From assembly GCA_013388855.1 (NCBI GenBank), contig JACAEM010000017.1, forward strand, positions 1-64,000: DNA of 64,000 nucleotides. The letters are read 5' to 3'. Numbering within the stretch: position 1 is the first letter of the stretch; each line of letters begins with the position of its first letter. The translations under genes and the position numbers were made by a program. Below the pieces are notes generated by a model that made no database searches, was not told where the DNA came from, and saw only the letters and a list, made by a program, of their open reading frames with translations. The stretch is from Chloroflexota bacterium (GTDB lineage Bacteria > Chloroflexota > Anaerolineae > Anaerolineales > Villigracilaceae). Below, in pieces: positions 1 through 64,000 of the stretch.

Positions 1-187
1 ACAACGATATCTTTGCGAACCTGCATTTGTTGTTCCCGCTTTGTTCTGGCGGGTTGTCTCTTGGCAATATGGACATCTGTTCATTTCTCTATTTTAGCCC
101 ATCCATTTGGACACTCCCTCAGCAATAGATATGCTAGAATTTGAGGAAACCCGCTGTGTTACTATATTTTCAAGGAGAGAAATCAGA

Positions 188-877
188 ATGGCAAGTAAAA
201 GGGAACAGATCCGTGAGCGGAAGGCCCAGCAGGCACGTCAAACAAGGATGATCCAGATGGTAGGAGCCGGGGCCATTGTCCTTTTGGTCGTTTTAGTGGT
301 TTGGCAATTCCTGCCAAAGCCGCAGGGGCAGGCTCCGGTTGCATGTGATATCTTTTCGGATATTCCCGCCGCGGCGCAGTATAGCGCACCGCCCGAGAGG
401 ATTGACAGGACCAAACAATACTTTGCCACAGTCAAAATGGCAAAGGGCGGCGAATTCGTAATCCAGTTGTATGCAGACAAGGCGCCCATCACTGTAAACA
501 GTTTTGTGTTTCTGTCTTGTAAGGGGTATTTCAACGGTGTGACCTTCCACCGCGTGCTGGAAGGATTCATGGCGCAGGGCGGTGACCCCACTGGGTCTGG
601 CATGGGTGGACCCGGCTACAAATTCGTTAATGAGGATAGTGACCTGACCTTCGATAAGGCAGGCGTTGTAGCGATGGCGAACGCGGGACGGGACACAAAC
701 GGAAGTCAATTCTTCATTACATTCGTGCCTACTCCACAATTGAATGGCGGATATACCATCTTTGGGCAGGTGGTCGAGGGAATGGATGTGGTCAATGGAA
801 TTACCCGCCGGGACCCCGAGCAATTTCCGGACTTTGAGGGGGACGCGATGGAGAGCGTGACGATCACTGTCCAATAG
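188..877 (+). CDS. Membrane-anchored peptidyl-prolyl cis-trans isomerase (cyclophilin type)
   Basis: Cyclophilin-type prolyl isomerase, 229 aa, expected to assist folding of proteins outside the membrane. A basic N-terminus (about residues 1-24) is followed by one hydrophobic segment (about 25-40) that serves as membrane anchor or uncleaved signal. The isomerase domain (about 75-229) shows the family motifs FHRV, GGDPTGSG and NGSQFFIT. The start at 188 is chosen because AAGGAGAG lies just upstream and it precedes the anchor; an upstream ATG at 107 in the same frame adds 27 residues without family likeness. It is monocistronic, closed by a strong terminator directly downstream. Family assignment is firm; the substrate is unknown. 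Confidence 0.93.
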   Translation: MASKREQIRERKAQQARQTRMIQMVGAGAIVLLVVLVVWQFLPKPQGQAPVACDIFSDIPAAAQYSAPPERIDRTKQYFATVKMAKGGEFVIQLYADKAPITVNSFVFLSCKGYFNGVTFHRVLEGFMAQGGDPTGSGMGGPGYKFVNEDSDLTFDKAGVVAMANAGRDTNGSQFFITFVPTPQLNGGYTIFGQVVEGMDVVNGITRRDPEQFPDFEGDAMESVTITVQ

Positions 878-898
878 ATGATTGGACGATTAAACTGA

Positions 899-930
899 GA
901 AGTCCTCGGTGTTTGCCGAGGACTTCTTTT
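899..930 (+). terminator. Rho-independent terminator of the cyclophilin gene
   Basis: A perfect 11-bp stem (GAAGTCCTCGG at 899-909 with CCGAGGACTTC at 916-926) with a 6-nt loop is followed by TTTT. It sits 22 nt after the cyclophilin stop codon. Confidence 0.9.
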
Positions 931-954
931 GTTCATCTACTTGCCGGTTATCTG

Positions 955-2256
955 TTATCCACAGCCGCCACCGGATTTGTCGCGCTTTAATTGAAGTTTG
1001 ATCTTGGCTTCGAACTCCAGATTTTCGTATTCGATGGGGCTGGGGTCGCAGGATTCGTACCGACTCCCTAAAGCTGCGGGGAAGATATATGCCAATTGAT
1101 CGTCAGCAGCCTTCGGGTTGGGTTGAAGCGATTCGTCATCCTTGCCGAAGAAGGCGATCCAGTTGTTGATGCCTCCCTCAAGGATGTAACTATTTGTCAA
1201 ACTGGAGGCGACCAGCTTCTTCCATGCCCTTACCGCCGCAGTCTCGTCATTGCTCATGAGGATGAAGACGGAATTGGCAGTCGGTTCGGTCAGAAGGATG
1301 GGAACAACTTCCTCGATCCGTTCCTCAGGAATGTTGATCGCGCCTTCGATGTGATACAGGTTGAAATCCGCTTCAGGGCGTACATCGATGTAGATGGGAT
1401 TCATCGCCTGATTATATTTTGCCTTGAAGGCTTCCGCGGGGGTGATGAAGACCAGGCGCTTCGAGAGCATTTCATCTGCGGAGTAGGTGTAGGTATTGAT
1501 GATCGGGTCTGCGTTCTCCTGCGGGATGGTCTCGGTGCGTGTGAAAATCACCTTTTGGTACTTTTCTTCGAGCGACGGCGTGCCGATGAAAACGACGGCG
1601 AGGGCGAAGACAAATAATACGCCTGCGCCAACCAAACGAATCTTCGGTTCGCGGCTCATATCCTTTTTGCCAATGATGCGTTCCAATTGTTCCGCACCCC
1701 AGAACATGAAGAGCGCCATCAACACAACCAGCAGGACCACAACTCCGATGGGCAGGTTGAAGACCTGGTCAAGGGTGACGCGCCCAAAATAACCAGCGTT
1801 GTTGTACCAGTTGGTAAAGTATGGTTCGGTCTCACCGAAGAGGAATGCGCCGACAAAACCGCCGAGCATGAACAACATCCCGTCAATCTTGCCGGTGGAA
1901 GCGGACGCCAGCGACGTGGTCGGACAGAAACCGCCGATGATGAAGCCGATGCCCATAATCAGCCCGCCGACTATTCCCGACCAGAGGTAGGTCGGGTTGA
2001 CCCACACCTGGCTGAAATCAAGAATGCCGAGGCTTACCGCGCCGAAGAGCAGGACCATGGCAGTCACAATGGCGGTGAACATCACCTTGAGGACGGTCAG
2101 TTCGGTAAAGTAGAACTGAGCAGCGAGTTTGCGCGAATCGCCGAAGCCGGACATTTCGAGAGTGAAGCCAAATGCAAAGCCGATGACGCCAAAGAGTACG
2201 TACGTCCATGGATTTGCAGCGCTGACAGCGATGAATTCAGGAAGAGGGAAGTTCAT
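955..2256 (-). CDS. YeeE/YedE sulfur-transport protein fused to a rhodanese-like domain with C-terminal GGGCG
   Basis: 433 aa. Residues about 15-225 form a polytopic membrane domain of the YeeE/YedE family, which imports thiosulfate or related sulfur compounds; Cys111 in the motif GGFCPTTS is the conserved family cysteine. Residues about 288-372 are rhodanese-like (YIDVRPEADF and EGGINNW motifs), but the loop that normally carries the catalytic Cys reads MSNDETAA, so that cysteine is missing. The protein ends in GGGCG (Cys432). The only other cysteine is Cys403. The start has a perfect AGGAGG. It follows the other YeeE gene by 9 nt and is the last gene of the multiheme cytochrome operon. Transporter class is firm; the sulfur carrier role of the tail is inference. 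Confidence 0.85.
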   Translation of the reverse strand: MNFPLPEFIAVSAANPWTYVLFGVIGFAFGFTLEMSGFGDSRKLAAQFYFTELTVLKVMFTAIVTAMVLLFGAVSLGILDFSQVWVNPTYLWSGIVGGLIMGIGFIIGGFCPTTSLASASTGKIDGMLFMLGGFVGAFLFGETEPYFTNWYNNAGYFGRVTLDQVFNLPIGVVVLLVVLMALFMFWGAEQLERIIGKKDMSREPKIRLVGAGVLFVFALAVVFIGTPSLEEKYQKVIFTRTETIPQENADPIINTYTYSADEMLSKRLVFITPAEAFKAKYNQAMNPIYIDVRPEADFNLYHIEGAINIPEERIEEVVPILLTEPTANSVFILMSNDETAAVRAWKKLVASSLTNSYILEGGINNWIAFFGKDDESLQPNPKAADDQLAYIFPAALGSRYESCDPSPIEYENLEFEAKIKLQLKRDKSGGGCG

Positions 2257-2265
2257 TGCATCCTC

Positions 2266-2817
2266 CTAGTTCCACAACTTGCGTACGAAATATGCCAGTC
2301 CATACGCGCCGCCGAAAATAGCGAACATGATTGCCCAGGACCCAGCGGAAAGTGTTGCTCCGCCGGAGAGGGCCTGCCCGGAGGTGCAACCACGCGCCAT
2401 GCGGGCGCCGTAGAGGAACAGCACGCCGCCGAGGAACGCCATCAACCAACGTGTGCGGTTGGAAATGTTCGGTCCCTTGGTAGTCATGATCTTGAGACGC
2501 CCATTCAACAGCCCGGAGGTGAAACCGCCGAGCAGGGCACCGAAAAAGACCGGCACGATCCAGTCATCGAGCGGATTTTTATCCCCGCCCGCCATCTTCA
2601 AGAGATATGGATTGTTGTCCACATGAGAGGGGGATATCGCGTCGACAATCAGCGCGTCGATGCGGCTGGTGGCGCCGGAGGAGCCGAGTCCGTTCCCGGT
2701 TAGAAAGAACGCCAGGAACAATACAATCCCGAGAACCACTCCGCCAAAGTAAGGATGGACGTACGGTTTTTCCGGGCGTTTGAAAATACTTTTCTTGGTT
2801 ACAGGAGCAGTGGTCAT
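2266..2817 (-). CDS. YeeE/YedE family sulfur-transport membrane protein
   Basis: 183 aa, a second YeeE/YedE-type protein with four or so hydrophobic segments (about 25-45, 85-105, 125-140, 160-175). The family motif RGCTSGQALSGGA is present with Cys144. Together with the next gene it forms the two-piece arrangement common in this family, probably a thiosulfate or sulfide-compound permease. ATG at 2817 overlaps the TGA of the upstream cytochrome gene (ATGA), and AGAAGGAG precedes it, so translation is probably coupled. In the same frame the open reading extends upstream to 3060, but that part overlaps the cytochrome gene and is not protein-like. Confidence 0.85.
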   Translation of the reverse strand: MTTAPVTKKSIFKRPEKPYVHPYFGGVVLGIVLFLAFFLTGNGLGSSGATSRIDALIVDAISPSHVDNNPYLLKMAGGDKNPLDDWIVPVFFGALLGGFTSGLLNGRLKIMTTKGPNISNRTRWLMAFLGGVLFLYGARMARGCTSGQALSGGATLSAGSWAIMFAIFGGAYGLAYFVRKLWN

Positions 2818-5579
2818 TTTGATTCTCCTTCTGCTTTTGTTTCCTCTTTGTTCGCTTCGGTATGACTGTTCGTTTCTACCTCTTCCCAGCCCGTGACCAT
2901 ACCGCGCATGGCTTCGAGCGGTGTGGCCCCGGTTGTGGTGAGGTAAACATGGGCAACGATAAACGAGGCGAAAGTCCAGGCAATGAGCGAATGGAACGGC
3001 GCCAGAACGGGCAGCCCGCCGAATAGGTTTGCGATCTGCGGCCATTTCTGCACACCCCACATCAGGATGCCGGTCAAACCCTGTAGCGGCAGGAGCACGT
3101 TCAGAATCATGAAGTATGTTGCCTGTTGCAAGGGGTTGAGCCGTTTGCCGGGCGTCTTTTCAAATGGGTGTCCATGCCCTTCGAAGATGCCTTTGGTGTA
3201 GTACAGTATCTGTTTCATGGTGTCGTCGAAGAAACCATGAGGATGAGGGATATACCGTCGGATATTTTCAGTTGCAAGGTGATAGAACAGAGCAAGTACC
3301 GCGTTGATGGCAAGGATAGCAGCCAATACGTTGTGGATGATTACCACACCGTTGAATGAAAACACCCCGAAGATATCCGGTCTGTGGATGATCAAGCCTG
3401 TAAATAATAGGATGACAATCGCAACTGTCTGCAACCAGTGCCAGAAGCGTTCATATGCCTGATACATGTAGATGCGCTCGGTTCGTTTCGGACCTCTGAC
3501 CTGCTTCCGCGACGAGATATATCTCAGTGTCCCGTGCCCGATCACGCCCAACAGCGATCCGGTGAACATCAACGCGCCGAGCCAATCGACCCAGTTGACG
3601 CGGCTGGAGCCGAAGACATACATTTTGTCGTTGGATGGAACAGGGTTGTAGTACACCGCACCATCTTTACCCTTGACGATCTCGCCTGTGGCATTGACGT
3701 TGTTGTTTGCATCGAAGACCGGCGTCACACCGTTGGGCGCGTACTCGGAGAGTTTGATGGGCTGAGACACGCGCGATAAGTCGTTGTGGCAGGCTTTGCA
3801 GTCATTGACTGCATTCTCACTGCGGGCGACATTGTGGTTGATGCTATAAGGCTGGATCAGCCCCTCCATGCGCGGATCGTTCAGTCCAAGCGAAGCGAGT
3901 CTTGTTTTGACAGCCTCCTCCTTGGCAAGCGAGTCGATTACAAGTTCATCCTTTTCCAGCAAGCCGTTCCCGTTTGCGTCGAAAACGGAGAGAAGGTCAG
4001 GGTTGTAACTGCCGTTATCGAAATAGGCAGCCTCGAGGTCCACGAGACGAACCGGGCGGTTGTTCCCATTGTTGTCTGTGTATGCCCAGTAATAGGTCGT
4101 GATCAAATTGTACGGAGCAAGCAATGTGCCTCCGCCGATATTTGTGCGGTTGAGAAGCACGGGCTCGTAACCGGTCACTAATGATGTGACTTTATTGGGT
4201 TCGCCTTCCACGCCACGGCATGTTTTGACAGGCTCGCTGTTGAGTGTGAGCACTGTCCAATCGTAGGATTGAATGGCAGGTGCGTACATTTGCGGAATAT
4301 GGCAGGTCTCACAGGCGACTGCTTCCATGTGTGTGTCGATGTAGGGCAGCCAATCGGAATGTCCCTTGCTGGCGTCGTGACAGGAGTCGCAGCGGCGCAT
4401 GGTGCCTTTGAGTTCCGGTGCGACGTTGAATTGCGCGCTTTGCCCGCGGGCGAAATTATGATCAGGCCGCTTGAGATATTCGCCGATGTCGAGAACGCGC
4501 GGATCATAGACGAGGTGCTCTGGTTCAGCTTTCTGCGCTTCGTCGGCATGAGCGGGGTTGTTCAACGCGTAGTGACAATCGGTGCATTGCAACTGGCGTT
4601 CTGCATGGATGTCCCAGGAGCGGATGAGTTCGTTTTTGCCGCTCAGGTTGACACCCGAATCGACGATCTTTTGCGGGGAGATCACTTGTCCCGTTGTAGC
4701 AGTCTGCGGATAGTTCAGATCGCAGGCGTTGATGGTCAGAGGTTCGTTCGATTCGGGATGTACTTCGCCATGGCAAGTCGCACAATTTGCGTTGGTGGGA
4801 TCCTGGATTTTTACGAACTCGGCTTTGAGTTCACCGTTTTCGTCAAAGGCTTCGGTGGAATACGCATAACCGTTTTGCCCGAGGCTGGACCGGTCGACGA
4901 TTCCCGTGCCAACCAATGTAGCCATGTTGGCGAAAGCAAAGTCGCCTTTTTCGAGGGCGCTTACACGCGCTTCGTTGTTCGGGTTTTCGAAGTGGCACAG
5001 GAAGCAGTTCATTTCCATTGTGCCGGATTGGGCCCAATCCCAGGGTTCCGCCACGCCGTTTTCGTTCAGGATGCTGGCTTCGGGATTGTTTGCATCTGCG
5101 TTGAGACTGGTAAGCGGCTCGCCCTCGCGGGATGTGGTGGCGGGTCCACCTCCGACGACGCGGTACCCGTATTTTTGAAGCCATTCCGCTGTGGAGAGAT
5201 CAAGTCGTTCATCACCGTTTTGTGAGAGGTAACGGTAGGTGAGTGGGTCCCATTTGCCGAAGGTACCGGTGCTGGCGTTAAATTGACTGGTTGCCTTGTA
5301 GTCGCTGAGTCCAAGATCGGAGTGGAACGCGTGTTGTTGGATGAATTCCGTGTCGTGGCATTGTCCGCAGGTTTTCATGGTCGAGACCGGGTTTCCGGTA
5401 TCGAGCACGTTATCGCCCTTTGCATCGAGCAGGGCAAACGTCGGATGCAGGGACGAAGGTTGTAGAGCGGGAGCAGGTTCAGGCTTGGCAAGAGCCGTCT
5501 GAATTCCGAATGCAACGAGCGCCAGGGACATTCCGATTACAATGAGCAGGTTTCGAGTCAATGTTTTCATGTTATTCAT
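2814..5579 (-). CDS. Heptaheme cytochrome c fused to a membrane cytochrome b domain
   Basis: 921 aa. A signal sequence (about 8-31) precedes an extracytoplasmic region with seven CxxCH haem sites (Cys71, 192, 266, 332, 397, 423, 594). A canonical EF-hand calcium loop (Asp534-Glu545, DANGNGLLEKDE) lies between haem sites six and seven. From about 660 onward there is a di-haem cytochrome b-type domain with several membrane helices and histidines in RFWHWLQ, IIHNVLA, LFYHLA, PFHSLIA and IVAHVYL. The likely role is quinol oxidation at the membrane with transfer to the octaheme partner encoded upstream. Start and stop overlap both neighbours by ATGA. The b-c fusion and electron route are inferred from domains; the terminal acceptor is uncertain. 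Confidence 0.85.
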   Translation of the reverse strand: MNNMKTLTRNLLIVIGMSLALVAFGIQTALAKPEPAPALQPSSLHPTFALLDAKGDNVLDTGNPVSTMKTCGQCHDTEFIQQHAFHSDLGLSDYKATSQFNASTGTFGKWDPLTYRYLSQNGDERLDLSTAEWLQKYGYRVVGGGPATTSREGEPLTSLNADANNPEASILNENGVAEPWDWAQSGTMEMNCFLCHFENPNNEARVSALEKGDFAFANMATLVGTGIVDRSSLGQNGYAYSTEAFDENGELKAEFVKIQDPTNANCATCHGEVHPESNEPLTINACDLNYPQTATTGQVISPQKIVDSGVNLSGKNELIRSWDIHAERQLQCTDCHYALNNPAHADEAQKAEPEHLVYDPRVLDIGEYLKRPDHNFARGQSAQFNVAPELKGTMRRCDSCHDASKGHSDWLPYIDTHMEAVACETCHIPQMYAPAIQSYDWTVLTLNSEPVKTCRGVEGEPNKVTSLVTGYEPVLLNRTNIGGGTLLAPYNLITTYYWAYTDNNGNNRPVRLVDLEAAYFDNGSYNPDLLSVFDANGNGLLEKDELVIDSLAKEEAVKTRLASLGLNDPRMEGLIQPYSINHNVARSENAVNDCKACHNDLSRVSQPIKLSEYAPNGVTPVFDANNNVNATGEIVKGKDGAVYYNPVPSNDKMYVFGSSRVNWVDWLGALMFTGSLLGVIGHGTLRYISSRKQVRGPKRTERIYMYQAYERFWHWLQTVAIVILLFTGLIIHRPDIFGVFSFNGVVIIHNVLAAILAINAVLALFYHLATENIRRYIPHPHGFFDDTMKQILYYTKGIFEGHGHPFEKTPGKRLNPLQQATYFMILNVLLPLQGLTGILMWGVQKWPQIANLFGGLPVLAPFHSLIAWTFASFIVAHVYLTTTGATPLEAMRGMVTGWEEVETNSHTEANKEETKAEGESK

Positions 5580-7018
5580 TTTCCCCTTCCACCCCATTCG
5601 ATGGGATCGCCGGGGTATCCAAGTTCTTCCCAATTCATGCGCCCGTTTTCCCCGTGGCAGGATTCGCATTGCAGTGCGCTCTCGGCAGGTTGTACCATAT
5701 GCGTGGTTGGCCAGTACATATAAGTTTCTGTAAAGCCATATTCACCGCTATATTCCAGCCCTGTAATGGGAGCGGCGAGTTCAAAGGCGCTATTCCAATC
5801 GAAAGTTGTCCAGAAACCATCTTTGCCGGAGGTGATGGGCTGAAGCAGGTAGTTATTGACCACGTCATACGGTTGTTTAGCGATGTGGAGTTTGAAGGGG
5901 AAGATCTTGGCATTCAGGTCGTTGATGGTACCGGCGGGTTTGTTGATGTAGGTGACGCCGTTGGGGTCGATCTTGTCCCCGAGGATGTAGCGATATTCAT
6001 TGTTTCCGTTGAACCAAAGATAGGTGGGGGCGAAGTTTTTGTCGTAGACGAACTCGCCCTTGATCTTGAGGTAGGTGAAGTGGTCGTCTTCGCGTCCTTC
6101 CTGACCTGCCTGCGACCAGTCCCAGTAGATTTTGGTGGGGTCTTCAGTGGCTAATGCAGGGATGTGACAGGTTTGGCAGGCGACGGCGGAAAGGTGCGTG
6201 TTGATCCGCTCGTCTTCATGTTTCTGATTAACGTGGCATTGCTCGCAGGAGACCTGTTCCTTCGGATCGATAGTGTAATTATCTGCCACCATGCGTCCGA
6301 GGATTTGGTGATCGGTTGTCCAGTGGCAGTCGATACACTGCATGTTCAGTTCGCCGCCCATGTGCACATCGTTATTCTCGGAGGGGAAGTAGAGGCTTTC
6401 GTCGAGGTCGCCGTGTTTGACACCGTTGCCGCCGCCGCCGTCGAAGTGGCATTTACCGCAGTTCTCGCGCGTCGGTGTGCGGACGGATTTCGCTGCGGCG
6501 AGCAGGTCAACTCCCTCGGCGGGGTTGCCATAGGTGCCTTTGCCGTAGATGCCCGTATCGGCGTGGCAGGCGAGGCAGTCCACGTTTTCGGGGTTGGCGA
6601 GGGCGGCTTCGCGTCCCTGCTCCCAGCCGTAACCGGCATGACAGGACATGCACTTATTTTCGTTGCCCTGAGTGCCGATGCAAAAGTTATTGATCTGATT
6701 GATCTTGCCGATGGTTACATCATCTTCCCGCCACGGAACGTCGAAGGCTTTTGATTCCCACGTCCAGTGGGTGGTTGCCATGACCTGTGTTGCCGAGTCT
6801 TCATGGCATTCCAGGCAGGCGCGGGTCACGTCCTGCCCGGTTTTGAAATCGCCTTTGACGATGTCTGAGTGGTCAACGTGGACAAGCTTGGTGGGCAGAT
6901 AATCTTCCGGATTGGTGGAAGGCTTATCGGCGCGAGGCAGGAAGTAGAGGATGGGGACCAGGATCACCAAAATGATGCCGAGCAGTCCCAGGGTCCAGAA
7001 AGGGAAGCGTTTCTTCAT
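5576..7018 (-). CDS. Octaheme c-type cytochrome, tetrathionate reductase family (OTR-like)
   Basis: 480 aa, with one N-terminal membrane anchor or signal (about 8-27) and eight CxxCH sites (Cys68, 123, 148, 187, 228, 258, 281, 451). The stretches VDHSDIVKGDF and SCHAGYGW are typical of the octaheme tetrathionate reductase family, whose Shewanella member reduces tetrathionate, nitrite and hydroxylamine in vitro. It is probably the catalytic periplasmic or exocytoplasmic subunit, fed by the cytochrome b/c protein encoded immediately downstream. The ATG at 7018 has AGGAG before it; an upstream in-frame extension to 7312 overlaps the ArsR gene and is rejected. Neighbouring sulfur transporters favour a sulfur oxyanion as substrate, but this is inference. 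Confidence 0.88.
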   Translation of the reverse strand: MKKRFPFWTLGLLGIILVILVPILYFLPRADKPSTNPEDYLPTKLVHVDHSDIVKGDFKTGQDVTRACLECHEDSATQVMATTHWTWESKAFDVPWREDDVTIGKINQINNFCIGTQGNENKCMSCHAGYGWEQGREAALANPENVDCLACHADTGIYGKGTYGNPAEGVDLLAAAKSVRTPTRENCGKCHFDGGGGNGVKHGDLDESLYFPSENNDVHMGGELNMQCIDCHWTTDHQILGRMVADNYTIDPKEQVSCEQCHVNQKHEDERINTHLSAVACQTCHIPALATEDPTKIYWDWSQAGQEGREDDHFTYLKIKGEFVYDKNFAPTYLWFNGNNEYRYILGDKIDPNGVTYINKPAGTINDLNAKIFPFKLHIAKQPYDVVNNYLLQPITSGKDGFWTTFDWNSAFELAAPITGLEYSGEYGFTETYMYWPTTHMVQPAESALQCESCHGENGRMNWEELGYPGDPIEWGGRGK

Positions 7019-7026
7019 ACATTCTC

Positions 7027-7362
7027 CTATGAAAGGTCGTTGACAAGGCTCGCGCGCTGGGTTAGTCTGTCGCGCATTGCCGCGCGGAGCAGGTCCAATG
7101 CCTGAATAACGCGGGTGTCCGACAGGTGGTACGTAATGACCGTCCCCTGGCGCTCGGTGTATACGAGCCCGCGCTCGCGCAGAACCTTGAGATGCCTTGA
7201 CGTAGTGGGTTGAGGAATGCCCAATTCGTTGGTAAGTTCGGTGACATTGAGCGAGCGCTCGTTCAATGCGTACAAAATAAAGATGCGAGTTGGGTCTGAG
7301 AGTGCCGCGCAAAAATCCGCTTCGAGTTGGATAATTTCCTGCTTTAGGGTCTGATTTACCAT
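7027..7362 (-). CDS. ArsR/SmtB-family transcriptional regulator of the sulfur/multiheme operon
   Basis: 111 aa winged-helix repressor; the recognition helix region is GIPQPTTSRHLKVLRERGLV (about 48-67). It has a single cysteine, Cys18 in FCAALSDPTR, and no metal-binding CxC motif. It is the first gene of the minus-strand operon and ends 9 nt before the octaheme cytochrome start. A perfect inverted repeat with the geometry ATTC-N8-GAAT lies 12 nt upstream of its ATG; this is the site type described for the persulfide sensors SqrR and BigR. Those sensors use two cysteines, so either sensing here differs or the effector is not persulfide. AGGAG supports the start. Confidence 0.88.
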   Translation of the reverse strand: MVNQTLKQEIIQLEADFCAALSDPTRIFILYALNERSLNVTELTNELGIPQPTTSRHLKVLRERGLVYTERQGTVITYHLSDTRVIQALDLLRAAMRDRLTQRASLVNDLS

Positions 7363-7373
7363 CTTTTACTCCT

Positions 7374-7393
7374 ATATTCGCATGAACGAATAT
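7374..7393. promoter_or_regulatory. Probable ArsR-family operator (SqrR/BigR-like)
   Basis: Perfect 7-bp inverted repeat ATATTCG / CGAATAT separated by 6 nt, containing ATTC-N8-GAAT. It lies immediately upstream of the arsR-like start codon and fits autoregulation of the operon. Confidence 0.7.
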
Positions 7394-7411
7394 TTGAACT
7401 TATGATAATAC

Positions 7412-7435
7412 TGTGACTTTTTTCACAATAGTGAA
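7412..7435. promoter_or_regulatory. TGTGA-N6-TCACA palindrome with overlapping TTCAC-N4-GTGAA
   Basis: TGTGA (7412-7416), six bases and TCACA (7423-7427) form a CRP/FNR-type dyad; TTCAC (7422-7426) and GTGAA (7431-7435) form a second one. The site lies between the divergent arsR-like and XRE genes. The same half-sites recur upstream of the hydrogenase operon at 26654-26690. Confidence 0.5.
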
Positions 7436-7514
7436 GGTTGTCATTATAAGTTTGGCTTAATGTCACGGGGGATGGGCGGGAAATTGTGTAATATCTTAGT
7501 TAGGAAAGTGTTGC

Positions 7515-8126
7515 ATGGCTCTCTATCAAAACGATGCGATCTCTATAAACGTAGGAGAACGACTGCGAGAACTTCGCACCATGAATGATTTATCATTGCG
7601 CGCTTTGGCGATAAAAAGCGGGCTTTCGATTCATACACTTTCCATGATCGAAAAAGGAAAGGTGTCACCTTCTGTCAGCGCCCTGTATAAATTGGCAGAA
7701 GCGATGGATGTTTCCATTACATACTTCTTCAGCCCTCACAGTAAGCGGAGGCAGGTGATTTTCCTAAAATCAGACGCACGGACTCACATGCCATTTACAC
7801 GCGGGATATTTGAAGGGCTTGGTGGAGAAAATTTTGCGGGCAATATAGAACCGTTCCTGCTTACCTTGGAAAGCAGCGCCAATAGCGGTCCCCAGGTGAT
7901 GACTCATGCCGGAGAAGAATTCGTCTTTTGCCTGCGCGGTCAATTGGAGTATCAGGTGGATCACCAGATCTATGAACTTTCCGCTGGCGACAGTCTGTTA
8001 TTCGCAGCGCACCTGAAACATCGTTGGAAGAATCCGGGAAAGACGGTGGCGACTGCATTGATTATTGTCTCAGGCGTCATCGATCGCGATGCGTTGCAGG
8101 AAATACATTGGAGGGCGGGAGAATAG
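7515..8126 (+). CDS. XRE-family transcriptional regulator with C-terminal cupin
   Basis: 203 aa. An N-terminal helix-turn-helix (about 13-65: LRELRTMNDLSLRALA, GLSIHTLSMIEKG) is followed by a cupin barrel (about 105-190, with HAGEEFVFCLRG and LKHRWKNPG). This two-domain layout belongs to the XRE-cupin group that responds to small metabolites. It is divergent from the ArsR-led operon, with 152 bp between them that hold both candidate operators, so it may act on the same promoter region. A weak AGGAAAG precedes the start. The effector is unknown. Confidence 0.88.
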   Translation: MALYQNDAISINVGERLRELRTMNDLSLRALAIKSGLSIHTLSMIEKGKVSPSVSALYKLAEAMDVSITYFFSPHSKRRQVIFLKSDARTHMPFTRGIFEGLGGENFAGNIEPFLLTLESSANSGPQVMTHAGEEFVFCLRGQLEYQVDHQIYELSAGDSLLFAAHLKHRWKNPGKTVATALIIVSGVIDRDALQEIHWRAGE

Positions 8127-8137
8127 AAAAACAAAAA

Positions 8138-8155
8138 GCGACTCAGTTGAGTCGC
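8138..8155 (-). terminator. Terminator between XRE regulator and sufT (minus-strand active)
   Basis: GCGACTCA-GT-TGAGTCGC hairpin. Read on the minus strand it is followed by a T-rich run (TTTTTGTTTTT), so it mainly ends sufT transcription; on the plus strand the T tract is poor. Confidence 0.75.
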
Positions 8156-8232
8156 CTCTCATTTGCTTTGCCTGGACTCGGCGCACAATTTTAAGCCGAT
8201 ACTTGCTCCAGATTAACCGGCATTATCTCGCG

Positions 8233-8580
8233 TTAGGCGTACATGCCCCAATCCAGCGCGGATGGGTCTTCCATCATCGAGAAATCCCACACATCCATGC
8301 CCATTTCAATGGTGACGGGCATGTTTAGACCTTCCTGTGCCTTGGATTTGGTCATTTCGATCATCGCCGGTCCGTACGGGCAGAAGGGCGTGGTGAGAAT
8401 CATCTTCAAACGAGCGATGCCGTTTTTGATGGAAATATCGCGCACCAACCCCAGCTGGATGATGTGCATCCCGATCTCAGGGTCAACCACTTCTGAAAGT
8501 TTCTCGCGCGCAGGTTTGACCAGTTCAGGATGCGTCTGGTGAATTGTCCATTGAATTTCTTTGATCGTTTCTTCGGTCAT
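8233..8580 (-). CDS. sufT: SufT-like Fe-S assembly factor (MIP18/DUF59 family)
   Basis: 115 aa, single MIP18/DUF59 domain with the DPEIG motif (33-37) and the conserved cysteine loop TTPFCPYGPAM (Cys67). Members help maturation of Fe-S proteins and are often encoded with SUF genes. Here it lies next to sufR and the suf operon, on the sufR strand and about 100 bp downstream of it, separated by a repeat element. It may be co-transcribed with sufR. Function is assigned by family and context. Confidence 0.85.
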   Translation of the reverse strand: MTEETIKEIQWTIHQTHPELVKPAREKLSEVVDPEIGMHIIQLGLVRDISIKNGIARLKMILTTPFCPYGPAMIEMTKSKAQEGLNMPVTIEMGMDVWDFSMMEDPSALDWGMYA

Positions 8581-8596
8581 ATAATAATACCTCTGT

Positions 8597-8675
8597 CATT
8601 GCGAGGAGAGCTTCGCCCGACGAAGTAATCTCCAATACGCAACAGGGATTGCTTCATCCTGACGGGCTCGCAATA
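8597..8675. repeat. Dispersed palindromic intergenic repeat (ATTGCGAG...CTCGCAAT)
   Basis: An imperfect palindrome of about 77 bp whose ends are ATTGCGAG (8598-8605) and CTCGCAAT (8667-8674), with inner matching words around AAGTAATC and GATTGCTT. A related copy lies at 61508-61634. It is non-coding and fills the sufT-sufR gap. Confidence 0.65.
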
Positions 8676-8680
8676 CCAAA

Positions 8681-9304
8681 CTAATTTTTTGTAGATACAG
8701 GATGTACCACATATGTACAGTGTGCGCCGCCATCAAGGATGCATTGCACCTTGTTGGCGGGCAGGGCAAGCATTTTGGAGATGAGAGTTTGGTCGACTGT
8801 ACAAACTTCTGGATGCGCAATTCCGATCTGGTAATAGGGGCATGAGATCTCGTGGATCTGATAATCATTGCCTTTCTTTTCCCATTCAACGGTGAAGCCT
8901 TCCTGCGCCAGCATTTCCTTGACAAACTCAAGCCGTTCCTCCATGCTCATGCCCTTGATCTGACTGGAATACTCATTCGCAAGGTCTTCAGCAATCTGGT
9001 TGAACAAATTTGCCACCATGGGCGCGGGCATGGATTCTTTCATCTGGGTCAACAGACGTGTGGTCAGGCGCAGATATTTCGTGGGGAAGCGCTCCATGCC
9101 ATCTTCGGTGAGCGAATACACCAGACGCGGACGTCCCACGCCGTGGCGTTCCTCTTCCGCCGCAACAAGACCTTCCATTTGCAGGTTGGTCAGGTGGTGA
9201 CGCACCGAGATGGGGTTGATACCCACCGCTTCTGCAATGTCATTGATTGTGATCTTTGGCTTGCGAAGCAGAGTTTGGAGAATCTTGTCCTTCGTACTTT
9301 TCAT
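8681..9304 (-). CDS. sufR: SufR-like Fe-S-sensing transcriptional repressor of the suf operon
   Basis: 207 aa. An N-terminal winged helix (about 5-65, INDIAEAVGINPISVRHHLTN) is followed by a sensor domain with four cysteines, Cys155, 168, 188 and 196, the pattern expected for a [4Fe-4S] sensor of the SufR type. It is divergently transcribed from sufC with 147 bp between. Known SufR proteins repress suf genes when carrying a cluster. Its promoter (TTGACA, 17 bp, TATACT) ends only 8 nt before the ATG, so the mRNA is predicted to be leaderless. No Shine-Dalgarno sequence is seen, which agrees with that. Confidence 0.87.
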   Translation of the reverse strand: MKSTKDKILQTLLRKPKITINDIAEAVGINPISVRHHLTNLQMEGLVAAEEERHGVGRPRLVYSLTEDGMERFPTKYLRLTTRLLTQMKESMPAPMVANLFNQIAEDLANEYSSQIKGMSMEERLEFVKEMLAQEGFTVEWEKKGNDYQIHEISCPYYQIGIAHPEVCTVDQTLISKMLALPANKVQCILDGGAHCTYVVHPVSTKN

Positions 9305-9312
9305 CGCTTAAA

Positions 9313-9341
9313 AGTATACCTGCCCCTGTTGGTATTGTCAA
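9313..9341 (-). promoter_or_regulatory. sufR promoter (sigma70 type, leaderless)
   Basis: On the minus strand TTGACA (9341-9336), a 17-bp spacer and TATACT (9318-9313). The ATG begins at 9304, so initiation would fall at or next to the start codon. Confidence 0.75.
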
Positions 9342-9370
9342 TATACTAGAAAAATATCATAAATATTGAC
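9337..9370. promoter_or_regulatory. Candidate SufR operator overlapping both -35 boxes
   Basis: Inverted repeat GTCAATAT (9337-9344) / ATATTGAC (9363-9370) with an 18-bp spacer. Each arm contains one of the two divergent -35 elements. A smaller palindrome TATTG-T-CAATA (9333-9343) overlaps the sufR -35 box. Confidence 0.5.
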
Positions 9371-9394
9371 TTTTCAGTGTGACCCTGCTATAAT
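9366..9394 (+). promoter_or_regulatory. suf operon promoter
   Basis: TTGACT (9366-9371), 17-bp spacer and TATAAT (9389-9394) preceded by an extended -10 TGC, followed by a GC-rich discriminator GCCGCC. It lies 58 nt before sufC. Confidence 0.85.
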
Positions 9395-9451
9395 GCCGCC
9401 GAACCAAGTAAAAACGCCAGTAATGGCTTAATCTGTTAGGAGTGCATACGA

Positions 9452-10222
9452 ATGTCGCAACTTGAAATCAAGAATCTGCATGTCAGTATTGAGGGAAAAG
9501 AGATACTCAAAGGGCTCGATCTTACAATTGAACAAGGCAAGGTCCATGCTATCATGGGACCGAACGGCACAGGAAAATCCACACTTGCCTATACCTTGAT
9601 GGGGCATCCGTCGTATGAAGTCACCGAAGGGGAAGTTGTTTTCAAGGGGCAGAATATTCTCGAACTGGAACCGGACGAACGCTCCCGACTCGGGATTTTT
9701 TTGGCGTTTCAGTATCCTGTCGCCATCCCCGGCGTGACAGTTGCCAATTTCCTGCGAACTGCCATCAATTCCCGTCGCCGCGCGGAGAATGCCGAGGATA
9801 AAGGCATGCCCATTCCCGAATTTCGCAAGCTATTGAAGGACAAAATGTCCATGCTCAAGATGGATCAAAACTTTGCCGGTCGTTATCTTAACGATGGTTT
9901 TTCGGGCGGCGAGAAGAAGCGCGCCGAGATTTTGCAGATGGCAACGCTCCAGCCAGAGATTGCCATTTTGGACGAGACCGACTCCGGCTTGGACATTGAC
10001 GCGTTGCGCATCGTTTCTGAAGGCGTCAATGCTTTGATGAGTAAGGATCTGGGTGTACTCGTCATCACTCACTATCAGCGTTTGTTGAACTATATCAAGC
10101 CCGATTTTGTTCACGTAATGCTTGGCGGAAAGATCGTCGAATCGGGTGGCCCCGATCTCGCACTGCATCTTGAAGAAAAAGGTTATGAGTGGATTCGCGA
10201 AAAGTACGAAGAAGTTGCATAG
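9452..10222 (+). CDS. sufC: Fe-S cluster assembly ATPase SufC
   Basis: 256 aa ABC-type ATPase that powers the SufBCD scaffold in the cytoplasm. Walker A is GPNGTGKST (about 36-44), the signature is [11 protein letters not shown] (about 150-160), Walker B is [13 protein letters not shown] (about 169-181) and the switch histidine is in VITHYQR. AGGAG sits about 10 nt before the start. It is the first gene of the suf operon, preceded by a strong promoter and followed 50 nt later by sufB. Confidence 0.97.
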
Positions 10223-10272
10223 GGACTAGAGACAAGCATTCATTCTTTAGCCTCTAATGTCTGGAGTTAATT

Positions 10273-11682
10273 ATGAGCGAAGATGCAAAGATCTTAGAAG
10301 ATATTGGCGAGTATAAGTACGGCTTTCACGACCGTGATGATAACTACGCATTCAAATCGCAGAAGGGTTTGAATCGCGAGGTCGTCGAGCAGATCTCGCA
10401 CATGAAGGGCGAGCCGCAGTGGATGCTCGATTTCCGCTTGAAAGCGCTCGACCATTTCATGAAGCGCCCCATGCCGAATTGGGGTCCCTCGCTGAAGGAG
10501 TTGGACCTTGACAATATTTATTACTATGTCAAGCCGACCGAGAAGCAGGAGAAGTCGTGGGATGACGTACCCGACGACATCAAGCGCACGTTCGACAAGT
10601 TGGGTGTGCCTGAAGCCGAGCGCAAGTTTTTGGCGGGCTTGGGCGCGCAGTATGAGTCCGAGATGGTGTATCACTCCATTCAGGAACATCTCGAAAAGCA
10701 GGGCGTGATCTTCCTCTCCATCGAAGACGGCTTGAAACAGCACCCCGATCTGTTCCGTGAGTATTTCGGGACGGTCATCCCTATCGAGGACAACAAGTTC
10801 GCCGCGTTGAACAGCGCCGTCTGGTCCGGCGGGTCGTTCGTGTATGTGCCGAAGGGCGTCAAGGTGGATTTGCCCTTGCAGGCATATTTCCGCCTGAACA
10901 CCGCCAACGTCGGTCAGTTCGAGCGCACGCTGATCATCGTGGATGAAGGCGCGTCGGTGCATTACGTGGAAGGTTGTACTGCGCCGCAATACACCACCGA
11001 CTCGTTCCACTCCGGCGTCATCGAGATCATCGTCAAGAAGGGCGCGCGCTCGCGCTACTCGACCATCCAGAACTGGTCCACGAACGTGTACAACCTTGTG
11101 ACCCAGCGCGCCAAGGTCTTCGCCGATGGCACCCACGAATGGGTGGACGCCAACATCGGCTCGAAGGTCACGATGAAGTATCCGTCGTGCTACCTCATGG
11201 AACCGGGCGCGCACGGCGAGATGCTTTCGATGGCGTTCGCGGGTCCGGGTCAAATTCAAGACGCGGGCTCCAAGATGGTGCACTTCGCGCCGAACACCTC
11301 CAGCAAGATCACGTCCAAATCCATCAGCAAGGCGGGCGGACGCGCCTCCTATCGCGGTCTGCTCAAAGTCTATAAGGGCGCGAAGGGCGTCAAATCCAAC
11401 GTCGTCTGCGACGCGCTGCTGCTTGACCCGCAGTCCCGTTCCGACACCTACCCCTACATCGAAATTGACGAAGACGACGTCACCATCGGTCATGAAGCCT
11501 CGGTCAGCAAAGTGGGTGAGGAGCAACTCTTCTACCTCATGAGCCGCGGCCTCAGCGAAGAGGAAGCCACCACCATGGTCGTTTCAGGCTTCATCGAACC
11601 GCTTGTCAAGGAACTGCCGATGGAATATGCGGTTGAGATGAATCGCTTGATCGCGTTGCAGATGGAAGGCTCTATCGGTTAG
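10273..11682 (+). CDS. sufB: Fe-S cluster scaffold protein SufB
   Basis: 469 aa, full length for the family. The beta-helix core and the C-terminal SufB motif ([21 protein letters not shown] region, about 405-425) are present. SufB assembles the nascent cluster with SufC and SufD. It lies between sufC and sufD, with a short degenerate spacer of 70 nt after it. No truncation or frameshift is visible. Confidence 0.97.
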
Positions 11683-11752
11683 CAAGATATCACGTTGACA
11701 GGTTTGAACGGTTCCCGCTTTCCAACCTGCCAACTTTCGAACGGATAAAAAA

Positions 11753-13093
11753 ATGCAGGAAAAACCCAAAGTAGTTGTTTCAAGAACCCGACGACCCGAA
11801 ACCGCCGTAAAGGATTTCAATTTTACGGAAGCCGACATTCGCGGAGGAAATGACTTTGTCGCTTCTTACCGCGCCTCAGCCTGGTCCGCTTTCAAACGGC
11901 TTTCTCTCCCCGATACCACGCTCGAAGCCTGGCGGCGCACCGATATCCACAACCTGCCCGTGGACAAGTTCAAGTTCGCGTCCGAAGGCGCGTACAAAGA
12001 CCTGCCACCCGTGCGCGAAGACCTGCTTCGTCCTCTCGTCGCAGACCAGCACGGCGGGCAGATTGTCCTCGTCCCCGGCGGCGTGAAGATCGAACTCGAT
12101 GAAAAACTTTCGCAGAAGGGCGTCATCTTCACCGATTTGCGGACCGCCGAACAAAAGCATCCCGACCTGCTCGCCAAAATGATGGGCAAAACCGTCAACG
12201 TGGAGGAGGGAAAGTTCTCGGCGCTGGCGGGGGCATTTGCCCAGAACGGCGTCGTGCTGTACGTGCCGAAAGGCGTGACGGTGAAAGAACCCCTGCACTC
12301 CGTCCTGTGGGGACCCGGGCCCGACATTGCCCACATCTCGCACATCCTCGTCCTCGTGGATGAGGGCGCCTCGGTGACGTACGTCCACGAGGCGGCATCG
12401 CCGGACCTCAAGGGCGCCAACTCCATGTACGCGGGCATCGTCGAGATTCAAGTCATGCAGGATGCCTCGCTGCGCTTCGTTGAACTTCAATCGTGGGGAC
12501 GCCACGTTTGGAACTTCAGCCACGAACGCGCCCGCGTCGAACGCGGCGGCAGCCTGGACTGGATCTTCGGCGCCATCGGCTCGCGCCTCACCAAGAACTT
12601 CTCCGAACTCGACCTGGCAGGCGAAGGCGCCACCGGGCGCATGTCCGGTTTCTACTTCACCGACGGCGACCAGCATCTCGACCACGACACCCAGCAAAAT
12701 CACCTCGCCCCGCACACCACCAGCGACCTGCTCTTCAAGGGCGCGCTCAAAGGCAGGAGCCGCTCCGTGTGGCAGGGCATGATTTATGTCGCGCCGGGTG
12801 CGCAGAAAACGGACGGCTATCAGGCGAACCGCAACCTTGTCCTCAGCGATCAGGCGCGCGCCGATTCCATCCCCGGTCTGGAAATTCTCGCCGATGATGT
12901 GCGCTGTACACACGGCGCAACCGTTGGTAAACTGGAACAGGAACCGCTCTTCTACCTGAAATCGCGCGGCATCCCTCAGGCGGAAGCGGAAAAACTCGTG
13001 GTGGAAGGCTTCTTCGACCCGATCTTCCAACGTATCCCGTTCGAGGGCGTTCGTGAACGCTTCCAGCAATATATTGCTGATAAAATGTCATAG
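11753..13093 (+). CDS. sufD: Fe-S cluster assembly protein SufD
   Basis: 446 aa paralogue of SufB in the SufBC2D scaffold. The N-terminal helical part (about 1-100, including SLPDTTLEAWRRTD) and the beta-helix core are present. The C-terminal segment CTHGATVGKLEQEPLFYLKSRGI matches the SufB/D motif. It follows sufB in the operon and ends 47 nt before the uncharacterised gene at 13141. Assigned as SufD rather than a second SufB by the N-terminal domain and by gene order. Confidence 0.95.
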   Translation: MQEKPKVVVSRTRRPETAVKDFNFTEADIRGGNDFVASYRASAWSAFKRLSLPDTTLEAWRRTDIHNLPVDKFKFASEGAYKDLPPVREDLLRPLVADQHGGQIVLVPGGVKIELDEKLSQKGVIFTDLRTAEQKHPDLLAKMMGKTVNVEEGKFSALAGAFAQNGVVLYVPKGVTVKEPLHSVLWGPGPDIAHISHILVLVDEGASVTYVHEAASPDLKGANSMYAGIVEIQVMQDASLRFVELQSWGRHVWNFSHERARVERGGSLDWIFGAIGSRLTKNFSELDLAGEGATGRMSGFYFTDGDQHLDHDTQQNHLAPHTTSDLLFKGALKGRSRSVWQGMIYVAPGAQKTDGYQANRNLVLSDQARADSIPGLEILADDVRCTHGATVGKLEQEPLFYLKSRGIPQAEAEKLVVEGFFDPIFQRIPFEGVRERFQQYIADKMS

Positions 13094-13140
13094 TGCGTTT
13101 TACACAGACACACATTGAATATGAAGAATCGAGAATATTC

Positions 13141-13668
13141 ATGATCGCAAAGACAAAGATGAAATCAAAGGCGCAGCTAAAAACGAAATCACCGGTTCGT
13201 GAAAAAGGGAAAAGCGCTCTTCCAGGCAAAACCAAACCAGTAGTAACAGGCAGGTTGAAGTCAAAACCCGATTCCTCTGCGGGCAAGGTCCGTATTGTCA
13301 ACAAGATTTCTCCCCCCCGTTCCTCTTCGAACGGCGATGAACGTCGTTATATCCCCAAGGGTATCCGTCTGCCTCAGTTCTCGTATATGAAGGCGCCTGG
13401 TGTAATGCACGATTTCCAGGTGGGCGATACGGTGGAAGTGTATTGCGATCACGAAAAGAACCGTGATCGTGTGCGCGGCTGGATCGGCGGCATCGTGGTA
13501 CAAGTGGATAACAAGATGGTGGCAGTGCAGTTCCGTTCCAATGTCTTCCTGACTGATGGCTGGATGGTCCCTGACCGCATTCTCTGGTACCCGCTCACAT
13601 CCGAATCCATTCGCCCGGTTGCGGGCAAAAAGTCCGCCAGAAAAGAAAAAGTAATTCCCGATTATTAA
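13141..13668 (+). CDS. Uncharacterised basic protein within the suf operon (SH3-like C-terminal half)
   Basis: 176 aa if started at the ATG 13141; a GTG start at 13093 in the same frame would overlap the sufD stop. Residues 1-65 are lysine- and serine-rich and probably disordered. The C-terminal half (about 85-160) is compact, with VGDTVEVYCDHEKNRDRVRGW and GGIVVQVDNKMVAVQFRSN, reminiscent of a small beta-barrel of SH3 or KOW type. It lies between sufD and sufS, 6 nt before sufS, so it is almost certainly co-transcribed with the SUF genes. I do not recognise a named family. No cysteines are useful as ligands beyond one in VYCDH. Confidence 0.7.
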   Translation: MIAKTKMKSKAQLKTKSPVREKGKSALPGKTKPVVTGRLKSKPDSSAGKVRIVNKISPPRSSSNGDERRYIPKGIRLPQFSYMKAPGVMHDFQVGDTVEVYCDHEKNRDRVRGWIGGIVVQVDNKMVAVQFRSNVFLTDGWMVPDRILWYPLTSESIRPVAGKKSARKEKVIPDY

Positions 13669-13674
13669 GCCTCC

Positions 13675-14901
13675 ATGTCCTTAGATATCAAGGCAATCCG
13701 AAGTCATTTTCCAATATTCCAGCGGGAGACCAGTGATGGTGTTCCGCTGGTCTATCTTGATTCCACTGCCACTTCGCAGAAGCCGCTGGCAGTCATCGAA
13801 GCGATGAACAATTATTATCGCCGTTCGAACGCCAATATCCATCGCGGTGTGCATACCCTCGCCGAAGAAGCCACCGCCCTGTATGAAGCCGCGCGAGAGA
13901 AGATTGCCCGATTCATCAACGCGCCCTCCGCGCGGCAGGTCATTTACACACGCAACACTACCGAGTCCATTAACCTGGTTGCTTACACTTGGGCGCGCGC
14001 CAACCTCAAGGCGGGCGATCTCGTCATCCTGACCGAGATGGAACATCACTCCAACCTCGTCCCCTGGCACATGCTTCAGGCGGAACGCGGAATCGAACTG
14101 GACTTCATCCCCGTGACCGAAACGGGCTTGCTCGACCTGGACGCCTACCAAACGCTTCTCGCCCGGAGCCCGAAGCTGGTCTCGTTTACGCACATGTCCA
14201 ACGTCCTTGGCACGATCAACCCCGCCGCCGAGATCATCCGCATGGCGCATGAGGCGGGAGCGGTCACGCTGGTGGATGCCGCCCAATCTGTGCCGCACCT
14301 TGCCGTGGATGTTCAAGCCCTCGATGCAGACTTCCTCGCCTTTTCGGCGCACAAGATGTGCGGTCCGACCGGCATCGGCGCGCTCTATGGCAAGGCGGAA
14401 CTGCTTGAATCCATGCCCCCGTTTCTCGGCGGCGGCGACATGATCAAGGAAGTGAAACTCCGCTCCTTCCGCGCCAATTCACTCCCGCACAAGTTTGAAG
14501 CGGGAACCCCCGCCATCGCGGAAGCCGTTGGATTCGGCGCGGCGGTTGATTACCTCGCCTCGGTCGGCATGGACAACGTCACTGCACACGAACAGGATAT
14601 AACGGAATATGCCCTCGAGAGATTGGAAGAAATCCCGGGTGTGAAAGTGTTCGGCCCCAGCGCCCAGCACAAGGGTGGGGTGGCGGCATTCACGCTTGAA
14701 GGCGTCCACCCGCATGACGTGGCGCAAATCCTCGATAAAGACGGAATCGCCGTCCGCGCCGGTCATCATTGCGCACAGCCACTCCATGAGAAATTTGGCA
14801 TCCCTGCCACCAGCCGCGCTTCCTTCTATTTGTATAATACGAAGGAAGAAGTGGACTTGCTGGTGAATGGGATCTACAAAGTAAAAGAGTTATTCGGTTA
14901 A
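13675..14901 (+). CDS. sufS: Cysteine desulfurase SufS
   Basis: 408 aa PLP enzyme of the group II desulfurase class that takes sulfur from cysteine for cluster assembly. The PLP lysine lies in FSAHKMCGPTGIGALYG (about 220-236) and the catalytic cysteine in RAGHHCAQPLHEKFG (about 363-377). Conserved TRNTTESINL and DAAQSVPH motifs are present. It is followed 35 nt later by sufU, its usual sulfur-acceptor partner in bacteria that lack SufE. Confidence 0.96.
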   Translation: MSLDIKAIRSHFPIFQRETSDGVPLVYLDSTATSQKPLAVIEAMNNYYRRSNANIHRGVHTLAEEATALYEAAREKIARFINAPSARQVIYTRNTTESINLVAYTWARANLKAGDLVILTEMEHHSNLVPWHMLQAERGIELDFIPVTETGLLDLDAYQTLLARSPKLVSFTHMSNVLGTINPAAEIIRMAHEAGAVTLVDAAQSVPHLAVDVQALDADFLAFSAHKMCGPTGIGALYGKAELLESMPPFLGGGDMIKEVKLRSFRANSLPHKFEAGTPAIAEAVGFGAAVDYLASVGMDNVTAHEQDITEYALERLEEIPGVKVFGPSAQHKGGVAAFTLEGVHPHDVAQILDKDGIAVRAGHHCAQPLHEKFGIPATSRASFYLYNTKEEVDLLVNGIYKVKELFG

Positions 14902-14936
14902 CGGAGTCCAACGACCCGGATCGTTGGAATGGAATT

Positions 14937-15332
14937 ATGGACGATCTCTATCGCGAAGTCATCATCGAACACTATAAAAATCCCGGATATCGCGGACACC
15001 TTGACCCGCATAATATCTTCTTTGCCGATAACAACCCTCTCTGCGGCGATCATATCGAGATCACGATTCAGATCAATGAAGACGAAACCGTCAAAGACGC
15101 GCGCTTCGATGGGCATGGTTGCGCCATCTCACAAGCTTCGGCTGATTTGTTGATGGAATTCATCATTGGCAAACCGATCGAAGAAGTGAAACAACTCAAC
15201 AAACAGGATATTCTCGATATGCTCGGTATCGATCTGGGTCCTGTCCGCTTGAAATGTGCCCTGCTTTCGCTAAAAGTGCTGAAAGCGGGTGTATATGGAC
15301 TGGGGGAAGCCAGCGACTCTTTGGTGGAATGA
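14937..15332 (+). CDS. sufU: SufU, zinc-dependent sulfurtransferase partner of SufS
   Basis: 131 aa. Conserved ligands are Cys36 and Asp38 in NPLCGDH, Cys62 in GHGCAIS and Cys107 in RLKCALL, the SufU zinc site. The family accepts sulfur from SufS rather than acting as an IscU scaffold. It lies between sufS and the Rieske gene. IscU is an alternative name for the fold, but the SufS neighbour and absence of Isc genes favour SufU. Confidence 0.93.
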   Translation: MDDLYREVIIEHYKNPGYRGHLDPHNIFFADNNPLCGDHIEITIQINEDETVKDARFDGHGCAISQASADLLMEFIIGKPIEEVKQLNKQDILDMLGIDLGPVRLKCALLSLKVLKAGVYGLGEASDSLVE

Positions 15333-15370
15333 TATTCCGCTTCGGAGAAGTGGGTTCAGTGAGGGATGTA

Positions 15371-15718
15371 ATGTTCAATTACACAACACTTGATGAAACG
15401 AAACTCGAATTCGTCGAAATTGCTCCTGCCAGTGAATTGCCGAATGGAGAGCGGTTATTCCTTGAATTGGAAGGCAGGGCAATCGTACTCTTCAATATTG
15501 CTGGTCAACTCTTCGCCATCGGCGATGTCTGCACTCACGATGACGGACCTCTTGGCGATGGCGACCTCGAAGGTTTTAATATCGTCTGCTCACGGCACGG
15601 AGCAGAGTTCGATGTGCGTACGGGTAGGGTGATGCAAATGCCCGCGGTGGTGGATATCCCGGCTTATCCGGTAAAAATAGTGGATGAGATGATCCAGATT
15701 GGGATGCCAAAGGAATAA
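15371..15718 (+). CDS. Small Rieske [2Fe-2S] protein of the suf operon
   Basis: 115 aa, one Rieske domain. The ligands are Cys54 and His56 in CTHDDGPL and Cys73 and His76 in CSRHGAEF. Such stand-alone Rieske proteins are frequently the last gene of SUF operons; their exact role (electron donor or cluster carrier) is not settled. GAGG precedes the ATG at 15371; the open frame continues upstream to 15254 inside sufU but that part is not family-like. A strong terminator follows directly and ends the operon. Confidence 0.9.
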   Translation: MFNYTTLDETKLEFVEIAPASELPNGERLFLELEGRAIVLFNIAGQLFAIGDVCTHDDGPLGDGDLEGFNIVCSRHGAEFDVRTGRVMQMPAVVDIPAYPVKIVDEMIQIGMPKE

Positions 15719-15720
15719 AA

Positions 15721-15750
15721 ACAGCAGTGGAAGCTCCACTGCTGTTTTTA
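15721..15750. terminator. suf operon terminator (bidirectional)
   Basis: An 11-bp perfect stem (ACAGCAGTGGA, 3-nt loop, TCCACTGCTGT) is followed by a T run; the preceding A run makes it usable for the convergent PIG-L gene too. Confidence 0.9.
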
Positions 15751-15832
15751 TTTGTGCTCTTTTAACCACGCCTGCAGGATCGAACGGAGTCCAGAGTTCG
15801 CTTGGGCGAGTCAGGACCCAATCCAACTGCAG

Positions 15833-16471
15833 TTAGTCCGAGTTTCTAAACTTCCCCACGATCCGCAGAATATCGAATCCCTCCGCAAACGGACACTCCG
15901 CCAGAGCGCCGTGGCGCACCATGATGGAACGGGTCAATTCGCTGTTGAAATAGTACCGGTCGCGGTAAGTTTCATATTTGGATAAAGCCTCGATCTTCTT
16001 GTTCACATCCTCTTCGGTCACTTCAACCAAAAAGTGAGGGAAGAAATCGTATGAGGAGCGTACCACATCGAAACCCAACACGGTAATCCCGCGGAAGGCG
16101 CGCAGGGCTTCATCGGTCATGGTGTTATGATCCTGATGCACGTCCTGTCTGGAATGGACAAAGATTAGATCAGGCTTGAAGTCCTTGCGGAACTTAAGAA
16201 AGTACTCGAGGATCTCCTGCCGCGAATTGGGGAAAATACGAGTGGTGAATGGTCCAAGAATGATTTTTTCCTTCGGCACACCCAATACCGCCATCGCTTC
16301 GTAATGCTCATTCTTCACGTTTTGCAAGTCGGGATTCTTTTGATTGTCGGAGAGCGTAACACACAGAACATCGGTCTTTTTGACGATGTGATGGAGCAAC
16401 GCGCCGCATCCCAACTCGATATCGTCCGGATGTGCGCCGAGGAAAAGGACTCGTTTGCCGGAGAAGTTCAT
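15833..16471 (-). CDS. PIG-L/LmbE-family N-acetylglucosamine-type deacetylase
   Basis: 212 aa zinc-dependent deacetylase of the PIG-L (LmbE) family. The metal motif AHPDDIELGCG is at residues 13-23 and the second histidine motif is HSRQDVHQDHN (about 106-116). Substrates in this family are N-acetylglucosaminyl compounds of glycolipids, bacillithiol or mycothiol-type thiols, or antibiotics; which one applies is not evident. It lies 29 nt downstream of a methyltransferase on the same strand, probably as one transcript. Confidence 0.88.
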   Translation of the reverse strand: MNFSGKRVLFLGAHPDDIELGCGALLHHIVKKTDVLCVTLSDNQKNPDLQNVKNEHYEAMAVLGVPKEKIILGPFTTRIFPNSRQEILEYFLKFRKDFKPDLIFVHSRQDVHQDHNTMTDEALRAFRGITVLGFDVVRSSYDFFPHFLVEVTEEDVNKKIEALSKYETYRDRYYFNSELTRSIMVRHGALAECPFAEGFDILRIVGKFRNSD

Positions 16472-16500
16472 GGCGGTAATGGATAATTGGTAACTGGTAA

Positions 16501-17301
16501 TTACTTAGTGGCGAGAATGCCGCCGACAACTTTAGTCATGACCAATTTGCCATCGCGATTGAACCAGCGTGTAGCCACATCGGTGATCTTCCCAATCAGG
16601 GCTTCGTATTCATCCTTGCCATTAAACATGGATGTCCACAATTTTCGGTCCTCGCTCAAGGAAGCGCGCACATATTCAATGAACGGCGCGACCTCAGGGA
16701 AGGTAAGGTGATTCTCGAATTTGTGCAATTCGGTCTTTGCAAAAATGCGGTCGATGGTGTTGAAAATATCGCCTTTGAAGCGGGAGGAACCAGGCATCGG
16801 CGGGATGGTCGCGTTGGTGGCTTCTTTGATGATATCGTAAAACATCTGCTTGTTCTCAGGCAGCGGACCGGAGACAAAAAGCCGTCCGCCGGGTTTAAGG
16901 ACGCGGTGCGCCTCACCAAACGTAAAGTCCAGGTCTGAAGCGTAATAAATGGCGAAAGCGCTTGTGCACAGATCAAAGGTGTTATCCTCGAAATTGAACG
17001 GCTTGTTGAAATCCAAAAACTGGAATTCGACGTTCGAGCCGCGTTCCTTGTTCCTGGCGCGGGCCTTGTCGAGCAATTCTTCCGAGAAATCGCCGCCAAT
17101 GATGTGCGCGCCGCCTTTGGTGTAATCGTCGAACAGGAAGGACAATTTACCTGCGCCGCAGCCTACATCCAGAATCTTCATACCGGCTTGCGGCTTGAGC
17201 AGGTCATTCGTCCAAACGTCAATATTGGCGGAGCCATATTTTTCGTGAATGTCGATGCGGGTGAGCAGGTCTTTGCTGGTTTCCTGATAATTAATTTCCA
17301 T
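16501..17301 (-). CDS. Class I SAM-dependent methyltransferase
   Basis: 266 aa. The SAM-binding motif KILDVGCGAGKLSF is at about 40-53, followed by GGDFSEELLDKAR and the later FDLCTSAFAIYYASD and HRVLKPGGRLFVSG motifs of the methyltransferase type 11 fold. The substrate cannot be read from the sequence. It sits upstream of the PIG-L gene and downstream of a promoter with a 12-bp palindrome. It is separated from the hydrogenase operon by a terminator. Confidence 0.88.
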   Translation of the reverse strand: MEINYQETSKDLLTRIDIHEKYGSANIDVWTNDLLKPQAGMKILDVGCGAGKLSFLFDDYTKGGAHIIGGDFSEELLDKARARNKERGSNVEFQFLDFNKPFNFEDNTFDLCTSAFAIYYASDLDFTFGEAHRVLKPGGRLFVSGPLPENKQMFYDIIKEATNATIPPMPGSSRFKGDIFNTIDRIFAKTELHKFENHLTFPEVAPFIEYVRASLSEDRKLWTSMFNGKDEYEALIGKITDVATRWFNRDGKLVMTKVVGGILATK

Positions 17302-17329
17302 GTCTCTCTCCTTATCAATAGTGGTTGGG

Positions 17330-17373
17330 ATTATACCAAAATAATTTCAAAATTCAACGGCTGAATTTTGAAA
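17330..17373 (-). promoter_or_regulatory. Methyltransferase promoter with overlapping palindrome
   Basis: On the minus strand TTGAAT (17357-17352), 16-bp spacer and TATAAT (17335-17330). A perfect 12-bp inverted repeat (TTTCAAAATTCA 17345-17356 / TGAATTTTGAAA 17362-17373, 5-nt loop) covers the -35 box and may be an operator. Confidence 0.6.
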
Positions 17374-17379
17374 ATGCAA

Positions 17380-17410
17380 AAATAATTGCCGGACGGGCCG
17401 GCAATTATTT
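17380..17410 (-). terminator. Terminator of the group 3b hydrogenase operon
   Basis: A 13-bp stem AAATAATTGCCGG / CCGGCAATTATTT with a 5-nt loop, followed by T-rich sequence on both strands. It lies 2 nt after the hydrogenase protease stop codon. Confidence 0.85.
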
Positions 17411-17412
17411 TT

Positions 17413-17883
17413 TTATAACAAGGCATGTATCTCTTCTTCGATCACTTCACAGAGAATCGGTATTGCATTTTCGACGGCTTCGCTCAATCCTGCGCCGAGT
17501 TCCATTTGTTCAGCCTCAATGCCAATGATGCGGATACCTACCTTGGTGCCAGTCAATTGACTTCGCAGGCGGAGAGTCTCTGCCACGCCCCAGCCATGAG
17601 CGGATTTCGAACTGGATGGGAAGGAAGCCAGTTCATTTTCACTGAGACGATGAACGGTGCCGGGCTTCGCAGAACTTTGGACGGCATCCACCAGGATCGC
17701 CGCATCGACATTGCTGAGCGTTTCGATGAGTGACAGTCCCGGCAATTCACACGCTTCAATCTGGACCTCGGGCTTGCCCGCCGTTTCAGGGAACTTTTCC
17801 CTCCATCGACGGACTGCCTCCAGCCCGGCGGCGTCATCGCCGCGCAAGCTTTGCCCGATGCCAATCACCGCAACTCTTGTCAC
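17413..17883 (-). CDS. Hydrogenase maturation protease of the group 3b hydrogenase
   Basis: 156 aa endopeptidase that removes the C-terminal tail of a [NiFe] hydrogenase large subunit after metal insertion. Motifs: GIGQSLRGDDAAG (about 7-19, with the metal-binding acidic residue), CELPGLSLIE, DAVQSS and a C-terminal histidine motif SKSAHGWGV. The GTG start at 17883 overlaps the TGA of the large subunit gene (GTGA), giving tight coupling with its probable substrate; a longer in-frame reading to 17931 is not supported. Confidence 0.9.
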   Translation of the reverse strand: MTRVAVIGIGQSLRGDDAAGLEAVRRWREKFPETAGKPEVQIEACELPGLSLIETLSNVDAAILVDAVQSSAKPGTVHRLSENELASFPSSSKSAHGWGVAETLRLRSQLTGTKVGIRIIGIEAEQMELGAGLSEAVENAIPILCEVIEEEIHALL

Positions 17884-19163
17884 TTCTCTTCGACCTTCAA
17901 TTTCAAAAAGTGCGTCGCACACGAAATGCACGGATCATAAGAACGGACTAGGTGCTCGGCAGTACGTGTGGCTTCCGCCTCCGGCATGTTGATGATCCTC
18001 GGCGTAAGGGCAAAGAGGTCGGCTTCGATGCGCGGCAGGTTTTGAGCGGTGGGTGGTGTGATTTTAGCAAACTGGATCATACCATTGGCATCGATCTTGT
18101 AACGGTGATAGAGCAATCCGCGCGGCGCTTCGGTCGCGCCGGAGCCTTCCCCGGCTTTGAGTTTCAATTCAACGTGTGCCGGTCCGGTCGGCTTGTATTC
18201 CTTGACAAGTTGAATGGCTTCTTCGTAGAAGTGGACCAACTCGATGGCGCGTGCGATCAGCGACTTGTATGGGTTCTTGAGCGGCAATTGAATCTTGTAA
18301 TCCTTCAACGCCTGTTTTGCTTTTGGAAGGAGTTGTTCATGGTTAAGATTCAAGCGCGCCAGCGGACCGACCAGATAGGTATTGTTGTCCACAGTGTGGC
18401 TGTGCAGGGCGTTCGAGTGGCGCACGTGTTCTTCGATGTAGCCAGTTTCATATTCGACGATGGAGAGTTTGCGTCCGGTTGAGGAGAGCACGCCGCCTTC
18501 GATCACGCCATATTCATCCGGGTGGTGAAGCGCTACAAATTCGTAGTCAATTTCCAGGTACGGGTAATGAAGTGAGGTTGCCAGTTTGACGGTATCGAGC
18601 GCGGCGTTGAGTCCCCATTCTAGGTCGGGGAGCAGGGCTTTGAGCGCTTTCTCGTCAGGCCAGGAATAAAATCCGCCAACGCACACATTCACGGGATGGA
18701 CGGAACGTCCACCGATGATTCTCAGAAGTTCGTTGCCGATCTTCTTCAGCCGCAGGGCATTCTTGACCACCTCCGGTGACTCTGCCGCCAGTTCCAGCGC
18801 GGATTCCTTTCCGAGTAGGTCGGGAGCCTGGAGCATGTAAATATGCAGGGCGTGACTTTCGATGTATTCGCCGCAGTACATCAACCGGCGGAGGGCGCGC
18901 GCCTGTGGGGAAATTTTGACTCCGAGCGCATGTTCAAGTGCATACGCGGCGCTCATTTGATAGGCGACCGGGCAGATGCCGCAGATACGGGCGGTAATAT
19001 CCGGCACTTCTTGAAGGAAGCGGTCTTTCAAAAACCCCTCGAAAAATCGCGGCGGCTCGTAGATGTCGAGACGGATTTCCACGGCTTTGCCGTTTTCGAG
19101 ACCTATGTATAGACCGCCTTCTCCTTCTACGCGCGCCAGGGCGGGGACTTCAATGTTTTTCAT
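17880..19163 (-). CDS. [NiFe] hydrogenase group 3b, alpha (large) subunit
   Basis: 427 aa catalytic subunit of a cytosolic NAD(P)-linked hydrogenase of the sulfhydrogenase (HydA/HyhL) type. Nickel ligands are Cys61 and Cys64 in RICGICP and Cys412 and Cys415 in DPCISCATH. The protease would cut after His418 and release nine residues. The operon also encodes beta, gamma and delta subunits, the complete heterotetramer. Members couple H2 to NADPH and can reduce elemental sulfur or polysulfide. ATG overlaps the TGA of the delta gene. Confidence 0.94.
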   Translation of the reverse strand: MKNIEVPALARVEGEGGLYIGLENGKAVEIRLDIYEPPRFFEGFLKDRFLQEVPDITARICGICPVAYQMSAAYALEHALGVKISPQARALRRLMYCGEYIESHALHIYMLQAPDLLGKESALELAAESPEVVKNALRLKKIGNELLRIIGGRSVHPVNVCVGGFYSWPDEKALKALLPDLEWGLNAALDTVKLATSLHYPYLEIDYEFVALHHPDEYGVIEGGVLSSTGRKLSIVEYETGYIEEHVRHSNALHSHTVDNNTYLVGPLARLNLNHEQLLPKAKQALKDYKIQLPLKNPYKSLIARAIELVHFYEEAIQLVKEYKPTGPAHVELKLKAGEGSGATEAPRGLLYHRYKIDANGMIQFAKITPPTAQNLPRIEADLFALTPRIINMPEAEATRTAEHLVRSYDPCISCATHFLKLKVEEK

Positions 19164-19954
19164 TTTGCCTCCTCGTTTGCGGGGAGAATTTCATCGACGA
19201 TGGTGCGGAAGGTCGGGGCATATCCGCTGATGCCGCGAAAGAGGCGGGCTGTCTCGCCTGGGTAGCGTTCCATCTTCAGGAGCATATTTGCCATCGCGTC
19301 GGTGTTCACGTCTCGGGCAGGACCGAAGCATCCATAACAACCGCGCCCCATGGCGGGGCAGATCGCGCCGCACCCGGCTTGTGTGGCGGGTCCGATGCAG
19401 GGAATACCTTTGTCCACGATGACACAGGGGGTGCCGCGCCGCTTGCATTCGAGGCAAACCGAATGGGGCGGCAGGTTGGGGCGGCGGTTGTTCAGCAGCG
19501 CTACAATGACTTCGATTACCTGCGCCTTGTTGACTGGGCAACCCCACAATTCCATGTCAACCTGGATATGTTCGGCGATGGGTGTGGCAGTTTGTAGATA
19601 GTGCAAATATTCAGGATGTGCATAGACCACTTTGGCATACTCTTCCGCGCTGGCAAAGTTTCGAAGCGCCTGGATCCCCCCTGCGGTGGCGCACGTGCCG
19701 AGCGCAATCACGACCTTGGCGTTGGCGCGGACTTCCCTGATGCGTTCGATCTCGTGCGGCGTGGTGATCGAGCCTTCGACCAGCGCAATATCGTAGGGTC
19801 CGGGTTTTTGGGCGCGGGTAGCTTCGAGGAAGAAGGCGATGTCAATGGCTTCCGCCAGGTTGAGCAGTTCGTCCTCCATGTTCAGGATCGAGAGTTGGCA
19901 GCCATCGCAGGAGGAAAACTTGTAGACCGCGACGGCCGGTTTTTTGGTGGTCAT
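19160..19954 (-). CDS. [NiFe] hydrogenase group 3b, delta (small) subunit
   Basis: 264 aa. The proximal cluster is bound by FSSCDGCQLS (Cys16, Cys19), with further cysteines in LGTCATAGG and ELWGCPVN. Extra cysteine motifs (CLECKRRGTPC and CGAICPAMGRGCYGCFG) provide further [4Fe-4S] clusters toward the beta and gamma subunits. It starts directly at the end of the gamma gene and its stop overlaps the alpha start. Confidence 0.93.
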   Translation of the reverse strand: MTTKKPAVAVYKFSSCDGCQLSILNMEDELLNLAEAIDIAFFLEATRAQKPGPYDIALVEGSITTPHEIERIREVRANAKVVIALGTCATAGGIQALRNFASAEEYAKVVYAHPEYLHYLQTATPIAEHIQVDMELWGCPVNKAQVIEVIVALLNNRRPNLPPHSVCLECKRRGTPCVIVDKGIPCIGPATQAGCGAICPAMGRGCYGCFGPARDVNTDAMANMLLKMERYPGETARLFRGISGYAPTFRTIVDEILPANEEAK

Positions 19955-20821
19955 TTAGAATTCCTCCACGTTGAAGAAGGATTGCAGTTCGTCGAAGCGG
20001 AAGACCGGTCCATCCTTGCAGATGAAATATGGACCCATTTGACAGTGACCGCAGGAACCCTGTCCACATTTCATGTTACGTTCGAGCGAGACATAAATGC
20101 TCTCGGATGGAACGCGGCGCGCCATTGCTTCAAAGATGACAAAGCGAATCATGATTTCCGGTCCACAGGTGAGGACAGCGGTTTTGCGTGAGTCGATGCG
20201 GAACTGGTAGAACCACATCGGAACTACTCCGACACGTCCATTCCAGTTGGCATCCCCCCGGTCAACAGTAATTTCAACATCAATCCCGGCTTTGCGCCAC
20301 TCAGCATATTCGTTCGGGAACATCAGGTCGCCGGAGGTACGTGCGCCGTACAACAATGTGACCTTTCCGTACTTCTCTCGGTTCTGGATGATGTGATACA
20401 GCGCCGGGCGGAGGGGCGGCAGACCGATGCCGCCGCAGGCAATGAAGATATCTTTGCCTTCTATCTCTTTCATCGGCCAGTAGGTGCCAAACGGTCCGCG
20501 CAAGCCGACAATGTCGCCTACTTTCAACCGACTGACGGCGCGGGTGACGTTGCCAACAAAGCGGATGGTGTGACCGATCTTCTCGTGATCTTGCGGGTTT
20601 GAACTGATCGAAATGGCGGATTCGCCAAAGCCGGGAAGGTAGAGCATGTTAAATTGACCCGGCTCAAAACGGAATGCTTCCTGTTCAGCAGGGTCGGTGA
20701 AGCGGATCCAGTATGTGGAGATGCCGTCTGCTTCCGGCGTGATGGCTGTAATCTCCGCCCAGTGTGGTTCGAGCAAAAATCCAGAATGTGACTTGGCAGT
20801 TTCAGGGGCGATGGCAGTCAT
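19955..20821 (-). CDS. Group 3b hydrogenase gamma subunit (FAD/NAD(P)-binding, [2Fe-2S])
   Basis: 288 aa flavoprotein subunit that exchanges electrons with NAD(P)H. An N-terminal FAD-binding barrel ([15 protein letters not shown] region) and NAD-binding half ([15 protein letters not shown]) are followed by a C-terminal [2Fe-2S] motif [17 protein letters not shown]. This is the HydG/HyhG-type subunit of sulfhydrogenases, also related to dihydroorotate dehydrogenase electron-transfer subunits. Its start overlaps the beta stop as ATGA. Confidence 0.93.
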
Positions 20822-21945
20822 CGTTTTACCTCATTGCGTAACGCGGCGATTTCTTCCGTGATGTCTATTTCAGCAGGACACCAGGTGATACAACGACCAC
20901 AACCTACACAACCCAGCGTGCCGTATTGTTGTTTCCAGGTGCCGAATTTGTGCGACATCCATTGGCGGTAGCGCGAATAGATGGTAGGGCGCGTATTGCC
21001 GCCTGCCTGATGCGAGTACCCGGGGTTGAAACACGAGTCCCAGACGCGGGTGCGCTTGGCAGTCTTGCCATCGAGACTCATTTCATCCTGCGTATCCCAG
21101 CAAAAACAGGTTGGGCAGACTTGTGTGCAACTGGCGCAGCTGAGACAGCGCTTTCCGATCTCGTTCCAATAGGGGTGGTCAAGATGCTCGAGAATCAGTT
21201 CAGGCAGATCGGATGTGTCCAATCTGCGCCGCATCTGCTGTTCAGCATGATTAAGTCTGTGCTCTACATTAGTGAGAATGTAACCGCTGGCATCATCGAA
21301 CGGAATACCTGTCATCAATCTTCGTGCCAATTGCGAGCCGACAGTCAACACGAATACATCGTCCAGTTCGGTCAGACTCAGATCGAACAACTCCTTCACG
21401 CGGGGACCCGTGCCCATGGATGTGCAGAAACAAGTCTCAGCGGGGTGGGTGCAGTTGACCGAAACGATAAAGACCCGCTGCCGCCTCGCGCGGTAGATCG
21501 GGTCGGTGAAATCAGAACGCATGAAAATATTATCCTGGATCTGAATCGCCGCCAGTTCGCAGGCGCGAACGCCAATAAAGGCATAACTGGGAATTTCTGC
21601 CGGTTGCGTCGTGTTTTCCCAGCCTTTGCCATTTTTTCGCAGCGTGAACAGCTCAACGCGTGACGGGAAAAGAAATTGCTTCCAGGAATGCGAGCCGGGG
21701 ATGATGTCGAAATATCGCGCATGTTTCTCACGCACAAGCCGAAAGGACCCTGGCTTTTGCTCGGTGCTGTATCCCCGCGGTAAATCCTCGAGGCTTTCAA
21801 TTTCTTCGTAGATGAGCGAATCATTTTTTATGCGTGGACCAATCGGCAAATATCCTTCCTCTTTCAAACGAGATAAAAGCAGATTGAATGCCGGCTTTTC
21901 GATCGTAATGGTGCTCCCAATATCTGGGAGACGGTCACTTGGCAT
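20818..21945 (-). CDS. Group 3b hydrogenase beta subunit (2x[4Fe-4S])
   Basis: 375 aa iron-sulfur subunit of the sulfhydrogenase beta type. Cluster motifs [18 protein letters not shown] and [17 protein letters not shown] lie in the C-terminal third. It links the flavin subunit to the hydrogenase core and has been associated with sulfur reductase activity in archaeal homologues. The start at 21945 has GGAGGAG 5 nt upstream; an in-frame extension to 22014 lies inside the cNMP gene and is rejected. Confidence 0.92.
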
Positions 21946-22423
21946 TTTTCTCCTCCGGTGAACCAAACATGTCGATGAGTTGCAAGCGGGTAACCAACAG
22001 ACGGCTGGCGACAATATTTGTCAACCTGCGCATGACGAGATACCCCAGATCGTGATCTTCCTCGCACAGCTGGCGTAATTTGGCGGAGTCGATCCCGACG
22101 ACCACCCCGTCAACCACAGCAACCGCCCCCGCTGTTCGTTGATGAATGGTGGGTGTTACACTGGACCACCCGAACAAATCCCAGGGTTCTGCGGTGTAGA
22201 TGCGCACTTTACCGCGATGGGGGACGAAAATATCCAGCGCGACACGCCCCTCAATGACGATGTAAAGAAAGTCTTCCTTGTCACCCTCACGAAACAAGAC
22301 TTCCCCCGCCCGTACATGCCTCAGGTGGGCAATGTCTGTGATCTTTTCCAAATGCCTAGGCTCGATCTCCTTGAACCACGGAATCTTTTGCAGTTCGCGG
22401 GTCACCTCTGCCTTGTTGTACAT
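21935..22423 (-). CDS. Cyclic-nucleotide-binding-domain protein leading the 3b hydrogenase operon
   Basis: 162 aa with one cNMP-binding beta-barrel (about 15-130: FREGDKEDFLYIVIEGRVAL, PWDLFGWSSVTP) and a C-terminal helix region but no helix-turn-helix DNA-binding domain. It is therefore not a CRP/FNR regulator as it stands, and more likely a sensory or assembly partner of the hydrogenase. It is first in the operon, its end overlapping the beta subunit start by 11 nt. The arginine typical of cAMP binding is not obvious, so the ligand is unknown. Confidence 0.85.
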   Translation of the reverse strand: MYNKAEVTRELQKIPWFKEIEPRHLEKITDIAHLRHVRAGEVLFREGDKEDFLYIVIEGRVALDIFVPHRGKVRIYTAEPWDLFGWSSVTPTIHQRTAGAVAVVDGVVVGIDSAKLRQLCEEDHDLGYLVMRRLTNIVASRLLVTRLQLIDMFGSPEEKNAK

Positions 22424-22467
22424 ACCGGCCTCCTTATTCTGGGAATGTTAAGGATGATACCAATAAA

Positions 22468-22486
22468 ATTGTACCATTTTTCACAA
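22468..22486 (-). promoter_or_regulatory. Possible redox half-site and -10 in front of the 3b hydrogenase operon
   Basis: Minus-strand TTGTGAA (22486-22480) followed by TACAAT (22473-22468) 45 nt before the cNMP gene. The half-site matches those at 26654-26690, but no second arm is convincing and no -35 box is clear. Confidence 0.3.
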
Positions 22487-22552
22487 GTTATCATAGTGCG
22501 TTCTTTCCTATTCGGGCAGGCAGCATGTCATACTGGTTACTGTCTGCAAATA

Positions 22553-22561
22553 TGCTACAAT
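22553..22561 (+). promoter_or_regulatory. hisS extended -10 promoter
   Basis: TGC-TACAAT with GC-rich discriminator GCGGG, 27 nt before hisS. The -35 region is weak. Confidence 0.55.
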
Positions 22562-22588
22562 GCGGGTCAATTCAAGCGGAGAGTCATT

Positions 22589-23860
22589 ATGAAAAAATCC
22601 ATTCAGACCGTAAAAGGCGTACGGGAATTTTATCCAGAAGCCATGTCGCTTCGTAATTATCTATATGAAAAAGTGCGGGGCGTTTCACAGGCGTTCGGAT
22701 ACCAGGAATGGGATGGTCCCTTTATCGAGACCATTGATCTGTATGCGGCAAAGTCAGGAGAGGAGCTGGTCAAGAAGCAATCCTTCACTTTTGAAGATCG
22801 CGGTGGAGATTTGGTAACGCTGCGCCCTGAGTTGACCCCGTCACTGGCGCGTATGATCGCAGCAAAACAGAACGAGTTGACCTTTCCAGTGCGCTGGTGG
22901 TCATTTGGTCCGTTCTGGAGATATGAGCAGCCTCAAAAGGGACGGACACGCGAGTTCTTCCAGTGGAATATCGATATGTTGGGAGTCAATTCTCCAGAGG
23001 CGGATGCAGAGCTGATTGCGGTTGCTGCGGGATTTTTACGTTCAGTCGGACTCAGCCCAGAGCGGGCTCAGATCTTTGTCAATAACCGCCGCCTGATGGA
23101 CTCGGAATTCGATGCCTTGGACATCCCGCCCGAAAAGAGACTCGATGTCTCTAATTTGGTGGATCGCCGTACAAAGATGGAACCTGCCAAATGGGATGAG
23201 AACGCACGCGACCTTGGACTGAATCAAATCCAGTTGGATGGTTTGAAAGGCATTCTTGGCAATTTCGATCTGTGGAAGAAGAATGAGGAACTGACCCGCC
23301 TTTTCGCCGCACTCGATGCTTTAGGTGTCAGCGAGTATGTCAAATTCGACCCGAATATCATGCGCGGATTGTTATACTATACCGGCACAGTCTTCGAAGC
23401 CTTCGAGACCACCGGCTCTTTGAAACGCGCTATTCTTGGCGGCGGACGTTACGATAACCTGCTGGCAGATGTGGGTGGACAACCCCTTTCAGGCGTGGGC
23501 TTTGCGATGGGCGATGTGGTGATCGGGATCATTTTGCAGGAAGCCGGGCTACTTCCCGATTTCGATTTGACTCCCGCCTCAGTTTTAGTGACAGTCTTCG
23601 ACAAGTCGTTGTTATTGAAGTCGTATGCGCTGGCCTCGCGGTTGCGGCAATCCGGCTTGAAGGTCATGGTGTACCCTGAACCTGCGAAATTACCGAGGCA
23701 GTTTAAATTTGCCGACAAAATGAAAATGAAGATCGCATTGGTGCTTGGCCCTGACGAGGCGGCAAATAGTCAGGTGGCTGTGAAGAATCTGTCGAGCGGC
23801 GAGCAGGTAGTCGTCCGGCAGGATGCGGTTATCGATACTATAAGGACAATGCTCGGTTGA
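22589..23860 (+). CDS. hisS: Histidyl-tRNA synthetase
   Basis: 423 aa class II synthetase. Motif 2 region RWWSFGPFWRYEQPQKGRTREFFQ (about 104-127 when read as separate words) and the histidine-binding motif RGLLYYTGTVFEAF are present, as is the C-terminal anticodon-binding domain (about 325-420). It charges tRNA-His, whose gene is also in this window at 35432. The start at 22589 follows GGAGAG; the open frame reaches 450 nt further upstream through the divergent cNMP gene but is not protein-like there. HisZ is less likely because the catalytic motifs are complete. Confidence 0.93.
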   Translation: MKKSIQTVKGVREFYPEAMSLRNYLYEKVRGVSQAFGYQEWDGPFIETIDLYAAKSGEELVKKQSFTFEDRGGDLVTLRPELTPSLARMIAAKQNELTFPVRWWSFGPFWRYEQPQKGRTREFFQWNIDMLGVNSPEADAELIAVAAGFLRSVGLSPERAQIFVNNRRLMDSEFDALDIPPEKRLDVSNLVDRRTKMEPAKWDENARDLGLNQIQLDGLKGILGNFDLWKKNEELTRLFAALDALGVSEYVKFDPNIMRGLLYYTGTVFEAFETTGSLKRAILGGGRYDNLLADVGGQPLSGVGFAMGDVVIGIILQEAGLLPDFDLTPASVLVTVFDKSLLLKSYALASRLRQSGLKVMVYPEPAKLPRQFKFADKMKMKIALVLGPDEAANSQVAVKNLSSGEQVVVRQDAVIDTIRTMLG

Positions 23861-24008
23861 TTTAATAGCTCAATTAAATCGTTACTAAACCGGAATCCCA
23901 ACTGTTGTCATGCTTGCAAGTACAGGGACGAATGTCATCGAAATGGTATGAAAAATCGACTTCCGGCGGGGTTCCTGCCGGTGGATAATGGATAAGTGAG
24001 TTTTGTGT

Positions 24009-24380
24009 ATGAAGTTGAGTGAGATCATCCAGCACGCCAAAGGGACTGTGCTGAACCCTTCCATCTTGGCGCATGATTACGAAATCAGCGGTGGATGCGG
24101 CGCGGATTTGATGAGCGACGTGCTGGCAGTGGTGAAACCCGGCGCTGTTTTGTTGACGGGTCTTTGTAATCCTCAGGTGGTGCGAACGGCGCAGATGGCG
24201 GATGTGCGTGCGATTATTTTTCTGCGCGGCAAACAACCTCCAACCGAGGTCATTGCCCTGGCGACACAAGAAAATATTCCATTGATATCGAGCGATATGG
24301 GAATGTTTGAATTGTGCGGCAGGTTGTATCGGGCCGGGTTGCACAGCTTCGAAACGAACTGGAACGGTTTCCATGAGTGA
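24009..24380 (+). CDS. DRTGG-domain protein
   Basis: 123 aa single DRTGG-like domain (about 30-105, with ISGGCGADLMSDVLA and LLTGLCNPQVVRTA). DRTGG domains occur as regulatory modules beside CBS domains and in phosphotransacetylase-type proteins; their ligand is not established. It overlaps the following CBS-ATPase gene by 8 nt. In anaerobes this DRTGG / ATPase / DRTGG / PHP set typically precedes NADH-linked hydrogenase genes, as here. Confidence 0.85.
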   Translation: MKLSEIIQHAKGTVLNPSILAHDYEISGGCGADLMSDVLAVVKPGAVLLTGLCNPQVVRTAQMADVRAIIFLRGKQPPTEVIALATQENIPLISSDMGMFELCGRLYRAGLHSFETNWNGFHE

Positions 24381-25389
24381 CACGATTCAGGAATTGTACG
24401 GACGGAAGGGGCGAAATATTACCGATCGCGACGCACAGGAAATAACCCGTGTTGAAGAACTTGCGTATGACCTGAAAATTTCTGATGTAATGACCCGGGA
24501 TGTCAAAAGCCTGACGCCTGCGGATACCATGCGCGCGGTGGTCGCTCTGCTGCGGCAAAACCGGATATCGGGTGCGCCGGTTATGGAGGAGAACTCGCTG
24601 GTAGGCGTAATCAGCCAGGAGGACTTAATGCGCGCCCTGGCGGATGACGACAGAGATGCTCCCATTCACAAATACATGACAAGGAATGTCATCACGGTGA
24701 AATCTTACGAGCCAGTGGTTAAGGCCCTGGAGACTTTTGCTCGTACTCGTGTGGGGCGTTTGCCGGTTGTGGATGAAAATGAAAACCTTGTCGGTATGAT
24801 AACCAAGGGCGACATCACCCGGGGTGTATTGACCGCCATCCGCAGGGATTACCAGGAGGAGGAGATTCGCCGCTATCGCGCAAGTCACCTCTTTGAGGAT
24901 ATTATTTCAGATCGAACAAGTTTGATCCTGCGTTACAAGATCAAGCAGGGGGATTTCGTTAACGGCGGACAGGCCTCCAGCCACATCAAGCGCGCATTGC
25001 TGCGATTGGGTGCTCCGCCGCAACTGGCGCGTCAGTGTGGAATCGCGGTCTACGAGGCGGAGATGAATTTGATCATTCACTCCACCAATGGCGGGGTTCT
25101 GCGCGTGCAGGTCGAACCACACCGCATTCTGATGCAGACCTCGGATGACGGCCCCGGTATTCCGGATGTGAAACAGGCGCTGACACCAGGCTGGTCCACG
25201 GCCTCACCGTTGGCCCGCAGTATGGGGTTCGGCGCCGGAATGGGGTTGGTCAATATTCAACGCTGCGTGGACAAGATGGAGCTTGATTCAACGGTTGGCA
25301 AAGGTACCAAGCTGTTGATGGAGATCCACCTGCGACCCGACGAAAAATTCAAGGCGCCGCCCGGCGCTTCAGAAACCCCGAGTGTGTAA
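24373..25389 (+). CDS. CBS-domain pair with C-terminal HATPase (anti-sigma/kinase-like)
   Basis: 338 aa. Two CBS repeats (about 38-90 and 100-155: VMTRDVKSLTPADTMRAVV and YMTRNVITVKSYEPVVKAL) are followed by a GHKL ATPase domain (about 195-325) with an N-box YEAEMNLIIHS, DDGPGIPD and GFGAGMGLVNI. CBS pairs usually bind adenine nucleotides; the ATPase resembles RsbW-type serine kinases. The likely role is nucleotide- or redox-dependent control of the downstream hydrogenase. Start at ATG 24373 overlaps the DRTGG gene stop. Confidence 0.87.
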   Translation: MSDTIQELYGRKGRNITDRDAQEITRVEELAYDLKISDVMTRDVKSLTPADTMRAVVALLRQNRISGAPVMEENSLVGVISQEDLMRALADDDRDAPIHKYMTRNVITVKSYEPVVKALETFARTRVGRLPVVDENENLVGMITKGDITRGVLTAIRRDYQEEEIRRYRASHLFEDIISDRTSLILRYKIKQGDFVNGGQASSHIKRALLRLGAPPQLARQCGIAVYEAEMNLIIHSTNGGVLRVQVEPHRILMQTSDDGPGIPDVKQALTPGWSTASPLARSMGFGAGMGLVNIQRCVDKMELDSTVGKGTKLLMEIHLRPDEKFKAPPGASETPSV

Positions 25390-25401
25390 AAAGGACCTAA
25401 G

Positions 25402-25740
25402 ATGACATTGCAGGATATTATTGCTGGATTGAATTTGAAGGTGTTGACTTCCCTGCGGAATTTCAATGCGGTCACTCCGCAGGGTGGGTATGCCTCTGAC
25501 CTGTTGAGTTGTGTTGTGGCTGGAGCGCAGCCTGGAAATCTGTGGATCACGCTTCAAGCTCACATGAATGTGGTGGCGGTGGCTTCGCTGAGGGAGGTCT
25601 CTGCGGTTATCATCACCGAGAATGCCCAGCCTGGACCAGAGGTGGTCGAAAAAGCCAATGATCAGGGTGTGGTATTGCTTTCTACTGAGCGGCCGAGTTA
25701 TGAAATCGTGGGGAAGCTTTGGGAAATGGGTGTTCGGTAA
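25402..25740 (+). CDS. Second DRTGG-domain protein
   Basis: 112 aa, paralogous to the protein at 24009 (GGYASDLLSCVVAGAQPG and VVLLSTERPSYEIVGKLW match the same domain positions). Twelve nucleotides after the CBS-ATPase gene, so in the same transcript. Function unknown beyond the regulatory DRTGG fold. Confidence 0.83.
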   Translation: MTLQDIIAGLNLKVLTSLRNFNAVTPQGGYASDLLSCVVAGAQPGNLWITLQAHMNVVAVASLREVSAVIITENAQPGPEVVEKANDQGVVLLSTERPSYEIVGKLWEMGVR

Positions 25741-25810
25741 AGAAGTATCGTCCAGAAGTTTTCCGTGAGCGGCCCTTTTGATCTGCTCAAGTCTTTGAGG
25801 CATTTGACAT

Positions 25811-26557
25811 ATGCCGATCTATCGCGCTGAACTGCACGTTCATACCGTCCTCTCGCCCTGCGCAGGTGTGGAGATGATTCCACCGGTCATCGTGGAAGAG
25901 GCTCTCAAACACGGTATCAATCTAATCGCCATCACCGATCACAATTCCACGGCAAATGGCGGCGCGGTGATGGAAGCAGCGCTCGGCACGGGACTCACCG
26001 TCCTGCCTGGGATGGAACTGCAGACACAGGAGGAGGTTCACGTGTTGTGCCTGTTCGATGGTTTGGAGCAGGCTCAGGCTTGGCAGAGAACCGTCGATTC
26101 AAAATTCCCGGATCTGCTCAATGATGAAGAAAAGATTGGGGAGCAGTATATCGTCGATGCCACGGGGTGTTTTATCCGCAAAGAAGAACGAATGTTGATC
26201 TCGAATATCGCGATATCTTTGGAAGAAGCGGTCGAATTGGTGAATCGTCTGGGCGGTATTGTCATCCCTGCTCATGTGGAGCGGCGCGCGTATGGGTTGT
26301 TGGGTGTGTTGGGATTTGCATCTCCCATCTTCGAGGCATTGGAAGTGTCGCATCATGTGACGATTGCAGAAGCTTCCCGGCTGTTTCCTGACATCGAAAA
26401 GTTTCCTGTCTTGCAAAACGGGGACGTACATTCCCGCGATGGTTTTCTGGGTCTGATGGAGTTTGAGATGCAAGCGCCGACCGTCGCCGAAATCCGCAGG
26501 GCTATCCGTGGGGTGGGGGAACGGCGTATGAGGATCATTTCAGCTGGTCTGGAATAG
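25811..26557 (+). CDS. PHP-domain metal-dependent phosphoesterase
   Basis: 248 aa PHP domain. Metal-binding motifs are AELHVHTVLSPC (about 6-17), ITDHNS (about 41-46), the VIPAHVER histidine and QNGDVHSRDG near the C-terminus. Family members hydrolyse phosphate esters or oligonucleotides; substrate here is unknown. It is the last gene of the regulatory set, 145 bp upstream of the NuoE gene with a multi-dyad operator between them. Confidence 0.87.
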   Translation: MPIYRAELHVHTVLSPCAGVEMIPPVIVEEALKHGINLIAITDHNSTANGGAVMEAALGTGLTVLPGMELQTQEEVHVLCLFDGLEQAQAWQRTVDSKFPDLLNDEEKIGEQYIVDATGCFIRKEERMLISNIAISLEEAVELVNRLGGIVIPAHVERRAYGLLGVLGFASPIFEALEVSHHVTIAEASRLFPDIEKFPVLQNGDVHSRDGFLGLMEFEMQAPTVAEIRRAIRGVGERRMRIISAGLE

Positions 26558-26653
26558 ATTTTCCATTCAACAAACAATCTGACGTTTGTCATAGAAGAGG
26601 GTGACATCCTGTTATTGCAGTTCTCTCGATGGGGGAGTACACTATGTGCAATA

Positions 26654-26690
26654 TCGTGAATAATTTCACAATATTGTGAAGTAAATCACA
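26654..26690. promoter_or_regulatory. Triple overlapping dyad operator upstream of the hydrogenase operon
   Basis: Three overlapping inverted repeats share arms: TCGTGAA-TAAT-TTCACAA (26654-26671), one mismatch from the Rex consensus TTGTGAA-N4-TTCACAA; a perfect 16-bp palindrome TTCACAATATTGTGAA (26665-26680); and TGTGA-N6-TCACA (26675-26690), the CRP/FNR geometry. It ends 11 nt before the NuoE start codon at 26702, so binding would block transcription start or elongation. Confidence 0.65.
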
Positions 26691-26701
26691 TGGAGAGACT
26701 A

Positions 26702-27199
26702 ATGGCAGAAGCTGTAGTAGCAACTCCCGAAATTTACGAAAATAAACAAGTCCTGTTGGATGAGATCATTGCCACACATCGTAGCCGTCCCGGCGCGATG
26801 ATGGTGATCCTGAATGAGATTCAAAAGCGGGTTGGGTATGTCTCTGAACCAATGCAAAGATATGTAGCGGGGAAACTGCGTGTACCAGTCAGCGCTGTGC
26901 ATGGGGTGGTGACATTCTATTCGTTTTTTACAACCCAGCCACGCGGCAAGCACACGCTCAAGTTTTGTATGGGAACTGCCTGTTACGTGGGCGGTGTGCC
27001 GCAGTTGATGGAAAAAGCCAAACAACTTACCGGTACCGACATTGGCAGGACTACCCCTGACGGTCAGTTAACCATGGAAGTTTGCCGTTGTGTGGGCGCT
27101 TGTTCCCAGGCGCCTGTTGTCACTGTGGACGAAGAAGTCGTGGGCAAGATCAAGCCTAACAAATTCCAACAGTTAATCAAGAAATTGCTGGAAAAATAA
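26702..27199 (+). CDS. HydC/NuoE-like [2Fe-2S] subunit of the bifurcating-type hydrogenase
   Basis: 165 aa thioredoxin-like [2Fe-2S] subunit. All four ligand cysteines are present: Cys89 and Cys94 in FCMGTACY, and Cys130 and Cys134 in CRCVGAC. It passes electrons between the flavin subunit (HydB/NuoF) and other clusters. The start at 26702 is preferred over the in-frame ATG at 26690 because GGAGAG is correctly spaced for it. First gene of the structural hydrogenase operon. Confidence 0.93.
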   Translation: MAEAVVATPEIYENKQVLLDEIIATHRSRPGAMMVILNEIQKRVGYVSEPMQRYVAGKLRVPVSAVHGVVTFYSFFTTQPRGKHTLKFCMGTACYVGGVPQLMEKAKQLTGTDIGRTTPDGQLTMEVCRCVGACSQAPVVTVDEEVVGKIKPNKFQQLIKKLLEK

Positions 27200-27204
27200 T
27201 TCAT

Positions 27205-27272
27205 GTCATTCTGAGCGAAGCGAAGAATCTCTAAGATTATCGAAGAGACCCTTCGCTCTCGCTCAGGGTGAC
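27205..27272. repeat. Palindromic intergenic repeat (GTCATTCTGAGCG...CGCTCAGGGTGAC)
   Basis: A 68-bp imperfect palindrome with arms GTCATTCTGAGCGAAGCGAAG and CTTCGCTCTCGCTCAGGGTGAC read as inverted repeats. It separates the NuoE and ATPase genes inside the operon. Similar hairpins are widespread in intergenic DNA of unrelated bacteria. Confidence 0.65.
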
Positions 27273-27287
27273 ACGAGATAAGAGACC

Positions 27288-27848
27288 ATGAAGGAAATCG
27301 CCCTGCACCTGCTTGACTTGGCAGAAAACAGCATCAGCGCCCGCGCAAAGACCGTGCGGATCACTGTGTGCGAGGACTTTCGCGCCAATCAGTTGACTGC
27401 CAGCGTGGAGGACGATGGTGACGGGATGACCGAAGAAGTGGTCAAGCAGGTGGTCGACCCGTTTTATACAAGCCGAACAGAACGAAAGGTGGGGTTGGGA
27501 ATCCCGCTTTTCAAGGCAAGCGCGGAGGCTTGTCACGGCGCGATGAATATCTCGTCGCGACCCGGAGCCGGGACAAAGGTTGAGGCAACGTTCCAGCATT
27601 CGCATATCGACCGGATGCCGCTGGGCGACCTGCCGACCACAATTCTCACTCTCGTGTTGACACATCCCGAAATTCACTGGGTTTTCAGGTACACATTCAC
27701 CCCGCCGTACAAAGGCTCGACGCGTACTTTTGAATTTGACGACCAGCCCGTAAAAGATGCCTTGCAGGATGTCCCACTCACTCATCCGGACGTAATCGCA
27801 TTTATCCGTTCGTCGCTCGAAGAAGGCCTTGCACAGGCGCGTAAATAA
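27288..27848 (+). CDS. GHKL-type ATPase within the hydrogenase operon
   Basis: 186 aa with an N-terminal HATPase_c domain (about 5-105): N-box HLLDLAENSISA, G1 box DDGDGM and G2 box KVGLGIPLFK. There is no histidine phosphoacceptor domain or transmembrane segment. The C-terminal 75 residues have no motif that I recognise. Such ATPases sit between the NuoE-like and ferredoxin-like genes in hydrogenase operons of many anaerobes; the partner is unknown. Confidence 0.83.
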   Translation: MKEIALHLLDLAENSISARAKTVRITVCEDFRANQLTASVEDDGDGMTEEVVKQVVDPFYTSRTERKVGLGIPLFKASAEACHGAMNISSRPGAGTKVEATFQHSHIDRMPLGDLPTTILTLVLTHPEIHWVFRYTFTPPYKGSTRTFEFDDQPVKDALQDVPLTHPDVIAFIRSSLEEGLAQARK

Positions 27849-27860
27849 CAGGAGGCATCA

Positions 27861-28238
27861 ATGCCAACCGTAAAATCACTCGAAGACCTCAAGAGGATCC
27901 GTGAAGAAGCGCTGAAGAAGCGCGAGATCAAGACCAACCAAAGCCGTGTGCAGATCATCGTTGGCATGGGTACACCGGGGATTGCCGCCGGTGCTCGCGA
28001 TACGCTCAAGGAGTTTCTGAGCTTCATCGAAGAAAAAGGGTTGACCGACATCGCCATCCGCCAGACGGGCAGTTTCGGACTGGACGCAATGGAACCAGTG
28101 GTGAAGGTCATCATTGGCGATGCCGCGCCCGTGATGTATGGCAAGGTCACACCCTATGCGGCGCGCCAGATCATGGAATTGCATGTCCTGCGCGGCAAGG
28201 TCGTCGAAGCCAACCTCATTCCAACAGAGGCGAAATGA
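27861..28238 (+). CDS. Thioredoxin-like ferredoxin relative lacking all cysteines
   Basis: 125 aa. The fold and spacing match the small (2Fe-2S) ferredoxin proteins found at this place in hydrogenase operons, but the protein has no cysteine at all. Where relatives carry cysteines, this one reads GTPGIAAGA (Pro39) and TGSFGLD (Ser71, Asp75). The rest (VKVIIG, VTPYAARQIMELHVLRGKVVE) is well preserved, so it looks like a maintained structural or regulatory protein without a cluster. AGGAGG precedes the start; its end overlaps hydB by 4 nt (ATGA). Loss of the cluster is seen directly; the role is unknown. Confidence 0.85.
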   Translation: MPTVKSLEDLKRIREEALKKREIKTNQSRVQIIVGMGTPGIAAGARDTLKEFLSFIEEKGLTDIAIRQTGSFGLDAMEPVVKVIIGDAAPVMYGKVTPYAARQIMELHVLRGKVVEANLIPTEAK

Positions 28239-30019
28239 AATTTTTCCGTTCTCATGTTTTAGTGTCCATTGACCCGCAATGTTTGGAGATGGGTGCGCGC
28301 GAGATCGTGGATGCGCTCAACACCGAACTGGCGGATTGGGGACTTGCCGACGAAGTGCAGATTCTCGAGACCTCACGCATCGGCGACCCCGCCCGCTTCG
28401 GTCCGGACCTCGTTGTGTATCCGGAAAATGTGCATTATGCCAACCTGACAGTGGACGACATTCCCTTCCTCGTCGAGGAACATTTCCTCAAAGGACGCGT
28501 CGTCGAAAAATTTCGCGCGCAGGAAACTCTAATCGTTGACGAGGAACTCGGCGCTCCCAAAGCGAAGGAAGTCCGCGTTGTTCTTCGTAATTGTGGAAAA
28601 ATCGACCCGCACAATATTGAGGAATACATCGCTGAAGATGGCTATCGTGCCCTTGCCAATGTTTTGACCGGTATGACCCCCGAAGAAGTCATCGATGAAG
28701 TCATGCGCTCCGGTCTGCGCGGACGCGGTGGTGCCGGTTTCCCAGCCGCTCGTAAGTGGCAGCTCTGCCGACAGGTCCCCGATAATCCCAAATACCTAAC
28801 CTGCAATGCCGACGAAGGCGACCCCGGCGCGTTCATGAACCGCCGCGTGCTCGAAAGCGACCCGCACTCGGTGATTGAGGGAATGATTATCGCCGCTTAC
28901 GCCATCGGCGCCAGCATGGGCTATATCTACTGCCGCGCGGAATACCCGATTGCAGTGGCAAACCTCAATATTGCCATTGAACAGGCTCGCGAGTTCGGTC
29001 TTCTCGGGGAGAACATTTTCGGCACCGATTTCTCCTTCGACTTGGAAGTCCGCATGGGAGCAGGAGCCTTTGTCTGTGGCGAAGAGACCGCTCTCATCGC
29101 CTCCATCGAAGGTAAACGCGGTGAGCCTCGCCCGAGACCTCCATTCCCGGCGGTCAAAGGTGTGTGGGGCAAACCGACCAACAACAACAATGTGGAAACT
29201 TATGCCGTTGTCCCGCAGATCCTGCTGCGCGGCGCGGACTGGTACGCCAGCATGGGCACCGAAAAAAGCAAAGGCACCAAAACCTTCGCCATTGCCGGTG
29301 ACGTGGTGCACACCGGTCTGATAGAAGTACCATTCGGTCTAAGCCTGCGCGAAGTCATTTTCGATGTGGGCGGCGGCATCAAAGATGGCAAGAAATTCAA
29401 AGCCATCCAGACAGGCGGCCCGATGGGCGGCTGTCTTGTGGAAGAACACCTCGACCTGCCGCTCGATTACGAAGCGCTCACCGCGGCTGGCTCGATGATG
29501 GGTTCCGGCGGTCTCATCATCATGGACGACGAGACCTGCATGGTGGATATCGCCCGTTTCTTCATGGAATTCACCCAGGAAGAATCCTGCGGTAAATGCA
29601 CGCCCTGCCGCGTGGGCACCCGCCGCATTCTTGATCTTCTCGAAAAGATTTGCAACGGCAAGGGCACGCTCGCCGATATCGACCAACTCGAACTGCTCTG
29701 CGATGAAGTGATGAAGAACTCGCTCTGTGGACTCGGTCAGGGCGCGCCCAATCCGGTGGTCAGCACGCTCAAACATTTCCGCGAAGAATATATCGCTCAC
29801 GTGGTGGATAAGAAATGCCCGGCGAAAGTCTGCCGCGCGCTTATTCGCTATGAGATCACACCTGCTTGTACCGGTTGTATGGTCTGCGCCCGCAACTGTC
29901 CGGTGGAAGCTATCAGCGGCGAAAAACGCCAAATGCATGTGATCGACGACAAGACCTGCATCCGCTGTGGCATCTGTGCTCAGGTTTGTAATTTCAGCTC
30001 GGTCGCGGTCCTTTCTTAG
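28235..30019 (+). CDS. HydB/NuoF-like flavin subunit with C-terminal 2x[4Fe-4S] domain
   Basis: 594 aa. Order: thioredoxin-like domain (about 5-95) keeping only Cys16 of four expected cluster cysteines; NuoF core with FMN motif LRGRGGAGFP (161-170), NADEGDPGAF (191-200) and a [4Fe-4S] site ESCGKCTPC; and a C-terminal ferredoxin domain with Cys545/548/551/555 and Cys575/578/581/585. The C-terminal ferredoxin domain is characteristic of HydB subunits of electron-bifurcating hydrogenases and absent from HoxF. It oxidises or reduces NAD(H) and is the likely bifurcation site. Overlaps the preceding gene. Confidence 0.92.
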   Translation: MKFFRSHVLVSIDPQCLEMGAREIVDALNTELADWGLADEVQILETSRIGDPARFGPDLVVYPENVHYANLTVDDIPFLVEEHFLKGRVVEKFRAQETLIVDEELGAPKAKEVRVVLRNCGKIDPHNIEEYIAEDGYRALANVLTGMTPEEVIDEVMRSGLRGRGGAGFPAARKWQLCRQVPDNPKYLTCNADEGDPGAFMNRRVLESDPHSVIEGMIIAAYAIGASMGYIYCRAEYPIAVANLNIAIEQAREFGLLGENIFGTDFSFDLEVRMGAGAFVCGEETALIASIEGKRGEPRPRPPFPAVKGVWGKPTNNNNVETYAVVPQILLRGADWYASMGTEKSKGTKTFAIAGDVVHTGLIEVPFGLSLREVIFDVGGGIKDGKKFKAIQTGGPMGGCLVEEHLDLPLDYEALTAAGSMMGSGGLIIMDDETCMVDIARFFMEFTQEESCGKCTPCRVGTRRILDLLEKICNGKGTLADIDQLELLCDEVMKNSLCGLGQGAPNPVVSTLKHFREEYIAHVVDKKCPAKVCRALIRYEITPACTGCMVCARNCPVEAISGEKRQMHVIDDKTCIRCGICAQVCNFSSVAVLS

Positions 30020-30026
30020 AGGCAAC

Positions 30027-32000
30027 ATGGTCAACTTAACGATCAACGGTAAACAAATCGAAGTCACCGAAGGTACCACGGTCTTGAATGCTGCCCGTCA
30101 GAACGGCATCAAAATCCCGACTCTGTGCGATCATCCCCACCTCACACCCTACGGCGGATGCCGCCTGTGCATGGTGGAAATCAAGGGCATGCGCGTTCCA
30201 ATGGCAGCCTGCACCATGCCTGCTTCCAATGGCATGATCGTGGAAACAGATACGCCTGCACTCAAGAAGTCGCGCAACGTAGTGCTCTCCCTTCTGTTCA
30301 GCGAGCGTAATCACTTCTGCCCGTTCTGTCAGGTCAGTGGCGGCGATTGCGAATTACAAAATGCCGCCTACGACGAAGAGATGACCCACTGGCCGATGCA
30401 GCCGCAGTGGACGAACTTTCCGGTCGATACCAGCCATCCGTATTTCATTCTCGATAACAATCGCTGTATCCTGTGCCGGCGTTGCATCCGTGCCTGTGCG
30501 GAGATGTCCGGTAACTTTACCCTCGGCGTGGAAGAACGCGGCGCCGCGACGGTCGTGATCGCCGATACCAATGTCCCGCTCGGACAAAGCACCTGTGTTT
30601 CCTGCGGTTCGTGTGTGCAGGTCTGCCCGACTGGCGCGCTCATCGACCGCCAGAGCACCTATCTCGGCCACGAGAAGAATTTGACGGTCACGCGCTCGAT
30701 CTGCCGCGGATGCTCGCTGGGATGCGGCATTCTTGTTCACACTCGCGATAACCACATTGTCAAGATTACCGGCGACTATGAAAACGAGAATGCCGGAACG
30801 TTATGCAAGACTGGCCGCTTCCTGGCACTGAATGAACAGCGGACTCGCCTCACGACTCCCCTGAAGCGGGTCGCCGGTCAACTGACCGCTACCAGCTGGG
30901 ACGATGCCCTCGCCACTCTTGCCGAGAAGTTCTCCGCTTCAAAAGACAAAGTTGCCGCTGTAGCATCCACCCGTTTATCAGTGGAGGCGTTGTCCACATT
31001 CAAGTCCTTGTTTGCAGATGGGCTTCAGGCAAAGCAAATCACATCTGTTGAAGAAGGGCGCCCCACTGCGTTGCAATCCATGGTTGCCGATCAACTGGGT
31101 GAAGCCATCGAAGGCAAACTGGATACGCTTCGTACTGCGGACTGTGTCTTGCTCGTCGGCGTGGATCTGACGACTACGCACGAAGTGGCGGGCTTCTACA
31201 TCAAGCGCAACCTACCAAAAGGCACGCGTCTCATCATCATAGATCCCAATGAAAACGGCATGGATGGCCTGGCGAATATCAACCTCAAGCCAAGAGCGGG
31301 GACCGATGCTGCTGTGTTCAGTGCCATCGAAGCTGTGATCGTGAAAGAAGGTCTGGCGCGCAGCGCCGTGGATGAAAATATTGTTTCGCTCAAATCAGCA
31401 CTGGCTGTCTGTGAATTGAATGTTCAAGATGTCACCGATGCCGCGCGTATGCTGGCGGAAGCGGTTGCGCCGATCATTGTATACGGCAAGGGACTTACCG
31501 CCTCGGGTAATCCCGGCGCCATGGAAGCGCTCGTGCGCCTGGCAAATGTTATTGGGGCGAGTGATTCGGAACGCAAAGGATTGCTCTCGGTGAAGGGCGA
31601 ATCAAATAGTCTCGCCGCGGCGTTGCTTGGGTTGGTGGATCAACTCGAAGTGAAGGATGAAGCGGTGTATGTCGCTGTGGGCGATGACTTCGTTTCGAAG
31701 CGTCTGGCCTCGAAGCTGGAAAAAGTCCCATATTTGGTCGTCCAAGCCAGTTATGAATCGGCATTGACTGAACGCGCTGATATTGTTTTGCCGGTGAATA
31801 TCTGGGCGGAAGAGTCCGGGTATGTGTTGAACGCGGAGGGCCGTCTGCAATTTGCGTCCGCCGCTGTGACAGCGCCAGAAGGTATTCGTTCCAATGTGGA
31901 TGTGTTGAAGGATGTCGCTCGCAAGTTGGGCGTGACCGTGAATGATGATTGGCGCGCCGCGTTGACAAAACGCACAAGCGTTGTTGAATTGGAAATGTAG
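30027..32000 (+). CDS. HydA/NuoG-like iron-sulfur subunit with vestigial molybdopterin domain
   Basis: 657 aa. Clusters in order: [2Fe-2S] (Cys34, 45, 48, 62), His-Cys [4Fe-4S] (His96, Cys98, 101, 108), two [4Fe-4S] (Cys147/150/153/157 and Cys190/193/196/200) and an N7-type site (Cys226/229/233/260). Residues about 270-657 resemble the molybdopterin oxidoreductase fold of NuoG, with no catalytic Cys or Sec visible, so probably structural. In [FeFe] enzymes the equivalent subunit holds the H-cluster; here it hands electrons to the HydS-HydL pair. Start at 30027 by spacing after hydB and similarity from MVNLTINGK. Confidence 0.9.
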   Translation: MVNLTINGKQIEVTEGTTVLNAARQNGIKIPTLCDHPHLTPYGGCRLCMVEIKGMRVPMAACTMPASNGMIVETDTPALKKSRNVVLSLLFSERNHFCPFCQVSGGDCELQNAAYDEEMTHWPMQPQWTNFPVDTSHPYFILDNNRCILCRRCIRACAEMSGNFTLGVEERGAATVVIADTNVPLGQSTCVSCGSCVQVCPTGALIDRQSTYLGHEKNLTVTRSICRGCSLGCGILVHTRDNHIVKITGDYENENAGTLCKTGRFLALNEQRTRLTTPLKRVAGQLTATSWDDALATLAEKFSASKDKVAAVASTRLSVEALSTFKSLFADGLQAKQITSVEEGRPTALQSMVADQLGEAIEGKLDTLRTADCVLLVGVDLTTTHEVAGFYIKRNLPKGTRLIIIDPNENGMDGLANINLKPRAGTDAAVFSAIEAVIVKEGLARSAVDENIVSLKSALAVCELNVQDVTDAARMLAEAVAPIIVYGKGLTASGNPGAMEALVRLANVIGASDSERKGLLSVKGESNSLAAALLGLVDQLEVKDEAVYVAVGDDFVSKRLASKLEKVPYLVVQASYESALTERADIVLPVNIWAEESGYVLNAEGRLQFASAAVTAPEGIRSNVDVLKDVARKLGVTVNDDWRAALTKRTSVVELEM

Positions 32001-32010
32001 AGGTGTCAAA

Positions 32011-32553
32011 ATGACGAAACCCAAGATCTCGACCGATTGGATGGCTGGCTGCTCAGGCTGTCACATGTCTTTACTGGATATTGACGAGCGCCTGCTGGAA
32101 ATCGCCGAACTGACGGATATTCGCGCGACGCCGATCACGGATTTGAAGGAGCCCGATGAGAGCGGTGTGGATGTGGGTATCCTTGAGGGCGGCATCAACA
32201 ATTCGTCCAATGAAGAAGTGGCACATCGTATGCGCTCACGCTGCAAGATCCTTGTGGCGTTCGGCGACTGCGCTGTCTTTGGCGGCGTGCCTGCCCTGCG
32301 TAACATGTGTGGAACCGAGGAAGCGTTGAAGCGCGCCTACGTGGAAGCTGAAAGCAATGACGACCAGGGTTTTATCCCAAGCGACCCCGAACTGGCGGTA
32401 ATGAGCAACGTCCGCGCTTTGCACGAAGTGGTGCCTGTTGACCTGCACGTTCCCGGCTGCCCGCCCGACCCGGATGTGATTTATTACGTGTTGAAGGAGC
32501 TCGCCGAAGGCAGAATGCCTGAGATCAAGGATGAGAAGTTGCACTGGCATTAG
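32011..32553 (+). CDS. [NiFe] hydrogenase small subunit (HydS/HoxY-like)
   Basis: 180 aa, short small subunit with only the proximal [4Fe-4S] cluster: Cys14 and Cys17 (MAGCSGCHMS), Cys87 (FGDCAVFGG) and Cys150 (VPGCPPDPD). This short form is typical of group 3c/3d and of HydS in NuoEFG-type complexes. AGAGGTG precedes the start and the gene follows hydA by 10 nt. Confidence 0.92.
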   Translation: MTKPKISTDWMAGCSGCHMSLLDIDERLLEIAELTDIRATPITDLKEPDESGVDVGILEGGINNSSNEEVAHRMRSRCKILVAFGDCAVFGGVPALRNMCGTEEALKRAYVEAESNDDQGFIPSDPELAVMSNVRALHEVVPVDLHVPGCPPDPDVIYYVLKELAEGRMPEIKDEKLHWH

Positions 32554-32639
32554 ACCGAATCTTGAATGTAGAACGTAGAGGGCAGATTGCCAACTGCATT
32601 CCGCATTCTGAATTCTGCCTTCTGCATTTTGGAGAACTT

Positions 32640-34064
32640 ATGACGAAAAAGATCACCATCGAACCCGTTACCCGTATTGAAGGACATGCCAAGGTCACCA
32701 TCCACATGAAGGATGATGGCTCGGTGGAACATGCCTACCTGCACATCAATGAATTCCGTGGCTTTGAGAAGTTCTGCGAAGGACGCCCTTATTTCGAAAT
32801 GCCGTCCATCACGCCGCGCATTTGCGGTATCTGCCCGGTCAGTCATCATCTTGCCGCTGCCAAAGCCGCCGACGATCTGCAGGGAAGCCCCCCGCCGCGA
32901 CCGGCGAATCTACTGCGCGAACTGATGCACATGGGACAGGTCATTCAAAGCAATGGCATGCACTTCTTTGAGCTCTCCGGTCCCGACCTGCTGCTCGGTT
33001 TCGATGCCGACCCCGCCGTACGCAATGTGATCGGCGTGGCTCAAACCGCACCGGAGATCGCGCTCAAGGCCGTGGGTCTGCGCCGCTTCGGTCAGGAGAT
33101 CATCCGCACGCTGGGCGGACGCCGAATCCACCCGAACTTTGCGGTTGCGGGTGGTGTCAACAAGGCGCTGCAAGCCAGCGAACGCGAAGCCATCCGCGCA
33201 GGGATCGATGCCAATCTCGAAACCGCCAAGCTGGGTGTCAGTATTATGAAGGACTGGGCGCAGCGCAACATGGAGGACATCAACAAGTTCGCCGTGTTGA
33301 AGACCGGCTATATGAGTATCGTCAATGACGATGACAGCCTCAACCTGTATGATGGGGATATCCGTCTGGTGGATCGCACGGGCAGGCAGCTCGAGAAATT
33401 CCCCGGTCACGATTATCTCGATTACATTGCTGAACATGTCGAGAACTGGTCATATCTCAAGTTTCCATATTACAAGAAGATGGGCTTCCCCGAAGGCGTG
33501 TATCGTGTCGGTCCGCTCGGACGCATGAACGCGGTCAAGAGCATCGGTACACCCATCGCTGGCGAAGAGCACAAGATCTTCCAGACTCTTAACAACGGCG
33601 ACCCCGTCGGGCAGACTCTTTACTTTCATTACGCCCGCATGATCGAAGTCGTTTACTGCATCGAACGCGTCCGTGAATTGCTGGACGATCCTGATATCCT
33701 CAGCACCGACATCCTCAACACCAAAAAGGATTACAAAGGCGAAGGCATCGGTATTCTCGAAGCGCCGCGCGGCACACTCATCCATCACTACAAAGCGGAT
33801 GAGACCGGCAAGCTCACCTCGGTCAATCTAATCGTGGCGACCGGTCACAACAACTGGGCGATGAGCGAATCGGTGGACAGCGTCGCCAAGACCTACATCG
33901 TCGGCGGCGAAGTCAGGGAAGGAATGCTCAATCGTGTGGAAGCCGCTGTTCGTGCGCATGATCCGTGCCTGTCGTGCTCGACGCACGCGGTCGGTCAGAT
34001 GCCGATCCAGATCGAAGTATTGAATCCGAGTGGTGAAATCCTTCAAACGATCACTCGCGACTAG
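32640..34064 (+). CDS. [NiFe] hydrogenase large subunit (HydL/HoxH-like)
   Basis: 474 aa catalytic subunit. Nickel ligands: Cys62 and Cys65 in RICGICP, Cys443 and Cys446 in HDPCLSCSTH. Cleavage after His449 by the protease encoded next would release 25 residues. It is related to HoxH and to the large subunit of HydABCSL of Acetomicrobium mobile. GGAG lies just before the ATG at 32640; the in-frame ATG at 32562 is in a degenerate spacer of repeated short words and is rejected. Confidence 0.93.
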   Translation: MTKKITIEPVTRIEGHAKVTIHMKDDGSVEHAYLHINEFRGFEKFCEGRPYFEMPSITPRICGICPVSHHLAAAKAADDLQGSPPPRPANLLRELMHMGQVIQSNGMHFFELSGPDLLLGFDADPAVRNVIGVAQTAPEIALKAVGLRRFGQEIIRTLGGRRIHPNFAVAGGVNKALQASEREAIRAGIDANLETAKLGVSIMKDWAQRNMEDINKFAVLKTGYMSIVNDDDSLNLYDGDIRLVDRTGRQLEKFPGHDYLDYIAEHVENWSYLKFPYYKKMGFPEGVYRVGPLGRMNAVKSIGTPIAGEEHKIFQTLNNGDPVGQTLYFHYARMIEVVYCIERVRELLDDPDILSTDILNTKKDYKGEGIGILEAPRGTLIHHYKADETGKLTSVNLIVATGHNNWAMSESVDSVAKTYIVGGEVREGMLNRVEAAVRAHDPCLSCSTHAVGQMPIQIEVLNPSGEILQTITRD

Positions 34065-34072
34065 TGAATAGG

Positions 34073-34179
34073 GCGGGATGTCCCTCGACTGCGATGTGTC
34101 ATCCCGCATCTTCTAAAAATTACCGTCCCGAAGGTTTGAACAGTTTTCCGTGTTCTTTTGTGAGGAAACCTTCGGGACG
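34073..34179. repeat. Two intergenic hairpins before the hydrogenase protease gene
   Basis: GCGGGATG (34073-34080) pairs with CATCCCGC (34100-34107). A second perfect 14-bp inverted repeat CGTCCCGAAGGTTT (34124-34137) / AAACCTTCGGGACG (34166-34179) resembles the palindrome at 39961. They may attenuate or process the transcript between the large subunit and its protease. Confidence 0.65.
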
Positions 34180-34195
34180 TTTGAAAGGCGAGACT

Positions 34196-34681
34196 ATGAG
34201 CACACTTTTCATCGGATACGGAAACCCCGACAGACAGGATGACGGCGTCGCATGGCACGTGCTGACCGGGATCGCGCAAGAGCTTGGAGCGGAACCCTCC
34301 TCCTCGTGGGAAGACCCGCTTCCCTCCACGCCTGAAGCAGATTTCGCTTTCCATCTGCAGTTGACTCCCGAACTGGCGGAGGATATCACCGCCTACGACC
34401 GAGTCTGCTTTGTGGATGCGCACACGGGTAATATCCCTGAGAATGTGCAAGTCGTTGACGTTACGCCAGAATACCAGACCTCCCCGTTTACGCACCACCT
34501 CACGCCCGAAATGCTGCTTTCGATGGGACAGGAACTCTACCAGAAAACGCCCGAAGCGATCCTCGTCTCCGTGCGCGGGTATGAATTCGGCTTCAAGACA
34601 GAACTTTCGCCGTTCACATCCTCTCTCGTTACTGAAGCCGTCGAACGAACGGTCGGCTGGCTCAAGGCGGAAGAATTTTAA
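34196..34681 (+). CDS. Hydrogenase maturation protease for the HydL-type large subunit
   Basis: 161 aa HoxW/HyaD-type endopeptidase with the motif GYGNPDRQDDGVAWHV (about 6-21), VDAHTGN and the late THHLTPEMLL histidine motif, plus VRGYEFGF. It sits directly after its likely substrate gene. This is the second such protease in the window; each hydrogenase has its own. AAGGCGAG supports the start at 34196, while upstream in-frame sequence covers the hairpin region. Confidence 0.9.
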   Translation: MSTLFIGYGNPDRQDDGVAWHVLTGIAQELGAEPSSSWEDPLPSTPEADFAFHLQLTPELAEDITAYDRVCFVDAHTGNIPENVQVVDVTPEYQTSPFTHHLTPEMLLSMGQELYQKTPEAILVSVRGYEFGFKTELSPFTSSLVTEAVERTVGWLKAEEF

Positions 34682-34784
34682 TGTCAGTGGGTGGGGGACT
34701 TTTGATTCCATCTTGGGTTCATACCCCGCCGCTCTGCGGCGTAACCCAAAAGTAAGGAAGAACTATAGTCTTAGCAGACAAATA

Positions 34785-34816
34785 CCCCGTCGTCCACTTG
34801 CGGCGGGGATTTTTTA
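34785..34816 (+). terminator. Terminator after the hydrogenase operon
   Basis: CCCCGTCG (34785-34792) pairs with CGGCGGGG (34801-34808) and is followed by ATTTTTT. A further hairpin of CCGCCGC type lies about 60 nt upstream. The 174-bp gap 34682-34855 holds these two hairpins and the GNAT promoter, no gene. Confidence 0.75.
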
Positions 34817-34855
34817 TTTAAGGGGTAATGATACAATCCGTCCAAAGGAGAGTCT

Positions 34856-35320
34856 ATGGACATCACGCTCCAACCTGTTACAGCAGAAAATTGGCGGAAC
34901 CTGATCCAGTTGAAGGTGAGGGAGGATCAAAATCATTTTGTTGCCTCGAACCTACTTTCGATAGCCGAATCTCAATTTGGATTTGATGATGAAGGACATT
35001 GGAATAGTTATCCCTTTGGAATTTATCTGGGCGATATGCCTGTAGGTTTCTTGATGTACGCTTTGAACCCGGCGCATTCCAGAATTCAGGCATTTATTAT
35101 GCGGCTGATGGTGGATGAGAAATTTCAAGGAAAAGGTTATGGTCGTCAAGCCATGAACCTCCTGTTGGAACGTTTCCAGGGGGACAGGGACATTCAGAAA
35201 GTAGCCATCAGTTATAGCCCGGAAAACGTTAGTGCGCAGAAATTGTATGCGGAATTGGGCTTCATCGAGACTGGCGAAATGGCTGGGGATGAAAATCTGG
35301 CGATCCTGAACTTGCGCTAA
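34856..35320 (+). CDS. GNAT-family N-acetyltransferase
   Basis: 154 aa acetyltransferase, one GNAT domain. Motif A is visible as LMVDEKFQGKGYGRQAMNLLL (acetyl-CoA loop QGKGYG) and motif B as YSPENVSAQKLYAELGF. Resembles SpeG/RimI-like small-molecule acetyltransferases but the acceptor is not identifiable. It has its own extended -10 (TGATACAAT at 34829-34837) and a clear AAAGGAG. Monocistronic. Confidence 0.88.
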   Translation: MDITLQPVTAENWRNLIQLKVREDQNHFVASNLLSIAESQFGFDDEGHWNSYPFGIYLGDMPVGFLMYALNPAHSRIQAFIMRLMVDEKFQGKGYGRQAMNLLLERFQGDRDIQKVAISYSPENVSAQKLYAELGFIETGEMAGDENLAILNLR

Positions 35321-35431
35321 CGCTTATCAAACGAATGAAAACAAGCTATGGTGGCTGGGATGAGAACAAATCCTGTGGTTAAGGAAATATGCGGCACCGT
35401 CTAAATTGTGGTAAAATCCTGCCCGCAATAC

Positions 35432-35504
35432 GGTGCCTGTAGCTCAATGGCAGAGCGCCACACTGTGGATGTGGATGTTGTGGGTTCGAAACCCATCAGG
35501 CACC
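35432..35504 (+). tRNA. tRNA-His (anticodon GTG)
   Basis: Full cloverleaf: acceptor GTGCCTG (35433-35439) with CAGGCAC (35497-35503), anticodon stem CCACA/TGTGG with loop CTGTGGA and anticodon GTG (35465-35467), T-arm with TTCGAAA. The extra G at -1 (35432) opposite discriminator C73 is the identity feature of tRNA-His. CCA is not encoded. A TGG-TAAAAT -10 with a CCTGCCC discriminator lies at 35409-35417. Confidence 0.95.
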
Positions 35505-35508
35505 CAGG

Positions 35509-35540
35509 AAGAGTCTCCTCATTCGGGAGGCTCTTTTTAT
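35509..35540 (+). terminator. Terminator of tRNA-His
   Basis: Stem AAGAGTCTCC / GGAGGCTCTT with one G-T pair, followed by TTTTATTT. The rest of the gap to glgA (35541-35685) holds no recognisable feature except a TAAAAT six nt before glgA. Confidence 0.8.
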
Positions 35541-35685
35541 TTGCGTAATTGTCCCATCGAGGGCAATATGGGTTCGGAACCCACCATTCACCGAGAACCA
35601 GACACCCTAGTTCTAGGAGGACTCGGATGTCTTTCTTTGAAAAATTCACCAAATGGGTCTCTTGATTTCGTTGTAAAATAGGTAC

Positions 35686-37140
35686 ATGCCCCAGACCATT
35701 AATGTGCTCTTTCTCGCCGCAGAGGCGGAACCTTTTGTAAAAGTCGGCGGATTGGGCGATGTGGCAGGGACCCTGCCGCGCGCCCTGCGCGCACTCTCCA
35801 ATGAAGAACTCAAAATCGATGTACGGCTCGTCCTGCCCATGCACTCGGTCATCCGTGAACAGTCGCTCAGACCGGTGGGAATCTATTCGATTCCGCGCGG
35901 CAAAACCGAGGTGCAGGCTGATGCGTACGAAGGCATTTTGGATGGCATGCCTGTCTATTTCATCAACGGCGACCCGATCCGTGCAAGCGGTTCGGTCTAT
36001 TCCTCCAATAGCAAACTCGACGCGGAAAAATATTCCTTCTTTTCCCTGGCGGCGCTTGAACTGCCGCGGCAGATCAACTGGCTTCCGAACATCATTCATG
36101 CCAACGATTGGCATACTGCCCTTGCCGCGTATGGTAATCTTGTCAGACGGTGGGAGGACAAAAAGCGGCGTATTGCCTCCCTAATCACAATCCACAACCT
36201 TCCTTTCTTGGGTCCCGATGTCAAAGAAATCCTCGAAGAGTACGGACTGCCGCTCGCAAACACCGACTTGCCTGAATGGGCGCGTGTCATGCCGATGCCG
36301 TTGGGATTGTGGGCTTCGGACGCGATTGTAGCAGTCTCGCCGACCTATGCCCAGGAGATCCTGCACGAGGAATTTGGATGCGGCTTGATGGAGTTTTTCC
36401 GTAACCGGACGGATTCGCTCAGCGGCATCCTCAACGGACTTGATACCGCCTCCTTCGACCCCCAGACTGATCCCGTTATCGCGTCCCATTTCTCTGCGGA
36501 TAACCTTGCCGCGCGCAAAGCGAACAAAGCCGCCCTGCAAGAAAAACTCGGACTACCCCTCCTGCCCGACGTGCCCCTGTTGGGCATGGTCTCGCGCATG
36601 GATGAAGCCAAAGGCATCGACATTGCTCTCAAAGGACTGAAGATGCTTGGCAGACAATCGTGGCAGCTGGCGATCCTCGGCGCGGGCAATCCGAAGATCG
36701 AAGAGCAGGCGAAAAAACTGCAGGAAGCCATGCCCGACCGCGTGCGCGTGGAGACCCGCTACGATGCGAAACTGGCGCGCCAAATCTATGCCGGTTCCGA
36801 TATTTTCCTCATGCCGTCCCGCTATGAACCTTGCGGTATTTCGCAAATGATCGCCATGCGCTATGGGAGCGTCCCGCTGGTGCGTGCGGTGGGCGGATTG
36901 CACGACACGGTCACTGACAGCGAGACCGGTTTTGTCTTTGTGGATAAAAAAGTTAAATCCTTCAACGACACGGTCCGCCGCGCCTTGGAGTTGTACCCGT
37001 ATCATTCGCGTTGGGCAAATTTGCAGAAGGCGGGTATGGCGCAGGACTTCTCCTGGGAAAACTCGGCAAGGAAATATCTCGCCTTGTATAAAAAACTGGT
37101 GGATACCGCACCCGCCACCAATGGCAGGAGCCTGGCGTGA
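35686..37140 (+). CDS. glgA: Glycogen synthase
   Basis: 484 aa GT5 glycosyltransferase that extends alpha-1,4-glucan from ADP-glucose. N-terminal KVGGLGDVAGTLPRAL (about 21-36) is the ADP-glucose-binding loop, and the C-terminal GT1 fold carries MPSRYEPCGISQM (about 375-387). It opens a three-gene glycogen cluster with glgC and malQ. There is no Shine-Dalgarno; a TAAAAT ends six nt before the ATG, compatible with a leaderless transcript. Confidence 0.95.
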   Translation: MPQTINVLFLAAEAEPFVKVGGLGDVAGTLPRALRALSNEELKIDVRLVLPMHSVIREQSLRPVGIYSIPRGKTEVQADAYEGILDGMPVYFINGDPIRASGSVYSSNSKLDAEKYSFFSLAALELPRQINWLPNIIHANDWHTALAAYGNLVRRWEDKKRRIASLITIHNLPFLGPDVKEILEEYGLPLANTDLPEWARVMPMPLGLWASDAIVAVSPTYAQEILHEEFGCGLMEFFRNRTDSLSGILNGLDTASFDPQTDPVIASHFSADNLAARKANKAALQEKLGLPLLPDVPLLGMVSRMDEAKGIDIALKGLKMLGRQSWQLAILGAGNPKIEEQAKKLQEAMPDRVRVETRYDAKLARQIYAGSDIFLMPSRYEPCGISQMIAMRYGSVPLVRAVGGLHDTVTDSETGFVFVDKKVKSFNDTVRRALELYPYHSRWANLQKAGMAQDFSWENSARKYLALYKKLVDTAPATNGRSLA

Positions 37141-37199
37141 GTTGACCGTGGTATCGTCAGGATAAAGTCAGAAATACAAATCACACTTCGAGGATGAAC

Positions 37200-38462
37200 A
37201 TGAAAACACGGGCAGTCATTCTGGCAGGCGGCGAAGGTTCACGGTTGGGGGTTCTGACGGCAAAGCGGGCAAAACCCGCGGTTCCCTTTGCAGGCAAATA
37301 TCGAATCATCGATTTCCCACTTTCCAATTGCGTCAACTCGGGCATCTTCGATGTGATGATCCTGGCGCAGTATCGCCCGCAGTCGTTGATCGAACATGTC
37401 GGTTCGGGCGCGCCCTGGGACCTGAATCGCGATTTCACGGGCGGTGTCAAGATTCTCAGCCCATACAAAGCCCGCAACGACTCGGATTGGTTCGTCGGCA
37501 CAGCAGATGCCGTCCAGCAGACCTTTACTTTCATCAAAAAAAACCTTCCAGAACTGATCCTGATTCTTTCCGGTGATCATATCTACACCATGGATTATGA
37601 CCCGATGATCTCCTTTCATCTCGATCATCACGCCGACCTCACCATGGGAACCATCAGCGTGCCAATCGAGGAAGCCTCCCGTTTTGGCATTCTCGCCACG
37701 GACGATAATTACCGGGTTACCTCCTTTGTGGAAAAGCCCGCCAATCCGCCTTCGACCCTTGCCAACATGGGGGTTTATCTCTTCAATCGCGAAGTGCTCG
37801 ATAAAGCCCTGTGGGAAGATCGCCACCGCAAGAATTCCTCCCATGATTTTGGCAAGGACATTATTCCGCGCCTCCTGAAGTCCAAGGCGCGCATCTTTGC
37901 CTATCCCTACACCGGTTACTGGATGGATGTCGGCACGGTGCAATCCTACTGGCAGGCACACATGGATATGCTTTCCCCAAACCCGCCGTTGAAATTGTAC
38001 AACCGCGATTGGATTATCCATACCCGCACCGAGGAACGCGCCCCCGCTCGTCTGCCCGCGACCGCCCACGTGTACGCAAGTATGTTATGCGACGGTTGCT
38101 ATGTCGGAGAGAATGCGCGTGTCGAAAGTAGCGTGCTTTCGCCGGGAGTTGTCATCCGGCCGGGCGCGGTGGTGCGCGAGTCGATCATCGCCACCGATTG
38201 TGTCATCGAAAGCGGAGCGGTCATCGAACGGGCAGTCCTCGATAAGCGCGTGCACGTCGAGCAGAATGCCCGCGTCGGGTGGGGCATCGCCGATCAGAAT
38301 ATCCGCATCGCCCTTGTCGGTAAGAACAGCACAGTGCCCGCCGGGTATGTCATCGAACCGGAAGGCGAGGTGGGCACCGACGTGATCGCCTCTGATTATA
38401 GCGAATCGGTTGTGCGTGCGGGTCAAGTCGTTACAACACGGAGACAAGCCAATGAAATTTGA
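37200..38462 (+). CDS. glgC: Glucose-1-phosphate adenylyltransferase
   Basis: 420 aa from the ATG at 37200, which has GAGG six nt upstream; an ATG two codons earlier is possible. Makes ADP-glucose for glgA. Nucleotidyltransferase motifs [14 protein letters not shown] (about 8-21) and GTADAVQQT, substrate loop VEKPANPP, and a C-terminal left-handed beta-helix with hexapeptide-like repeats. Ends 11 nt inside malQ. Confidence 0.95.
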
Positions 38463-39954
38463 GCGTTCAAGCGGCATCCTTCTTCATCCCACCAGCCTGC
38501 CGGGTCCCTATGGCATCGGCGATCTCGGTCCGCAGGCATATCAGTTCGTGGACTGGCTCGCCTCCACGGGGTGCAAACTCTGGCAGGTACTTCCCCTCGG
38601 GCCCACCGGCTACGGTGACTCGCCCTATCAATGCTTCTCCGCCTTTGCCGGGAATCCCTACCTGATTAGCATTGACGCGTTGTTGCAGGATGGATTGCTG
38701 ACCCCGGACGATTTGAGGAACATGCCGGGCTTTCCCGCCTCCCGCGTGGATTTTGGCTTGCTCATCCCGTGGAAACTGACTCTTCTACAAAAGGCATTTT
38801 CCCGTTTCCCCTCCGCCTCGGACAATCTGCACAAGGAATTCGATTATTTCTGCGCGGAAAATGCTGCCTGGCTTGACGACTATGCTCTATTCATGTCCCT
38901 CAAGGAGGCGAACGGAGGCGGAGCCTGGTCCGGCTGGGACTCATCCATTCGGAAACGGGAGCAAGCCGCGATGGATAAGATGCGCAAGCTCCACGCGGAA
39001 AATGTCCAGCGTTATTCTTTCTATCAATTTCTGTTCTTCCGTCAGTGGAACCGCCTGCGCGCGTACGCCAACGAGCGCGGGATCAGGATCATCGGCGATA
39101 TTCCCATCTTTATTGCCTACGATAGCGCCGATGCCTGGGCGAATCCCGAATTGTTCTTTCTTGATGAAGACAGTCTGCCGACCGTTGTAGCGGGAGTTCC
39201 ACCGGATTATTTTTCGCCGACAGGGCAGTTGTGGGGCAATCCGTTGTACCGCTGGGATGTGCACAAAGAGACCGGTTATGCCTGGTGGATCGAGCGATTC
39301 CGCGCCGTGCTGCGAATGGTGGATGTGGTGCGCCTTGACCACTTTCGCGGTTTTGCGGGGTATTACGAGATTCCCTTCGGCGCGGCGACTGCTGAAACCG
39401 GACGCTGGGTGCCAGGTCCTGGCAGCGATTTCTTCAAGGCGCTGGATGAAAAATTGAGCGACTCGCGTACCTCTGAGATCGAATTGCCCATCATCGCGGA
39501 AGATTTGGGCGTCATCACGCCGGACGTGGTTGCGTTGCGCGATGGTTTTAACCTGCCGGGGATGAAAATTTTGCAGTTTGGCTTCGATGATCCAAAGAAT
39601 CCTTTCCTGCCGCATAACTATCCCGCCCACTGCGTGGCATATACAGGAACGCACGATAATGACACAGCGCGCGGTTGGTTCGAAACCGCTCCGCAGAGCG
39701 AGCGTGAGTTTGCCCTGAAATACCTGAACACAGACCCCAATCATTTTGTACAGGAGTTGATTCGCGGCGTGTGGTCCTCGGTGGCGGTCTATGCCATCAC
39801 ACCCATGCAGGACGCGCTTGGTTTGGGCGGAGAGGCGCGCATGAACTTCCCGTCCCGTCTCGGCGGCAATTGGGAGTGGCGGATGACCGAAGCGGATATG
39901 AGTGAGGAGTTGGCGAATTGGTTGATGGAACTGAACAGGTTGTATTTGAGGTAA
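38452..39954 (+). CDS. malQ: 4-alpha-glucanotransferase (amylomaltase)
   Basis: 500 aa GH77 enzyme that rearranges alpha-1,4-glucans. Motifs GSDSPYQ-like YGDSPYQCFS near the N-terminus, DVVRLDHFRGF with the nucleophile Asp (about 297), IIAEDLGVITPDV with the general acid Glu and YTGTHDNDTARGW. Overlaps glgC by 11 nt, so part of the same operon; GGAG precedes ATG. Complete length. Confidence 0.95.
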   Translation: MKFERSSGILLHPTSLPGPYGIGDLGPQAYQFVDWLASTGCKLWQVLPLGPTGYGDSPYQCFSAFAGNPYLISIDALLQDGLLTPDDLRNMPGFPASRVDFGLLIPWKLTLLQKAFSRFPSASDNLHKEFDYFCAENAAWLDDYALFMSLKEANGGGAWSGWDSSIRKREQAAMDKMRKLHAENVQRYSFYQFLFFRQWNRLRAYANERGIRIIGDIPIFIAYDSADAWANPELFFLDEDSLPTVVAGVPPDYFSPTGQLWGNPLYRWDVHKETGYAWWIERFRAVLRMVDVVRLDHFRGFAGYYEIPFGAATAETGRWVPGPGSDFFKALDEKLSDSRTSEIELPIIAEDLGVITPDVVALRDGFNLPGMKILQFGFDDPKNPFLPHNYPAHCVAYTGTHDNDTARGWFETAPQSEREFALKYLNTDPNHFVQELIRGVWSSVAVYAITPMQDALGLGGEARMNFPSRLGGNWEWRMTEADMSEELANWLMELNRLYLR

Positions 39955-40266
39955 TTGTTTATAGTCCCGAAGGTCTCGAAGCCTTCGAGACTATTGACTC
40001 TGGCGTGTAGTCACTTGTTCTTTGAAAAGTAAAATAGCCAAATTTTTCTGCTAAGGACCTAATTAGCGGAGCAACGGTTAAATTCGCCTTGTATTAACCG
40101 CTTCCTGTCGCCGGGTAGCATCATTTCTTTCCCGGCAGACCTGCCGGCAAAAGTCCACTTGGGAGTGGATTTGGAAGTATAATTCGAATTTGGAACGAAA
40201 TTTAGCCTGTCCAGCCTTTCTTATGATGCTGGATGGATTGGTAACAGAACATCCAGGAGTAACAGT
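39955..40266. other. Gene-free gap with palindromes before hsp20
   Basis: No gene seen. It holds a palindrome TAGTCCCGAAGG (39961-39972) / CCTTCGAGACTA (39981-39992), matching the 34124 family; a second short hairpin CCGGCAG/CTGCCGG near 40131-40150; and a TATAAT near 40179 that may serve hsp20. No CIRCE-type element is evident. Confidence 0.6.
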
Positions 40267-40656
40267 ATGCCTACGATTATCCGTAAACCCGTCCACGCTC
40301 TGATGGACACCCGTCGCGAAATTCTGCATACAATCAGTTGGCAGGTACGCTCAAGCCTGTGGCGCCCGCCAACGGATATTTATGAGACCGACGAGAGTTT
40401 CATCGTTAGAGTGGAAATCGCCGGTGTGCGGGAGGACGAGATCGAGGTGGCAGTGGAGAACAGCCTCCTTCGTATCAGCGGGGTTCGGTCCGATGCGCCG
40501 GAGCAAAGAGCCTATTATCACCAGATGGAAATCCAATCAGGAAGGTTCGAGATCGTAGCTGAAATTCCCATTCCTGTAGATGTCGAACAAGCGGGGGCGA
40601 TCTACCGGGATGGTTTCCTCACTGTCACCCTGCCCAAATTAATCACTCATAACTGA
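40267..40656 (+). CDS. Small heat shock protein (Hsp20 family)
   Basis: 129 aa alpha-crystallin-domain chaperone that holds unfolding proteins. The domain starts at WRPPTDIYETDESFIVRVEIAGV (read as consecutive short motifs, about 36-58) and ends with the characteristic GAIYRDGFLTVTLPK. AGGAGT precedes the ATG. Located 15 nt before lon, forming a protein-quality unit. Confidence 0.92.
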   Translation: MPTIIRKPVHALMDTRREILHTISWQVRSSLWRPPTDIYETDESFIVRVEIAGVREDEIEVAVENSLLRISGVRSDAPEQRAYYHQMEIQSGRFEIVAEIPIPVDVEQAGAIYRDGFLTVTLPKLITHN

Positions 40657-40671
40657 GGTCTATTCAACCAC

Positions 40672-43275
40672 ATGCCTGCCTCCCGTTGGCACTCAAACTT
40701 CAATGACTTGTTTCAATGGATCGGTGAAGACGAGAATGAGTTGCTCTCCTTGATGATGCCTTCTGTTTTCTCCCGATTTCAAAAGAACGATACGGACTCG
40801 CCCGAGTCTGATTCCACTCAAAAAACCCTTGCAACCAAATACCCCGACGTACTTCCCATCCTGCCGCTTCGTGGCGTGGTCGTGTACCCCCAGACCGCAG
40901 TTCCATTGACGGTGGGTCAGCCGCGTTCGATTCGCTTGGTGGATGATGTTGTCAGCGGAGATAAGCTGGTTGGACTGGTGACAGCCACGAACCCGGAGTT
41001 GGAATCGCCGGGTCCGAATGATCTATATCGAGTGGGGACTATCGCCACCGTCCATCGTCTGTTGCGCGCGCCGGATGGAACCATCCGCCTGTTGGTTCAG
41101 GGCATGGATCGTTTTCGGTTGGGCGATTTTGTCGCGGAAGAGCCGTATCTCAAAGCGAAGATCATCCCCGCACCTGAGATGGTGGAGAGCGGGCTTGAGA
41201 TCTCTGCGCTGGCGCGTAACGCGCGCGATCAGTTCCAGCAGATTACGCAAATGATTCCCTCGTTCCCGGAGGAATTGGCTGGCTCGATCACTTCGGTGGA
41301 AGATCCGTTACAGACTGCGTATACCATTGCCAACTTCCAGCGCATGGAATTGAAGGACGCACAGGAAATTCTTGAAATCGATTCTGTTTCCGAGAAACTC
41401 AAGAAGTTGATTGGCCTGCTGGTACGCGAAGCGGAAGTGTTGCAGATCGGGCAGAAGATCCAGAATGAGGCGCGCGGCGAGATCGAAAAGGTTCAACGCG
41501 AGTATTTCCTGCGCGAGCAGATGAAAGCCATTCAAAAGGAATTGGGCGAAAAGGACGAGCAAACCGCCGAGACCGAGGAGTTCCGCAGGAAGATCGAAGA
41601 GGCGAAAATGCCTGAGGAGGCGGATAAACAGGCGCGGCGTGAGCTGGAACGCCTGTCACGTCTTCCTTCCGCCGCGGCGGAATACGGCGTCATCCGCACC
41701 TATCTCGATTGGCTGGTTTCGGTCCCGTGGTCCAAATCCACGGAGGATAATCTGGAGATTCCTCACGCCCGCGAGATCCTGGATAAAGATCACTATGGAC
41801 TGGAAGATGTCAAGGAGCGCATTCTCGAATTTCTGGCAATCCGTAAGTTGCGGCTCGACCGCAAGGATGAGGCAAAGACTCCCTCGGAGGATAAGATCCG
41901 TCGTGAGCGCGAGGGGGTGATCCTGTGCTTCGTCGGGCCTCCCGGCGTCGGAAAGACCTCCCTCGGACAATCCATCGCGCGCGCGATGGGGCGTAAGTTT
42001 GTGCGCGCTTCGCTGGGCGGTGTGCGAGACGAGGCGGAGATTCGCGGACATCGTCGCACGTATATCGGTTCGATGCCCGGACGCATCCTTCAGTCGTTGC
42101 GCCGGATCGAATCGAAGAATCCGGTATTCATGCTGGACGAGATCGACAAATTGACCCTCGACTTTCACGGCGATCCGGCTTCTGCCTTGTTGGAAGTGCT
42201 CGACCCTGAACAAAACAGTGAATTCCGCGACAACTATCTCGAGGTCGCGTTCGACCTCTCGCAGGTCTTCTTTATCACGACTGCCAATACACTTGAGACG
42301 ATCCCCGGTCCGTTGCGTGACCGCATGGAGATTATCTATCTTTCCGGTTACACCGAGAACGAAAAGATCGCCATTGCCAAAGGCTATCTCATCCCGCGCC
42401 AGATCCGCGAGAACAGCCTGCGCGACGATGAGGTGAAATTCACGGACGAGTCGCTGCAAAGGATCATCCGTGAATATACACGTGAGGCGGGTGTCCGCAA
42501 CTTGGAACGGAAGATTGGCGCGGTCTGCCGAAAGATCGGGACGCGTATTGCCGAGGGAAAAATCAAAAAGGCGAGAATCACCCCCGAGAAACTGGAAGAT
42601 TACCTCGACCATCCGATCTTCCACGGCACGGAGGAATTGAATCAGCGAACCTCCATGCCGGGCGTCGTCCCAGGGCTTGCATGGACGCCCTACGGCGGGG
42701 ATGTCCTGTTTGTCGAAGCGACCGGCATGCCCGGCGGAAAGGGGTTTCAGGTCACCGGTTCGATTGGCAACGTGATGAACGAGTCTGCGCGTGCTGCGTT
42801 GTCTTTCGTCCGTTCGCGTGCGAAAGCGCTGGGGTTGGACTCGGATTATTTCAACAAATCTGACATTCACCTGCACATCCCCTCCGGTGCGCAACCCAAA
42901 GACGGACCCTCCGCGGGCGTGACCATGGCGACCGCCATTGTCTCCCTTGTCTCGGGACGAAAGGTCAAACCACACCTCGGCATGACTGGCGAGATTACGC
43001 TGCGCGGGCAGGTTCTGCCGATTGGCGGCGTCAAGGAAAAGGTCCTCGCTGCACACCGCAACGGTCTGCGGACGGTCATTCTCCCCAAACGCAACGAACA
43101 GGACGTGGACGATGTCCCGGATGAGATCAAGCAGTCAATGAAATTCATTTATGTTGAAACCGTGGATGACGTCTTAAAGGCCGCGTTGGAAACGGGCAAC
43201 CACTCGCACGCAGGGAAAAAATCCGTGAAAAAGAAGGCAAAAGCCGATGGCAAAAGTACTTCTCGCCGAAGATGA
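40672..43275 (+). CDS. lon: ATP-dependent Lon protease
   Basis: 867 aa. N-terminal LON substrate domain (about 60-260), coiled region, AAA+ ATPase with Walker [10 protein letters not shown] (about 422-430) and Walker [11 protein letters not shown], then the serine protease domain with Ser747 in KDGPSAGV and Lys788 in [12 protein letters not shown]. It degrades misfolded and regulatory proteins. The N-terminus has about 45 extra residues before the usual start of the family; with only a distant GAGG the exact start is uncertain. Its last 29 nt overlap the receiver gene. Confidence 0.95.
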
Positions 43276-43591
43276 CCATACGATGGTTTCCCTCCTAAAG
43301 ACCCTGCTCAAGATGGAAGGCTTCGAAGTCGTTGCCCTGACCAGCGATGACGATGTTGCGGATGCCATCCTGCGCGAACGTCCCGACGTATTGTTCATGG
43401 ACGTGCACCTTGGACAGCAGAGTGGCATGGATATCGTGGAATCGATCCGCAGGAACCCGGAGATGACCGGTTTACACGTGGTTATGACTTCCGGGTTGAA
43501 TGTCAAAGAAGAATGCCTGAGCCGCGGTGCAGATCATTTCCTGCTGAAACCGTTCATGCCAGACGAACTGATCCGGGTATTGAAGCAATAA
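43247..43591 (+). CDS. Single-domain response regulator
   Basis: 114 aa receiver domain only. Acidic pocket AEDD (Asp9, Asp10), phospho-acceptor Asp52 in LFMDVHLG, Thr81 and Lys101 in LLKPF are all in place. No output domain, so it acts by protein contact as in CheY-type proteins. It starts inside the 3-prime end of lon, implying translational coupling; no partner histidine kinase is nearby. Confidence 0.9.
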
Positions 43592-43726
43592 CGTATCGTG
43601 ATTTCCTTCCTCCGACCATCGTTCCATGGGCATTGGTGCACGCCTGCTGGCTAAAGTCGAAACCTATTACCGGCAACTGGATTGGCGGCACATGACAGAT
43701 GCCCGTTTGTTTGGAAAAGACCCTTT

Positions 43727-44221
43727 ATGACGATTCGCTTCGGGATATTGACTCTCTCCGACCGCTCCTCGCGCGGCGAGCGGGCGGATTCCTCGGGACC
43801 CGCGTTAACGCGTCTCGTCCAAGCCGGGGGCTGGTCTGTGACCAAAGAATCGATCCTCCCCGACGAAGAATCCGCCATCCGCGCCGTCCTGACCGAATGG
43901 GCCGACAGCGGTGAACTGGACGTGATCCTCACCACCGGCGGGACCGGCTTCTCCCCACGCGACGTCACCCCCGAAGCAACGCGCGCCGTCATCGAACGCG
44001 AAGCGCCCGGGTTGGCGGAAGCGATGCGTTCCGCCAGTCTCAGGATCACGCCTCATGCCATGCTCTCCAGGGTGGTGGCGGGAATCCGCAAACAAACCCT
44101 CATCATCAACCTGCCGGGCAGCCCCAAAGGGGCGGTGGAAAACCTGCAGGTGGTGCTACCTGTCCTGCCGCATGCGGTACAGCTCCTGCGGGAGGACCCC
44201 CGCTCCGAGTCGACACACTGA
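43727..44221 (+). CDS. mogA: Molybdopterin adenylyltransferase / MoaB-type protein
   Basis: 164 aa MogA/MoaB fold. Motifs GILTLSDRSSRGERADSSG (about 5-23), LTTGGTGFSPRDVTPEAT and NLPGSPKGAVENL are characteristic. Adenylylates molybdopterin before metal insertion. Start at 43727; the in-frame 43682 ATG adds unsupported residues. The moaC, moaD and moaE genes lie 11 kb away in the same window. MoaB is the alternative name; sequence alone does not separate them. Confidence 0.87.
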   Translation: MTIRFGILTLSDRSSRGERADSSGPALTRLVQAGGWSVTKESILPDEESAIRAVLTEWADSGELDVILTTGGTGFSPRDVTPEATRAVIEREAPGLAEAMRSASLRITPHAMLSRVVAGIRKQTLIINLPGSPKGAVENLQVVLPVLPHAVQLLREDPRSESTH

Positions 44222-44239
44222 TTACCTCTCTGGTATAAT
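44210..44239 (+). promoter_or_regulatory. efp promoter
   Basis: TCGACA (44210-44215), 18-bp spacer and TATAAT (44234-44239) with extended TGG, then discriminator CCCGCCGC. Confidence 0.75.
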
Positions 44240-44280
44240 CCCGCCGCTATATTTCAATCTCACACAAGGAAAGTGCAAGA

Positions 44281-44838
44281 ATGATCGATGTAAATGAACT
44301 CCGCAAAGGTGTAACCTTCGAGTTGGATGGCAACTTATACAAGGTGCTTGATTACAGCCACAACAAGACCGGGCGCGGTAACGCCAACATCCGCATCAAG
44401 GCGCGTAACCTGCAGACCGGCGCAAATATCGAGCGCACCTTCAATTCCGGTCAGTCTGTGCAGGATGTCAGTCTCGATTTTCACAACGTTTCGTACCTTT
44501 ACAACGATGGGGATTTCTACCATTTCATGGATAATGAAACCTTCGAGCAACCTGCCATCAAGAAGGAAATGCTCGGCGACGATGCCCTGTATCTTAAGGA
44601 AGGCATGGAAGTTAAACTGACTTTCTATAAGGGCGCGCCGCTCGATATCGAGATTCCCAGCTCGGTGGATATGAAAGTCGTCGAAGCGGAAACAGCCATC
44701 CGCGGCGACACTGCCACCGGTGTGACAAAAAAGGTCATCACCGAGACCGGGCTGGAGGTGCAGTGTCCGCAGTTTGTGAAAGTCGGCGATACCATCCGCG
44801 TGAACACGGAGACCGGCGCATACGTCACCCGCGTGTAG
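44281..44838 (+). CDS. efp: Translation elongation factor P
   Basis: 185 aa, three OB-like domains. Relieves ribosome stalling at polyproline. The modification loop reads HNKTGRGNA with Arg32 at the tip, where Escherichia coli has lysine; Arg at the tip is known from the rhamnosylated (EarP) type, but no earP is in the window, and Thr replaces the usual Pro before Gly. The C-terminal motif GDTIRVNTETGAYVTRV is intact. AAGGAAAG precedes the start. Confidence 0.95.
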   Translation: MIDVNELRKGVTFELDGNLYKVLDYSHNKTGRGNANIRIKARNLQTGANIERTFNSGQSVQDVSLDFHNVSYLYNDGDFYHFMDNETFEQPAIKKEMLGDDALYLKEGMEVKLTFYKGAPLDIEIPSSVDMKVVEAETAIRGDTATGVTKKVITETGLEVQCPQFVKVGDTIRVNTETGAYVTRV

Positions 44839-44863
44839 TTCTCTTTGAACCGATGTGAATGTG

Positions 44864-44901
44864 GAGCGAGCGGCTTTGGTAATTAAACCAACTGCTCGCT
44901 C
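44864..44901 (+). terminator. Hairpin after efp, probable terminator
   Basis: GAGCGAGC..TTGG pairs with CCAA..GCTCGCTC across an A/T-rich loop; the following sequence has only a weak T run. Confidence 0.5.
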
Positions 44902-44937
44902 ATCGTTTATATGTGAAAACAACCCTGGATTGCAAGC

Positions 44938-45267
44938 ATGAAAACCCCTGCCGGTAGCGAATGCCCCCACTTCTACGGTGACTATTTCCGCGGGCGGAAT
45001 GTGGAAGAATGCCGCCTGCTCAAAGCCGCGGGTCAGCGCTGGACTCCCGATTTGTGCAGAACCTGCCCGGTGCCCGGCATCGCGCGCGCGAATGCCTGCG
45101 AATTTTTGAAACTGAACGCGACGGTAGGAAGGCCGCTCATGGCTGTTTTTCAGCGACGCGTCCAAGTCACTGCCTATTGTGAAAAGTCAAAAAGGAATGT
45201 TCTTGAACCGCAAGTGGGTTGCGGGGAATGCCATGCCCTGCCGTTCAAGTTTGAAATAAAACCCTGA
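44938..45267 (+). CDS. Cysteine-rich protein of unknown function
   Basis: 109 aa with eight cysteines (9, 25, 40, 43, 54, 81, 95, 98), including CRTCP and CGECH pairs, enough to bind two metal sites or one [4Fe-4S] plus zinc. No signal peptide. CGECH is not CxxCH haem type in context (no export signal). I do not recognise the family. It lies between efp and the HAD-DinB gene, 31 nt ahead of the latter, possibly in one transcript. Confidence 0.75.
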   Translation: MKTPAGSECPHFYGDYFRGRNVEECRLLKAAGQRWTPDLCRTCPVPGIARANACEFLKLNATVGRPLMAVFQRRVQVTAYCEKSKRNVLEPQVGCGECHALPFKFEIKP

Positions 45268-45298
45268 AAATCCCATCCCGTTGAAAGCTGATCGATCT

Positions 45299-46486
45299 AT
45301 GCATCCTACATTGCTGTTTGATCTCGACGACACCCTGCTCGACACGAACATGGAGTCGTTCATCCCCGCCTATTTTCAGGCGCTTTCGAAGCATCTATTG
45401 GATCGAGTATCGCCTGATGCGATGTCCCGCGCGCTCGTGCATGGGACGAAATTAATGTATGAAAACAACGACTTCACACGCACCTTGCAAGAAGTCTTCG
45501 AAACGGATTTTTATCCAATGCTTGGCGTATCCAAGCAGGATATCATCGAAGCCATCGAAGATTTTTACGACACTATTTTCCCGAAGATCGGCGGAAAGAC
45601 ACGCCAGCGTCCGGAGGCCGCGCCATTGATCGACTGGGCGCTCTCACAGGGTTTTCGTGTGGCGATTGCAACCGACCCGCTGTTCCCGCGAAAGGCGACG
45701 TATCACCGGATGCGCTGGGCTGGGATAGACCCGGAAAAGGTCGAATTGACCTCCGCGTTCGAAGATTTTCATTTCACCAAAACATATCCAGCTTACTATG
45801 CCGAAGTCTTGGGAAGGTTGGGGTGGCCCGAGGGACCGGTGCTCATGGTGGGGAATGACGCCAACCGGGATCTGCTCCCCGCGCATCGGCTGGGGTTGAA
45901 GACCTATTTTGTCGACGGAGGATCCGCCTCCAGTCCCGGATTTGAAGCGGGGCGCGGTAAATTGGCTGATCTGCGCCCATGGCTTGAATCTGTTGACCTG
46001 TCCACGCTTGAGCCATCGTACAAGTCCTCTGATGCGGTAGTAGCAATCATGGCTTCCACTCCGGCGGTTTTACACAGCCTCACCTCATCCTTGACCGCGG
46101 CGCAATGGCGGCATGAGCCAAGGCATGATGATTGGGCGATGAATGAGATCACTTGCCACCTACGCGATACCGAACGGGAGATTCATCAATTGCAGTTGAA
46201 TTTGATGCTGGAAAGAGAGGATGCCTTTATCCCGCGACCTGACACGGGTGTTTGGGCAAGCGAGCGCGATTATTTGAATGAGGATGGACCGTCTGCACTA
46301 CGGGCATTTTTCGCGGCGCGAGCAGAGAGTCTCGCAAAATTGAATAATTTGCCATCCGAGGTCTGGTCCCGCAGAGCCCGGCATGCCATTTTCGGTCCGA
46401 CGAATTTCCTTGAGGTAATGGGGTTTCTCGCTGACCATGACCGGATGCACGTCCAGCAGGCTTGGAAGACATTAAAACAGTTTTAA
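45299..46486 (+). CDS. HAD-superfamily hydrolase fused to DinB-like domain
   Basis: 395 aa. Residues about 1-215 form a HAD hydrolase: motif I LLFDLDDTLLDTN (6-18), motif II AIATDP, motif IV MVGNDANRDLLPA. Residues about 240-395 form a DinB/YfiT-like four-helix domain with histidines in EITCHLRDTE and ADHDRMHVQQ that suit metal binding. The two families are usually separate proteins. Substrates unknown. Start at ATG 45299 rather than the TTG 18 nt upstream. Confidence 0.83.
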   Translation: MHPTLLFDLDDTLLDTNMESFIPAYFQALSKHLLDRVSPDAMSRALVHGTKLMYENNDFTRTLQEVFETDFYPMLGVSKQDIIEAIEDFYDTIFPKIGGKTRQRPEAAPLIDWALSQGFRVAIATDPLFPRKATYHRMRWAGIDPEKVELTSAFEDFHFTKTYPAYYAEVLGRLGWPEGPVLMVGNDANRDLLPAHRLGLKTYFVDGGSASSPGFEAGRGKLADLRPWLESVDLSTLEPSYKSSDAVVAIMASTPAVLHSLTSSLTAAQWRHEPRHDDWAMNEITCHLRDTEREIHQLQLNLMLEREDAFIPRPDTGVWASERDYLNEDGPSALRAFFAARAESLAKLNNLPSEVWSRRARHAIFGPTNFLEVMGFLADHDRMHVQQAWKTLKQF

Positions 46487-46587
46487 CTCTGACAGGCGCA
46501 GCGCGTCCAATCGTGGCAGGGTGTGTTATAACAGCCTAGAGCCTGCCCGGCGGGTGTTTGTTTGTACAGATTTAACGAGGAGATTTT

Positions 46588-47829
46588 ATGAGAAGAAGAG
46601 TAGTTGTCACAGGGATGGGGTGCATCAGCCCTGTGGGAAACAGTGTGAAGGATACATGGGAAGCCATATTATCCGGAAAATCAGGCGCGGGGTTGATCAC
46701 AGCATTCGATGCTTCCAAACATAAGACACGATTTGCAGCCGAGGTCAAGGAGTTCGACGCGGTATCGATATTTGGAGCGCGTGAAGCGCGCAAAATGGAT
46801 CGCTTCACGCAATTTGCGGCGGTTGCTGCACTGGAGGCGCTCGCCCAGGCGGAGTTGACCATCGATGAATCCAACCGGGATCGCGTCGGTGTTTTGATCG
46901 GTTCCGGCATTGGCGGCATTGGCACGATCATGGAGCAGGCGGAGGTGATGAGGGAACGAGGTGTTGATCGTGTCAGTCCGTTTCTCATTCCCATGATGAT
47001 CTCCGATAGCGCCGCTGGAATGCTGGCGATCCGTTTTGGCGCCCGCGGACCCAACATGGCGCTTGCGACTGCGTGCGCCTCCGGAAATAACGCAATCGGC
47101 GAAGCTGTGGAAATTGTCCGCCGCGGCTCGGCGGATGTGATGATTGCGGGCGCATCGGAAGCCAGTATCGTTGCCCTTGCCATGTCCGGGCTCAATGTGA
47201 TGGGCGCCCTGTCCACCCGTAACGATGACCCCCTTACGGCGTCGCGTCCATTCGATAAAGACCGTGACGGTTTTATGATGGGAGAAGGCGCTGGTGTCCT
47301 GATTTTGGAATCCCTCGAATATGCGCGGGAGCGTGGGGCCACTATCCTTGCTGAGATTACCGGCTACGGTACGACCGACGATGCGTATCATATTTCTGCG
47401 CCGGCGGAGAACGGTGCGGGCGCGGCGATCTCGATGAGACTGGCGTTACAAAACGCCGGGTTGGAAGTCGGAGATATTGAATACATCAATGCTCACGGGA
47501 CATCCACGCCATTGAACGATAAGAGCGAAACAGCTGCGATCAAAACGGTGTTCGGGGAGCAAGCGTACAAGATTCCTGTTTCATCGACAAAATCCATGAC
47601 GGGGCATTTGCTGGGCGCTTCTGGCGCGGTCGAGGCGATATTCACCATCCTGGCAATCCGCGATGGGATTCTGCCTCCGACCATAAATTACCAAACCCCG
47701 GACCCGTCATGTGACCTGGATTATGTCCCTAATCAGGCGCGCAAGGCTTCCCTGCGTCATGCCATGTCCAATTCGTTTGGCTTCGGCGGGCACAATGCCA
47801 CGCTGGTTATTAGTCGTTTTGAGGAATAG
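46588..47829 (+). CDS. fabF: Beta-ketoacyl-ACP synthase II
   Basis: 413 aa condensing enzyme of fatty acid elongation. Catalytic Cys163 in TACASGNNA, His in NAHGTSTPLND (about 303) and His in KSMTGHLLGASGA (about 338). AACGAGGAG precedes the start. Followed 47 nt later by fabH. A paralogue lies at 56974. Confidence 0.94.
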   Translation: MRRRVVVTGMGCISPVGNSVKDTWEAILSGKSGAGLITAFDASKHKTRFAAEVKEFDAVSIFGAREARKMDRFTQFAAVAALEALAQAELTIDESNRDRVGVLIGSGIGGIGTIMEQAEVMRERGVDRVSPFLIPMMISDSAAGMLAIRFGARGPNMALATACASGNNAIGEAVEIVRRGSADVMIAGASEASIVALAMSGLNVMGALSTRNDDPLTASRPFDKDRDGFMMGEGAGVLILESLEYARERGATILAEITGYGTTDDAYHISAPAENGAGAAISMRLALQNAGLEVGDIEYINAHGTSTPLNDKSETAAIKTVFGEQAYKIPVSSTKSMTGHLLGASGAVEAIFTILAIRDGILPPTINYQTPDPSCDLDYVPNQARKASLRHAMSNSFGFGGHNATLVISRFEE

Positions 47830-47876
47830 ATGGAACTGGCTTCACCGCGTCAAATGTGGTGATTGAGGAGTTGCTT

Positions 47877-48980
47877 ATGCCATATGCACACATCACAGGC
47901 TGGGGGATGGCAGTCCCTGAAGCAGTCTTGACAAACGACGATCTGTCGAAGATCGTGGATACAAATGACGCCTGGATCCGTGAACGGACAGGGATTCGCG
48001 AGCGGCGGGTAGCGCGCGAAAATGAATTTCCTTCCACCCTGGGTGTGGAGGCTTCCTTCAAGGCGTTGCAGGTGGCAAATGTCCGCCCGACAGATCTGGA
48101 CCTCATTATCTGTACTACTTCATCGCCGGAGTATATCTTCCCGGCTACAGCCTGTTTGATTCAGGATCAACTTGGCGCAACCAAGGCAGGGGCATTTGAC
48201 CTGCTTGCCGCCTGTACCGGTTTCATCTTTGCCATGAACATGGCGGCTCAGGCGATTCGAAGCGGCTCGATCAAAACTGCCCTGGTGGTTGGTTCGGAGA
48301 CTCTCTCGCGTTTCATCGACTGGAAGGATCGGACGACCTGCATCCTTTTCGGTGATGGCGCTGGAGCGTTTGTTTTGCAGGCAAGCGACAAGCCCGGCGG
48401 CGTCCTTTCTGCAGTGATGCATTCGGATGGTTCCGGGGGGGATTCGTTGTCGCTTCCGGGCGGAGGAAGCCGCTTTCCGGCGACTGAAGCGACTGTCCAT
48501 GAGGGGAAGCATTATATTCAAATGGATGGCAAGGAGGTCTTCCGTTTTGCCACACGCGTCATGGCTTCAGCGACGCAGGAAGCCGTGGACGCGGCGGGGC
48601 TGACCTTGGACCAGATCCGCTGGATCGTTCCGCATCAAGCCAATATCCGCATCATCGACGCGGCGGCGCGTGGTCTCAAATTGCCGATGGAGCGTTTCGT
48701 TGTCAATATCGACCGCTATGGAAACACCTCTACTGCATCCATTCCTATTGCAATGGTGGAGGCTGTGGAAAAAGGTCAAATTCAAGCAGGCGACAAGCTT
48801 GTGATGGTTGGATTTGGGGCTGGACTGACTTGGGGGGCGCTGGCCGCTGAGTGGACGGGACCCATTCCAAGTAAAGGACACATCCGCCCCGAGCAGTATC
48901 GCCTTTTTGGACGATTGCGCTCGTTGGTACGTCGCACCATCCGTTTTATCGAAGGGTTGTTGTATAGGCGCGAACTATAA
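47877..48980 (+). CDS. fabH: Beta-ketoacyl-ACP synthase III
   Basis: 367 aa initiator of fatty acid synthesis. Catalytic triad Cys113 (AACTGF), His in VPHQANIR and Asn in DRYGNTST. It carries about 40 extra C-terminal residues, arginine-rich, beyond the usual end near GLTWGALAAEW. GAGGAG precedes ATG 47877. Pairs with fabF upstream; other fab genes are not in the window. Confidence 0.93.
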   Translation: MPYAHITGWGMAVPEAVLTNDDLSKIVDTNDAWIRERTGIRERRVARENEFPSTLGVEASFKALQVANVRPTDLDLIICTTSSPEYIFPATACLIQDQLGATKAGAFDLLAACTGFIFAMNMAAQAIRSGSIKTALVVGSETLSRFIDWKDRTTCILFGDGAGAFVLQASDKPGGVLSAVMHSDGSGGDSLSLPGGGSRFPATEATVHEGKHYIQMDGKEVFRFATRVMASATQEAVDAAGLTLDQIRWIVPHQANIRIIDAAARGLKLPMERFVVNIDRYGNTSTASIPIAMVEAVEKGQIQAGDKLVMVGFGAGLTWGALAAEWTGPIPSKGHIRPEQYRLFGRLRSLVRRTIRFIEGLLYRREL

Positions 48981-49044
48981 TTATAATGGTATATTAATCC
49001 TGATTGTGGTACGATAAGTGTGAAATTCATCAAAGGAGTGTAAG

Positions 49045-49239
49045 ATGCTTGGTTTACCACGTGGCGCTGAATGGATCATCATCCTTGTGATTATATTGCT
49101 TCTCTTTGGCCCGGGTCGTATTGGGAAACTTGCCGGGGAAGTTGGCAAGAGTATCAAGGCATTTCGTGATGGTTTGGGCGGCGATAAACGTCAGGATGAT
49201 CAGTCGACAGACTCAAACGGCAATATCGAACCGAAATAG
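49045..49239 (+). CDS. tatA: Sec-independent translocase protein TatA/TatE family
   Basis: 64 aa: one transmembrane helix (about 9-22, EWIIILVIILLLFGPG) followed by the amphipathic helix KLAGEVGKSIKAFRDGL and a polar tail. TatA proteins form the pore for folded exports. No tatC is in the window. AAAGGAGTG precedes the start; a perfect palindromic terminator follows. Confidence 0.88.
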   Translation: MLGLPRGAEWIIILVIILLLFGPGRIGKLAGEVGKSIKAFRDGLGGDKRQDDQSTDSNGNIEPK

Positions 49240-49242
49240 AAA

Positions 49243-49270
49243 AAAAGGCTCTCAGATCTGAGAGCCTTTT
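49243..49270. terminator. Bidirectional terminator between tatA and mgtC-like gene
   Basis: Perfect palindrome GGCTCTCAGA/TCTGAGAGCC (49247-49266) flanked by A run and T run, so usable for both convergent genes. Confidence 0.92.
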
Positions 49271-49289
49271 CCTTTCCCTGGGGGACAAT

Positions 49290-49931
49290 CTAGTATGTCA
49301 TTTCCTTAATGTCCCTGTCTTCGAGCATCTTTCTTATGACTGTATCATGTCCCCTGACGGGGCCGATAACGCGCCATGTTCCGGTGATTGTGTCTCCCGA
49401 TTTTGTCTCATGGTGGTCGAGGATATGCATGGAATTCTCCTCGAAAGCCTTTTGTACTTCTGCGACCTTTTCCGCCTTGTCAATGCCAACCGCGATCTTG
49501 TAGATACGCGCCTCACGGATGCGATCGATCCGTTCCTCGAAATGCGGGAACACCAGAAGAACCACAATGACGACAAGCGTGGCGATGGAAACAAAAACCA
49601 GTTCTCCCGCGCCGATGCCCATGCCGAGCGCGGCGGAAAGCCAAATCGTCGCAGCGGTTGTCATACCGGCGATGCGCCCGCCTTCGCGGATGATCGCCCC
49701 CGCGCCCAGAAAGCCGATGCCAGTCACAATATTTGCGGCAATACGTGTCTGCGTGAAGCCAGGGTCCATGTTCAACGAGAAGATGGTAAATAGCGTAGAG
49801 CCAACGGTGATAAGGATGATTGTGCGGAAGCCCGCGGCTTTGTCCTGAAACTCCCGTTCAACACCGATGATGCCGCCAATCAAGACAGCCATGCCAAGTT
49901 TGATAAGCTTTTCGACAAGAATTGGATCCAT
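49290..49931 (-). CDS. MgtC/SapB-family membrane protein
   Basis: 213 aa. Four to five N-terminal hydrophobic segments include the family motifs GGIIGVEREFQDKAAGFRT and GIGFLGAGAI; a C-terminal cytosolic ACT-like domain (about 140-213) follows. MgtC proteins modulate magnesium and phosphate homeostasis or F-ATPase activity; the precise role here is unknown. Convergent with tatA. Confidence 0.9.
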   Translation of the reverse strand: MDPILVEKLIKLGMAVLIGGIIGVEREFQDKAAGFRTIILITVGSTLFTIFSLNMDPGFTQTRIAANIVTGIGFLGAGAIIREGGRIAGMTTAATIWLSAALGMGIGAGELVFVSIATLVVIVVLLVFPHFEERIDRIREARIYKIAVGIDKAEKVAEVQKAFEENSMHILDHHETKSGDTITGTWRVIGPVRGHDTVIRKMLEDRDIKEMTY

Positions 49932-49954
49932 GCTTCAATTTTACAACAACTCCT

Positions 49955-50143
49955 TCAATTTCGAAATTGTTGCGGCAGGGTATTTGCGCGCGAATCCCTT
50001 GCGCCCATTTCGCTCCGACTGGTCTCGGCACAGGCGTACGTCACCGCGGCCTGTTTCGTATTCTCCACAGCGAAATCCGCCGCTGACAGTTTGCGCGCGA
50101 ACGCAATGGGGCATTGGACCGACATTCCTACGGTCAGCTTCAA
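49955..50143 (-). pseudogene. Possible remnant of a YyaL/DUF255-type gene 3-prime end
   Basis: An open stretch of 62 codons in the otherwise empty gap 49932-50229. Its reading contains PIAFARKLSAADFAVENT, similar to [18 protein letters not shown] in the C-terminal part of the neighbouring gene on the same strand (about residue 600), but the rest of a 690-residue protein is absent. It is best explained as a decayed partial duplication. Similarity is short, so moderate doubt remains. Confidence 0.4.
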
Positions 50144-50229
50144 GAGGGTCTCACAAGTCAGCGCAATCCCCGAGGGGTATTATCCTGAACTTCTTTGGGG
50201 CAAAGCAACGCGAATAACCGAATAATCGG

Positions 50230-52314
50230 TCAATTTGACGGGGATAGCCCCGAAGAAGCGGGCTTTGAGGCATATATTCCCGCCAGTTGAGACTCCATCT
50301 CAGTTGGCGAATTGACCGGCTGTAAACAAACAAATCCTTGACATACAAACGCTGTTGGAAGATCATTCAATAAAGGTCTATTCTTCAGCAAGGCTGGTGT
50401 ACCCGGCTCCGGTGGGTAATTGGAAATCGCTGTTACCTGTCGGGCCCGGAATGTTTTCCAGAGGGTGTTCAATAATTCTTTGGTTTCGGGGCGCTGTGAG
50501 CCGCCGATAATTGCCACCTCACAAGTCGGGCCGACGGCAAAGTCAGCCGCGCACAACCATTGTGCAAAGGCTGTTGGATAACGCAGCATGACTCCATATA
50601 CTGATGAAAGCATCTCCTCGGCAAGGTCTCGCCATGCCGGGCGGTCTCCATACGCTGCCAGCTCGAGTAGGGCAGTAGCGGCGAGTGCATTCCCAGATGG
50701 GGTGGCATTGTCCTGAATATCTTTCGGTCGCACCAGTAGGGCTTCATGATCATCGCGGGTATCGAAGAAGCCGCCGTTGGGATCAACGAAGTGTTCGACC
50801 ATTTCGTCTGCGAGTTTTAAAGCCGAAAGATACCATTCCTTATTCGGATCGGATTGATATAACGCCAAAAGCGCCAAGATCAGACCGGCATAATCCTCCA
50901 GATAGGCATTGTGCTTTGCCTGTCCCTCCCGCCAGGATCGGTGCAGACGATCATCTACATAAAGATTACTCAACAAGAATCGTGCGTTTCGAATGGCAAC
51001 CTGTAGATAATCCTGCCTGTTCAGATAACGACCAGCCTCTGCGAATGCTTTGAGCATTAGGGAGTTCCACATCACCAGCACTTTATCATCGGTGGCAGGG
51101 CGAATGCGTGAATTTCTTGCTTCTAAAAGTTTTGCGTGACATTTGGACAATTTCTGGCGAATCTCTTCTGGCTCCATTTTGAAGCGGGCTGCGAGTGTGG
51201 AATCATCCAAAACGCGTTGCAGGATTGTTTTACCTTCCCAGTTGCCTGATGGGGTAACGCCATAGGCGGTCTTGAAAAAATCAAAGTCTGAACCGAGAGC
51301 TCCCTCAAGTTCGCCTTGTATCCAAACGTAGAATTTTCCTTCTTCGCCTTCTGAGTCTGCATCCAGACTACTAAAAAATCCACCTTCTGAATGAGTCAAT
51401 TCGCGCAGGACAAAATCCAGTGTCTCCTCGCAAATCCTACGATAGTCGGGGTTGCCAGTGACCAAATACCCGTGTAGATAAACCAGGGCTAATTGGGCGT
51501 TATCATATGTCATTTTTTCAAAGTGAGGCGTTCTCCAAAAATTATCGACGCTATAACGGGAAAAACCACCGCCAACGACATCATACATTCCGCCACGCGA
51601 CATTGCACTCAATCCATGGGTGACAGCCTTGATTGTTTTTTCGCGTTGAGGCGTATTGGTGGTTGCTTGGCGTAAAAGAAATTCAATAGTCATGGGTTGT
51701 GGAAACTTCGGCGCAGCGCCCCAACCTCCATACCCCCAATCGTAGGAATCAAGCAGGTTCTTTATAGCTGCTTCGAGAGCTTCGTTGGTTATTTCATTTC
51801 TGTTCTCGGGCTTGTGTATGGGCGGACGAATATGTTCGAGTACTTGATTTCCAACTCGCATCACTTCCTGAATATCTTCTTGCCATGCTTTGGCAATGCC
51901 GCTTAAGATTTCTTTGAAGGGCGGCATGTTGTAGCGGCGAATGGGCGGAAAGTATGTGCCGGCAAAAAAAGGACGCAGGTCGGGAGTGAGAAAGACAGAC
52001 ATGGGCCAGCCGCCAGAGCCGGTCATGGCGACGGTGGCTTGCATATAAATCGAATCAATATCAGGTCGTTCTTCCCGATCCACCTTAATGTTGATGAAAT
52101 GCTTGTTCATAAGGGATGCGGTTTCGGGATCCTCGAAAGATTCGCGCTCCATAACGTGGCACCAGTGGCATGCCGCGTACCCGATGCTCAGGAAAATGGG
52201 CTTGTTCTCCGTACGGGCTTTGGTCAGGGCCTCTTCGCCCCACGGATACCAATCAACGGGGTTGTGGGCGTGCTGGAGCAGATAGGGGGAGGTGGATGTG
52301 GAGAGTTTGTTCAT
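50230..52314 (-). CDS. Thioredoxin-domain protein of the YyaL/DUF255 (spermatogenesis-associated 20) family
   Basis: 694 aa. An N-terminal thioredoxin-like domain contains [17 protein letters not shown] (about 47-63), the DUF255 hallmark, and a long (alpha/alpha)-toroid glycosidase-like domain follows (about 170-600). The biochemical role is not established, although the family is universal. Complete length. The short fragment just downstream is related to its C-terminal part. Confidence 0.9.
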
Positions 52315-52344
52315 GTGGATTGGATGATTGTATCCTTGTTTTGC

Positions 52345-54075
52345 TTACCTGATTTCGACCCTCTGCCACTTTCTGACAGAATTGACCAAAAAGACCTTGG
52401 TACAGCGCTGCAACTCTCCCACTTGGACGGTTCTTTCCTCCACCTGAGCCGTTTCCAGCAAGTGCGAACGGAAGGTGCCGGGAAGTAAACCACAGGAAAC
52501 AGGCGGCGTGAAGAGGTTTCCGTCCATTTCGACGACAAGGTTGCCGATGGTGAATTCGGTCAGTTCACCGCGTTCATTGAAGAGAAGGACATCATCGCAA
52601 TCGGGATAAAACTTCTTTGCGGTTTCATAGACAAACCGATGGGTTGTTTTGTGAAAGAGAAAAATATCATTTGAATTTACGGGTGTATTTGCAAGGCAGA
52701 TACGCAATGGTCTGTCTTCAGCTTGAAATGGTTTGTTTTCAATGGTAATGTCTCCCTGCTGTCCTGCAAGCAAACGTATCCGCTGTGGAAATTTGAAACT
52801 GCTTCCGGTACGATTAAGTTTTTCTTCAACCTTTTCCTTGGAAACAAAAAAATCAAAATAATCTGCGGAAGCCAGCAGCCGCTCAATATGTTTCTCGCGC
52901 AAGAAAAAGCCCTCTTCTGGGGTCCACAGCATAGTTTCGAGCAGAGAAAAGCGCGGGGTTTCTTCTGTCAGCACGCGAGCTTTGAGCAGGGCCTCAGCGT
53001 ATTCGTCTATGCTGGTCGAATCCCAAATGACGCCGCCGCCGACGCCGTATTCCGCAGACCGGGATTCGCGGTTGATCAGCGCGGTGCGAATGGCTACATT
53101 GAACGTCGCTTTGCGATTGGGTTCGATGTAACCGATACTTCCAGTGTAAATTTTGCGCGGTGAGATTTCCAATTCGGAGATGATCTTCGTCGTGCTGACT
53201 TTTGGCGCACCGGTGATGGACGCACATGGGAAAAGTGCGGTGAATATCTGCCCCAGTGACGCGCCTGTTTGCGCAGTGATGGTAGATGTCATCTGCCAAA
53301 GGGTGGGATATTTCTCAATGGTGAACAATTCGGGGACGCTCACGCTTCCTGTTTTGGCGATTCGTCCCAGGTCGTTGCGGATCATATCTACAATCATGAC
53401 ATTCTCGGCGCGATTCTTTTCCGAGTTTCTTAACCATTGGGCTTGTTCCCGATCTTCGAGCGGTGTCCGCCCGCGTCTGACGGTTCCTTTCATGGGTCTG
53501 CCGATGATGGTGTCGCCTTCAAGGCGGAAAAACAATTCGGGTGAGGCGGATGCAATCACATATCGTCCGGTGTCGACGTACGCGGCGTGGTCGCTTTGGC
53601 CCTGCGTGATGTGGAGAAAGAAATTCCATGGATCGGTGTGAAACTCCGCTTGCAGGAGCATTGTGTAATTGACCTGATATGTCTGCCCTTCGGCAATGCG
53701 ACTTTTGATCTGCTCGATGGCGGCATTATACGTATCGCGATCCGTGAGGGGGAGCCAGTTCAGGGTTGGTTTAACGGAATCAGGCTTCGGCTTGGATATG
53801 AGGCGGGGCGAAGGGTAGAGTCCGAACCAGAGATAGGGGAATCCGGTCACTAGCTTTGTAGTGTGTGCGGGATCAAACGCCGGCGCGGCTTCATAGCTGA
53901 TGAATCCCGCCGCATGCCAGCCATTTTTCTCGACCTGATCTTCGATCTCGCGCAGGGCGGGAAGGACCTCACTCAAAGTATGAGCGACAATCAGCCGTTG
54001 CGGATTGGTGAAATAAAGCCAGTCGTTTTCACGCTTAAGAAAGACTTCATTGATTTGTGGTTTAATGGTGTACAT
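52345..54075 (-). CDS. Aminodeoxychorismate synthase component I fused to aminodeoxychorismate lyase (PabBC)
   Basis: 576 aa. The N-terminal chorismate-binding domain (about 100-355) has GRPMKGTVRRG with the PabB-type lysine and EKNRAENVMIVDMIRNDLGR. The C-terminal class IV aminotransferase-like domain (about 370-570) has NERGELTEFTIGNLVVE and VSCGLLPGTFR. Together they make 4-aminobenzoate for folate. Start taken at ATG 54075; an in-frame ATG at 54135 is possible. No Shine-Dalgarno is seen at either start. Its start codon overlaps that of the divergent vanZ-like gene. Confidence 0.9.
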   Translation of the reverse strand: MYTIKPQINEVFLKRENDWLYFTNPQRLIVAHTLSEVLPALREIEDQVEKNGWHAAGFISYEAAPAFDPAHTTKLVTGFPYLWFGLYPSPRLISKPKPDSVKPTLNWLPLTDRDTYNAAIEQIKSRIAEGQTYQVNYTMLLQAEFHTDPWNFFLHITQGQSDHAAYVDTGRYVIASASPELFFRLEGDTIIGRPMKGTVRRGRTPLEDREQAQWLRNSEKNRAENVMIVDMIRNDLGRIAKTGSVSVPELFTIEKYPTLWQMTSTITAQTGASLGQIFTALFPCASITGAPKVSTTKIISELEISPRKIYTGSIGYIEPNRKATFNVAIRTALINRESRSAEYGVGGGVIWDSTSIDEYAEALLKARVLTEETPRFSLLETMLWTPEEGFFLREKHIERLLASADYFDFFVSKEKVEEKLNRTGSSFKFPQRIRLLAGQQGDITIENKPFQAEDRPLRICLANTPVNSNDIFLFHKTTHRFVYETAKKFYPDCDDVLLFNERGELTEFTIGNLVVEMDGNLFTPPVSCGLLPGTFRSHLLETAQVEERTVQVGELQRCTKVFLVNSVRKWQRVEIR

Positions 54076-54460
54076 GTCCAATTTGACGCGAATTGTACTT
54101 CGTTGGATCCCCGCTTTGGCGGTTATGCTCGTCATCTTTTATTTTTCCGCGCAGCCCTCGTTTGTTTTGCCAGATTTCGGGTGGGCGGATTATCTTGTGA
54201 AAAAGGGCGGGCATATGGTCGGTTACGGTCTGCTTGCGCTCGCGTTTTGGCATGCCCTCGAGTGGAAAAGCGACCGGCGCTGGCTGGCATGGCTTCTGAC
54301 GGTGTTGTACGCGGTGACCGATGAGATCCACCAGGCATACGTGCCTGGGCGTAACCCGTCTGTTTGGGATGTGGTGATCTTTGATAACTTGGGGGCGTTG
54401 ATTTCGTTGTTGGCTTCGGGAGCCCTTATCCAACAAAAACGACCAGACAAAAAAGCCTGA
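54074..54460 (+). CDS. VanZ-like membrane protein
   Basis: 128 aa with three to four hydrophobic segments; motifs FYFSAQPS, HMVGYGLLALAFW and DEIHQAYVPGRNPSVWDVVIDN-like residues belong to the VanZ family. Function in most bacteria is unknown; VanZ confers low teicoplanin resistance in enterococci. It ends 5 nt from the convergent scpA stop codon. Start at ATG 54074 overlaps the opposite-strand pabBC start. Confidence 0.85.
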   Translation: MSNLTRIVLRWIPALAVMLVIFYFSAQPSFVLPDFGWADYLVKKGGHMVGYGLLALAFWHALEWKSDRRWLAWLLTVLYAVTDEIHQAYVPGRNPSVWDVVIFDNLGALISLLASGALIQQKRPDKKA

Positions 54461-54464
54461 TTGT

Positions 54465-55235
54465 TCACTCGAATTCCAGGTCGATCTCCTCGTCGTCGCC
54501 CCATTCTTCCATCCGCTCGAATTCAATCTCGCTGAACAGCCCTTCCTGATGGGCGGCGACGCGGTATCGTTTAATCAGTTCCAACAGTGCGAGAAAGGTG
54601 ACAACGATCTCGATGCGTGAAGCGCCCGAATCAAGCAACGCATGGAAAGTCGTACGTTGTACTTTACGGAGAGTTTCCGAGATCAGGTCGATCTTCTCGC
54701 GAATGGTTACGCGCGGCGCGGCGATGACCACGCTCAGTGGTTTCTTTTCCTTTTCCCTGCGGAACGCCTCTTCCGCCGCGGCGACCAGTTTTTCGAGGGT
54801 CAGGTTCGACAAATCGAGTTTGGGCTCGACCTTCGGCGGCGGCGCGATGCGGAGAAATGTTCGCAGGTTGCGGTCCTGCCGGTCATGGAGCCAGCCGCCA
54901 ATTTCCTTGAAGCGTTTGTACAATTTCAACTGGTCGACGAGCGCCTGTCCCACATCCTCTTCACCGGGTTCACGCGCAGGCGGGCGCGGCAGGAGCGCCT
55001 CAGATTTGATTTGCAATAGCTTCGCCGCGATGACCAGGAACGCCGAGATCTCGTCCGCGTTGATCTGCTCGAGGCTGTTGATATGCGTCAGATATTGGTC
55101 GGTCACTGAAGCCAGCGACACAGTGGTAATATCCAATTCGGCCCGCTCGATCAGATTGAGCAGCAGGTCAAGCGGTCCCTCATAGACCGGAGTATGAATT
55201 GTGTAATTCAACTGGCGACCCAGCAGGTTTTCCAT
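54465..55235 (-). CDS. scpA: Segregation and condensation protein A
   Basis: 256 aa kleisin that bridges SMC heads with ScpB. N-terminal YEGPLDLLLNLIERAELDI and VAAKLLQIKSEALLP-type motifs and the C-terminal winged helix (TFLALLELIKRYRV) are clear. The ATG at 55235 is preferred; an in-frame ATG at 55253 lies upstream of the predicted transcription start. The -10 box (TATAAT) ends 9 nt before the ATG, so the leader is minimal. ScpB is not in the window. Confidence 0.93.
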   Translation of the reverse strand: MENLLGRQLNYTIHTPVYEGPLDLLLNLIERAELDITTVSLASVTDQYLTHINSLEQINADEISAFLVIAAKLLQIKSEALLPRPPAREPGEEDVGQALVDQLKLYKRFKEIGGWLHDRQDRNLRTFLRIAPPPKVEPKLDLSNLTLEKLVAAAEEAFRREKEKKPLSVVIAAPRVTIREKIDLISETLRKVQRTTFHALLDSGASRIEIVVTFLALLELIKRYRVAAHQEGLFSEIEFERMEEWGDDEEIDLEFE

Positions 55236-55244
55236 AAGGATTAA

Positions 55245-55261
55245 ATTATACACGGTATAAT
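55245..55261. promoter_or_regulatory. Back-to-back -10 boxes of scpA and moaC
   Basis: Minus-strand TATAAT (55250-55245) for scpA and plus-strand TATAAT (55256-55261) for moaC are only 5 bp apart. The moaC box ends 6 nt before its ATG, so initiation should fall on the start codon. -35 boxes are weak on both sides. Confidence 0.65.
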
Positions 55262-55267
55262 GCGGTC

Positions 55268-55753
55268 ATGTCGAATAAATTGACTCATCTTGATGAACAA
55301 GGTCGCGCCAAAATGGTGGATGTGAGCCACAAGCCCGATACCGAACGGATTGCCATTGCTCGCGGCGAAGTTCACATGTCAAAAGGAACGCTGGAATTGA
55401 TCCGTGCCGGGCAGATCAAGAAAGGTGACGTGCTGACCGTTGCGCAGATCGCGGGCATCACCGCCTCCAAACGGACCTCGGACCTGATCCCGTTATGTCA
55501 CCCGCTGCCGCTTACCCAGGTGGATGTTGACCTGACCTTCGACGACTCGCTCCCCGGTGTAGTTATCACCGCCACGGCGAAGACCGTCGGCAAGACCGGC
55601 GTCGAAATGGAGGCGTTGACCGCTGTCTCTGTTGCGGCACTGACGGTCTACGATATGGCGAAAGCCGCCGAGAAGACCATGCGGATACAGAATATTCGCC
55701 TGATCGAAAAGCATGGCGGGCAGAGCGGGGATGTTGTGAACGAGGGGGGCTGA
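55268..55753 (+). CDS. moaC: Cyclic pyranopterin monophosphate synthase
   Basis: 161 aa MoaC. Motifs [30 protein letters not shown], and [20 protein letters not shown] with KHGGQSGD at the end. Second step of molybdenum cofactor synthesis. First gene of moaC-cupin-moaD-moaE. Its transcript is predicted to be leaderless. Confidence 0.95.
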
Positions 55754-55754
55754 C

Positions 55755-56120
55755 GTGACTTACCAACCGATCAACCTGCGAGAGAAATTTTACAAGTTCT
55801 CCGCCCATTGGTCTCCCAAGATCATCGCGCAGATGAACGATTACCATATCAAGGTTGCCAAAGTTCAGGGAGAATTTGTCTGGCACAGCCATCCGGAGGC
55901 GGACGAGGTGTTTCTTGTCGTCCAGGGAAGACTGGAAATCCATTTCCGCGATGGAGCAGTAACCTTGCGTGAAGGCGAAATGTATGTGGTGCCCAAAGGT
56001 GTGGAGCACAAACCGGTCGCCGAAGAGGAATGCCATATCTTGCTGGTCGAACCAGCGGGTACGGTCAATACGGGCGATGTCCTTGATGAAAAGACAGCGC
56101 CGAACAATGTCTGGATATGA
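55755..56120 (+). CDS. Small cupin protein between moaC and moaD
   Basis: 121 aa single cupin barrel: [21 protein letters not shown] (about 36-56, as adjoining motifs HSHPEADE and VVQGRLE), then [19 protein letters not shown]. Three histidines and a glutamate suit metal binding. GTG start one base after the moaC stop. Position within the Moco operon is unusual for this type of cupin and may only reflect co-transcription. Confidence 0.85.
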
Positions 56121-56374
56121 GGAATATGAATCACGTCAAATTATTGTTTTTTGCCACCATCCGTGAACGTGCCGGGACGCGAACCCTGGAAATGGATATC
56201 CCGGAGGATATGACCGTGCAGGGCTTGAAAGAGAAACTCGCGAATGACATACCCGCCCTCAAGGAGTCCATGCTGAGTGTGCTGGTGACGGTCAATCGGG
56301 AATACGCGTTCGATGAAGCGGTTATCCCGCCAAACGCGGAAATTGGGATGTTTCCGCCAGTGAGTGGAGGTTAA
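56117..56374 (+). CDS. moaD: Molybdopterin synthase sulfur carrier subunit MoaD
   Basis: 85 aa ubiquitin-like protein ending in the PPVSGG glycine-glycine tail that is thiocarboxylated. [13 protein letters not shown] and [16 protein letters not shown] are diagnostic. ATGA overlap with the cupin gene; an internal ATG at 56126 is a possible start. Confidence 0.93.
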
Positions 56375-56380
56375 CTTTCA

Positions 56381-56848
56381 ATGCAACCTTCAATTCTTCC
56401 AACGATTTTTTCCATTACCGAGGATGAGATTGACTTGAATGCCCTGCTCTCGCAGGTCACGCTCCCATCCACCGGTGCTGCGGCGATTTTCACCGGCATG
56501 GTGCGCGGCGAAACCAGGCGTGGCGACGCGCATGACACGGATTATCTTGAATACGAAGCGTACATCCCGATGGCGGAGGAAAAGATGAAACAGGTCGCGG
56601 ATGAGATCCGCGCAAAATGGGAGAGCATCGAAGGAATCGCCATCGTCCAGCGCATTGGTAAACTGTACCCGAAGACGCCGACGGTGTTGATTGCCTGCAC
56701 CGCCGCGCATCGCGATACCGGTGTCTTCGAAGCGGCGAGGTATGGCATCGACCGCCTGAAGGAGATTGTTCCCATCTGGAAGCGGGAGGTCAGTCCAGAC
56801 GGTCAATTTTGGGTGGAGGGGGATTACATCCCGAAGCCAGGGGAGTAG
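56381..56848 (+). CDS. moaE: Molybdopterin synthase catalytic subunit MoaE
   Basis: 155 aa MoaE: GAAAIFTGMVRGETRR, LEYEAYIPMAEEKM, IVQRIGKLYPKTPTVLIA and the catalytic lysine in VPIWKREVSPDGQFWVEG. Pairs with MoaD. Six nt after moaD. The gap that follows (56849-56973) contains GC-rich short repeats and no gene. Confidence 0.95.
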   Translation: MQPSILPTIFSITEDEIDLNALLSQVTLPSTGAAAIFTGMVRGETRRGDAHDTDYLEYEAYIPMAEEKMKQVADEIRAKWESIEGIAIVQRIGKLYPKTPTVLIACTAAHRDTGVFEAARYGIDRLKEIVPIWKREVSPDGQFWVEGDYIPKPGE

Positions 56849-56973
56849 ATAGACTTTCAGCAAAGAGAAGGCGTCTAAACGGGGGCAGGAACCGGCTGGC
56901 CGGAGGCGTGACGCTTCCCTGAATCCGGGGTTTTTAGTATTGCGAAACTCAAAATCATTTTTTGTGAGGCATG

Positions 56974-58209
56974 ATGGATAGAATTGTGATTACGGGCATG
57001 GGCACGGTCAACCCGCTTGGTCTGACGGTGACGGAATCCTGGACGAACGCGGTCAATGGTGTATCGGGGGTGGGTCCGATTACGCTGTTCGATTCGTCTC
57101 CATTGAATGTGCATATCGCGGCGGAAGTGAAGAATTTTGACCCTGTCAATTACATGGATGCAAAGGAAGCCCGGCGCCGCGACCGGGTCGAGCAATTGGC
57201 TACCGCCGCGGCAAAAGAAGCGCTTGCGCAGTCGGGGCTGGAGATCACCGAAGCCAATACCGGGCGGATCGGTGTGTTGGTTTCGTCGGCAATCGGCGGG
57301 ATTGAATCATTGCAGGAGGCTGTCATCATCAACCACACGGAAGGACCGCGTCGTGTCAGCCCCTTCCTGATCCCGATGTTGATGGCGAACGGCGCGGCAG
57401 GGATGATCGCGATCGATCACCAGATCAAAGGTCCCTGTTTTTCGGTGGCATCCGCTTGCGCCTCCGGCTCGGATGGTATCGGGACCGCCCTTATGATGCT
57501 GAAGGCAGGGATGATCGATGCTGCGGTGACCGGCGCGACGGAGATGACGGTCTGCCCAGTGGGGGTGGCGGCATTTGACCGCGTGGGGGCGATGTCGCGG
57601 CGGAACGATCATTATTCGAAGACGCCCCAACCCTTCGACAAGAACCGCGACGGGTTGGTGATGGGCGAGGGCGCGGCAATCATCGTGCTTGAGCGGGAAT
57701 CCGATGCGAGGCGGCGCGGCGCGACCATCCTTGCCGAATTAGCTGGGTACGGCGCCACCGCGGATGCGTTCCACGTAACCGCGCCACACGAGCAGGGCGC
57801 GGGCGGCGCGGCAGCGATGCGCATGGCGCTTGAATCCGCAAAAGCCAACCCGGAGGATGTGGGGTACATCAACGCCCATGGAACGGGCACTCATTTGAAC
57901 GATCAATCGGAGACGCGCGGCATCAAGACTGCGTTCGGCGAACTGGCATACAAGATCCCGATCTCCTCCACCAAGTCGATGACCGGGCACATGATCGGCG
58001 CGACAGGCGCGCTGGAGGTGATCTTCTGTGTGCAGGCGGTGCGCGAGGGCATCCTGCCGCCGACCATCAATTATGAAACACCCGACCCCGAATGCGACCT
58101 GGATTACATTCCCAACAAAGCGCGCGAGAAAAAGGTCAACCTGGCGCTCACAAATGCCTTCGGCTTCGGCGGGCACAACTCCGTCCTGGCGATTCGGAAA
58201 TTCTCGTAA
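56974..58209 (+). CDS. fabF: Second beta-ketoacyl-ACP synthase II
   Basis: 411 aa; catalytic Cys162 in SACASGSDG, His in NAHGTGTHLND and His in KSMTGHMIGATGA. It is a divergent paralogue of the fabF at 46588 (same family, clearly different sequence). The start is taken at the second of two adjacent ATGs because GTGAGG is correctly spaced for it. Role could be a different chain length. It is not next to other lipid genes. Confidence 0.92.
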   Translation: MDRIVITGMGTVNPLGLTVTESWTNAVNGVSGVGPITLFDSSPLNVHIAAEVKNFDPVNYMDAKEARRRDRVEQLATAAAKEALAQSGLEITEANTGRIGVLVSSAIGGIESLQEAVIINHTEGPRRVSPFLIPMLMANGAAGMIAIDHQIKGPCFSVASACASGSDGIGTALMMLKAGMIDAAVTGATEMTVCPVGVAAFDRVGAMSRRNDHYSKTPQPFDKNRDGLVMGEGAAIIVLERESDARRRGATILAELAGYGATADAFHVTAPHEQGAGGAAAMRMALESAKANPEDVGYINAHGTGTHLNDQSETRGIKTAFGELAYKIPISSTKSMTGHMIGATGALEVIFCVQAVREGILPPTINYETPDPECDLDYIPNKAREKKVNLALTNAFGFGGHNSVLAIRKFS

Positions 58210-58264
58210 TTATTACTCGCAAAGGCGCAAAGAGAAGATTGAACCCTGCGAGGCAAAAATCCGC

Positions 58265-58293
58265 TTGTCTATCCCGAAAATGCGTGCTATAAT
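58265..58293 (+). promoter_or_regulatory. rplS promoter
   Basis: TTGTCT (58265-58270), 17-bp spacer, TATAAT (58288-58293) with extended TGC and discriminator CCGCCG. Confidence 0.85.
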
Positions 58294-58342
58294 CCGCCGT
58301 CGCTCAAAAAACGAATACACCTAAACGTAAGGAAGAAAGACA

Positions 58343-58690
58343 ATGGCAGATATTATCAAGGCTCTCGAAGCCAAACAGAACGAGAAAATTCCCCAACTCG
58401 CCCCCGGTGATACCGTCAGCGTGCACGTCAAAATCAAGGAAGGCGACCGCGAGCGCGTTCAGGAGTTCAAGGGCACGATCATCCGCTTGCGCAAGGGTGG
58501 CAACGATGCATCCCTCACCGTCCGCCGCATGGCTTCGAACGGCATTGGCGTCGAGCGTACCTTCCTGCTCCGCTCCCCGCGCGTCGACAAAGTCGTTGTC
58601 GAACGCCACGGACAGGTCCGCCGCGCACAACTCTACTTCATGCGCAACCGCACGGGCAAATCCGCCCGCCTCAAGCAGAAATTCGATTAA
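58343..58690 (+). CDS. rplS: 50S ribosomal protein L19
   Basis: 115 aa, complete L19 with PGDTVSVHVKIKEGDRERVQ and the C-terminal VRRAQLYFMRNRTGKSARLKQ pattern. AAGGAAGAAAG precedes ATG. Own promoter and terminator. The usual trmD-rplS neighbours are absent. Confidence 0.97.
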   Translation: MADIIKALEAKQNEKIPQLAPGDTVSVHVKIKEGDRERVQEFKGTIIRLRKGGNDASLTVRRMASNGIGVERTFLLRSPRVDKVVVERHGQVRRAQLYFMRNRTGKSARLKQKFD

Positions 58691-58705
58691 TCGTTACAAT
58701 CCACG

Positions 58706-58738
58706 CCCTGAAGGTTTTCAAACCTTCAGGGTTTTTGT
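58706..58738 (+). terminator. rplS terminator
   Basis: 12-bp perfect stem CCCTGAAGGTTT / AAACCTTCAGGG with 2-nt loop, then TTTTTGTTTT. Confidence 0.93.
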
Positions 58739-58753
58739 TTTACAATTGGGGGT

Positions 58754-59467
58754 ATGAAGCCGCTTATCGGGATCACCACCAACCAATCCACCAATATCCA
58801 CGGTCACCCGACCGTTTTTCTCATGCAGTCTTATATCAACGCGGTCAGGCAGGCAGGAGGCGTGCCCGTCCTCATCCCATCCATGCTCGCCGAAGATGGA
58901 TGGGATGCGCTTTACTCCCGGCTGGATGGCATCCTCCTCTCTGGCGGCGGGGACATCTCCCACGAGCTTTTTTCCGGCGAACCGCATCCCCGCATCGATG
59001 GCGTGGACCCGGCGCGTGATTCCATTGAATGGAAGATGATCCAGTCCGCTGCATCGGACGGCAAACCCTTCCTCGGCATTTGCCGCGGATGCCAGCTGGT
59101 CAACGTCGCCCTTGGCGGGACGCTGTACACACACCTCGCCGACCAACTGCCAGGTGCGCTCGACCACGATTACCCCGGCAACCGCCGGACCGTGCTTGTT
59201 CACGAAGTGAAGCTCGAAGAAGGAACGCACATCGCCGGGATTTTTGGCGAACCCATTATCAAGGTTAACAGCCTGCACCACCAGGGGCTCAAGGATATCG
59301 CTCCTCCGCTGCGCGTTGCCGGTCATGCTCCCGATGGACTGGTCGAAGCCGTAGAACTGCCCGACCATCCCTTTGGACTTGCCGTGCAATGGCACCCCGA
59401 ATGGCTGACCGACCAGGAGTGGACGCGAAATCTGTTCAGGAAATTTGTCGAAGCGGCAGAGGGATAA
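58754..59467 (+). CDS. Gamma-glutamyl-GABA hydrolase family (class I glutamine amidotransferase-like) peptidase
   Basis: 237 aa PuuD-like C26 peptidase. Nucleophile cysteine in FLGICRGCQLVNVALGG (about 109), GGGDISHELF oxyanion loop and catalytic His in AVQWHPEW (about 213). Family members hydrolyse gamma-glutamyl amides in polyamine breakdown; no other polyamine genes are near. It starts 15 nt after the rplS terminator with GGGGGT as weak ribosome site. Confidence 0.88.
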   Translation: MKPLIGITTNQSTNIHGHPTVFLMQSYINAVRQAGGVPVLIPSMLAEDGWDALYSRLDGILLSGGGDISHELFSGEPHPRIDGVDPARDSIEWKMIQSAASDGKPFLGICRGCQLVNVALGGTLYTHLADQLPGALDHDYPGNRRTVLVHEVKLEEGTHIAGIFGEPIIKVNSLHHQGLKDIAPPLRVAGHAPDGLVEAVELPDHPFGLAVQWHPEWLTDQEWTRNLFRKFVEAAEG

Positions 59468-59494
59468 CCGGCTTTTCGGCGTTTGGAAACAGGA

Positions 59495-60529
59495 ATGAAG
59501 TTTCGAAAACGAATCCTTTGGTCTATCCTCTTCAGCGCGGGACTCGTCCTCCTTTTCTCCCCGCTCTACACTAATTCCATCAGCCAGCCGCAGGAGATTG
59601 AGGCTTTCGATCCCGCCCTCGCGGATTGCAGTGTCCCAGTGGATACGAAATGGATTGCCAAAATCAATCGCATTCAGTGGGTGACGTATAGTTCGCCAAA
59701 CCCCGGCACACAGCCGGGGTACTACCAGCCTTCACCGGAGACCATCCGAAACGACCTGCTCACGTTGAAAAAAGCCGGGTTCACAGGGTTGGTCACATAC
59801 AGTTCCATCGGCGTGATGGGCAAAGAGTTCCCGTTCATTGCGCAAGAATTGGGGTTCAAAGGTGTCATTATGGGTATCTGGAACCCGAACAACGAAAGCG
59901 AACTTGACAACGCAAAGTATGCCGCCAGCCTGCCGGTCACCCTTGGCTACACCGTCGGCAACGAAGGTCTTTACCGCTCCAAAGATCGATACACCCTCCC
60001 TGAACTTTGCTCTGCCATTGCCGACCTGCGCGCCAGCACAGGCAGACCTGCCACCACCTCTGAACAGACCGATGACTTTGACGACCATCCGCAACTTTAC
60101 CTTGTCGGCGACTGGATCTTCCCGAACGCGCATCCCTATTGGCGCGCCACCAAGTACGCAGAAAAAGCCGTGCAATGGGAGGTGGAGAAATATAGGAAGT
60201 TCACCGAAGAATCCGGTCGCTTCGTCCTCTTCAAGGAGGTCGGCTTGCCCACTCGTGGCGCGTTCGGATTGTCCGAGACGAATCACGATGAATACTACCG
60301 TGAGCTGGCAAAAACAAACGTCCGGTTTGTATATTTCGAGGGATTTGACCAGCCATCGAAGAATCACAACTCTGTGGAGCCGTTCTGGGGAATTTTCCGT
60401 TCCGACCCAAAGCCCGAAGCTGTTAGCGTGGAACCTGATGGGAGTCCGCCCCTTCACTTCCTCCGGTCTGTACGATGGCTGGGTTCTGGAATGTACGGAA
60501 TTAAGCGAGAGCGGCTGTTCGCTCGATAA
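59495..60529 (+). CDS. Secreted glycoside hydrolase (exo-beta-1,3-glucanase-like), frameshifted
   Basis: 344 aa as read. An N-terminal signal or anchor (about 5-25) is followed by a TIM-barrel-like domain with IQWVTYSSPNPGTQPGYYQPS, GFTGLVTYSS, YTVGNEGLY and FKEVGLPTRG, typical of exo-1,3-beta-glucanase-like GH17-related proteins. The last 25 codons are non-homologous: a C run CCCC at 60449-60452 shifts the frame. With one C fewer, reading continues SPPFTSSGLYDGWVL into the following domain, giving about 500 aa. Either a real frameshift mutation or a sequence error. Confidence 0.75.
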   Translation: MKFRKRILWSILFSAGLVLLFSPLYTNSISQPQEIEAFDPALADCSVPVDTKWIAKINRIQWVTYSSPNPGTQPGYYQPSPETIRNDLLTLKKAGFTGLVTYSSIGVMGKEFPFIAQELGFKGVIMGIWNPNNESELDNAKYAASLPVTLGYTVGNEGLYRSKDRYTLPELCSAIADLRASTGRPATTSEQTDDFDDHPQLYLVGDWIFPNAHPYWRATKYAEKAVQWEVEKYRKFTEESGRFVLFKEVGLPTRGAFGLSETNHDEYYRELAKTNVRFVYFEGFDQPSKNHNSVEPFWGIFRSDPKPEAVSVEPDGSPPLHFLRSVRWLGSGMYGIKRERLFAR

Positions 60530-60998
60530 AACGGGACCAATCCTCCGGGTTGGAGACGACGCGGCGGGGCGTCAGTACCGTGTCATTCTGTCGTTCAACA
60601 CATCCGGTCTGCCCGATGATGCGGTAGTGACGTCCGTCAAGTTGAGGATCAAAACAGCAGCCATCCTCGATAAAAATTTGTTTTCCAGGCACGGCGACCT
60701 GCTGGTGGATTTCTGCGGTCGTCCGTTTGGCGTGGCGCTTGTGGTGCAAGCTCCGGATTTTCAATATGACAATGGTTGTGTCAATGCCGGGATTTTCGAC
60801 AGCACAGCGAGGGGCGGATGGTATACCGCCGAACTCGACCCAACAACGGTCGATCTGCTGGGCGTGACGCAATTTCGCCTGCGTTTTCGACTCGGCGATG
60901 ATGATAATAAATTCGCCGATACGCTCGAGTTTTATAGTGGCAATGCTCCCAACGATCTTCGCCCAAATTTGATTGTGGAGTATGAATTACGGAAATAG
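60438..60998 (+). pseudogene. C-terminal part of the glycosidase in shifted frame (beta-sandwich stalk domain)
   Basis: Open frame with YDGWVLECTELSESG, LRVGDDAAGRQYRVILSFNTS and GLPDDAVVTSVKLRIKT, a domain often found at the C-terminus of secreted Anaerolineae proteins and probably a beta-sandwich for adhesion or carbohydrate contact. It lacks its own ribosome site and signal, so it is most likely the displaced C-terminus of the gene at 59495. Confidence 0.6.
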
Positions 60999-61024
60999 CG
61001 GCAGCGCTTGTGCGAAGGAAAAGC

Positions 61025-61432
61025 CTATTGTGCGTACAAGGACAATTCCGTGTCCACAACCATGATGTGGTTCATAATCCAGTCGGAGAGTTCCTTGTGT
61101 ATCCTGACAGCCAAGTCAACGGACCCGCCGGACTGTTCGTATTCCCTTTGGTATTCGATGAATTTATCCATGAAAACCGCGTGCGCTTTGATATTTTTCT
61201 CCGCAACGGGACAATGGTACCGCAACATGCACTCTTCCTCCTGGTGGAAGTGCCATTCGGCGTAATATTTCATCACCTTCAACACCTTGCTGATATCAAC
61301 CGGGTCAAATTTCCTTTTGATGCTGTATCCAAGATCGTTGAAAAAATCGATCAGGTATTTATGTTGGGCGTCGAGTTCCACGACGCCGGTTGTCATTTCA
61401 TCCCTCCACAGCAGTTCCTTTGGTGTGTACAT
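61025..61432 (-). CDS. Bacteriohemerythrin
   Basis: 135 aa non-haem di-iron O2-binding four-helix protein. Ligand motifs DAQHKYLIDF (about 22-31), HFHQEEECM (about 60-68), KAHAVFMDKF and NHIMVVD. Binds O2 or NO and may serve as oxygen scavenger or sensor in an anaerobe. Located between the glycosidase and feoB on the feoB strand; separated from feoB by a repeat. Confidence 0.92.
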   Translation of the reverse strand: MYTPKELLWRDEMTTGVVELDAQHKYLIDFFNDLGYSIKRKFDPVDISKVLKVMKYYAEWHFHQEEECMLRYHCPVAEKNIKAHAVFMDKFIEYQREYEQSGGSVDLAVRIHKELSDWIMNHIMVVDTELSLYAQ

Positions 61433-61507
61433 GATGATGCTCCTTGGCGAGTGAGTGTTCGATAGCTATCAAGACGTCATGCAAGGAACATTTGTTACAA
61501 AGCAAGC

Positions 61508-61634
61508 CGTTGCGAGGAACCGCTCTCTGGCGACGACCTTGCACCTGGCGCAAGTGCAGGGGAGCAATTCACGATTAACAAGAAGGCTGATACCGTTAAA
61601 ACGGAGGATTGCTTCGCCCTGTTGTCTCGCAACG
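61508..61634. repeat. Dispersed palindromic repeat, second copy with insertion
   Basis: CGTTGCGAG (61508-61516) and CTCGCAACG (61626-61634) are perfect 9-bp inverted ends; internal GGATTGCTTCGCCC matches the copy at 8597-8675. The centre differs, so it may have been interrupted. The gap 61433-61643 holds only this element. Confidence 0.55.
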
Positions 61635-61643
61635 AAATTGTGT

Positions 61644-63047
61644 CTACACCCATCCCATCAACCGTGCGATGCTGGCTGTCAGGAACGTGACAAGGAAGGC
61701 AGTACCCAAGGTGATGACCACACTGACCGTTGCCCACTTCAGGCTCTTGGTTTCCTTGTAGATGGTGATGATAGTCGTCGCGCAGGGATTGTGCAATAGG
61801 GCGAACAGCATCAAATTAACCGCTGTCAGAATCGTCCAGCCGTTGCCATCCACAAGCAGACTGTAGATGCCAGCGCTCGTGCCAGGACCGTCGATCATCA
61901 TGCCCGCACCCATGTAAACCATCATCATGGTTGGTACCACGATCTCATTTGCCGGGATGGCAATGATATATGCCAGCAGAATGACACCGTCCAGCCCGAG
62001 CAACAGCCCAAACGGATTTAGCCAGTCCGCGATCAGGCGGGCCAGGTTCGAATCGCCGACAGTGATGTTCGCCAGGATCCAGATGATCGCCCCGGCGGGA
62101 GCGGCGGTCTGCATGGCGCGCCACAGCACGAAGATGGTTCGATCAATGATGGATGTGTACAGGATGCGAGCGATGTTCGGTCGGCGGTAGGGAGGCAGTT
62201 CCAGCGTGAATGCAGAGGCTTCGCCTTTCAACAACGTTCGGGACAAAAGCCACGACATCAGGAAGGTGAATGCAATCCCGATCAGGACTACGCCGACGAC
62301 TGTCCCAGCGGCGATGAACGAAGTCAAGGCTGGGGGGAAGGATGCTGCCACGAAAACGGTGGCAAGCATGATCAAGGTTGGGAAGCGTCCATTACAAGGG
62401 ACGAAGTTGTTGGTCAGGATGGCGATCAGCCGTTCGCGTGGCGAGTCGATAACCCGCGTCGCCACCACGCCCGCAGCGTTGCATCCAAATCCCATCGCCA
62501 TCGTCAGGGATTGTTTACCGTGCGCGCCGGCTTTCTTGAACAACCAGTCGAGATTGAACGCCACGCGCGGCAGGTAGCCGAGGTCTTCAAGGAAGGTAAA
62601 TGCCGGGAAAAAGATTGCCATGGGCGGAAGCATCACACTGACGACCCACGCGAGACTGAGGTAAACACCGTCCCAGATAAAACCGGTGATCCACCAAGGT
62701 ATGCCGATTTGATTGAATAGCGCTCGACCCCAATCTCCAATGCCGAATAAGAGATCGGCGATGACTTCCGAAGCCACATTTGCGCCGGAAACGGTTAACC
62801 AGATGACGACACCCAACAAAATGAGCATAATCGGCAGCCCAACAATGGGCGATGTAATAAGCCGGTCTATTTTTTGGTCGAAGTCGTATTTTTTATCCTG
62901 CGCTGTTTTCACCGCGCGCCTGGCAATGTTTTCGGCTTCGTTGTAGAGTGATTTGACAATCTCGTCGCGAAAACTGGTCGAGAGTGTCCCGCGCAAGGCT
63001 TCAGCTTTTGTCAAAATATCGTTTGGTTTTAGAGTTTGTTCTGTCAT
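61644..63047 (-). CDS. feoB: FeoB membrane (Gate/core) domain, separate protein
   Basis: 467 aa permease half of the ferrous iron transporter. After a 75-residue soluble linker come about eight membrane helices with the family motifs MGFGCNAAGVVATRVIDSPRER, FVPCNGRFPTL and HNPCATTIITIYKETKSLKW. The GTPase half is encoded 82 bp upstream as a distinct gene. All expected parts are present across the two genes. Probably one operon with the G-domain gene. Confidence 0.9.
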   Translation of the reverse strand: MTEQTLKPNDILTKAEALRGTLSTSFRDEIVKSLYNEAENIARRAVKTAQDKKYDFDQKIDRLITSPIVGLPIMLILLGVVIWLTVSGANVASEVIADLLFGIGDWGRALFNQIGIPWWITGFIWDGVYLSLAWVVSVMLPPMAIFFPAFTFLEDLGYLPRVAFNLDWLFKKAGAHGKQSLTMAMGFGCNAAGVVATRVIDSPRERLIAILTNNFVPCNGRFPTLIMLATVFVAASFPPALTSFIAAGTVVGVVLIGIAFTFLMSWLLSRTLLKGEASAFTLELPPYRRPNIARILYTSIIDRTIFVLWRAMQTAAPAGAIIWILANITVGDSNLARLIADWLNPFGLLLGLDGVILLAYIIAIPANEIVVPTMMMVYMGAGMMIDGPGTSAGIYSLLVDGNGWTILTAVNLMLFALLHNPCATTIITIYKETKSLKWATVSVVITLGTAFLVTFLTASIARLMGWV

Positions 63048-63129
63048 AAAATTCTCTTGTGTGTGATGGTGATGTCGAGTAATTGCGAGCAGTAGTCACG
63101 TGTTTTCGGTATACCCGACCAGCGAAATT

Positions 63130-63966
63130 TTATTGTCTTCCTTCAACCGACATTTTGCGGCTGAATTGCACATCGGCTTGCTTCTGTCGTTGCATGCGTT
63201 GTGTCAGTTCGCCGGTGACGAGCGCTTGTTGCACCCTGGCGTCGCCATCCAGCAGACGAATTGCCAGCCAGCGCGCGTTGGGAATGCCTGGCGCCACCTG
63301 TTCGATCATCGGCACGAGTTCGTGAACAGCCTTTTGGAATTCCGGCGTACCCTCCACTCGCAGGGGCTTGGTGATGATGTCGCCGTTAATCAAGTCCGCG
63401 ACAGTGGCGATCAGGGTGTGGATGCCTTCACCGGTACGCGCAGTGATTGGCACAGCCGGGACTCCCAGATCGCGACTTAAGGAGCGTGCATCCACTTCGA
63501 TCCCTTTGCGTTTGGCTTCATCCATCAGATTAATCGCGACCACGACCTTGTCGGTAATCTCCATAACCTGCATCACCAGATTCAAATTACGTTCCAGCGC
63601 AGTTGCATCGGTGACAACGATGGTGCAATCGGGCTGCCCGAACAAAATGAAATCGCGTGCCACTTCTTCATCCTGCGAAGCGGAGAGGAGCGAGTATGTA
63701 CCTGGCAGGTCCACAAGTTTGTAACGCACGCCATTAAATTGGTAGCCACCTTCGGCGCGGGTCACGGTCTTGCCGGGCCAATTGCCGGTGTGTTGCTTGA
63801 GACCGGTCAGCGCATTGAAGACCGTGGATTTTCCGGTATTTGGGTTGCCTGCCAGGGCGACAACGCGGTCAAAGGTGCCGATCTTAAACCCCATTTGTTC
63901 CAGATTGTAAAAGGCGGGGCAGGTTTCACAATTCTCGGTGGGAGTCGCAAGTTTTTTTGTTGTCAT
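63130..63966 (-). CDS. feoB: FeoB small GTPase domain, separate protein
   Basis: 278 aa cytosolic G domain plus GDI-like helical domain. G1 GNPNTGKST (about 42-50), G3 DLPGTYSL, G4 NLMD; N-terminal CETCPAF contains a CxxC pair. GAGGAA precedes the start. Controls iron flux through the membrane half encoded downstream. FeoA, usually nearby, may lie beyond the window edge. Confidence 0.9.
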   Translation of the reverse strand: MTTKKLATPTENCETCPAFYNLEQMGFKIGTFDRVVALAGNPNTGKSTVFNALTGLKQHTGNWPGKTVTRAEGGYQFNGVRYKLVDLPGTYSLLSASQDEEVARDFILFGQPDCTIVVTDATALERNLNLVMQVMEITDKVVVAINLMDEAKRKGIEVDARSLSRDLGVPAVPITARTGEGIHTLIATVADLINGDIITKPLRVEGTPEFQKAVHELVPMIEQVAPGIPNARWLAIRLLDGDARVQQALVTGELTQRMQRQKQADVQFSRKMSVEGRQ

Positions 63967-64000
63967 AGTGTTTTCCTCAGCGTTGAACCTCGATTGAATA

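Follow-up and report, generated by a model that had tools for sequence, protein, structure and literature searches.

A PmpB-type channel half joined to a rhodanese-like domain and a terminal cysteine arm: a candidate extracytoplasmic sulfur hand-over in a Chloroflexota bacterium

The window, that is, the whole stretch of 64,000 nucleotides that was analysed, encodes a 433-residue protein that joins a PmpB-type channel half, a rhodanese-like domain without a cysteine in its loop and a cysteine-bearing C-terminal arm. The reading favoured here, with moderate confidence, is that the arm lies outside the cytoplasm and, by its cysteine or selenocysteine, shuttles sulfane sulfur between the channel and a reductase on the outer face. 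The support is drawn from sequence comparisons: conservation of two cysteines (C111 and C432), their replacement by UGA codons in relatives, linkage to reductase genes in both operon settings, and a topology derived from charge and alignment. Sulfur import to the cytoplasm of sulfur oxidizers has been called poorly understood (PMC11582611; papers are cited here by PMC number, from excerpts of their text). Since carrier arm, dock and channel half would be present in one polypeptide whose residues at two key positions are naturally swapped in relatives, the hand-over is directly testable.

Table 1. Positions in the window of the protein, its parts and the neighbouring genes.
Feature	Position	Strand	Match
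433-aa protein: PmpB-type channel half, extracytoplasmic (by predicted topology) rhodanese-like domain and cysteine arm	955..2256	-	
Membrane part, residues 1-228, with six hydrophobic segments; both termini outside by charge; covers the N-terminal half of the Sulf_transp profile	1573..2256	-	
Codon TGT of Cys111, the pore cysteine in GGFCPTTS; six relatives have UGA	1924..1926	-	
Rhodanese-like domain, residues 251-371 (pLDDT mainly 84-95 by block, with one block at 73)	1144..1506	-	
Former catalytic loop, residues 334-339, MSNDET; without Cys, E338 kept in 110/110 rows	1240..1257	-	
Conserved linker FPAALGxRY...P, residues 381-420, pLDDT blocks 88-90	997..1116	-	
Cysteine arm LQLKRDKSGGGCG, residues 421-433, probably flexible; pLDDT <50 at 428-433	958..996	-	
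Cys432 codon, TGT; UGA in five relatives	961..963	-	
Partner half of PmpA type, matching the C-terminal half of Sulf_transp (profile 156-309), with its cysteine in RGCTSGQ; start inferred	2266..2817	-	
Multihaem c-type cytochrome fused to a cytochrome b561 domain; start inferred	2814..5579	-	
Octahaem cytochrome, tetrathionate reductase family; start inferred	5576..7018	-	TIGR04315, PDB 1sp3
ArsR-type regulator, upstream gene, recurs in many relatives	7027..7362	-	

The open reading frame (955-2256, minus strand) runs from an ATG to a TAA, and its product ends in RDKSGGGCG, so the GGGCG terminus named in the original prediction is borne out. Pfam assigns residues 45-198 to Sulf_transp (E 3.5e-15) and residues 286-368 to Rhodanese (E 1.2e-10). 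The protein belongs to the YeeE/PmpAB channel family and has a rhodanese fold; with the adjoining PmpA it resembles a split channel of the YeeE type, on the pattern of PmpB and PmpA. The curated cut-off of Sulf_transp (PF04143) is 27 bits, and the split channel halves exceed it with 56.8 and 78.2 bits. The modelled rhodanese domain matched that fold with a VIA Z of up to 13.8 over 103 residues at 1.8 Å. A Foldseek search of the PDB gave nothing at E <=0.001; its best rows were rhodaneses, and the channel part was unmatched there. The rhodanese loop reads ILMSNDETAA, with Met334 at the placed position of the catalytic Cys. As had been predicted, this loop lacks the cysteine: none of the 110 aligned rows (the window is present twice) has Cys at residues 330-340, and the loop is otherwise well kept (N336 in 109/110 rows). 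Judged from the missing loop Cys, the protein is not an active rhodanese.

AlphaFold models the rhodanese domain confidently, and over the last 13 residues the pLDDT falls to 57 and then to 35. This suggests that the protein terminates in a short arm that is probably flexible, in keeping with the earlier proposal of a flexible terminal Cys on the rhodanese dock of a sulfur channel, the Cys itself being either kept or replaced by UGA among relatives. In the window protein, cysteine is used at both positions. A further cysteine, residue 403 of an SCDP motif in the packed linker (window 1048-1050), occurs in only 50 of the 110 rows; where present, it could pair with Cys432. The protein has no match in PHROGs at E 0.001, and seven pattern matches in a viral collection included no relative.

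The conservation of the tail was followed in two sets of loci that overlap partly in genomes. For one, 61 related genomes were searched, of which 38 matched, and 30 loci were returned, the window's own included; 29 of these end in GGCG or GGCGG, and the remaining one (L026) is cut by the contig. The other consists of the best 80 of at least 580 relatives among at least 593 matched stretches of the genome_contigs collection. A GGCG(G) ending was found in 77 of the 80; L079 and L100 are cut by the contig, and L127 has UGA at the Cys codon. It had been proposed that conservation in orthologues be checked, and that an unconserved tail or a sequence error at the 3' end would refute the idea; the tail kept in these relatives excludes both.

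C111 and C432 are the sole invariant cysteines in a 24-row and a 58-row alignment (UGA rows excluded), in which identity to the window goes down to 39% and 50%, respectively, and the pore Cys stands throughout in a GGFCP or GGYCP context. The 24-row alignment (A1) was made from 34 full-length sequences, with cut, duplicate, paralogous and UGA loci excluded beforehand. The 58-row alignment (A2) holds the window and 57 of 74 sequences kept out of 76, after prior exclusion of L079, L099 and L100 (cut) and of L127 (UGA). The conservation claim for C111 and C432 rests on these two alignments and the two sets of loci; in the 109-row and 110-row sets, selected by a pattern that requires the pore and tail motifs, the counts at both positions hold by construction. 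One counter-case is an orphan tail fragment (G059, L031) that ends in GPSG-UGA and is without Cys. Orphan tail-coding copies were seen at L032 (8700-8774), L031 (4222-4365) and L175, and have the appearance of remnants or rearrangements; one sits 1.3 kb behind an intact gene and two are in genomes without a matched intact gene.

Among the matches listed, the named relatives' records are mostly Anaerolineae or Chloroflexi, and the others are Thiobacillus, Gallionellaceae, Gammaproteobacteria, Rubrivivax, Rhodoferax, Burkholderiales and candidate division KSB1. The whole protein was found in the genome of the Gallionellaceae record and in only one other among 300 genomes of its order, with a fragment in a third. 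In a sample of 396 genomes from the window's class, 69 had a match to this last gene of the operon at E 1e-139 or better, at least two of the matches being partial.

At both cysteine positions, the codons observed were TGC, TGT and TGA only, in a tally whose patterns fix the neighbouring residues and leave the Cys codon itself free. In five genomes the tail reads GGG-UGA-Gly-stop, and in six loci (L033, L162, L163, L164, L238 and L239) the pore codon is UGA in a GGF/Y-UGA-PGTS context; three genomes have UGA at both. A plain loss of the cysteine was considered and rejected: a plain stop would leave nothing to maintain a Gly and then a stop behind the UGA, which were found in all five cases, and a hairpin is placed alike behind each. 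This hairpin has 7 bp and a 3-nt loop that starts with G, the loop beginning 19-20 nt past the UGA in 5/5. Only two of 110 Cys orthologues pass the like test. With other spacings or loops allowed, any stem of at least 7 bp was found behind the Cys codon in 15 of the 110, and these long stems are probably terminators. For the pore codon, four loci of the window's phylum have a 6-bp hairpin at a similar distance, and 5 of 112 Cys orthologues pass. Two further pore-UGA loci, which belong to the same phylum as the KSB1 record (L134), show a 6-bp hairpin in the same place with the loop AGUU, which would fail the loop-starts-with-G test applied to the controls. In the hairpin tests, each set of identical flanks was counted once, and the duplicates L127 and L032 were left out.

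The mean folding energy behind the codon was -16.8 kcal/mol in the five UGA rows and -7.1 kcal/mol in the 110 Cys rows, some of which fold as strongly as the UGA rows (down to -24.8 kcal/mol). Covariation in the tail hairpin is modest: two of the seven pairs are changed on both sides among four distinct rows, a score reached by 26 of 500 shuffles. In a quick tree of 109 rows, from which the two KSB1-phylum pore-UGA loci are absent, the tail UGA appears as one change (one clade) and the pore UGA as two. It offers no informative independent pair, and joint replacement at pore and tail, not supported as independent events, was set aside as evidence of contact between the two.

Of the six UGA genomes in the window's phylum, four (G587, G655, G729 and G043) have SelB above the cut-off and two (G549 and G618) have fragments of it; tRNA-Sec scored at least 65 bits in G587, G655, G729 and G618 and was weak in G043 (53 bits) and G549 (47 bits). 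G1150 has SelB, and in G1149, which has a pore UGA, none was found at E 1e-60. Among 21 genomes whose match has no UGA, 19 also have SelB above the cut-off, and most such genomes have tRNA-Sec as well as SelB, the window's own included in both respects; the selenocysteine machinery is therefore permissive rather than diagnostic.

Taken together, UGA at the codons of C111 and C432 in these relatives is probably selenocysteine. Selenocysteine is regarded as arising in evolution from redox-active cysteines (PMC1794560, in part); together with the probable swaps at both positions, this makes it very likely that C111 and C432 are reactive. The Cys of PmpA stays Cys in the six loci read. A YeeE/YedE selenoprotein (PF04143) is described in PMC13188914, likewise with selenocysteine in a Sulf_transp protein; its motif, GUxSG, as given in the excerpt, fits the PmpA-type Cys, whereas the UGA found here lies at GGF/Y-U-PGTS and in the arm. 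If the selenocysteine reading holds, two positions would be added to selenocysteine use in this transporter family, one of them, seen in the six pore-UGA loci, a candidate within the membrane pore of a PmpB-type channel half. The selenoprotein table of the same paper, as far as seen, also includes a TIGR04315 octahaem cytochrome, annotated as a selenoprotein in GenBank.

The orientation of the membrane part was deduced from the mean number of Lys and Arg per loop in the 58 rows: loops 1, 3 and 5 have 3.3, 1.1 and 5.7, and the N-terminus and loops 2 and 4 have 0.2, 0.0 and 1.0. Loops 3 and 4 are near-equal in charge (1.1 and 1.0), and the charge rule thus depends on loops 1, 2 and 5 and the N-terminus. 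This pattern indicates N-out and C-out. The membrane-part profile aligns with TsuA (6leo, E 0.0006), with Cys111 on the Cys of the GGCAS motif, which we take to be Cys91. R28 and R98 of TsuA, which lie at the cytoplasmic surface (PMC11073785, in part), align within loops that the charge rule assigns to the inside. Standalone relatives of the rhodanese domain have, by eye, a basic stretch and one hydrophobic segment at the N-terminus, as in a C-out signal anchor, and a basic tail that ends in -GC in 13/13 rows; the split locus L243 gave no row and is outside the 13, and L228 and L229, both among them, are nearly identical. Because of the charge counts, the TsuA alignment and these anchored relatives, the rhodanese and the arm are apparently outside the cytoplasmic membrane, at the channel entrance. 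This is at odds with the original prediction on one point: the arm had been put at the pore exit, receiving the imported atom, and this exit-side acceptor model was rejected on topology.

Across the best 80 of at least 580 loci, the gene order is octahaem cytochrome, multihaem cytochrome/b561, PmpA and rhodanese-fused PmpB. PmpA adjoins the gene in 79 of the 80, and the octahaem and multihaem genes lie upstream in all 67 loci with at least 4 kb of upstream sequence. The window's PmpA has its Cys in RGCTSG, as do six further loci; PmpA predicted alone without an alignment had a pLDDT of 52.6, and this model was set aside. The octahaem neighbour scores 554 bits with TIGR04315 (cut-off 375) and matches PDB 1sp3 at E 6e-129. 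Going by the title of a paper, the octahaem enzyme reportedly can reduce nitrite and hydroxylamine too, so the substrate of the operon need not be sulfur.

Relatives in the phylum to which the KSB1 record belongs also encode the rhodanese on its own, in a gene immediately behind pmpB whose product ends in -GC. In these split operons, the genes for PmpA, PmpB and the rhodanese are preceded by one for an NrfD-type protein (scanned in four loci) and one for an Fe-S protein (scanned in two), and a psrA-type molybdopterin enzyme lies further upstream in all four operons that were followed. The order psrA-psrB-psrC-type and then pmpA-pmpB-rhodanese(-GC) was read in L231, L232, L236 and L237 with L244-L247. 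Thiosulfate reductase PhsA is the best NCBIfam match of all four psrA-type genes, at 458-484 bits, below the cut-off of 694. The L244 psrA-type protein matches PDB 2vpw, listed as a thiosulfate reductase and presumably the Thermus polysulfide reductase, at E 4.4e-212. Such clusters would link a polysulfide/thiosulfate-type reductase to the sulfur channel. About 2 kb before the psrA-type gene, L245 also carries a type III sulfide:quinone reductase of the selenoprotein subtype (2068-3297; NF049943, 682 bits). The fused and split forms coexist in G1119 and G1150. As two different exofacial reductases share the channel with its arm, the channel would be the arm's constant partner.

In the favoured reading, in which the arm hands sulfane sulfur over, the rhodanese domain outside the membrane would have lost its loop Cys and would act as a dock, and the nucleophile would have been relocated to Cys432 at the tip of the Lys/Arg- and Gly-rich arm. 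The arm would collect sulfane sulfur at an exofacial sulfur reductase, which would be the octahaem cytochrome with its cytochrome b here and the PsrABC-type complex in the split relatives. It would then give the sulfur to the channel mouth, from where the PmpA Cys and then Cys111 would relay it inward. Along this path, the selenocysteine reading of UGA, the action of Cys432 as a carrier of sulfur (as persulfide or S-sulfonate) rather than merely as a reductant, and the order of the partners are what we infer. So is the inward direction, which is suggested because the PmpAB homologues YedE1E2 import and do not export zero-valent sulfur, both of their Cys being required (PMC10812762, in part). 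In lucinid symbionts, otr has a divergent SoxY as its neighbour (PMC11237559, excerpt), which by analogy would be an independent case of a swinging arm alongside an octahaem cytochrome. More tentatively, and at less than even odds in our judgement, the system may be a chalcogen relay of a new class, in which a C-terminal swinging arm on the channel's outer face has taken over the nucleophile from the rhodanese loop, the Cys or Sec of the arm serves that of the pore directly, and an exofacial respiratory sulfur reductase is coupled to import in one membrane complex.

The adjoining haem or molybdopterin reductases would suit another role for the arm, that of a redox resolver: Cys432 or Sec432 would attack tetrathionate, thiosulfate or polysulfide at the S-S bond, or resolve a persulfide on the channel Cys, with electrons from the haem chain, and no sulfur would ride on the arm across any distance. 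The view that selenocysteine evolves from redox-active cysteines (PMC1794560, in part) agrees with this as well. However, the soluble part has one invariant Cys and therefore no kept resolving partner (C403 is present in 50/110 rows), and the constant partner in both operon types is the channel rather than a reductase, which makes this role rather unlikely. A second alternative is suggested by the rhodanese behind the psrABC-type genes in the split form. Sud feeds Psr, the polysulfide reductase, and PDB 1qxn, which we take to be Sud of Wolinella, is a weak profile match (E 0.0087). The arm might likewise supply sulfane sulfur to the exofacial reductase, with the channel bringing sulfur or disposing of sulfide and the flow directed outward or laterally. 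This is improbable: leaving orphan tail fragments out of account, the loci read have the rhodanese either joined to PmpB or immediately after it, and the homologous PmpAB is described as importing, not exporting, zero-valent sulfur (PMC10812762, in part).

The UGA variants might also point to selenium, or tellurium, as the chalcogen, with extracytoplasmic selenite or selenide handled by arm and channel, and YedE relatives, weakly matched here, are tied to selenium metabolism (PMC9312934, excerpt). Most members have Cys, however, and the reductase of the split operons is of the polysulfide/thiosulfate type, joined in one locus by a sulfide:quinone reductase, so there is little to recommend this. 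Terminal cysteines can have structural or assembly roles (disulfide, lipidation or metal ligand) without chalcogen chemistry, which hardly merits consideration here, given that UGA and a like-placed hairpin occur at precisely the Cys432 codon, and likewise at the pore Cys.

The original prediction had likened the tail to the terminal GGCGG swinging arm of SoxY. What stands of this is a similarity in working: a Gly-rich, apparently extracytoplasmic C-terminal arm with a Cys in its terminal region is present, a resemblance rather than membership. Homology to SoxY was rejected. Pfam, which presumably contains a SoxY model, gives at E 0.001 only Sulf_transp and Rhodanese for the whole protein, and the tail alone matched no model of Pfam or NCBIfam at E 10. 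SoxY of SoxYZ shares the principle of a sulfur-binding Cys on a swinging arm (PMC11237559, in part); the protein here differs by its rhodanese fold, its tether to a channel, the lack of a sequence match and its UGA variants. As to Sud, the periplasmic rhodanese of Wolinella (presumably PDB 1qxn), it likewise has a rhodanese fold, and it works with polysulfide reductase. Sud is soluble and carries sulfur on its loop Cys, whereas the loop here is without Cys, the nucleophile would be on the tail and the protein is tethered; the psrABC-type linkage is seen in the split relatives and is absent from the window's operon. The best reading by analogy is that the arm would work like SoxY or Sud and belong to neither.

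The known PmpA and PmpB (YedE1E2) are also encoded by side-by-side half-channel genes of the Sulf_transp family with one conserved Cys each, and are of about 130 aa with four predicted transmembrane segments; no extracytoplasmic domain is described for them in the excerpts of PMC11582611 and PMC10812762. In contrast, the PmpB described here carries additional transmembrane segments as well as the rhodanese domain and the arm with its Cys or Sec. TsuA-TsuB (YeeE-YeeD) shares the Cys relay through the membrane and a sulfur-handling partner that is sometimes fused to the channel. However, TsuB is TusA-like, acts at the cytoplasmic exit side and has a CPxP Cys (PMC11073785, in part), whereas here a rhodanese fold lies at the outer side with a C-terminal Cys. 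No description of a YeeE/Pmp-rhodanese fusion with a cysteine tail was found in the literature searched, which was seen in part and from which subscription journals were mostly absent. The hand-over reading would provide a lead to the function of an operon found in those 69 of the 396 sampled genomes of the window's class.

Two further observations concern the surroundings of the gene. The window's genome has a second PmpA-PmpB-like pair on contig C10 (17949-19043, L034), whose matched frames of 182-252 aa are of insufficient length for a channel half, a rhodanese and an arm. A divergent XRE-cupin regulator (window 7515-8126) adjoins the ArsR-type regulator and is seen beside the operon in many of the 80 loci.
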